The notes under the pieces are model-generated. The model searched no databases, was not told where the DNA came from, and was given only the letters and a program-made list of their open reading frames with translations. Below, piece after piece: positions 1 through 35,671 of a stretch of DNA of 35,671 nt. The stretch's first letter is position 1; every line of letters begins with the position of its first letter. Both the position numbers and the translations under genes were made by a program. The stretch lies in assembly GCA_949127675.1 (NCBI GenBank), contig CASBPY010000035.1, positions 1-35,671 of the forward strand, in the 5' to 3' direction. The DNA comes from Synechococcales cyanobacterium PMM_0072. Its GTDB lineage: Bacteria > Cyanobacteriota > Cyanobacteriia > Cyanobacteriales > Chamaesiphonaceae.

Positions 1-911
1 AGGGTAAGCTGATAGCTATAAGTCAGCATCAATCCCACCGAAACAATAGCAATAAAAAACTGACTCGGTAAGCCGAGGACTAATTGGGATATCAGGCTAT
101 GAAGCTGGCGGATATCCCCGAGCCGACTGACGACTTCCCCACTTCGATGGGCATCAAAATAGCTCATCGGCAACCGCAGCAGTTTGAAGCCATAATCGAG
201 ATTTAGTCCTAATTTCAGCCGTTGTCCAAAGTGGGCGATCAGATTTGACTGAATCAGTGTAATGATGCTCCGAAATACATTGAGCGCGATCGTGGCAATC
301 CCTACCGTCATCAATAATTGTCGATCACTCCGTACCAATACATCATCGGTGAGAATCTGCATGACGACAGGTAGCGTCAAAGCCAGCAGCCCCACCACGA
401 TATTAATCGCGATCGCTTGGAGAATAATCCCCTTGTACGGCAATACCCGCTTGAGAAACATCCCAAACCCGCCAATCTTGTCCTCTGGCTGCTCCCTAAA
501 CCGCACAGGATCGGGTTCTAGCAACAGCAAAACCCCATTCTGCCAATTTGTAATTAGCTCCTGATGAGTGATGTAGCGAATGCCATTGCCTGGATCCCCG
601 ATGATATATTTTTTACGCCGCTGACCATATAGTACGACCCAATGATTGCCTTGCCAGTGAATAATTGCTGGAAGAGGCGCAGCTTTAATATTCTCGAGCA
701 GTTCGGGTGTAGCCTTAACTGGACGGGCATTAAATCCCAATGCTTCTGCGCCCCGCCGCAATCCCAACAGAGTCGTACCGCGCGTCCCTGTCCCAACGGC
801 AGATCGACCGCGACTAATCGAAAAAGTGCGCCCATGATGTTTGGCAATGGTCGCCAGACAAGCTGCCCCACAGTCTTCTTCGCTGTGTTGACGGACAATT
901 GAGTATTTCAT
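1..911 (-). CDS. C39 peptidase-containing ABC transporter (double-glycine peptide exporter), C-terminal part cut by window edge
   Basis: Reverse-strand reading from ATG at 911 is open to position 1: MKYSIVRQHSEEDCGAACLATIAKHHGRTFSISRGRSAVGTGTRGTTLLGLRRGAEALGFNARPVKATPELLENIKAAPLPAIIHWQGNHWVVLYGQRRKKYIIGDPGNGIRYITHQE..., a C39 peptidase (Q..DCG..C, HW, DP) followed by hydrophobic ABC transmembrane segments. Absent from the ORF track because it is not closed in the window. Confidence 0.9.
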   Translation of the reverse strand, partial: MKYSIVRQHSEEDCGAACLATIAKHHGRTFSISRGRSAVGTGTRGTTLLGLRRGAEALGFNARPVKATPELLENIKAAPLPAIIHWQGNHWVVLYGQRRKKYIIGDPGNGIRYITHQELITNWQNGVLLLLEPDPVRFREQPEDKIGGFGMFLKRVLPYKGIILQAIAINIVVGLLALTLPVVMQILTDDVLVRSDRQLLMTVGIATIALNVFRSIITLIQSNLIAHFGQRLKLGLNLDYGFKLLRLPMSYFDAHRSGEVVSRLGDIRQLHSLISQLVLGLPSQFFIAIVSVGLMLTYSYQLT

Positions 912-1037
912 AAGATTTACCGCACGGCTCTATTAAAAATGCCAAGGATCGCGAGAAGCTATTTCTCATTGAAAAATAGCCTCTCGTTGGGATTGAGTAG
1001 ATCTGTGATTAGCCATTCGATCTAATCCAATCGCTCT

Positions 1038-1253
1038 CTACCTGCGGAAAAAATTGTATTGACCGATCGTGCCATTGGCACCGATGATAGTAGCGATATT
1101 TGTTTGTACTGCGATATTGTTAAGTACATTTATATTTATATTAGTATTTACCTGTGTGCGACCACCATTAATTTGATCTGATTGCTGGTCGTTTAACTCG
1201 ATCCATAATTCTTGATTAAGTTTATTGGTTTCGATTTGGTGATTTAAGATCAT
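1038..1253 (-). CDS. Double-glycine leader precursor peptide, divergent core (71 aa)
   Basis: Leader LWIELNDQQSDQINGG, then Asn/Ile-rich core RTQVNTNININVLNNIAVQTNIATIIGANGTIGQYNFFRR. Adjacent to the C39 transporter. Confidence 0.8.
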   Translation of the reverse strand: MILNHQIETNKLNQELWIELNDQQSDQINGGRTQVNTNININVLNNIAVQTNIATIIGANGTIGQYNFFRR

Positions 1254-1422
1254 GGTTTTACTCCAAAATTATATTGTTTTAAAGAATATTTTAAAACTAT
1301 CAATTGCCTCGTCCTAGTTAATTAATAAATAAGCTTTAGTCCGAAGACATTGTTATTGGTTAAAGTTTAACATACTAGGTATAGTAATCTAAAGTTTTAA
1401 AATATCTTCTGATAAGTTGCAA

Positions 1423-1629
1423 TTAAGCTATGTTGGTTTGAACAATTGCTACTCCAGCAGTATTGCCAAAACCAATAGCATTGCCACTAGCAATTACAAT
1501 GGCACCATTATTTTGATACGTCAGTTTAGAGAAAAATGAAGTATTAAAGGCAATTAAGCCACCATTAATAGCTTCTGTTTGAGTTTCGGTTAGTTCAGTC
1601 CAGAGATTTTGGGAATTACAAAATGTCAT
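1423..1629 (-). CDS. Double-glycine leader precursor peptide (68 aa), paralogue A
   Basis: LWTELTETQTEAINGG leader and 44-aa core LIAFNTSFFSKLTYQNNGAIVIASGNAIGFGNTAGVAIVQTNIA. RBS-like AGGAGCC upstream. Confidence 0.87.
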   Translation of the reverse strand: MTFCNSQNLWTELTETQTEAINGGLIAFNTSFFSKLTYQNNGAIVIASGNAIGFGNTAGVAIVQTNIA

Positions 1630-1805
1630 TACACTTGGCTCCTAAATTATATTTGTATTACGAGTGGGGATATTGTGAAACGCTCGATTGCAATCTAGAG
1701 CTAGCTATTTAACAATCAAACTTTAGCCCGATCGCTAAATTGACTATTGAAGTATCAGTCTCTAAATCTAACAATTTTAGTTTCACAACATCCTCTTATT
1801 TATTA

Positions 1806-2012
1806 TTAAGCTATGTTGGTTTGAACAATTGCTACTCCAGCAGCGTTGCCAAAACCCAGAGCGTTACCACTAGCAATCACCAGGGCACCATTATTTTGGT
1901 AAGTCAGTTTAGAAGCAATCGCAATATTAAAGGCAATTAAACCACCATTAATAGCTTCTGTTTGAGTTTCAGTTAGCTCAGTCCAGAGATGTTGAGAATT
2001 GTAAGATTTCAT
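1806..2012 (-). CDS. Double-glycine leader precursor peptide (68 aa), paralogue B
   Basis: Leader identical to 1423..1629 through LWTELTETQTEAINGG; near-identical 44-aa core; same upstream sequence TAGGAGCCAAGTGTAATG. Confidence 0.87.
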   Translation of the reverse strand: MKSYNSQHLWTELTETQTEAINGGLIAFNIAIASKLTYQNNGALVIASGNALGFGNAAGVAIVQTNIA

Positions 2013-2179
2013 TACACTTGGCTCCTAGAGTTTATATTTTTATTCAAAGGCTAGTTAAAATCATCGATTGCTATCTACAGCTAGATAGCTAAAAATCAAT
2101 ATTTAGTCTAGTTGCTAAATTTATCGATTAAATCTAACTCAGATGTAGCAATTTAGATTGATTGACTAGGCTCTTTCAA

Positions 2180-2386
2180 TTAAGCTACGTTGGTTTGAAC
2201 AACTCCAACACCACCAAAATTTAAAATACCAACTGCATTGCCGCTAAATGCAACAACTGCACCATTATTTTGGCTAGTTAATTTAGAGAGGACGGCAAAA
2301 TTTCCGATCACGACACCACCGTTGATAGATTCTGATTGAGTCTCAGTTAAGTCGTTCCAGAATTTAACAGATGTATTGTTAGTCAT
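2180..2386 (-). CDS. Double-glycine leader precursor peptide (68 aa), paralogue C
   Basis: FWNDLTETQSESINGG leader and 44-aa core with conserved SKLTSQNNGA and C-terminal VVQTNVA. Confidence 0.85.
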   Translation of the reverse strand: MTNNTSVKFWNDLTETQSESINGGVVIGNFAVLSKLTSQNNGAVVAFSGNAVGILNFGGVGVVQTNVA

Positions 2387-2472
2387 TGTTTTTTCCTAAA
2401 TTAAAGTGATTTGCTTGAAGCAATACAATCAATGTATGAGACTTTTTAAATGGTGTATATTCGATTTACGAC

Positions 2473-3702
2473 TTAGCAAAAATGAAAAAATTCGTTTTTA
2501 GAATACTTGGGAAAGAGAATCTGATGATACCAAGCACCTCCCACAACTCGATCGGATTGAGCATCATCAATCGACTGCCACAGTGGAGAATGCTGGCGGT
2601 TGAGCTGGCTCGATCTTTTCAAAGTCTCCGATGGTTTCTCACCAAATAACTGCTGATAATCCCGCGCAAACTTCCCCCCCTGAGTAAAACCATAATTCAT
2701 CATCACATCGACAACCTTGAGATCGCTGGTTGCTGCTTCTAATACCTGGCGAATCCGTTGCAAGCGGGTGTGAGTGACAAACCGCATCGGCGAACAGCCA
2801 CAGTGCTGGGCAAAAGCCTTCTGGAGCAGCCGCCCACATACTCCCGCTGCTGCGGCGATATCACCGAGATTGATATCTTCCTCAAGATGAGACTCAATGA
2901 ATGCTTGGGCTTTGCGGACATGACAGGCTAAGGCACCATCGTGTTGATATAGCAGCTCCTCGGAATAATTACTCAGCATCCCCTCAACTAAACAAGCTAA
3001 GAACGCCTTCTCTAACTTTCGCAGTACTAATGAGGAGAAATCTGCTAAATTGCTTTGTTTTGCTGCTTCCCACAGAAATTGGATTAACTTTTTGAGGCTC
3101 ATTCCGAACTCGTGGGTCAGATCGATCCTGGGCATAAATACTACTGGTTGTTTCAAAGATCGATTCAACAACTTACCAACAGCGGATTCGATCGACTTAA
3201 GATCGATCGAAATCAATAATGCTTCTCCTGTATCGCTAGCAATACTCTCCAACCTTTTACCTGGACTAATAATCGTGGCGGTATTGAGCGAACAACAAAA
3301 TGAATGGTCTAAATCGATCTTTTGGTCTAAGAAACCTGCTATTGCAATACAGATGATGTAGCGATCTTCTATTGCCTCTTGTTCTAGTTTAAATGCGCCT
3401 TCCCATTGGATCCTGATTAGAGCTAAATTGCTTGTACTAAGCAGATCTGTATCGAAGCGGCAATCTGTGAGCGGATCTTGCGGACTGATCCGGTGAGCAC
3501 CGATGACGTTTGCCAGCACTTCTTCCATTCTTGTATGACTAGAATTGGGTAGTGCCTGAAGACTATACTCAGCAGCAACTCGACTTTTGCGACGATGATA
3601 AGCTGATGTTTGATCTATTTCAATCTTCCCCTGGTTCAGAATTGTGACTCTGACCGGACGCGGCGGGGGCATTGATTCCACTTCAATCTTATGTTGTTGC
3701 AT
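2473..3702 (-). CDS. AraC-family transcriptional regulator with C-terminal double-glycine-leader-like tail
   Basis: C-terminal AraC HTH region (FIESHLEEDINLGDIAAAAGVCGRLLQKAFAQHCGCSPMRFVTHTRLQRIRQVLEAA...VVDVMMNYGFTQGGKFARDYQQLFGEKPSETL) followed by SPLWQSIDDAQSDRVVGGAWYHQILFPKYSKNEFFHFC. Confidence 0.88.
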   Translation of the reverse strand: MQQHKIEVESMPPPRPVRVTILNQGKIEIDQTSAYHRRKSRVAAEYSLQALPNSSHTRMEEVLANVIGAHRISPQDPLTDCRFDTDLLSTSNLALIRIQWEGAFKLEQEAIEDRYIICIAIAGFLDQKIDLDHSFCCSLNTATIISPGKRLESIASDTGEALLISIDLKSIESAVGKLLNRSLKQPVVFMPRIDLTHEFGMSLKKLIQFLWEAAKQSNLADFSSLVLRKLEKAFLACLVEGMLSNYSEELLYQHDGALACHVRKAQAFIESHLEEDINLGDIAAAAGVCGRLLQKAFAQHCGCSPMRFVTHTRLQRIRQVLEAATSDLKVVDVMMNYGFTQGGKFARDYQQLFGEKPSETLKRSSQLNRQHSPLWQSIDDAQSDRVVGGAWYHQILFPKYSKNEFFHFC

Positions 3703-4078
3703 CGGAAATTGTGGTAGGCGATTTTATGCCCCCACCTTTACATGATTTCTATATGACATCAATACGACAATTGGCTTGTATGTCATACTTATAATTCGAT
3801 TTCACTTACACTACTTTGACTCCTCACAAATGTGAGTATAGACAAAACGTAGTCCATGACTTATTTCAATTAAACCTCGACTAAAGTATATTGATGTAAT
3901 CACATTAATTTAACGTATAAAATCATACGGTTAATTTATGTGACTTTAACAGGTAGTTAAATGACGTACTGATGGCATGTATTAGTTGCAGAGTAAAGGA
4001 TTCAGGTGATAGCGACAATAAATACGAGCAGCGAAAAAAGTTAGTGAATGTCAGCAAAAGCTAATACATGTAGCGTGA

Positions 4079-4195
4079 GTCAAAATTCAGCGAACAGATG
4101 TAGTCCGAACTAAATTAGCGGATTTAGGTATTACCGAGCAAGATATTCTGGATGTACTCAGTTGGGCACGACAGTCTGACAATGAGCGGTTATGA
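4079..4195 (+). pseudogene. Possible degraded antitoxin/DNA-binding-type small gene remnant
   Basis: In-frame VKIQRTDVVRTKLADLGITEQDILDVLSWARQSDNERL* without a credible start (in-frame TGA just upstream). Composition resembles small cyanobacterial antitoxin C-termini. Confidence 0.3.
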
Positions 4196-4392
4196 CACAA
4201 GCGATTCGAGCTGTGATAGAACCTATTTTTGACATGAATTTGGAATTGTCCAGTCTTGTATAGGTTTTATCGAGCGGAATGATAGAATGTAAACAGTCAA
4301 AGAACTAAACTAAAATCAACAACCAAGGTAGTTCAATCCCATCTCAACAGTGAAACCCTCTTTGCCTACTTAACTTCTCTCCCCGTCTCCCC

Positions 4393-4986
4393 ATGCCAAA
4401 CCGAACTGCCACAGTCCATCGTCAAACTGGTGAAACTGATGTCACAGTCACGATCGATCTCGATGGTACTGGCACCTGTCACGCCCAGACAGGGATTCCC
4501 TTTCTCGATCACATGCTCCATCAGATCGCTGCTCACGGCTTATTCGATCTGCATATCGTCGCCACTGGAGACATCGAAATCGACGATCACCACACCAATG
4601 AAGATGTGGGCATCACCCTCGGTATGGCTCTAGGAAAAGCTCTCGGCGATCGCAAAGGTATCGTTCGCTTCGGGCATTTTGTCGCGCCCCTCGATGAAGC
4701 TCTCGTCCAAATTGCCCTTGATTTTTCGGGTCGTCCCCACCTTAGTTATGGTTTGACCATTCCCACCCAGCGCGTCGGTACCTACGATACTCAGCTAGTC
4801 CGTGAATTTTTTGTAGCGATCGTCAATCATAGCCTGATGACTCTCCACATTCGCCAGCTCGATGGCATCAATTCCCACCACATCATCGAAGCCACCTTCA
4901 AAGCCTTTGCCAAAGCCATGCGGATGGCTACAGAAGCGGATCTGCGTCGGATGGGAACGATTCCTAGCTCCAAAGGAGTGCTTTAG
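4393..4986 (+). CDS. hisB: Imidazoleglycerol-phosphate dehydratase
   Basis: Conserved [35 protein letters not shown] and [16 protein letters not shown] motifs. Confidence 0.97.
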
Positions 4987-5100
4987 GCTTTAGTAATTGT
5001 TAAATATCTATGATCTTAATTATTTTCTAGATGTAGATAATATACGATCGAGATAGTTAAAGAATTTAATTATCAACCTATATTTGCAGGGGCTGAAGTT

Positions 5101-5241
5101 ATGAAAATTGCCACCATGCTCGATCGGTTTATCGGTTACTTTTCCGATGCAGCCGCCAGAATATTTGGACTTGATCGGAATCAATATCCTGCAACTGGTG
5201 TCCAACCATTTGAAGGTGAGATCGATAAAAAAAAAGATTAG
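5101..5241 (+). CDS. Small protein (46 aa), uncharacterised
   Basis: ATG at 5101 to TAG at 5239-5241: MKIATMLDRFIGYFSDAAARIFGLDRNQYPATGVQPFEGEIDKKKD. Below the ORF-track length cutoff. Amphipathic helix then YPATGVQPFEG. Lies just upstream of the Nif11-like gene. Confidence 0.6.
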   Translation: MKIATMLDRFIGYFSDAAARIFGLDRNQYPATGVQPFEGEIDKKKD

Positions 5242-5246
5242 TGTAG

Positions 5247-5275
5247 GGTGCGTTACTGCGCGAGCATAACGCACC
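5247..5275. repeat. Perfect inverted repeat GGTGCGTTA-N11-TAACGCACC
   Basis: 9-bp arms read directly (5247-5255 and 5267-5275). Resembles a common cyanobacterial dispersed palindrome. Confidence 0.7.
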
Positions 5276-5320
5276 AGCAAAGCTAATATAAGAGACTAGA
5301 AAAGAATAGGAATTTCAAAT

Positions 5321-5536
5321 ATGGCTTTAGATCAACTTGAGGCGTTTTTAAATAAAATGCAGTCTGAACCTGCACTTAAGAACGAAGTATCGGCAGCATC
5401 AACTGCGGATGATATTGCCCAGATAGCACTAAAGCTTGGCTTTGAATTTTCAGGTGATGAATTACTGAGAATGTCAGGAAAGAAATTTGGCAGAGTTACT
5501 GTTATGAAAACCGTTCTTCCTGGAGAGTATAATTAA
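5321..5536 (+). CDS. Nif11-like leader-domain small protein
   Basis: MALDQLEAFLNKMQSEPALKNEVSAASTADDIAQIALKLGFEFSGDELLRMSG... matches the Nif11 domain pattern (AFL.K...DPAL...A.....IA...GFEFS.DEL). Confidence 0.85.
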   Translation: MALDQLEAFLNKMQSEPALKNEVSAASTADDIAQIALKLGFEFSGDELLRMSGKKFGRVTVMKTVLPGEYN

Positions 5537-5686
5537 ATTCTTTTTGAATATCTGGTTGTAAAAGCATAGGAAGAATAAATACTATATCTTCTTCAAATCA
5601 AGATTATCTTTATTTGTTCCGATAAAATCGATTGTGTACGCTCTACAGCCGTACAATGATATAATATTTCTATCGATCGACTAAAA

Positions 5687-6010
5687 ATGATGGAAATAAA
5701 CACCGATTCAACCACTCAAACGAATAAGGTTGGTAAGAATGCACGGTTGGAAGCGCGTGTGACGCTAGAGCAAAAACAACTTATGGAAAGGGCTGCGGGT
5801 TTGCGCGGACAAAACTTAACTGAATTTATGATTTCAGTTTTAGCTGATGCGGCGACCCAGACTATTAAAGATCGTGAACTGATTGAACTAACCGAGCGAG
5901 ATCGGCTAGTATTTGCCGAAGCACTATTAAATCCCGCTCCTGCGAGCGAACAAGCGATTGCTGATGCAGGATGGTATGCCCAGGTGATAAGTAAACAGAG
6001 ATCGGATTAG
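5687..6010 (+). CDS. DUF1778 (TacA-type) antitoxin
   Basis: ARLEARVTLEQKQLMERAAGLRGQNLTEFMISVLADAA, ...LTERDRLVFAEALLNPAPAS. Overlaps the downstream GNAT gene. Confidence 0.88.
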   Translation: MMEINTDSTTQTNKVGKNARLEARVTLEQKQLMERAAGLRGQNLTEFMISVLADAATQTIKDRELIELTERDRLVFAEALLNPAPASEQAIADAGWYAQVISKQRSD

Positions 6011-6537
6011 TGCTAAATCCTGAATCTACTGACTTTTGCATCGAACTGCTTGCGTCCCATCACGATAAAGCAGCTTTTAGTTGTGGTAACGAACAACTGG
6101 ATCGTTATTTACAGGCTACTGCCACTCAAGATCGAAAGAGAAATATTGCCATTCCTTACGTTATTTACGACAAAGATCGTCAAAAAATAATTGGTTATTA
6201 TACCCTCTCGATGAGTGGTATAAATCTAGAAGAACTACCTCAAGATCTTGCTAAAAAACTTCCCAGATATCCCATTGTCGGGGTCAATCTAATTGGGAGA
6301 TTGGCAGTATCGAATAATTACCGAGGATATGGATGGGGAAAGTTGTTGATTTTAGATGCTCTATATCGCAGTCTAGATATCAGTAAATCTACTGCTTCTT
6401 TTGCTATAGTTGTAGAGGCAATTGATGATGATGCGGTCAGGTTCTATCAAAGATTCGATTTTCAAGCTTTTCCAGATCGAGCATTTAAGTTATTTCGGAC
6501 TATGACAAATATTCAGAGAGCTTTCGATCGACAGTAA
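6010..6537 (+). CDS. GNAT acetyltransferase toxin (TacT-like)
   Basis: F.CGNEQLDRYLQ...QD..R.IA..YVI, GRLAVSNNYRGYGWGKLLILDAL, RFYQRFDFQAFPD. GTG start overlapping the antitoxin stop. Confidence 0.88.
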   Translation: MLNPESTDFCIELLASHHDKAAFSCGNEQLDRYLQATATQDRKRNIAIPYVIYDKDRQKIIGYYTLSMSGINLEELPQDLAKKLPRYPIVGVNLIGRLAVSNNYRGYGWGKLLILDALYRSLDISKSTASFAIVVEAIDDDAVRFYQRFDFQAFPDRAFKLFRTMTNIQRAFDRQ

Positions 6538-6710
6538 CTGGTTTGTTAAATTACTATCGCACACGAAGATTTTCAGCGCACTACCGCCTTTTAGAGCAAA
6601 CCTGGGGTCGCGCATCACATAGGGCAGAATTTGCAGCAAAAAAATCTACTTGAGCTAAAAATAACGATCGATCTATTCCCCACGCCTAGATCGATAATCC
6701 GCGCCATTGT

Positions 6711-6752
6711 GTATCTACAGATACAAACCAGATCGAGAAATCTACATAGCCT
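6711..6752 (+). promoter_or_regulatory. Canonical NtcA-activated (class II) promoter: GTA-N8-TAC-N22-TAN3T
   Basis: GTATCTACAGATAC at 6711-6724, exactly 22 nt, then TAGCCT at 6747-6752. 43 bp before the nirB ATG. Confidence 0.85.
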
Positions 6753-6794
6753 ATTAATGAACGTGGGTTTATAGTAGACATAAGGATCATTGGC

Positions 6795-9323
6795 ATGACA
6801 AAGCGGTTAGTAACGATCGGCAATGGCATGGTCGGGCATCGGTTTCTAGAACAGATGGCGGCGAAAGGTGCAGATTGGGAGCTAATCTGCTTTTGTGAGG
6901 AGCCACGGGTAGCTTACGACAGGGTGAATCTCAGCGGTTATTTTGCAGGGAAGACGGCGGAGGATCTATCTCTAGTTGCACCAGATTTTTATAAGGACAA
7001 CAATATTCAGGTACATATCGGCGATAAAGCGATTAGTATCGATCGAGCCAACAAGACGGTAACATCTGCCAAAGGGGTGACAATTAGCTACGATAAGCTG
7101 GTGCTGGCGACTGGTTCCTATCCTTTCGTCCCGCCGATTAAAGGTAACGATCTGCCAGGTACGTTTGTCTATCGGACGATTTGCGATCTCGAAGCGACGG
7201 AAGCCTACACCAAAGATTGTAAAGTTGGGGTGGTCGTTGGTGGTGGATTACTCGGTTTAGAATGTGCCAATGCGCTCCAAAATTTGGGACTGAAAACCCA
7301 TGTAGTGGAATTTATGCCCCGGCTGATGCCTGTCCAGATAGATGATGCGGGTGGGGCAACCTTGCGCCAAAAGATTGAAGATTTGGGGATTGGCATTCAT
7401 ACTGGCAAATCGACGACGGAGATTGTCGCCGATGAGCATGGGCGGGTTCACAAGATGCAGTTCGCCGACGGGACGGAATTACTCACTGATACGATCGTCT
7501 TCTCGGCGGGGATTCGTCCCCAGGATGAGTTGGCGCGTCAGTGTGGCTTGAAGATTGGCGATCGCGGGGGGATCTCGATCGATGATAATTGTCAAACATC
7601 CGATCCTGATGTTTATGCGATCGGTGAATGTGCTTTATACAATAACCAAATCTTCGGGCTAGTTGCTCCAGGCTACCGGATGGCAGAAGTCGCTGCTGAT
7701 AGGCTCTGTGGCAGCGAAGCTAATAATTTCACTGGCGCAGACATGTCCACCAAATTGAAGCTATTGGGGATCGATGTCGCTAGCTTTGGGGACGCATTTG
7801 GCAAGACGGCTGGCTCGAAAGTAATTGCGATCGATGATGCCATTGCCGGAACTTACAAAAAGCTGGTAGTCAATCAAGATGGTACCCGCTTACTCGGTGG
7901 AATTTTAGTCGGTGATGCGACTGTGTATGGTACATTGCTCCAACTGATGCAAAATCAGATGGCACTCCCACCCCATCCAGAAGATCTTATTTTACCGCCC
8001 CGCAGTGGTGTGTCAATGGCGATGGGGGTTGAGCAACTGCCCGACACTGCCCAAATTTGCTCCTGTAATAACGTTACCAAAGGTCAAATTTGCGCGGCAA
8101 TTCAAGATCAAGAATTGCGCGATATTGGTAGCGTCAAATCCTGTACCAATGCGGGTATGGGCTGCGGCGGTTGCGTGCCATTAGTTACCGACTTACTCAA
8201 AGCGGAACTCAAGAAAGCTGGCATCGCCGTTAATAATCATATTTGCGAACACTTCGCTTTCTCCCGTCAGGAATTATACAGCTTAGTTCGATCGCAAGAT
8301 ATCCACAGTTTTCAGCAACTACTCGATCGACATGGTACTGGACGCGGCTGTGAAATCTGCAAACCAGCCGTCAGTTCGATTCTGGCATCCGCCTGGAATG
8401 ACCAAATTCTCGATCCCTCCCACGTCAGTCTCCAAGACACCAACGACTCCTTTCTCGCCAATATTCAACGAGATGGCACCTACTCAGTTATTCCTCGCAT
8501 CCCAGGCGGCGAAATCACTCCCGAAAAACTGATTGTCTTGGGACAAGTCGCCAAAGATTTTGGACTGTATACCAAGATTACAGGCGCACAACGGATCGAT
8601 TTACTCGGCGCACGGGTAGACCAATTACCCCTAATTTGGCAGCGGCTGGTGGCTGCTGGCTTTGAATCTGGACACGCTTATGGTAAAGCTCTACGAACAG
8701 TCAAATCCTGTGTTGGTAGCACTTGGTGTCGATTTGGGGTGCAGGATTCAGTTAGTCTGGCGATCGAGGTAGAATTACGCTATCGTGGACTCCGCGCTCC
8801 CCACAAATTCAAATCCGCCGTCTCCGGCTGCACCCGCGAATGTGCGGAAGCTCAAAGCAAGGATTTTGGAATCATCGCTACCGAGAAAGGTTGGAATCTA
8901 TATGTATGTGGAAATGGCGGCATGAAACCCCAACACGCCCAACTCCTCGCCGCTGACTTGGATAAAGAAACCCTAATCCGCTATGTAGACAGGTTCCTGA
9001 TGTTCTACATCCGCACCGCCAATCGGTTAGAACGGACAGCCACCTGGTTTAATAAACTCGAAGGCGGGATGGAATATCTCCAAGCTGTGATCATCAATGA
9101 TTCTCTCGGTATTGCGGAGGAACTGGAAGCAGAAATGGCACATCAAGTCGCGACATACGCTTGTGAATGGGATGTCACCCTCAAAGATCCGGTGAAGCTG
9201 CAACGGTTCCAGCACTTCGTCAATACTGACGCACCCGATCCAAATATCGTTGTAGTGGCAGAACGCGGGCAAAACCGTCCTGTGTTTGAACATGAACGGC
9301 AATTGTTGCAGATCGATCGTTAG
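6795..9323 (+). CDS. nirB: NAD(P)H-dependent nitrite reductase large subunit
   Basis: FAD/NAD(P) domains (IGNGMVGHRFLE; VVVGGGLLGLECANAL), BFD-like [2Fe-2S] (CSCNNVTKGQICAAI..CTNAGMGCGGC), sirohaem/4Fe-4S region (SAVSGCTRECAEAQSKDFGIIATEKGWNLYVCGNGG). Confidence 0.95.
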   Translation: MTKRLVTIGNGMVGHRFLEQMAAKGADWELICFCEEPRVAYDRVNLSGYFAGKTAEDLSLVAPDFYKDNNIQVHIGDKAISIDRANKTVTSAKGVTISYDKLVLATGSYPFVPPIKGNDLPGTFVYRTICDLEATEAYTKDCKVGVVVGGGLLGLECANALQNLGLKTHVVEFMPRLMPVQIDDAGGATLRQKIEDLGIGIHTGKSTTEIVADEHGRVHKMQFADGTELLTDTIVFSAGIRPQDELARQCGLKIGDRGGISIDDNCQTSDPDVYAIGECALYNNQIFGLVAPGYRMAEVAADRLCGSEANNFTGADMSTKLKLLGIDVASFGDAFGKTAGSKVIAIDDAIAGTYKKLVVNQDGTRLLGGILVGDATVYGTLLQLMQNQMALPPHPEDLILPPRSGVSMAMGVEQLPDTAQICSCNNVTKGQICAAIQDQELRDIGSVKSCTNAGMGCGGCVPLVTDLLKAELKKAGIAVNNHICEHFAFSRQELYSLVRSQDIHSFQQLLDRHGTGRGCEICKPAVSSILASAWNDQILDPSHVSLQDTNDSFLANIQRDGTYSVIPRIPGGEITPEKLIVLGQVAKDFGLYTKITGAQRIDLLGARVDQLPLIWQRLVAAGFESGHAYGKALRTVKSCVGSTWCRFGVQDSVSLAIEVELRYRGLRAPHKFKSAVSGCTRECAEAQSKDFGIIATEKGWNLYVCGNGGMKPQHAQLLAADLDKETLIRYVDRFLMFYIRTANRLERTATWFNKLEGGMEYLQAVIINDSLGIAEELEAEMAHQVATYACEWDVTLKDPVKLQRFQHFVNTDAPDPNIVVVAERGQNRPVFEHERQLLQIDR

Positions 9324-9357
9324 AGAATCATAAAGATCAAATCCGCACCATAATTGC

Positions 9358-9420
9358 GTAGGGGCAATCCCTTGTGGTTGCCCTTATTCGATTCAGGGTA
9401 AGCACAAAGCATTACCCTAC
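9358..9420. repeat. Intergenic composite hairpin repeat between nirB and nirD
   Basis: GTAGG(GGGCAA...TTGCCC)...(AGGGTAA...TTACCCT)AC, two stem-loops in tandem. Typical dispersed cyanobacterial repeat architecture. Confidence 0.55.
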
Positions 9421-9447
9421 AGATATTTTTAATAAATCACAAATTTC

Positions 9448-9804
9448 ATGTCACAAACAGAATCAATTAATTCAACAATCCAACAGTGGACAACTATCTG
9501 TCCTCTGGAGAGAATTCTACCAAATACCGGAGTTTGTGCCTTAGTAAAAGATCGACAGATCGCCGTATTTAGAGTTGGTGAAGGTACTGATGTGTATGCG
9601 ATCGATAATTACGATCCATTTAGTAAAGCATACGTTTTATCGAGAGGAATTGTTGGCGACAGAAATGGTATTCCCAAAGTCGCATCGCCAATTTACAAAC
9701 AAAATTTTAGTCTGATTACAGGAGAATGTTTAGACGATTTGACTATAAGGCTAGGTACTTTCCCCGTTCAAGTCGTCGATGGACAAGTAAAAGTTAGTAG
9801 TTAA
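9448..9804 (+). CDS. nirD: Nitrite reductase small subunit (NirD, Rieske-like fold)
   Basis: ILPNTGVCALVKDRQIAVFRV..DVYAIDNYDPFSKAYVLSRGIVGDRNGIPKVASPIYKQNFSLITGECLDD. Confidence 0.93.
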   Translation: MSQTESINSTIQQWTTICPLERILPNTGVCALVKDRQIAVFRVGEGTDVYAIDNYDPFSKAYVLSRGIVGDRNGIPKVASPIYKQNFSLITGECLDDLTIRLGTFPVQVVDGQVKVSS

Positions 9805-9821
9805 AACCCACATTTCACAGT

Positions 9822-10433
9822 TTATTTTGTCCAAGTTGTGCCATTCGACCATTGAATGCAGTTAGGCCCGATCAAAGTAGCTGTATAGGTGGCATCATCA
9901 GTAAATTGAACGCTTGCATTGGAGGGTGTGGTAACATTTCCCAGTGCAGTCGGACGACTATAACGAGACATATCGACTCTGAGGGTATCGCCTAATTGTT
10001 GGATCTTCGGCCCGTATTTGCCCTCATATTTCCAACTTCCCGCAAATTGAGTCGCTTGCCAAACAGTGCTATTATTCCAACTGATCTTGCCCTGACCATC
10101 TAAAGTGCCGACAAAAGTTCCATCATCGGGGAAAGTGACTTGTAGTTGAGTGGGACTGAGCATCCGTCCGGTTGCTGTTGGTCTGCGGAAGGCTGACATA
10201 TTAACTGTAACTAGATCGCCCCGCAAAACTACAGGGATGCCTTTGCCGGAATAAAACCAGGTACCATTTATTGGTGAACAATCCCCGACTCTAGCAATTC
10301 TGACAGATGGAAGCGATTTGATTGATTGACTATTGGGAGAGACGGCTGTGCTGGGCTGAGATGTAGTTGCCAAAGCTAGTGCCATCAAAGTTACTCCACC
10401 AAAAATAGCATGACGAATCTTCATAATATTCAC
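9822..10433 (-). CDS. Secreted protein with two tandem ~65-aa domain repeats, function unknown
   Basis: N-terminal signal peptide. Repeats GTWFYSGKGIPVVLRGDLVTVNMSAFRRPTATGRMLSPTQLQVTFPDDGTFVGTL..ISWNNSTVW and GSWKYEGKYGPKIQQLGDTLRVDMSRYSRPTALGNVTTPSNASVQFTDDATYTATL..IQWSNGTTW. Confidence 0.75.
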   Translation of the reverse strand: MNIMKIRHAIFGGVTLMALALATTSQPSTAVSPNSQSIKSLPSVRIARVGDCSPINGTWFYSGKGIPVVLRGDLVTVNMSAFRRPTATGRMLSPTQLQVTFPDDGTFVGTLDGQGKISWNNSTVWQATQFAGSWKYEGKYGPKIQQLGDTLRVDMSRYSRPTALGNVTTPSNASVQFTDDATYTATLIGPNCIQWSNGTTWTK

Positions 10434-10588
10434 CTAATAATTGTTTACTAATTTAGACGTTTTACGCCCATAGTAATAACAACACTAACAAAAATAAACA
10501 TTTTGGAAGTTTAGAATTTTTTATTATATTACGGCTGGAAACATTTATCTTTTAATAATAGTCAAGTAGGACTTTTGACCTTTACTTG

Positions 10589-11197
10589 CTAGAATTCAAT
10601 CCCTGGTTGGGCTTTGATTCCTTGTTCTCTAAAAGGATGTTTAATCATCGTCATTTCGGTGACTAAATCGGCAACGTCAATTAGACTTTGGGGCGCACCT
10701 CTACCCGTGAGGATCACATGGGAAAATTCTGGCTTCTGGGCTAATCCGGCGATGACGACTTCGGGGCTGAGATAGCCCAATTTGAGGGCGATATTTACTT
10801 CATCTAATAATACCAATTGATACTCAGGATCGATGATGTAGCTCAATGCCTGTTCCCAGGCACGTTCGGCGGTGGCAATATCTCGATCGCGATCCTGAGT
10901 ATCCCAAGTAAACCCTTCCCCCATTGCCTGAAATACTAATTGGTCGCCAAACCGCTCTAGCATCGCTTTCTCCGCAGGTTCCCAGGCACCCTTGATGAAT
11001 TGAACGATCGCCACTTTATAGCCATGTCCAAGCGATCGTAGCACCATTCCTAGTGCCGCAGTGGTTTTCCCTTTGCCTGTGCCTGTATTGACGATAATTA
11101 AGCCTTTTTTGTCGATCGATTTATCGATCTTCTCCGCCTGTACCTGCTGCCGCCGCTGCATTTTTTGTTTATATTGTTCGTCAGTTAGGTTTGTCAT
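10589..11197 (-). CDS. cobO: Cob(I)yrinic acid a,c-diamide adenosyltransferase (CobA/CobO/BtuR)
   Basis: IIVNTGTGKGKTTAALGMVLRSLGHG (P-loop), VQFIKGAWEPAE, LLDEVNIALKLGY, HVILTGRGAP. Start taken at MTNLTDEQ rather than the track's upstream ATG. Confidence 0.93.
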   Translation of the reverse strand: MTNLTDEQYKQKMQRRQQVQAEKIDKSIDKKGLIIVNTGTGKGKTTAALGMVLRSLGHGYKVAIVQFIKGAWEPAEKAMLERFGDQLVFQAMGEGFTWDTQDRDRDIATAERAWEQALSYIIDPEYQLVLLDEVNIALKLGYLSPEVVIAGLAQKPEFSHVILTGRGAPQSLIDVADLVTEMTMIKHPFREQGIKAQPGIEF

Positions 11198-11287
11198 CTG
11201 GTGAATGGCTTGCACTGAGCGTAGCCGAAGTGTGAATAGCGATCGGAAGTGTATAATTGCCCTTGTGTTGGCACTTATATTTATAAC

Positions 11288-11315
11288 TATCCACCATTCA
11301 CTATCCACTATCCAC
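11288..11315. repeat. Heptamer tandem repeat (TATCCAC/CATTCAC x4)
   Basis: TATCCAC-CATTCAC-TATCCAC-TATCCAC read directly. Same family as 12031-12051, 16633-16674, 16734-16761, 22934-22954. Confidence 0.8.
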
Positions 11316-11327
11316 TAATTAATTACC

Positions 11328-11921
11328 TTGCCATCTGGACGTACACACGATCGAGTGACTCTATGGAGCTTACCCTTCATTGCTGGTGGGACACTATACG
11401 CGACTGCCCGTGCTGATTTAGCATTTTGGGTATCGAGTGGTTTTTTGGTGAGCGGGCTGATTTTTGGGCCAGATTTAGATCTGTATTCCTTTCATTACAA
11501 ACGGTGGGGCAAGTTGCGGTGGTTGTGGAAACCTTACCAAAAGGCAATTAAACATCGATCGATCTGGTCACACGGGCCGATTATTGGGACAGTGGGGCGG
11601 ATCTTCTATTTGGGTTTGTGGGTAGGATTGGTCGGTTTATTTTATCTGGGGATCGCACAGTTGGCTGGAGCTAGGACATATACTGGACAGCAGTTAATCG
11701 AGATTGTGAAACATTCGATCGAATCTAATTTTCCAGTCTATCTAGCGACCTTTTGTGGACTAGAATTGGGCGCGATGAGCCATTACTCTAGTGATTGGTT
11801 TGTATCCACATACAAGCGATCTCCACTTCGCAATCTTTTTGCTGCTAGTTCAAATCCCAGAACATCATCCAAACTAAAAAAATCACCTGTTAAACAGACC
11901 AGGCGATCTCGAAGTAAATAA
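11328..11921 (+). CDS. DUF2227 metal-binding membrane protein
   Basis: MPSGRTHDRVTLWSLP...FGPDLDLYSFHYKRWGKLRWLWKPYQKAIKHRSIWSHGPIIGTVGRIFYL. TTG start. Confidence 0.85.
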   Translation: MPSGRTHDRVTLWSLPFIAGGTLYATARADLAFWVSSGFLVSGLIFGPDLDLYSFHYKRWGKLRWLWKPYQKAIKHRSIWSHGPIIGTVGRIFYLGLWVGLVGLFYLGIAQLAGARTYTGQQLIEIVKHSIESNFPVYLATFCGLELGAMSHYSSDWFVSTYKRSPLRNLFAASSNPRTSSKLKKSPVKQTRRSRSK

Positions 11922-11934
11922 CTAAAATTGACTC

Positions 11935-11958
11935 CAAAAAATGCCCGCTGAACGGGCA
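11935..11958 (-). terminator. Intrinsic terminator for the minus-strand chemotaxis operon
   Basis: On the minus strand TGCCCG-TTCAG-CGGGCA followed by TTTTTT. Lies downstream of the CheA stop (12090). Confidence 0.55.
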
Positions 11959-12030
11959 ATAAAGTCACAAATTTAGATATTCACTTCTAGCCAAGCAATA
12001 GACGCTAGTAATCTATGATGTTGACTGTCT

Positions 12031-12051
12031 AATCCACTATTCACTATTCAC
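12031..12051. repeat. Heptamer tandem repeat (AATCCAC-TATTCAC-TATTCAC)
   Basis: Read directly; same heptamer family. Confidence 0.75.
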
Positions 12052-12089
12052 TTACTACTCTAGATATCTAATTTAACACTAGGAATAAA

Positions 12090-15000
12090 CTAGACAATCT
12101 GCAATACCTCACCCTTGATCATCCGCTTCGCAGCATCGAGTAACGCTTCTTCCAGGTATGGTTTGATGAAGTAGCCACTGGCACCGAGTTGGGCGGCGAT
12201 TTGGCGATGTCGATCGCTACCACGAGAGGTAAGCATAGCAACTGGTACCTTACTAAGAGAGGCATCTTTTTGGACACGGGAGAGGAATTCCAATCCATCC
12301 ATGCGCGGCATTTCGATGTCGCAGAAGACGATATCGCAGGGTAGACCAGCTCGAAGTTTGTCCCACGCTTCTTGACCATCGCGGGCTTGTTCGACACGGT
12401 AGCCAGCCCGTTTGAAGGTGAGTGACAGCAGCTCTCGGACGGTGATCGAGTCATCGACGATGAGTACCATCGATTCGGGGAGTTGGACAGTCGCAGCAGC
12501 CATTTGAGTTGTCCACTCAGTCGAGACTTTACGAGTCAGGATACCTTTGGCGAGGTCGATTAGTTCCATCACATCAGCGATCGGAATAATTCTACCATCC
12601 CCCATTACCGTTGCTCCAGCGATACCTAGCGGTTTAGAGGCTGGTCCCTGGAGTGGTTTGATCGCGATTTCCTGGTCGCCAATAATTTTGTCTACTTGAA
12701 CGGCGGTGAGATTGCCATCACTGCGGAGAATCAAGATTGAGACTAGATCGCTATCATCTTCATTGGTTGTATAGAAATTATTCCGTGGCAACGGCCGATT
12801 GAATTCCAGTAGTTCAGATAGAGGTTTAAAGGGCATCATTTCATCCCGCCAGAAGATGCATTTTTGACCATCACTATTAGTTTGAATTTGCTCAGGGATG
12901 ACATCCTGAGTATCTTCAATTCCATCCATTGGGAAGGCAATATTGCACTTGTTATTGACTGCAATTAGGGCTTTGGCGATACTAAGTGCTAGTGGTAAAC
13001 GAATGGTGAAAGTAGTCCCGACACCGAGTGTTGATTCAGTGGTGATTTTCCCCCGAATTTCAGTAATACTGGTGCGGACAACATCCATCCCGACACCGCG
13101 TCCAGCTAGTTCATCTGCTTGATCTTTGGTCGAGAAACTAGGCAAGAAAAGCAGATCGTAGATCTCTGGCTTGGACATTGTGGCTGCTTTTTGAGGGGTG
13201 ATAATCCCCTTTTCAATTGCTTTTTGCTTGACTCGATCAGTATCAATTCCGGCACCATCATCGGAGATCGAAATGATTGTTTGGTTCCCTTGATGGATGG
13301 CCCGAATCGTGATTTTACCGTCGGCTGGTTTGCCCGCAGCTTGTCTGGTTTCGATCGATTCAATCCCGTGGGCAATCGCATTATTCACCATGTGAATCAA
13401 TGGATCGCTAAGGCTTTCTAGGATCACTTTATCAATAAGGGTGTCACGCCCTTCGACGTTGAGTTCCACTTGCTTGCCGTACTTGAGACCATTATCCCGT
13501 ACACCCCGTTGTAGCCTGTCGGCGGTTTGGGCAAAGGGAATCATCCGTGATTTGGTTAAATCTTCTTGAAGCTGTCCGGTAATCTGCCGCAGAGTGCGGG
13601 TGACTTCGGTACTACCATCGACGACGAACTCGATATCCGCAGTTGACTCGCGGACTCTTACAGTCAGCTCGATCATCTTTTGGGAGAGCAAGTGAATCGG
13701 CGTAAACTTGTCCATCTCTAGTGGATCGTATTCAATCCCATGACTATTTTCCTCACCACCGGATTGAGGAATGGAATGATTATTGCTGTTATTACTACTA
13801 TTAGCTTTAGACTGCTGACGACTGGCGATGAGGGAGTTTTCCATCAACGATCGTTCGTAGAGATCCTGCATCCGTTTACCCACATCGTTGAGTTTTTGGA
13901 CTTCGGAGAGGAGTTTTTCGACAAACTGTCGCATCCGATTTTGGTCTTGCTCTAGGGTGTTGCGGTTAACGACGAGTTCCCCAACTAAGTTGTTGAGATT
14001 GTCCAGATGTCGGACGGACACCCGCATGGTTTGTTCAAATGTCCGGGTTTGTTTAGCCGATTTGCGATCGGCTGATTTTGGTTTGGGGTTACTGTCTGCT
14101 GGACTGACGACTGTAGCAACAGCAGCGACTGCGGCAATAGTGGTACCACTAGCGACCGCCGCTCCAGTACCCATTAATGCGTCCAGATCGTCAAAATTAG
14201 GCTCAACCGCAGCGGTTGGCACCGAATCGATCATCAGGGCATCTAGATCATCAAACGTTGCTCCAGAAGCATCTGAGCTGATCTGCTCACCACTAAACAG
14301 TGCATCCAAATCATCCATCTCAGCCAGATTTGATTCGGGCAATTCACCTAAGATATCACTTAAATCAGTCAATTCCTGACTGGCGATATCGCTGCTAATA
14401 TCCCCTAACTCGAAATCCAACTCGGATAAATCTCCAAATCCCGTAGATGGTGGATTGAGACTTAAATCTGAATCTAAGTCCAAATCAGCAAAATCATCAC
14501 CAATACTTAGATCTGTCAATGAATCAAGATTATTTGGACTAGCCAAATTTAGATCTGCGAGTAGATCAGCATTGGATCCTAGATCTAATCCACCCAGATC
14601 TTGATGTTCAAGATCTAAGTCAGCAAGTGCATCATTGTCAAAAGCATCAAATTTAAAGTCAGCTAAATCATGATCGATCGAAGCGGTAATTCCGGCTTCG
14701 ATGTCATTCAGGATGTCTAGATCTAAATCTTGTAAATCGTCAATTGGATTTTGATTAAGTTGGTTTTGGTAGATCTCTGAATCGATCCAGTCGCCTAATT
14801 CGTCTGAGAGTTGATCCTCATTACTAGCATTTTGACTTTCTGGTTCGACTAGAGCTGCTGGTGATTGATGATCACCAAGTTCTTCAAACAAGAGAATATC
14901 TGAAGTCGATAAATTGCCATCTCCAGTCAAAGGGACAAGATCGTCTACTACTTGCGGCTCAAAACTATCGATCGGATGTTCAAAGATATTAGCTGTTTCA

Positions 15001-16622
15001 ACTACTGGTGGTTGCGGTGGATTATCTAGCTTGATTTCTGGCTCAATTGTCGATGCTGGAAGATCGAGCTGAAAATCATTTGGTTCAAATTGATGCTCAA
15101 CGGCTGTAAGATCGGTCAGGAGTGGATCGGCTACTTCCGGCCAGTTTTCAGGTGCGGCGACAGTGGGGAATAGCTCACTCATGGGTCGATCCAAGCTAAA
15201 GTCTGGAGCCGAAAAATTGAGTTCTAAATTCGAGCCTAATTCTGGTTGAAATTGTCGATCGGTAGGATTGAGATCTAGTCCCAGATCGATCGGTTGATGT
15301 TGGGCTGCGGCTAGTTTGGTATCTGACCAGAAATTGGGGATCTCACTCTCATTGATCCCTTCAAAATCTGGTGAATAAAATGTTTCTTCATCATAATCAA
15401 CGGTAATCGGCTTGGGATCATCTGCGACTAGATCAGCGATGGCCGTATTCGGCTGTAAGAACATCGAATCATTTAGATCTTTGAGCGGTAGTTCCTGTCC
15501 AAAGAAATCATCATCCATCCAAGTGCCTTCGGTTGGCATATCATCACTAAGTAAGTTCATAAACTCATTTAGTTCTAATTCATCGGAATCAACAGCTAGC
15601 TCTGAGAAGGTAGATCGATCGCTAAATAGATCGTTATCATCAAAGTCAAAAGCTCCACCAGAACTACTAATTGATGATACGGCAACAGGCTGTTGTTGTT
15701 GGAGAATAATCGGATGATTATCTCTGCCGATTAATTTTTGGGTCGTATTACCCAAGTTAAGATCGATACTAGCAATGTCATCTAAGCCCCATGTTCCGAT
15801 ACTTTCTGGTACTAGTTGATCGGCACTATTGCGTGGGTCGATCGCATCAGCTAGATCGGGAGTAATCCTGATGGCGTGATGTCGATCGGCTAAAACTAAA
15901 ATTTGTGCTTGTTTGATCGCAATCTCGATCATTCCGCCCAATTTAGGGAGCTGATTCGCAGGATTAGCAGTTGCCAATCGGCAAGCTGTAAATAGATTTG
16001 TCCACTCCAAAAACTCAAAATTTTCGCCTAAGTTACCCAATTTTTGGCAAATCTGTTGAATTTGGGTGCGAATGTCCGATCGATCTGGTTGTGAACACAG
16101 GCTAGTGATTTCAACTAGTTTGCGGGTGACATATTCACCAAAAACTTGCTCTAAGGCATCGCGGGCTGGATTTTGGTTAGGAACAGTTGCCACCGTTGGC
16201 TCAGTCGTGGAGAGCAACTGTTGGAGATAAGATTTTAGCTCTTCAAAGACTGGATCGCCGATCGGATCGGGTGTGTTGGGATCCTGGCGATAAGGATCTT
16301 TCGAGACTCTCACTTCCTCGATTCCGGCGCGCAAGAATCTAAAACTTTCTAGAAATAGGGATTGGAGCTGTTTATCTACTACAATTTGCGGCTGTTCTTT
16401 GAGCAGCTTGAAATTGGCTTCAAATTGATTGCCCACTTTCTGCACATCAGCCAGCCCTAGCATGGCGGCACTACCTTTGATCGAATGTGCCGCCCGAAAC
16501 AGCTCCCGAATCATCGTGGGCTGTTTGACTGTTTCGGGGAGATTGAGCAAGCCTTGCTCGATCGTGTTCAAGTGTTCGACGGCTTCTTCTAAGAAGTAGC
16601 CTAGGATGCGATCGTGTTCCAT
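12090..16622 (-). CDS. Hybrid chemotaxis-type histidine kinase CheA/response regulator (PilL/HmpE-like)
   Basis: N-terminal Hpt (FRAAHSIKGSAAMLGL), long acidic linker, P2/dimerisation (VSVRHLDNLNNLVGELVVNRN), HATPase (DPLIHMVNNAIAHGIES, DDGAGID, GRGVGMDVV), CheW-like domain, C-terminal receiver (LIVDDSITVRELL...FCDIEMPRMDGLEFL...AMLTSRG...YFIKPY). Confidence 0.95.
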   Translation of the reverse strand: MEHDRILGYFLEEAVEHLNTIEQGLLNLPETVKQPTMIRELFRAAHSIKGSAAMLGLADVQKVGNQFEANFKLLKEQPQIVVDKQLQSLFLESFRFLRAGIEEVRVSKDPYRQDPNTPDPIGDPVFEELKSYLQQLLSTTEPTVATVPNQNPARDALEQVFGEYVTRKLVEITSLCSQPDRSDIRTQIQQICQKLGNLGENFEFLEWTNLFTACRLATANPANQLPKLGGMIEIAIKQAQILVLADRHHAIRITPDLADAIDPRNSADQLVPESIGTWGLDDIASIDLNLGNTTQKLIGRDNHPIILQQQQPVAVSSISSSGGAFDFDDNDLFSDRSTFSELAVDSDELELNEFMNLLSDDMPTEGTWMDDDFFGQELPLKDLNDSMFLQPNTAIADLVADDPKPITVDYDEETFYSPDFEGINESEIPNFWSDTKLAAAQHQPIDLGLDLNPTDRQFQPELGSNLELNFSAPDFSLDRPMSELFPTVAAPENWPEVADPLLTDLTAVEHQFEPNDFQLDLPASTIEPEIKLDNPPQPPVVETANIFEHPIDSFEPQVVDDLVPLTGDGNLSTSDILLFEELGDHQSPAALVEPESQNASNEDQLSDELGDWIDSEIYQNQLNQNPIDDLQDLDLDILNDIEAGITASIDHDLADFKFDAFDNDALADLDLEHQDLGGLDLGSNADLLADLNLASPNNLDSLTDLSIGDDFADLDLDSDLSLNPPSTGFGDLSELDFELGDISSDIASQELTDLSDILGELPESNLAEMDDLDALFSGEQISSDASGATFDDLDALMIDSVPTAAVEPNFDDLDALMGTGAAVASGTTIAAVAAVATVVSPADSNPKPKSADRKSAKQTRTFEQTMRVSVRHLDNLNNLVGELVVNRNTLEQDQNRMRQFVEKLLSEVQKLNDVGKRMQDLYERSLMENSLIASRQQSKANSSNNSNNHSIPQSGGEENSHGIEYDPLEMDKFTPIHLLSQKMIELTVRVRESTADIEFVVDGSTEVTRTLRQITGQLQEDLTKSRMIPFAQTADRLQRGVRDNGLKYGKQVELNVEGRDTLIDKVILESLSDPLIHMVNNAIAHGIESIETRQAAGKPADGKITIRAIHQGNQTIISISDDGAGIDTDRVKQKAIEKGIITPQKAATMSKPEIYDLLFLPSFSTKDQADELAGRGVGMDVVRTSITEIRGKITTESTLGVGTTFTIRLPLALSIAKALIAVNNKCNIAFPMDGIEDTQDVIPEQIQTNSDGQKCIFWRDEMMPFKPLSELLEFNRPLPRNNFYTTNEDDSDLVSILILRSDGNLTAVQVDKIIGDQEIAIKPLQGPASKPLGIAGATVMGDGRIIPIADVMELIDLAKGILTRKVSTEWTTQMAAATVQLPESMVLIVDDSITVRELLSLTFKRAGYRVEQARDGQEAWDKLRAGLPCDIVFCDIEMPRMDGLEFLSRVQKDASLSKVPVAMLTSRGSDRHRQIAAQLGASGYFIKPYLEEALLDAAKRMIKGEVLQIV

Positions 16623-16632
16623 AACTAGGTTA

Positions 16633-16674
16633 GTGAATAGTGAATAGTGAATAGTGAATAGTGGATAGTGGATA
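16633..16674. repeat. Heptamer tandem array (GTGAATA)4(GTGGATA)2
   Basis: Six contiguous 7-bp units between the CheA and MCP genes. Confidence 0.9.
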
Positions 16675-16711
16675 GGGTTTAGGGATGGATAAGCAAATTG
16701 TGAAAGGTTTC

Positions 16712-16725
16712 GGACGCTTGCGTCC
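16712..16725. repeat. Short perfect hairpin GGACGC-TT-GCGTCC
   Basis: Lies between the two oppositely oriented heptamer arrays. Confidence 0.7.
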
Positions 16726-16733
16726 TGCTTCGC

Positions 16734-16761
16734 TATTCACGATTCACTATTCACTATCCAC
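16734..16761. repeat. Heptamer array in opposite orientation TATTCAC-GATTCAC-TATTCAC-TATCCAC
   Basis: Reverse-complement family of 16633-16674. Confidence 0.85.
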
Positions 16762-16770
16762 TCCTCTGAT

Positions 16771-19626
16771 CTACTCGACTTTGAATCGTTCAACATAAGT
16801 GAGCAAGTTGCGGGCAACAACCACGAGGTTTTCGAGGGATGAAGATACCTTTTGAGCTTCTTGAGAGGTTGACTGAGCTTGAATCTCGACGGATTGCATT
16901 ACTTCAGTAACTGCTTTGGAGGTTTCTCGTTGCTCGATCGTATCGGTGGTAATCGATCGCACCAGGGCATCGATCCGGCTGGATACTTGAATAATGTCAT
17001 CAAGCGATCGTTTGGCTTCTTCGGCGAGTTTGGTACCAGCGATTACCTGTTGAGTACCTTGTTCCATCGCTGCCATTACCGAACCAGTTTCACTTTGAAT
17101 CTGGAGTACGATTTGCTCGATTTCTTTTAGTGCTTTGGCACTTCTGTCTGCTAATTGGCGGACTTCATCGGCTACAATTGCAAAGCCCTTACCGGATTCA
17201 CCTGCTCTGGCTGCCTCAATACTGGCATTGAGTGCAAGTAAGTTGGTACGGGAGGCAATTTGGGAGATTACCGAGACGATTTGAGAAATCTGTTGAGAAG
17301 ATTCTGCTAGCCGTTTGACTTTCCGCGTACTTTCCGCAACTGTTTCCCGAATCTCTTGAATACCTGCTACCGTCCGCTCTACCGCTTCACCACCTTTGAG
17401 GGCAGTGGCAGAGGCGGTGCGAGCTACTTCTTCCGATTCCCGCGCACTTTCGGCTACCCGTTTGATCGAGGCAGTCATCATTTGGACGGAGTTCACGGTG
17501 ACAGCGAGTTCTTCGGCTTGGCTGAGGGCATCCGAGGAAAGTCGGCGGGCAAACGCTTCACTCTCGGTTGAACCTTGGTTAACCTGAACGGCTGCAACTT
17601 GCACCTGTTGAACAATCTGGCGCAGACTATCGATCGTCAAGTTAAACGAGTCAGCTACCGCACCGAGTACGTCAGCAGTTACTTCTGCTTTCACGGTCAG
17701 ATCTCCCCGTGCCGCACCCTCTACGTCATCGAGTAGGCGGATGACTTGGCGTTGGAGTTCATCCTTGGCTAGTTCCATTTCGCGGGCTTTGCGTTGGGCT
17801 TCCGAGTTGCTGGTCACAACCGACTGCAACATGTAGTTGAAGGTTGAAGAGAGTGTGCCAAGTTCATCCTGGGAGCATACCGTGGCGCGGGCGGACATAT
17901 TTCCCTGAGAGACTTGCTCAAAATTGGATTGGAGATCCCGTACACTGCGAGTCACCTGTTTGGTATAGCGTCCAGTCAGAATTCTCGTAATCCCAAAACT
18001 AGTCAGACCACCGACTACCATCATAATTAAGCCAGCCCGTTGGAGTGGCTCCCGTGCGGCTTGATCTTTTTGATCGAGCGTCAAGCTAGAACCAAAGGTA
18101 ACGCCAGCGATCGCTACAGCCGCACCGATACCTGCTGCACCAGAAATCAACCACTGTTTCTTCTGGAATGAAGCATTTTCAAATGGTGCTAAAATCCCAC
18201 CAGCAGACTTGACGTTGGTCATTTGGGTTTGATCGTCCCGATAGATGGCACTATCCATCGATGTCTGGGGAGTTTTGATGCCAGAGATTGACACGCCATT
18301 GATAAATGTGGAGCTATCATCAAACATCCCTGAAGATTTGGGACCATTGGCTGAAGCTTGATCGGGTGGTGCCAAGAAGTTGTCTGGTAGATCGAAAAAT
18401 CCAGATTGTGTGCCGCCACTGTCATCGGCTGGAGCTAGATTAGCAGATACGGGGAGTGAATTCTGTTGGGCGGCAAATTCATCATTAAAGGTACTTGGCC
18501 CACCAAAATTCATGAAGTCATTGGTTGCGTCTTGATGATTATCATCAAAGTTGCTAGCATTTTTGGCATCGATCACCAGGTCATTGTTCATCCAATTAGG
18601 CTGTTGGGCAGACTGATTGAATGGTGGCCAAGCTTGTGGCAATGCCCCACTAATTTCATTCAAGGCATCGGAGATATCGGCCACTGAAAAGCCAGAATTT
18701 GGATGATCGGTGTCGCTAAAAGCGGCGTTGTCATCTGGTCGATTGCTGGTAAAAATCATCGTGGGTCGATCGGCCAGATCGACCTCAGCAGCTTGGGGCT
18801 GTGGTTGTGGTGCATCGGCGGCAACCTCAGCGGGAGCTTCAGCTTCAGCTCGATCTGGATCGAAGCTAGCAAATGCTCGATGAGCGGCTGGGGAGATATT
18901 GAAAAAACCAGTATCATCGCCGACTGCGGTTTTTTCTTCAGCCGATAAAGTTTGGAGTAGTCCGCTATCAGGAAGGCCAGTTGGTTCGCCCTCTGTTTGG
19001 GTGTACCCAAAGGCAAAAGCATCAGTTAGGGTTTCTTGTTCGTTATTATGGAAACCAGTCGCAAGATTGGCACGAGATTGTTGTGAATAATCGGCAGAGT
19101 TTGATCCCTCAGAGAAGAAATCTGTCGCTTGGTTGGGAAATAGTTGTCCCGACATATCGACATTGAAACTGAGGGCAGCTAGATCAAAATCCTCATCAGC
19201 AGCCAGATCTTCTGGTTGTCTCCAGGTCATTAATTCGGCTGGGTCGGTAGTGGTCTCACGGTAATGTCCACCCGAATCGCCACTACCAAACTGTTGTTTG
19301 TCAATCCGATCGACCGCTTGGCTCAGACAGGAATTGGCATATTCCAAGCCACTATTGGCAAACTGAAGAAATTCAGGATCTTTGGAAATAGTCAGCACAT
19401 ATTCGTACTCTTTTTTGCCAATTTCATACTGATATAGACCATAGCAGTAGATATGTCCTCGTAGTAGTCTGACACTCGGATCGTCGTGAAATTTGGTAAC
19501 TAGGGTATCGATAATAGCGGCAGCTTTTTCATAGTTTCCTTGTAAATAAGCAGCCTCAGCTAATTGATATTCTTGGGTATAGTCTTGGGTGTAATCAGAA
19601 TTGGAAATCATATTAGTTCCTGTCAA
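16771..19626 (-). CDS. Methyl-accepting chemotaxis protein, type IV pilus-associated (PilJ/HmpD-like)
   Basis: N-terminal TPR-like region ([16 protein letters not shown]), TM segment, HAMP, MCP signalling hairpin ([55 protein letters not shown]). Confidence 0.93.
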
Positions 19627-19678
19627 TAACGAGCTATGTTGATGAATCGGTTGTTTTTTATAAGCTTTAATTTAATCA

Positions 19679-20209
19679 TTAGATAGTCCAGTGGGTAGAG
19701 CGGAGAATCGCTACTTGATCTAGCAATCTTAGCTCTGGTGTCTCCGATCCCGATATGGCATAAACGCCTTTGACAAAGGGTTTCATTGCGGCTGGGATCT
19801 CTCGCTGGGCAGCGAAATTTTGATTGACGTTCAACCATTCGGTATTCGCAACTGTATGAACGGCAAAACCCATTACTAGCTCTTGCTCCTCCACAATCAG
19901 CATCGAAATTTCACTGGTATCGGTATTTACCAATACTTGGTCGCCGAGAAATTGACCCAAATCGGCGATCCAAATTACTTGACCGCGCCAATTATAGGTT
20001 CCTAAGAAAAATGGTGAAGCATTGGGAATGGGCGTAATTCGATCGAGATAAACTGACATCACCTCGCGCACCCCAGAAGCAGCGAGGGCAAACTCGTTAC
20101 CGGAAGGTACCTCAAACCGCAAGCACAATTCGCCTTCACGACTACCACTATCTACCTCAGCAGGAGTAGGTGCATCATCACTGGTTAAAAAATCTAAATT
20201 GAGTACCAT
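19679..20209 (-). CDS. CheW-like adaptor (PilI/HmpC-like)
   Basis: LCLRFEVPSGNEFALAASGVREVMSVYLDRITPIPNASPFFLGTYNWRGQVIWIADLGQFLG. Confidence 0.9.
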   Translation of the reverse strand: MVLNLDFLTSDDAPTPAEVDSGSREGELCLRFEVPSGNEFALAASGVREVMSVYLDRITPIPNASPFFLGTYNWRGQVIWIADLGQFLGDQVLVNTDTSEISMLIVEEQELVMGFAVHTVANTEWLNVNQNFAAQREIPAAMKPFVKGVYAISGSETPELRLLDQVAILRSTHWTI

Positions 20210-20214
20210 TAGAT

Positions 20215-20580
20215 CTAGCCTCGCAATAACTGTTTAATGGTGGTGAGCAATTCTACTGGCTCAAACGGTTTGCAGACATAGGCATCGGCACCTTGTCGCA
20301 TCCCCCAGTGTTTATCAAAATCCTCACTTTTAGAACTGCACAGAATTACGGGCACATCTTGAGTTTTGGGATCGGATTTGAGTTTGCGACAAACTTCATA
20401 GCCATTCATTTTGGGCATGACCACATCGAGGACTACGATGTCTGGAATAATTTCCAAGGCAACTGCGATCGCTTGTTCGCCATCCATAGCGACATTTACG
20501 GTCATCCCACTAGCTTGGAGTAGCTCTTTGATCATTTCCCGCTGGGCGGTACTATCATCCACAACTAGAACTGTTTTCAT
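20215..20580 (-). CDS. CheY-like response regulator (PilH/HmpB-like)
   Basis: KTVLVVDDSTAQREMIKELL...DIVVLDVVMPKMNGYEVCRKLK...VILCSSK...GADAYVCKPFEPVELL. Confidence 0.93.
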   Translation of the reverse strand: MKTVLVVDDSTAQREMIKELLQASGMTVNVAMDGEQAIAVALEIIPDIVVLDVVMPKMNGYEVCRKLKSDPKTQDVPVILCSSKSEDFDKHWGMRQGADAYVCKPFEPVELLTTIKQLLRG

Positions 20581-20944
20581 ATATCTGCTAATTAATGGGG
20601 GTAAATGGACACTAGAACCGAAGACATTGAGAATATAAACCGACGATCTTTAGAAGTCATAAATAGGTTTCATAGCTAATAATTATAAGAAGATTACCCT
20701 GAACTAGATATGTAATGACTAGACATAGCGACTTTGAGCGACTTAGCTATCGATACTCTCTCGGTAAAATCACGGAGGAAAGCAGACTAGGGGAGTGGCT
20801 GATTGGCGATTTGTCCAGCAGTAGATGTTGATCTGCATTTGTGTCCGCTACATTCAGTTTTCCCACACATCGACTAATTTGTTTCATAATTTCCAAGATC
20901 GATCAAAATTAGATCTAATTTCATACTGATTACGGGTGGCAGTC

Positions 20945-20963
20945 GATGTATATATGGTTGTGA
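20945..20963 (+). promoter_or_regulatory. Direct repeat copy 1 upstream of hmpF: GATGTATATATGGTTGTGA
   Basis: 18/19 identical to 21088-21106. Confidence 0.4.
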
Positions 20964-21087
20964 GTGAACATCACACTCGCTCCAAGCAATCCTGCTAAGT
21001 CAAGATCTCGCTCGCAAGAAACTGAGGATCGATTGAGCAAAGCTCACACTCCGTGAACGCATTTTATGCTGATGGCAGCTAGAAGTT

Positions 21088-21106
21088 GATGTATATATAG
21101 TTGTGA
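21088..21106 (+). promoter_or_regulatory. Direct repeat copy 2 upstream of hmpF: GATGTATATATAGTTGTGA
   Basis: 18/19 identical to 20945-20963; 143 bp apart. Confidence 0.4.
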
Positions 21107-21218
21107 AGACAACTGCTCAAACTCACTGTTTGCTCAGATTTATAATATGGACTAACTAATTCGAGTCTGTATACTCGGCAAAAACCTAAATTTATTTGTA
21201 TCAGAAGGGAATATTAAC

Positions 21219-22934
21219 GTGTTGTATCTAGCAGAAGTCCAAAAACCAAAATCTGGGTTTAATATCAGTGGTAGAACTAAGGCTGAACTCAAGCTCCTAG
21301 CTTGTCAGCGCAGCGAACAAAGTTGGAGTGCGATTCCAGGCGAAGAGCTAGTAGCTGCGCCTGACGAGGCAAATAACTACAGCCCAGGGGTGTTGGTGTT
21401 GGTTGATATGAATGCCAATCGCCAAATCCAATCCCAATTGCGGGAAGCTGGTAAACATCTGGTGGGGATTTTGCAAAATCTCTCCCGCCAAATTGAGAAA
21501 TATAAGAAGGAAGCTGATGAAATTGAGAGCTGGCGGCAATCTTTGAGCCTTCAAAGTCAGCAATTGCAATTGCGTCAGGAAGAAATTTATGGACGGGAAG
21601 AAGATCTCGAAAGTACTCGCGCCGAACTCGATAGATTGACTCAAGAGGCTCAAGCCCTGGAATCAACTCTCGAACAACACGAGCTATCTCGCCAAGAACT
21701 AGCTGCACGGTGGGAAAACTTGCAGCAAAAAGAGCACTTACTCGTCCAACAACAGTCAGCAGGTGGCGGGTTGAGTGAGGATCAAATCACTGAAATTCGT
21801 GCTGCTCTCCATCAATTAGGTAGTTCGGCTAGTTCTTTGAATCCGCAACAATTGGAAACTACAGTCACGGCGATCGAAGTTCAACAAGGTCTATTGGATC
21901 ATCACCAAGCTCAACTCCAGCAGCAGCAACAACGGGTACTGGAAACTAAAGCAGAACTCGATCGGCAACAACAAGAAATCGAGCAACGTAAACACCAACT
22001 CCAAGAGCTACAAACTTCCCTCGAAGAAACCCAAACCGCCTGGGAAGTTCAGCAACATACCTTGAGTATGCAGCAAGAATATATCCAACGCCTCACTGTC
22101 AGACTCCAAGCCGAGCAGGACAACTATCAGAAGATTTATCTGATGTCTAAAGGTGGTGGGATCGACTTGGCTGATGACCAAAAACTCGACATTAGCTTAT
22201 TGGAATCCATGCCAATTGCTGAACTTCAGGCAACTGTAACTAATCTTCAAACCGAAGTAGATCGATCGGTACATTTTGTCCACCTGGAAGAAGAAGAACT
22301 CCAAGAAAAGCAAGTAGTAATCGATGAACTTCAGCAAGCTATTTTAGTCGCAAGTGAGTTCAACAAACTCAAACTCGAAGCAGAGTTGGCTGATGAACAA
22401 GATGGCTACAATATGCTCGACCATACCCTCGATGGTCAACGTCAAACCATGCGCGAACGCCAAACATTTTTGCAAATTCACAATCGAGTCTTGCGTCAAC
22501 GTCAGGGTCATCCACCTGAAGCTGCTGATCAGTCTCAAATCGAATGGGAAGCTGTCTTGCGGTTATTAGATAGCCAACGCCAACAGCAGCAGGCAGAAAT
22601 CACTCAAATGGAGACAGATATCCAAAATTTGCGTGGCACGATCGAGCAAACCAAATCTAAAATCGAGCAACAAGTTGAGGCTTATCTCCGTGAATCCAAG
22701 CAAGTCCAAGAACTAGAATCTCAACATCAAGTTACCAAGCAAATATTCACAGAGCTAGTTGCCAAAATTGATTTGTATCAAGAAATGATTCAACCATTAC
22801 AAGATCACATCAACACATTTAAACAACAATTAGGTGGTTTAGCTGATTCAGCCCAACACCAACCAGAAAACCAACAAGCAATGGCGCATATTGAGTCTCT
22901 ACTGAATAATCTGGTGCATGGTACACCGATTTAA
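21219..22934 (+). CDS. hmpF: Coiled-coil pilus motility/taxis protein HmpF
   Basis: N-terminus MLYLAEVQKPKSGFNISGRTKAELKLLACQRSEQSWSAIPGEE followed by Gln/Glu-rich coiled coil; divergent neighbour of a PilJ/CheA cluster. GTG start. Confidence 0.85.
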   Translation: MLYLAEVQKPKSGFNISGRTKAELKLLACQRSEQSWSAIPGEELVAAPDEANNYSPGVLVLVDMNANRQIQSQLREAGKHLVGILQNLSRQIEKYKKEADEIESWRQSLSLQSQQLQLRQEEIYGREEDLESTRAELDRLTQEAQALESTLEQHELSRQELAARWENLQQKEHLLVQQQSAGGGLSEDQITEIRAALHQLGSSASSLNPQQLETTVTAIEVQQGLLDHHQAQLQQQQQRVLETKAELDRQQQEIEQRKHQLQELQTSLEETQTAWEVQQHTLSMQQEYIQRLTVRLQAEQDNYQKIYLMSKGGGIDLADDQKLDISLLESMPIAELQATVTNLQTEVDRSVHFVHLEEEELQEKQVVIDELQQAILVASEFNKLKLEAELADEQDGYNMLDHTLDGQRQTMRERQTFLQIHNRVLRQRQGHPPEAADQSQIEWEAVLRLLDSQRQQQQAEITQMETDIQNLRGTIEQTKSKIEQQVEAYLRESKQVQELESQHQVTKQIFTELVAKIDLYQEMIQPLQDHINTFKQQLGGLADSAQHQPENQQAMAHIESLLNNLVHGTPI

Positions 22935-22954
22935 TGGATGGTGAATGGTGAATA
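22934..22954. repeat. Heptamer repeat (ATGGATG-GTGAATG-GTGAATA)
   Basis: Same family as the other heptamer arrays. Confidence 0.6.
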
Positions 22955-23315
22955 GATATTTTATAAGGCAAGGGGCAGATTTACAGCTCTTTGTCTTGAT
23001 TTTTATCTATTTCTAAGTAGGTGGGCACAAAATTGTAACTGAACTGATTTAAGCGGTAGACGCTGGGGCACAGCCTCTTCTTGACAGAATCGCGATAAGA
23101 TAGCACTGGCAGGTATCGGTATTATTGCCTACAGCAAATCCGATCGGATGGATGTCAACTTACCTGTACTAGGTTGAGGGTTACGAGTTAACTGGGGCAT
23201 ACTAAATAAGAACTTAGTGTCAGCCACCAAGTGAAACAGTGACATTTATTCTGTTCCAGTTATCAGTCACGCCAGCTAGTTTGTCCATCCTTAATCATTA
23301 GATTTCAACATATAC

Positions 23316-25334
23316 ATGGAAGCACTATACGATTACGCCTGGTTGATTCCAGTGTTTCCCCTTGCTGGGGCGATGCTAGTCGGATTGGGATTAATTTCGC
23401 TCAATAAATTTACCAATGGACTGCGCGAACTGAATGCAGTTCTAATCATTTCACTCATCGGTGCCGCGATGGTGATGTCTTTTGCCATCCTCACCAGTCA
23501 GTTTCAGGGGCATCCTACTTATACTTATTCGTTTGAGTGGGCAGCAGCGGGTAATTTTCACCTGAATATGGGTTACACGATCGATCATCTCACCTCATTG
23601 ATGCTGGTGATCGTCACGACGGTAGCGATGTTGGTGATGATCTACACCCACGGGTATATGTCTCACGATCCTGGCTATGTCAGGTTCTATGCCTATTTGA
23701 GTCTATTTAGCTCCTCGATGTTGGGGTTGATTATTAGCCCCAATCTTGTCCAGGTTTATATCTTCTGGGAACTCGTGGGGATGTGTTCGTACCTGCTGAT
23801 TGGCTTCTGGTACGATCGCAAAGGTGCCGCTGATGCTTGTCAAAAGGCTTTTGTCACCAACCGCGTCGGTGACTTTGGCTTACTACTCGGAATGCTGGGA
23901 CTCTACTGGGCGACTGGCAGTTTTGACTTCCAGATTATGGGTGACAGACTCCAAGAATTGGTCGCTTCAGGCACTATTAGCGGTGGTTTAGCCGGATTAT
24001 TAGCAATCCTGGTATTTATGGGACCAGTTGCTAAATCAGCCCAATTCCCGCTCCACGTCTGGCTCCCAGATGCAATGGAAGGCCCTACACCGATTTCCGC
24101 ACTGATCCACGCTGCGACGATGGTAGCCGCAGGTGTATTTCTAATTGCGCGAATGTATCCCGTATTTGAGCAGATCCCCGCTGCGATGGATACGATCGCT
24201 TGGACTGGCGCAACCACAGCATTTCTGGGCGCATCGATCGCGATCACCCAAAATGATATCAAAAAAGGTCTGGCCTATTCCACCATGTCCCAATTGGGCT
24301 ACATGGTCATGGCAATGGGTGTCGGTGCTTACTCCGCTGGATTATTCCACCTGATGACTCACGCTTACTTCAAAGCGATGATGTTCCTCGGCTCTGGTTC
24401 CGTGATCCACGGGATGGAAGATGTCGTCGGTCACAATCCCGCCCTCGCTCAAGATATGCGGCTAATGGGTGGTTTGCGGAAACACATGCCGATCACTGCG
24501 GGTACCTTCTTTATCGGTACCCTCGCAATTTCAGGGATTCCCCCCTTCGCCGGATTCTGGTCAAAAGATGAAATCCTCGGTGCTACCTACGCCTCAAATC
24601 CGCTGCTCTGGGGAGTTGGTTTTGCTACCGCAGGCATCACAGCATTTTACATGTTCCGCATGTATTTCTCGACCTTTGAGGGCAGTTTCCGAGGCAATGA
24701 CAAAAAGATTCAACAGCAGTTACTCGCAGCAGCTCGTCCTGGTGGTGTAGATGCTGAAGATTCTCACGATGATGCTCATGGTCACAACCATGCCGCCAAT
24801 CCTCATGAATCACCGTGGAGTATGACTTTACCGCTAGTTATTTTAGCTGTACCGTCAGCCCTGATTGGTTTAGTCGGTACACCGTTTAATAACTATTTCG
24901 AAGCGTTCATTTCTGCACCTGGACATATCGAAGTCGCCCATGAATTCGATCTCAATGAATTCTTGATTATGGCTGGTAGTTCAGTTGGGATTGGTTTAAT
25001 CGGCATCACTTTGGCATCGCTAATGTATCTTAGCCGCAAAATTGATCCGAGTGCGATCGCCTCCAAAATTCCAACGCTCTACAATCTCTCGCTGAATAAA
25101 TGGTACATCGACGATATTTATAATAATGTCTTTGTGATCGGTTTACGCCGAGTTGCCCGTCAGGTGATGGAAGTTGATTATCGGGTAGTTGATGGTGCCG
25201 TAAACTTTACTGGTTTAGCTACATTGCTCGGTGGTGAAGGTTTGAAATATCTCGAAACTGGACGCGCTCAATTCTACGCTTTGATTATCTTTGGAGCAGT
25301 CTTAGGTTTAGTTGTTGTGTTTGGGATTACCTAA
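23316..25334 (+). CDS. ndhF: NAD(P)H-quinone oxidoreductase subunit 5
   Basis: Complex I antiporter-like subunit: VYIFWELVGMCSYLLIGFWYDRKGAADACQKAFVTNRVGDFGLLLG, WLPDAMEGPTPISALIHAATMVAAGVF, DIKKGLAYSTMSQLGYM. Confidence 0.96.
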   Translation: MEALYDYAWLIPVFPLAGAMLVGLGLISLNKFTNGLRELNAVLIISLIGAAMVMSFAILTSQFQGHPTYTYSFEWAAAGNFHLNMGYTIDHLTSLMLVIVTTVAMLVMIYTHGYMSHDPGYVRFYAYLSLFSSSMLGLIISPNLVQVYIFWELVGMCSYLLIGFWYDRKGAADACQKAFVTNRVGDFGLLLGMLGLYWATGSFDFQIMGDRLQELVASGTISGGLAGLLAILVFMGPVAKSAQFPLHVWLPDAMEGPTPISALIHAATMVAAGVFLIARMYPVFEQIPAAMDTIAWTGATTAFLGASIAITQNDIKKGLAYSTMSQLGYMVMAMGVGAYSAGLFHLMTHAYFKAMMFLGSGSVIHGMEDVVGHNPALAQDMRLMGGLRKHMPITAGTFFIGTLAISGIPPFAGFWSKDEILGATYASNPLLWGVGFATAGITAFYMFRMYFSTFEGSFRGNDKKIQQQLLAAARPGGVDAEDSHDDAHGHNHAANPHESPWSMTLPLVILAVPSALIGLVGTPFNNYFEAFISAPGHIEVAHEFDLNEFLIMAGSSVGIGLIGITLASLMYLSRKIDPSAIASKIPTLYNLSLNKWYIDDIYNNVFVIGLRRVARQVMEVDYRVVDGAVNFTGLATLLGGEGLKYLETGRAQFYALIIFGAVLGLVVVFGIT

Positions 25335-25356
25335 ATAATTCGGTAATTAGGCAATA

Positions 25357-25400
25357 AAAAAAGGTAGGAATAATTCATGAATTATTCCTACCTTTTTTTA
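25357..25400. terminator. Bidirectional intrinsic terminator (44-bp perfect palindrome)
   Basis: AAAAAAAGGTAGGAATAATTCATGAATTATTCCTACCTTTTTTT between convergent ndhF and the HupE-like gene. Confidence 0.9.
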
Positions 25401-25515
25401 TTTGTAACCTCGTAGATATGCCATTTTGAATGTTAATGGTGGGTGAGGGCGAGTTCGTACAATATTTATTGTTAAATTTGGAATCAGTAGCATAAATAAA
25501 GCCATCTACAGATTT

Positions 25516-26616
25516 TCAACCCATAAAAGCCCTTTCCCAAAACCAGATTGCACTCATGATAATTACTCCAACTGAAATCATCCGCCGAACAGTTAAATCC
25601 CAGGGAAATTTACGGAGATAGGAGAGAGCGAAATAAACAGCTAACACGATCGCAAATTGCCCGATTTCAATCCCGACACTAAAACTAGCCAACGAAGTCA
25701 CTAAATTAGTTCGTGGTAAATCTAATTCCTGCAAAGCAGAAGAAAATCCCAATCCGTGAATTAAACCAAATCCAAAAGCTAATTGCCATCTAGCTCTTGC
25801 TTCCTTTTTCCACAAATTTTCAGACGCAATATAGGCGATCGATAGTGCAATGGCAATCTCCACCCACCGACTAGGGACAGAGACAATATTTAGAGCTGCT
25901 AGAAATAATGTCACCGAATGAGATAAGCTAAATGCAGTCACAACCTTGAGCAAATAGCCCAATTCTCCACCTAACATTAATAGACTAACTAAAAATAAAA
26001 TATGGTCGTAACCAGTCCAAATATGTTCGATCCCTAGCCTAATAAAACTACTAATTTGCTGTAAGATTGGCGCATCGATCAGAGCTGCATTTTGGGAGTC
26101 AGGGGTGAAGACTAAATTGTCCACTTGCCCAGCTCGAAATACTTGTGCTAAACAGCGTGCTGTACTCACTCCAGCAATGAATAGATCGTAGTGCATCTGC
26201 AACTGTTCGATCGGTTGTGACCACCGATATTGCAACAATAAGCTGCTATGAGTATCAGGAGTAGCAGTCAGATTGGATGGGATTTTTACAGTACTATTAG
26301 ATTTAACTATTAAAGTCTCACTCCTTTCCCCTGCGACTGTGAGTCTAATTTTTTCGTTCAGAAACGTTTGAAGATCTTTTTGGTGAGTAGTTATTTCTGC
26401 CTCTGATAGTTGCTGATTTTTGTCATCATCAAACTGGGCGATTAATCCGGTGGGGACTGTGAGATTTAGATCGACATCTCGTTCTCTAATCTGAATATCT
26501 GCTACGGCTAAGTCTGCCCAGTGAGCCTGACTGGGTGTAGCTAAGGATAACACCATTAATAGTCCTAATCCCCAACAGATAAAGATCTTCCAAGCTATAG
26601 ATATTTGATGAGGCAT
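25516..26616 (-). CDS. HupE/UreJ-like membrane protein with extracytoplasmic N-terminal domain
   Basis: Signal peptide; FDDDKNQQLSEAEI EF-hand-like loop; HIWTGYDHILFLVSLLML, TAFSLSHSVTLFLAAL, FGLIHGLGFSSAL. Confidence 0.87.
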   Translation of the reverse strand: MPHQISIAWKIFICWGLGLLMVLSLATPSQAHWADLAVADIQIRERDVDLNLTVPTGLIAQFDDDKNQQLSEAEITTHQKDLQTFLNEKIRLTVAGERSETLIVKSNSTVKIPSNLTATPDTHSSLLLQYRWSQPIEQLQMHYDLFIAGVSTARCLAQVFRAGQVDNLVFTPDSQNAALIDAPILQQISSFIRLGIEHIWTGYDHILFLVSLLMLGGELGYLLKVVTAFSLSHSVTLFLAALNIVSVPSRWVEIAIALSIAYIASENLWKKEARARWQLAFGFGLIHGLGFSSALQELDLPRTNLVTSLASFSVGIEIGQFAIVLAVYFALSYLRKFPWDLTVRRMISVGVIIMSAIWFWERAFMG

Positions 26617-26669
26617 GGTGTATCTAATTACTTGATAATTGATAATTGATAGCTAAATTATTAGGATAT

Positions 26670-26719
26670 GGTCTAAATCCTCATCTAATAACCCAGTCTA
26701 AAGAAGGAAGATTTAGACC
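26670..26719. repeat. Inverted repeat GGTCTAAATC-N30-GATTTAGACC
   Basis: 10-bp perfect arms between the HupE-like and TPR genes. Confidence 0.6.
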
Positions 26720-26730
26720 CCTTACTTTCG

Positions 26731-28116
26731 TTAATTTAAGCCAGACAAACCCACGCCCAAACCGAGAGCTTGTCTAGCTCCAGCATCGAAGAGGGGATCG
26801 ATCGATTTAATCTGCGCTCGATACTTGCTAGCTTGTGCTGATTGCCCGCTAGCTTGAGCGATAACGGCTGCTCGATCGGTTATTGCTGGATCTCGAATCC
26901 CTGACTTTAATGCCGACTCGATCGCCTGTTGTGCCGCTGGTATCTGTCCCAGTTGGAAGTATGCCGCCGCCAACGTGTCCCAGGTTTCGGGATCTTGGCG
27001 AGTCTTGATTTCGGCTTGCATCAAGGCTAAAGCCTCGGCAATGTCGTCGCCCTGTGCCCGCTCTAGTAATAATTGCGCCAACTCACGCCGATGTCCAAAG
27101 CCAGTTAGATCGGATCGCAATTTTGACACCGCTAGTTCCCAGGTTTGATTGGCTTGAGTCGTTTTGCCTTGGAGCTGCTGTACCCGCGCCAAGCCCCTAA
27201 TCGCAACATGGTTGTAGACAGTTGGGGCTTGCTGATTGATCGCAAAAAATCGATCGTATAATTCAATTGCCCGTTCTCGATCCGTTGTCTGAGTGGGGTT
27301 GGCTTGCCATTTCCGAACAGATAATTCAGCTAAATTTAATAATGCTGGCGAGTATCTAGGCAAAATATCCAGGGCTGATTGATATAATTCCTCTGCCTGC
27401 TGGAGTTGTCCCCGCTTATAGTACAATCGTCCCAATAATGTCCGCACCCAAGCCGAACTTTCGATTTCCCCTGGTTCCTCCGCCGCAATCGCCGCTGTAA
27501 AATCGCGAATCGCCGCTTGATCTTGTCCTTGAGCTACTTCTACCAAAGCTTTCAGTGCCAAGTTACCCAGGGTAGGGACTTTTAGAGCCAGAGTAGCCGC
27601 AGTTTTGCGAGCAGTTGTGGCATCACCTAGAGCTAGGTGACTGGTGGTTAGTAGCGACAGAGCTTCAGCTTCAGGCGGAAGTTGCTTGAGCAGGGATAGG
27701 GCTTGGGCAAAGTCATGTTTGGCGGTTGCTACTTTGGCGAGGACAACAATTGCGCTGTAATTATGGACAGATAAATGGACTAGGGATTGTTGCGCCATTT
27801 GTTCTGCCAGTAGATACCAACTACTTTCTCCCGTCGCTCGTGCCATTTTGAGGTAATTTTGGGCTAGTGCTGCCCGTTCCAATCCAGCGGTTGGTTGCTG
27901 TTGGATTTTTTGCTGGTGAAAGGCGATTTCCTGGCGAATATTTTTGGTAACACTGCTGGCTTCTGGACGTAAAAAGCGATACTTCCAAATTGAATCGGGG
28001 CGAGGTACCGAAGCAGGGATGCTATAAAATGCGATCGAAACACCAATTCCTAGAAAAGCAGCAATTGAGCGCAATTTAGTTGGGGCTGATAATTTGTTGA
28101 TGGTAGGAAGTTGCAT
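26731..28116 (-). CDS. Tetratricopeptide-repeat protein
   Basis: TPR units e.g. WVRTLLGRLYYKRGQLQQAEELYQSALDILPRYSPALLNLAELSV, DTLAAAYFQLGQIPAAQQAIESALKSG. N-terminal membrane anchor. Confidence 0.85.
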   Translation of the reverse strand: MQLPTINKLSAPTKLRSIAAFLGIGVSIAFYSIPASVPRPDSIWKYRFLRPEASSVTKNIRQEIAFHQQKIQQQPTAGLERAALAQNYLKMARATGESSWYLLAEQMAQQSLVHLSVHNYSAIVVLAKVATAKHDFAQALSLLKQLPPEAEALSLLTTSHLALGDATTARKTAATLALKVPTLGNLALKALVEVAQGQDQAAIRDFTAAIAAEEPGEIESSAWVRTLLGRLYYKRGQLQQAEELYQSALDILPRYSPALLNLAELSVRKWQANPTQTTDRERAIELYDRFFAINQQAPTVYNHVAIRGLARVQQLQGKTTQANQTWELAVSKLRSDLTGFGHRRELAQLLLERAQGDDIAEALALMQAEIKTRQDPETWDTLAAAYFQLGQIPAAQQAIESALKSGIRDPAITDRAAVIAQASGQSAQASKYRAQIKSIDPLFDAGARQALGLGVGLSGLN

Positions 28117-28210
28117 AATTGATCAATAGTAAATAGTAATCAGAATTAAATATTGTTGATGCTATAAATATTAAAATGACTAGGCGATTGCTTAAATAGT
28201 GATCGATCGA

Positions 28211-28759
28211 TTAGCGGAGTTCGATCGTTGGTTGATTATCAACGAGAGAGGTTTCTTTGATCTGAGTAGTTGGTGGGATTAGAGTTGTTGAAGTTTTAGG
28301 CATTGCAGCAGGAGCTGTGCCAATGTTCATCGAGCCTTGTTTCATTTCGGCGATCAGCACAGTCGGATTGCTGTAGCCTAGTCTTGGAGCTAATAAAATT
28401 GCTAAACCACGGGCTAATTCAAGTTTGTTTTGGGCGATCGCATCTGCTAAACTAGTCATTAATGTGCGATTATCATCCAATTTTTGTTTGGTTCTTTCTG
28501 CTTCCACTTGAGCGACTTCGGGTGGATTTGGTCGCCAAGTTACGCCTAATTGCCAGCGCAGATTATTGCCACTAGATGGAGAACTACTCCCGAAGCCGTT
28601 ACCGAAGGAATTATCATTATTTGCTGAACCAAAATCGAGCTTCACACAAACTCCAGAGCAACTATCTGAGCCAGAAGAAAACGAGGAAAATTGAGCATGA
28701 GCAGGAGCGGCAACGATCGCCATTCCGAAGATTAGAGTAGAAAGAATGGTGTACTTCAT
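28211..28759 (-). CDS. Small secreted protein of unknown function
   Basis: Signal peptide MKYTILSTLIFGMAIVAAPAHA; Ser/Gly/Asn-rich region; LADAIAQNKLELARGLAILLAPRLGY. Confidence 0.65.
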   Translation of the reverse strand: MKYTILSTLIFGMAIVAAPAHAQFSSFSSGSDSCSGVCVKLDFGSANNDNSFGNGFGSSSPSSGNNLRWQLGVTWRPNPPEVAQVEAERTKQKLDDNRTLMTSLADAIAQNKLELARGLAILLAPRLGYSNPTVLIAEMKQGSMNIGTAPAAMPKTSTTLIPPTTQIKETSLVDNQPTIELR

Positions 28760-28783
28760 GGTGAATAATTTGATCTAAAAGAT

Positions 28784-28810
28784 ACTGGGAGTATCGATCG
28801 AACTCCCAGT
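28784..28810. repeat. Perfect inverted repeat ACTGGGAGT-ATCGATCGA-ACTCCCAGT
   Basis: 9-bp arms, 9-nt loop, immediately upstream of the 28759 start. Confidence 0.75.
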
Positions 28811-28962
28811 TCATTTACAATAGTTATACTTTGAGTGGTCATAAACTGGAGTTTAGAGAATGAGAAAAATCTTGAGTGTAATTGCTTCCCCCTATTCCCT
28901 ATCCCCTGTAAACACCAGCAATCTATGACCATGCAGAGTATAGTGATAGCACTAGTAACTAG

Positions 28963-30180
28963 CTAATTTGGCAAAGCTAAATAAGGGAAATCCCCCTCCA
29001 AAGCTTTGTGTCCTTGAGCGAGATTACTTCCTTCATAAGAAACGTTATCGCCCTTAACTTTACCGTCAGTTAGTACGCTCAAAGTGACATCAATCACATC
29101 ATCCTTGAGCATCCGCCCCCGAATTGGACTACCTTTTCCATTCAGAGCATTGGCGTAGCCACTAGCTCCAGTAGTGTCGATTCGCATCACATCGGGTAAG
29201 AACGCACCTAATAAAGCTTTGGTTCGATCGTCATTATTTCCCAATGCTTTGAGCGTGCGGATTGCTTCTGTTCCAATCGGCCCCGCCGCTGGGCTGAGAT
29301 CGGCAGTCGGTGGTACGCTGTTGAAGGCATTGAGTAAGCTATTGCTAACGACTAAGCCTTCATTGATGGCTGGACGAGCCAAGCGTTCCACCTGCTGATA
29401 TTTGCCATTGCCATCTCTGAGCGAGATTGTCTGCCAGATATCGTAGGTTTTCGCGCCATCTTTGCCTGAGAGAAATTCCTGAGGAATTCGGAGGGCAATT
29501 GAATTGACGTTATAACCCTTAAATGAGTCAAGTGCTTGATCGGGAGCACGGAAACCAACGCTTGGCCCGGTGCCTAATGCACCAGCACGGACGCGGAAAA
29601 ACTGTTCCACATCGAAAAAGAATGGATCTTCCCGCAACCCTGCAAAGACGGCAATCTTAGCACCATTTGCAGCGAGTTGATTGACGTATGTTTTCTCATT
29701 TAGAGCAGTAGTCCGCATATTTGAAGCAGAAATTTCTTTACCATCTTTGATGACGGTAAATTTGATTTGCTGCTGGTTCCGATTGTTTGGTGCGCCAAAT
29801 TCAAACCGGAGGGTGATATCTTCTTGACCCGTAGGAGTAGCCTCTTTGTCGCCAACACGAGTTAGTTTAAACTCGTAACGGGCGTTGGTGCTAAAGAAGT
29901 ACTGTTGACGGGCAATCGATCGAGGATTGCTATTCATCGTCAAGATCAGATCGCCATCTCTGGCATTCGGATTTTGGTCTTTTTCGCGAAATGCGTATAA
30001 GTCGGTGAGGTTGAGGTTACGACCTTTGGTATCAACTTCTCCGTCATCGTGATCGGATGCCACTAAAGCCTTTGGCAAGCTAGTTGCAACTAGCAGTGCA
30101 GCGATCGAAATCGCCCCTACAATTAGAGAGTTTGTCCGATTAAGTTGGATAAATTTAGGCAATGAAAGAGACATATACAA
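28963..30180 (-). CDS. DUF4331 domain-containing secreted protein
   Basis: ASDHDDGEVDTKGRNLNLTDLYAFREKDQNPNARDGDLILTMNSNP...RYEFKLTRVGD. Signal/anchor at N-terminus. Confidence 0.88.
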   Translation of the reverse strand: MYMSLSLPKFIQLNRTNSLIVGAISIAALLVATSLPKALVASDHDDGEVDTKGRNLNLTDLYAFREKDQNPNARDGDLILTMNSNPRSIARQQYFFSTNARYEFKLTRVGDKEATPTGQEDITLRFEFGAPNNRNQQQIKFTVIKDGKEISASNMRTTALNEKTYVNQLAANGAKIAVFAGLREDPFFFDVEQFFRVRAGALGTGPSVGFRAPDQALDSFKGYNVNSIALRIPQEFLSGKDGAKTYDIWQTISLRDGNGKYQQVERLARPAINEGLVVSNSLLNAFNSVPPTADLSPAAGPIGTEAIRTLKALGNNDDRTKALLGAFLPDVMRIDTTGASGYANALNGKGSPIRGRMLKDDVIDVTLSVLTDGKVKGDNVSYEGSNLAQGHKALEGDFPYLALPN

Positions 30181-30221
30181 TCCTTTAATATTGGTAGGAT
30201 GGGCAAATCTTTTGATTCATC

Positions 30222-30256
30222 TGGGTATACGATCCTAATTCCAGAATGGATCTCTC
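30222..30256 (-). promoter_or_regulatory. Putative ECF sigma promoter of the DUF4331 gene: GAGAGATCCA-N15-CGTATACCCA
   Basis: Bipartite elements and spacing identical to 31678-31712; ends 42 bp from the start codon. Confidence 0.75.
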
Positions 30257-30275
30257 GGTGCGGGGAGAGTGTCAA

Positions 30276-31649
30276 TTAAGCTTTAAAACTAGCTGTAATA
30301 ACTAGATCGTTAAAGTCTCGATCGCCGCCACCATAGAGATCTTCTACTCCAAAAGTATTATTACCAATCAATCGAAAATGATCCGTCCGATCGGGGTTCG
30401 CGCCAATATAGTTAAAGTAAGCATGAATGTCATTGGCACCACCACCATTGCTTGGATTTTTATTGACAAAATCAGTTAATGAACCTTGGGCGACAACTAC
30501 TGGAGCGTAAATTTTGCCACCGACGATATCTTGGTTAAGTTTGCTATCGGTTTTACTTGCTTGAAGAACGGCACTTTTAATTGCTTCAGTGGCATAATTT
30601 GGATCACCTGGTTTGAGCATAGTGCCATTGGCAAGTAGAATGCTGCCGATCGCATCTTCAACCGCATAAAAACCAATATTATTGTTATAAGCTGCTGAAC
30701 TTGTGGTCGTAATATCTACCTTGAGCGTTTGTCCACCAAAATCAGTCAGATCGAGTGTCCGTCCTTGGGCCAAATCTTGAGATTTACTACCAATTGGTGT
30801 ATTGACACCAACACCATCTAATTTGGTCACATTCAAGACTAATTGATCATTATTTACCGATACTTGATATCCATCATTAGTGCTATTACTAGTCACTTTA
30901 ATCGGACTATTGCCATTAGCATCCGGCAGGGCAAACAGAATATTAGTTGGTGTTTTACCATCAGCAATCTGCTGCTGCACTTGAGCGATCGATCCATCTT
31001 GGACTTGGAAAAATTCGTAAGTTTTACTGGCATCTAAGCTAATCTCTCGCTTGGCAGGATTAAAGAAACTACCATCTAAGGTCGAGAAAATTGGTTTAGC
31101 TCGACCCAGTAAGGCTTGGAGATATCCAGTCGTGCCAGGGGCGATTCCCCCGACCTTCCCAGTGAAATCGTCGATCTCTACGATCCCAATTTCATTGACT
31201 TTACTACCTGGTTTTTGACTAAATGCACTAATCCCAAACCCGTTACCGCTAGTATCGGTGGTGAATAGATTTTTATCGAGGTTGATACCGAGAATCGACA
31301 GTACCGAAGTTGGAGTTGGAGTTGCAGTTACCTCGGCATTTAAGCTGACAATATTAGTTAGATCGCTAACTAAAGTGTTCTGAACGGTCGCTAATTGGGT
31401 AGTACCAAACTTGATAGTCGCATCTTGACCAGTTTGAACTGTGGTGATATCGCTGGATTTACCACCAATCGGTAAATCGATTTGAATCGTATCCTCCAAC
31501 GGTGCAAAATCAGTAATCGTATTTGGTGTTTGGGGGAGATTTATAGCTGATAGCTCAAATATATCCGCACCCAAACCACCCGTGAGCGTATTACCACCCG
31601 CACCACCCAAAATAATATCGTCCCCAGCGGTACCGTTAATGATTGCCAT
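30276..31649 (-). CDS. RTX (hemolysin-type Ca-binding repeat) and DUF4114 domain protein
   Basis: INGTAGDDIILGGAGGNTLTGGLGADIFEL...ITDFAPLEDTIQI at N-terminus; C-terminal FRLIGNNTFGVEDLYGGGDRDFNDLVITASF. Confidence 0.87.
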   Translation of the reverse strand: MAIINGTAGDDIILGGAGGNTLTGGLGADIFELSAINLPQTPNTITDFAPLEDTIQIDLPIGGKSSDITTVQTGQDATIKFGTTQLATVQNTLVSDLTNIVSLNAEVTATPTPTSVLSILGINLDKNLFTTDTSGNGFGISAFSQKPGSKVNEIGIVEIDDFTGKVGGIAPGTTGYLQALLGRAKPIFSTLDGSFFNPAKREISLDASKTYEFFQVQDGSIAQVQQQIADGKTPTNILFALPDANGNSPIKVTSNSTNDGYQVSVNNDQLVLNVTKLDGVGVNTPIGSKSQDLAQGRTLDLTDFGGQTLKVDITTTSSAAYNNNIGFYAVEDAIGSILLANGTMLKPGDPNYATEAIKSAVLQASKTDSKLNQDIVGGKIYAPVVVAQGSLTDFVNKNPSNGGGANDIHAYFNYIGANPDRTDHFRLIGNNTFGVEDLYGGGDRDFNDLVITASFKA

Positions 31650-31677
31650 GTTAGTTTCCTTCCAAGCTGATTGTAGA

Positions 31678-31712
31678 TGGGTATACGCAGCTACTGCTCA
31701 ACTGGATCTCTC
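31678..31712 (-). promoter_or_regulatory. Putative ECF sigma promoter of the DUF4114 gene: GAGAGATCCA-N15-CGTATACCCA
   Basis: Same -35-like and -10-like blocks and same 15-nt spacer as 30222-30256; ends 29 bp from the start codon. Confidence 0.75.
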
Positions 31713-31772
31713 AATATTGGCAATCGTCGGCTAAACTAAAGCTATCCCAGCAATCCCAATCCTGTATCGTCA

Positions 31773-32327
31773 ATGGTTGCAGCCCAGCAGTTAGTCAGCC
31801 AAATCGCCGCTGGAGATCGGCAAGCATTATCTCAGCTTTACGATCGATATTCGCGGATGGTTTACGCGATCGCCTGGAAGAGTCTAAACTCAGTAGAGGA
31901 CTGTGAAGAAGTTGTTTTAGATGTCTTTGCTCAAGTGTGGAAAATTGCCGATAGATTTGATCCTGATAAGGGTTCCGTCGATCAGTGGATTTTCACCCTC
32001 GCTCGCAGTCGGATTATCGATCGGTTGCGTAAAATTCAACGTCTTAATAAAGTTAATACCGCCATCGCTATCGGAAAAGAGATCGAATTTCCCACTACGA
32101 GCGTAGATCCACTTGAATCAGTAGAAATTGCCGAACGACGAAAACAAGTAATCACCGCATTAGATCTGATTCCCGCCGCACAGGGTCAAGTAATTGAGAT
32201 GGCGTACTATCAAGGTTTAACTCATACTGAAATTGCCGCAGCCATTGGACTTTCACCAGGAACTGTCAAAACTAGGATTCGGCTGGGATTGAGTAAGCTC
32301 AGGGTGCAATTCGACAGGGAGTTATAA
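31773..32327 (+). CDS. ECF-type RNA polymerase sigma factor
   Basis: QALSQLYDRYSRMVYAIAWKSLNSVEDCEEVVLDVFAQVW...FDPDKGSVDQWIFTLARSRIIDRLR (region 2); MAYYQGLTHTEIAAAIGLSPGTVKTRIRLGLSKLR (region 4). Confidence 0.95.
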   Translation: MVAAQQLVSQIAAGDRQALSQLYDRYSRMVYAIAWKSLNSVEDCEEVVLDVFAQVWKIADRFDPDKGSVDQWIFTLARSRIIDRLRKIQRLNKVNTAIAIGKEIEFPTTSVDPLESVEIAERRKQVITALDLIPAAQGQVIEMAYYQGLTHTEIAAAIGLSPGTVKTRIRLGLSKLRVQFDREL

Positions 32328-32386
32328 ATCAATAGATGGATAAATAGTAAGCATAAACCAATCTAATCAGCCCCGCCGCTACAGTT

Positions 32387-32995
32387 ATGATGAATGATGA
32401 CCACCGCTGTTTTGCCGAACTTGCGCCATTATACGCGCTCGATCTGCTTGATCTTGACGAACGAATCTGGGTAGAAGCACAAGTTTTGGAGTTTCCAGAT
32501 TTGGCTGAAGAATTGGCAAGCTATCAAGCTGCGGTAGGAGTTATTCCTTATGGTGCTCCCACGATGCCGATGGCAGCAGATCTCAAGGATCGATTATTTG
32601 ATCGGTTGGGACTAAATCCTGTTGAAGCTATCCCTGAAATATCGCCAGCAGTGCCGCCAGATCTCAAAATGTTTACAATCAGATCGGCTGATCTAGATTG
32701 GCAGCCGCGCCGAATTGAAGGAGTACAAGCTGTGGTGTTATTTCGCGATGAAATAAATAGAACCCAACATTTACTCGTCAAAGCTGCGGCTGGAGTCGTC
32801 TATCCATTTCACCAACACGCGGGGATTGAAGAGATCTATATGTTGGAAGGAGAACTAATCATCGACGATCAAGTTTATCTGGCTGGCGACTATATTCGAT
32901 CGTATCCCAATTCCATCCACGCGCCATCAACCAGTATTGGTTGTAAGTTTTTGATTAGGGCTTGTATCGATGATAATTATGATTTAGCGATGTAG
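32387..32995 (+). CDS. ChrR-like cupin anti-sigma factor
   Basis: N-terminal anti-sigma-like helices (ELAPLYALDLLDLDERIWVEAQVLEFPDLAEELASYQAAV) and C-terminal cupin (YPFHQHAGIEEIYMLEGELIIDDQVYLAGDYIRSYPNSIHAPST); directly downstream of the ECF sigma gene. Confidence 0.87.
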   Translation: MMNDDHRCFAELAPLYALDLLDLDERIWVEAQVLEFPDLAEELASYQAAVGVIPYGAPTMPMAADLKDRLFDRLGLNPVEAIPEISPAVPPDLKMFTIRSADLDWQPRRIEGVQAVVLFRDEINRTQHLLVKAAAGVVYPFHQHAGIEEIYMLEGELIIDDQVYLAGDYIRSYPNSIHAPSTSIGCKFLIRACIDDNYDLAM

Positions 32996-33003
32996 GATGA
33001 CAC

Positions 33004-33036
33004 AAAAACCCGACTTTTTGGCAAAGTCGGGTTTTT
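33004..33036. terminator. Bidirectional intrinsic terminator AAAAACCCGACTTT-TTGGC-AAAGTCGGGTTTTT
   Basis: 14-bp perfect arms between convergent genes. Confidence 0.92.
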
Positions 33037-33056
33037 AACCACACTAATTTTATTAT

Positions 33057-34199
33057 CTATTTCCCAAATCCTTTCCCAGCCATTGTCTTATCAGTAGTCA
33101 AACAGTTTTCCAACTGCTTGCGAATTTTGTCATTATCTAAATCCTGACCAATAATTACAAACTTAGTTTGGGGTTCACCCTTCCACTGTTCATCATCGAT
33201 CGAGAACCGTTTACCGCAGAGATGAAAGACATGACATTTATCACTTTCATCAAACCATAAAAACCCTTTAGCACGGAAGATATTTACAGTCAATTGATTG
33301 TCTAAGAAATGCTGAAACTTGCGGAGCATGAATGGTCGATCGCTCACAAATGACATTGAGGTAAAACCATCATTATCTAAGTGATGTGAATGATCATGTC
33401 CATGATGATCGTGGGAGTGATCGTGTTCACACTTATTATGGTCATGATCGCAATTACTATGGTCTTCTTTGTCCGCTGCATGTGCATGATCATGATGGTC
33501 GTGAGTATGGCTGTGGTCATCATGCTTAGCTGGTGCAGCTAGATACTTATCAGACTCAAATAACCCGACACTGAGGATCATCGGTAGAGATACTTGTGAT
33601 TTGGTTGTGCGAATGATCCGCGCCCCTTCTTTCATATCTCGCAGCCGCACTTCCAACAAATCTACATCTGCTTCATCAACTAAATCAGTCTTATTGAGTA
33701 GGATAATATCTCCATAAGTAATCTGACTTTGAGCAGCTTCACTATTAAATAAATCGATGCTAAAATTTGCGGCATCAACTAAAGTAATAATCGAATCTAG
33801 CCGTGTTAAATCTCTTAGCTCTGTACCTAAAAAAGTCAGTGCCACAGGTAACGGATCGGCCACTCCGGTAGTTTCAACAACTAAATAATCAATCTGTTCC
33901 GATCGAGCCAAGACTTTATGCACCGCATTGACCAAATCCTCATTGATCGTGCAGCAAATACAACCATTATTTAACTCCACCATATCTTCACCCGTCGCGA
34001 CAATCAGATCGTTGTCGATGCCGATTTCACCAAATTCATTAACAAGCACCGCTGTTTTGATACCCTGCTGGTTTTGGAGGATATGATTGAGCAGCGTAGT
34101 CTTCCCACTACCAAGAAATCCCGTAATAATCGTCACAGGTACCAGTTTCTGTTCTACGTCAATGATTTCAAGAGTTGGAGCGATTGTAGTTGAAGTCAT
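33057..34199 (-). CDS. COG0523 (CobW-family) GTPase metallochaperone with His/Asp-rich loop
   Basis: VTIITGFLGSGKTTLLNHIL, NGCICCTINEDL, DYLVVETTGVADP, LLNKTDL; metal-binding HDDHSHTHDHHDHAHAADKEDHSNCDHDHNKCEHDHSHDHHGHDHSHH. Start placed at MTSTTIAP. Confidence 0.93.
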   Translation of the reverse strand: MTSTTIAPTLEIIDVEQKLVPVTIITGFLGSGKTTLLNHILQNQQGIKTAVLVNEFGEIGIDNDLIVATGEDMVELNNGCICCTINEDLVNAVHKVLARSEQIDYLVVETTGVADPLPVALTFLGTELRDLTRLDSIITLVDAANFSIDLFNSEAAQSQITYGDIILLNKTDLVDEADVDLLEVRLRDMKEGARIIRTTKSQVSLPMILSVGLFESDKYLAAPAKHDDHSHTHDHHDHAHAADKEDHSNCDHDHNKCEHDHSHDHHGHDHSHHLDNDGFTSMSFVSDRPFMLRKFQHFLDNQLTVNIFRAKGFLWFDESDKCHVFHLCGKRFSIDDEQWKGEPQTKFVIIGQDLDNDKIRKQLENCLTTDKTMAGKGFGK

Positions 34200-34363
34200 A
34201 AAAGTATGAGTTGGGATTGTACGGGAATTCGCAGTCAATAGATGGCAAACTTAAAGTAGAGCAATTGTCTATGCTCTGACCAGTCACTAGTCATTTTAAC
34301 CTTTATTTGAGAGTCTAATCCTCTAACTCTTCGCTCCCACCTCCCTGTCTTTTCTCGCTAAAC

Positions 34364-34380
34364 CCTCGGCAAAGCCGAGG
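34364..34380. repeat. Hairpin CCTCGGC-AAA-GCCGAGG
   Basis: 7-bp perfect arms upstream of cysS; typical dispersed intergenic palindrome. Confidence 0.6.
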
Positions 34381-34415
34381 AGCGCGAGCCGCAACTCCCA
34401 ACTCCCAACTTTTCT

Positions 34416-35671
34416 ATGAGCCTCAACATTTACAACACCCTCTCCAGAACCAAAGAGCCGTTTCAAACCTTGACACCCAACCAGGTGAAAATGTACTGCT
34501 GTGGGGTGACTGTATATGACTATTGCCATCTTGGACACGCTCGATCGTCGATCGTCTGGGATACTGTGCGGCGTTATCTCCAATGGCGGGGCTACAAGGT
34601 TGAGTATGTCCAGAATTTTACCGATATCGACGACAAGATCCTCAATCGCGCCGAGCTTGAACAAAGCTCGATGACTGCGGTAGCTGAAAAATATACTGCG
34701 GCATATTTTGAGGATATGCACAGCCTCAATGTCTCCGATGCCGATAGCTATCCCCTCGCCACCAAACATATTCAAGAAATTCAAGATTTAATTAGGGATC
34801 TTGAACAAAAAGGATTTGCCTATACCGTAGACGGGGATGTCTATTTCCGTGTACGGAAAGATCTTGAATATGGCAAACTCTCCAAACGCAATCTCGACGA
34901 TCTTCGTGCTGGAGCAGGGGAAAGAATCGAAGCCGCCGATCCCGACCAAATCAAGAAAGAAGATCCCTTTGATTTTGCCCTGTGGAAGGCCGCTAAACCA
35001 GGCGAACCAGCATGGGAGTCTCCCTGGGGAAATGGACGACCAGGCTGGCATATTGAATGCTCTGCGATGATCCGCAAGCAGTTGGGCGAAACGATCGATA
35101 TCCATTGCGGCGGTAACGATCTGGTTTTCCCCCATCACGAAAATGAAATCGCCCAATCCGAATGCGCTCACGACAGTCCTTTATCCACTTACTGGATGCA
35201 CAATGGGATGGTGAATATCGGTGGTGAAAAAATGTCTAAATCCTTGGGGAACTTTACAACCATCCGTAAGTTACTCAACGATTACCACGATCTCAATGGT
35301 CACAAAGTCGAGATCGATCCGATGACTGTTCGGTTATTTGTGCTCACCGCTCAATATCGTAAACCGATCGATTTTAACGAAGCATCGATCACAGCCGCCG
35401 GACAAAGCTGGCAGACAATCAAGGATGGCTTGTTATTCGGTTATGAATTTGGTAAGAAATTAGGCTGGACTACTCTCGATCCGCTTTCAGTAATACAAAT
35501 AGCTAGAACCACAGACGAAGTTGACAGATTTCGCGCTGCTGTCGATGATGATTTCAATTTTGCCGAAGGTTTGGTGGTAATATTTGAACTCGCCAAAGAA
35601 TTGCGGAAAGTGGGAAACATTATTGCCCACGATAGCGAACAAACAGTAGATCCAACTCTACTCAAAGATAA
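34416..35671 (+). CDS. cysS: Cysteinyl-tRNA synthetase, truncated by window end
   Basis: MSLNIYNTLSRTKEPFQTLTPNQVKMYCCGVTVYDYCHLGHARSSIVWDTVRRYLQ...GRPGWHIECSAMI...GGNDLVFPHHENEIAQSE...GEKMSKSLGNF. Open to the window end, hence absent from the ORF track. Confidence 0.97.
   Translation, partial: MSLNIYNTLSRTKEPFQTLTPNQVKMYCCGVTVYDYCHLGHARSSIVWDTVRRYLQWRGYKVEYVQNFTDIDDKILNRAELEQSSMTAVAEKYTAAYFEDMHSLNVSDADSYPLATKHIQEIQDLIRDLEQKGFAYTVDGDVYFRVRKDLEYGKLSKRNLDDLRAGAGERIEAADPDQIKKEDPFDFALWKAAKPGEPAWESPWGNGRPGWHIECSAMIRKQLGETIDIHCGGNDLVFPHHENEIAQSECAHDSPLSTYWMHNGMVNIGGEKMSKSLGNFTTIRKLLNDYHDLNGHKVEIDPMTVRLFVLTAQYRKPIDFNEASITAAGQSWQTIKDGLLFGYEFGKKLGWTTLDPLSVIQIARTTDEVDRFRAAVDDDFNFAEGLVVIFELAKELRKVGNIIAHDSEQTVDPTLLKD

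Follow-up and report, generated by a model that had tools for sequence, protein, structure and literature searches.

In C39-type export, what precedes the double glycine (GG) is retained in the cytosol, and the segment after it faces the channel. How the production of secreted peptides is matched to the capacity of the ABC exporter is, to our knowledge, largely unknown for C39 systems. Gene expression that is made dependent on export is known from FlgM and sigma-28 in flagella, and the control of the AraC-type activator ExsA is coupled to type III secretion through ExsD, ExsC and ExsE. For the PCAT HetC of Nostoc PCC 7120 it has been proposed that C39 cleavage could leave an N-terminal part in the cell, where it would act together with a transcription regulator, and that the remainder would be exported (PMC10986499); in contrast to the tail described here, the substrate of HetC is not identified and a GG-tailed regulator is not described. 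The present locus would follow the logic of ExsA and FlgM/sigma-28, in which expression depends on export. In those systems, however, the exported protein is a separate anti-activator or its partner, whereas at this locus the signal for the exporter, an ABC/C39 machine, would be part of the regulator itself.

The window, i.e. the whole stretch of 35 671 nucleotides that was analysed, belongs to an incomplete (83%) Chamaesiphon MAG (G000). On its reverse strand, positions 2473-3702 (coding part 2476..3702, stop codon 2475-2473) encode an AraC-family regulator of 409 amino acids, all named relatives of which are from Chamaesiphon. The sensor domain AraC_binding_2 (PF14525, residues 60-238, 55.6 bits versus a cut-off of 27) is followed by the C-terminal pair of HTH motifs (HTH_18, PF12833, residues 282-363, 58.8 bits versus a cut-off of 33.6), as is typical of the AraC/XylS family. 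The best NCBIfam match, far below its cut-off, is NF041686 for AndR-like AraC regulators, which have the same domain order (AraC_binding_2 and HTH_18) and fold. This match ends at residue 363, and the C-terminal extension of our regulator is absent from the model. Past the end of the HTH at the same residue, 26 amino acids lead up to the end of the block LWQSIDDAQSDRVVGG and 20 further residues precede the stop codon. The extension consists of the linker SSQLNRQHSP (2584..2613, reverse strand), the 16-residue block itself (residues 374-389, 2536..2583, reverse strand) and the post-GG segment AWYHQILFPKYSKNEFFHFC (residues 390-409, 2476..2535, reverse strand), which differs between lineages. 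Residues 367-409 are disordered in a predicted structure of low confidence (pLDDT 65), and the tail is therefore likely to be accessible. The original prediction of an AraC protein ending in a double-glycine leader-like block agrees with the open reading frame, the coordinates and Pfam, and also with the profile ranking and the conservation in six Chamaesiphon species given below. As the block is C-terminal on a 409-residue regulator and not N-terminal on a small secreted precursor, we refer to it as a leader-like tail and not as a precursor.

Four precursor genes and part of a C39-ABC gene lie downstream of the regulator on the same strand. The precursors are found at 2180..2386 (precursor 1, leader KFWNDLTETQSESINGG), 1806..2012 (precursor 2, leader HLWTELTETQTEAINGG), 1423..1629 (precursor 3, leader NLWTELTETQTEAINGG) and 1038..1253 (precursor 4, leader ELWIELNDQQSDQINGG), the last leader being the one most like the tail of the regulator. 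Three of these precursors, among them precursor 3, match the CTB family bacteriocin model NF038167 with 15.3, 19.3 and 22.4 bits, below its cut-off of 32. The C39 peptidase transporter that had been expected downstream is present as the first 303 amino acids of a C39 peptidase ABC exporter (PCAT; PF03412; 3..911, reverse strand), a gene interrupted by the contig end; a full-length C39-ABC exporter gene is present in L031. The C39 domain matches the structures of PCAT1, ComA and LahT in a comparison with the PDB. The peptidase residues Gln8, Cys14, His90 and Asp106 are all there with a LahT/PCAT1-like spacing, and judged by these residues the exporter is catalytically complete. Between the regulator and precursor 1 lies a spacer of 86 bp (2387..2472), a candidate promoter or operator, which is 96.5% identical to that of the nearest species (G005), compared with 77-88% for the remaining spacers of the cluster. 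The connection between regulator and operon rests on adjacency and on this unusually conserved spacer. A short TTGCT...AGCAA hairpin is found within it. Elsewhere in the window (5687-6537), neighbouring open reading frames of 107 and 175 amino acids, the latter acetyltransferase-like, resemble by eye a DUF1778/GNAT toxin-antitoxin pair.

In LahT, the leader residues V-4, L-7 and L-12 lie in a groove and 13 leader residues suffice (PMC6363468). All six tails known to us, from six species, have the GG and a hydrophobic residue at -4 (Val or Ile) and -12 (Ile or Leu), in agreement with the residues named in the C39/PCAT leader rule, which asks for GG (or GA/GS) behind a helix that is hydrophobic at these two positions. 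The hydrophobic residue at -7 that is seen in LahT leaders is Ser in every tail. The local precursor leaders carry Thr or Ser there as well, so that Ser at -7 may be a local dialect. The tail resembles the leaders of PCAT/AMS substrates (those of LahT, and the cyanobacterial CTB-type/EbfG precursors) in block length and in its hydrophobic -4 and -12 positions, and by sequence also in W/F at -15, an acidic middle, the terminal GG and its place beside a catalytically complete C39 exporter. It is unlike them in being C-terminal on a 370-residue transcription regulator instead of N-terminal on a small peptide, and in having no conserved cargo behind it. LahT was tested on substrates tagged with maltose-binding protein (PMC6363468), so a large N-terminal domain should be no obstacle. 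The proposed resemblance of the 16-residue block to C39 leaders holds position by position, and the four adjacent precursors do have the leaders that were quoted for them.

These similarities were put on a quantitative footing with two profiles. A leader PSSM was built iteratively on 130 double-glycine leaders from small open reading frames near C39 genes, with the AraC tails excluded. The six tails score 8.4-18.5, while among 3486 GG/AG windows in 926 open reading frames of at least 150 amino acids only two apparent non-precursor windows reach 8.4, the remaining windows in this range being essentially only real (long) precursors. Independently, an 18-residue profile made from the AraC tails alone retrieves the regulator of the window from 388 cyanobacterial genomes (E = 8e-11). 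Outside this regulator, the best full-length leader-like matches, each of them weak when taken singly, belong to precursors: two leaders next to a C39 gene in G123 (E = 0.04 and 0.14) and the leader of precursor 4 of the window (E = 0.29). Within the genus, all six tailed regulators are matched by the profile at E-values of 2e-11 to 6e-10, and no further match in the Chamaesiphon genomes is significant. Leader mimicry by the tail is strongly supported by these sequence comparisons.

The tailed AraC regulator is found in six of nine Chamaesiphon genomes, most of which are incomplete MAGs. Its presence in separately assembled genomes, including that of the isolate C. polymorphus CCALA 037 (G002, contig NZ_PVWO01000340), rules out an assembly artefact. 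The tails read PLWQSIDDAQSDRVVGG (G000 and G005), PLWQQLDDDRSERVTGG (G001), PLWHQIDDAHSEQIVGG (G004), VMWQEIDDPLSARVAGG (G002) and PNWQNIDDTQSERVAGG (G003), with the consensus W-x-x-[IL]-D-D-x-x-S-x-x-[VI]-x-G-G; W-15, D-11, D-10, S-7, G-2 and G-1 are invariant. The mean pairwise identity of the five distinct tails is 34% for the linker, 59% for the leader and 10.6% for the first 16 post-GG residues, and the break in conservation sits precisely at the GG. The search for a conserved tail in AraC homologues that had been suggested at the outset thus returns a W/hydrophobic/GG tail in six species. Loss of the GG with conserved flanks had been named as counter-evidence; the reverse is seen.

The regulator adjoins precursors and a C39 gene in G000, G005, G001 and G002, and G004 has the regulator on one contig and a C39 cluster with precursors on another, so that a close C39 exporter is linked to or present with the regulator in five of the six tailed genomes. 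The exception, G003, has two tandem ABC exporters (L037:8313-10933 and 2351-4171), both of which are without a C39 domain. Its AraC protein lacks the HTH, and the GG tail is intact. This looks like a decaying locus or an assembly problem, and we read it as decay. Among the other genomes, G008 has one regulator copy without a tail and a second that is interrupted by a contig end, and no close C39 exporter was found in that genome. No regulator of this AraC family was found in G006 (6.8 Mb, three contigs), which has other C39 clusters, and the contig of G007 stops short of the relevant position. With few and mostly incomplete genomes, the co-occurrence of regulator and C39 exporter is suggestive. 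In another cyanobacterial family, precursors with W-type leaders (LWEEITDTQSEAISGG and LWAEITDTEAAQVVGG; L124:9231-9476 and 12110) flank a C39 exporter that has no AraC gene nearby.

A tail of this kind could have arisen when the stop codon of the regulator was lost and the gene fused to a neighbouring precursor, and could be a functionless relic of that event. The regulator is directly upstream of the precursor array, the linker and leader together are similar in length to a precursor N-terminus, and AraC relatives from outside the genus, including plasmid matches, end just after the HTH (G035, ...PSETLKR; G051). The codons argue otherwise. For one species pair, G000 and its nearest relative G005, the body of the regulator has a dN of 0.15 and a dS of 0.53. 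The 26 codons of linker and leader show one nonsynonymous and eight synonymous changes, and the 16 leader codons show none and six, respectively. The probability of seeing no change at about 36 nonsynonymous sites is P ~3e-8 if the codons evolve neutrally and 0.005 if they evolve at the rate of the body, and by this count the leader block is under strong purifying selection. The tail has furthermore been retained over six lineages in which the protein identity is about 50-76%, far longer than neutral drift allows. A fusion may well be the origin of the tail, and to that extent the fusion reading of the original prediction is plausible, but because of the selection test a neutral leftover is largely refuted as the whole story, and we consider it very improbable.

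Alternatively, cleavage after the GG could export the C-terminal peptide (20 amino acids here) as a pheromone that signals the activity of the regulator or exporter. The geometry suits C39 export, and in the comparison of G000 with G005 the post-GG part is no freer than the body, evolving at its average rate (seven nonsynonymous and four synonymous changes, dN 0.16, dS 0.46) with YSKNEFF kept, which by itself leaves some room for function. Part of this constraint may act on the DNA, given the high identity of the adjacent 86 bp spacer. Across lineages, conservation after the GG is near random and the lengths vary from 20 to about 70 amino acids. The Cys end of the proposed Cys-terminated peptide is not kept; the nearest relative ends in Tyr. 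In G001, the post-GG frame of about 67 amino acids crosses an element of about 60 bp (TATGCAAAATACGATC...TAATGTGTTCGCGATCGGCATTTAC; L032:10249-10298, L032:11239-11287, L034:3138-3196 and L105:378-435), copies of which lie upstream of precursors in three species; in G001 it overlaps the 3' end of the regulator gene. The other copies, in G001, G002 and G004, are intergenic and near precursors, and the element is possibly a shared cis-element. The stop position thus appears to have drifted, and the post-GG peptide is probably not a selected product. In view of its sequence, its length, this drift and the entry of the G001 frame into a putative cis-element, a secreted pheromone is unlikely, and as the main function it was rejected. 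Finally, the tail could be a docking or degradation motif for some other cytosolic partner, its likeness to leaders being convergent and the C39 peptidase not reading it. The Asp pair and the Ser are invariant in the tail and do not occur in every precursor leader, and the retention of the tail in G003, although neither neighbouring ABC gene encodes a C39 domain, speaks for such a motif and against export coupling. On the other hand, the whole pattern, including the GG and the hydrophobic -4 and -12 positions, agrees with that of the leaders in this cluster, and precursor leaders are among the matches of the tail profile. A motif of this type seems unlikely to us.

Of the three readings put forward originally, a tether that senses export fits best with the purifying selection on the leader, the preserved hydrophobic residues and the close C39 exporters. 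We consider it fairly probable that the tail is a selected recognition site, and probably a cleavage site, for the C39 exporter that couples the regulator to the state of export. In this export-coupled mechanism the regulator takes the place of the leader, and the peptidase domain of the exporter would recognise it in the same way as a precursor. With a C-terminal leader the regulator would be the part that is kept in the cell, and cargo becomes unnecessary. Binding or cutting of the tail would tie the regulator to the state of the exporter, and a cut after the GG would give a cytosolic regulator ending in ...GG, and the cell would discard or export the short piece behind the cut, which is unconstrained. 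The precursor operon would thus come under export-coupled control, in which the activity or location of the regulator depends on C39 exporters that are present and free. Two versions can be envisaged. The tail could serve as an assembly checkpoint, with cleavage freeing or activating the regulator as soon as there are exporters, or it could be an occupancy sensor, with precursors competing with the tail for the same groove. Binding, cleavage and regulation of the operon, including its sign, are what we infer from the observed conservation, selection, leader similarity and linkage. The fuller statement, that the regulator is a substrate of the C39 exporter, which docks and cuts its tail, so that the assembly or occupancy of the exporter directly sets how the secreted peptides are transcribed, without a separate anti-activator or sensor kinase, has in our judgement equal chances of being right and wrong.

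The architecture seems to be confined to one genus. When 85 462 species genomes were scanned with a sequence pattern, matches occurred in Chamaesiphon only. No GG-tailed regulator was found elsewhere in searches of 388 cyanobacterial genomes with the HTH end plus tail and with the tail profile, in 60 C39 neighbourhoods of non-Chamaesiphon cyanobacteria or on the plasmids searched, and two long open reading frames weakly matched by the tail profile had no C-terminal match. By these comparisons the tailed architecture is real, selected and genus-restricted. The original prediction knew of no AraC protein with such a tail; likewise, we found no precedent for a GG-tailed regulator in the open literature searched, outside which most subscription journals lie, and within that literature the architecture appears to be undescribed.

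If true, a regulator that carries the recognition signal of the exporter itself would be a one-protein solution. A test in vitro would be easy, since isolated C39 domains, LahT150 for example, are reportedly active. Pipelines for precursor mining do not inspect the C-termini of large proteins for GG motifs, and if cleavage is confirmed such motifs will need to be sought there too. For the organism, the sequence evidence suggests that the Chamaesiphon cell may connect the control of its genes directly with exporter state.
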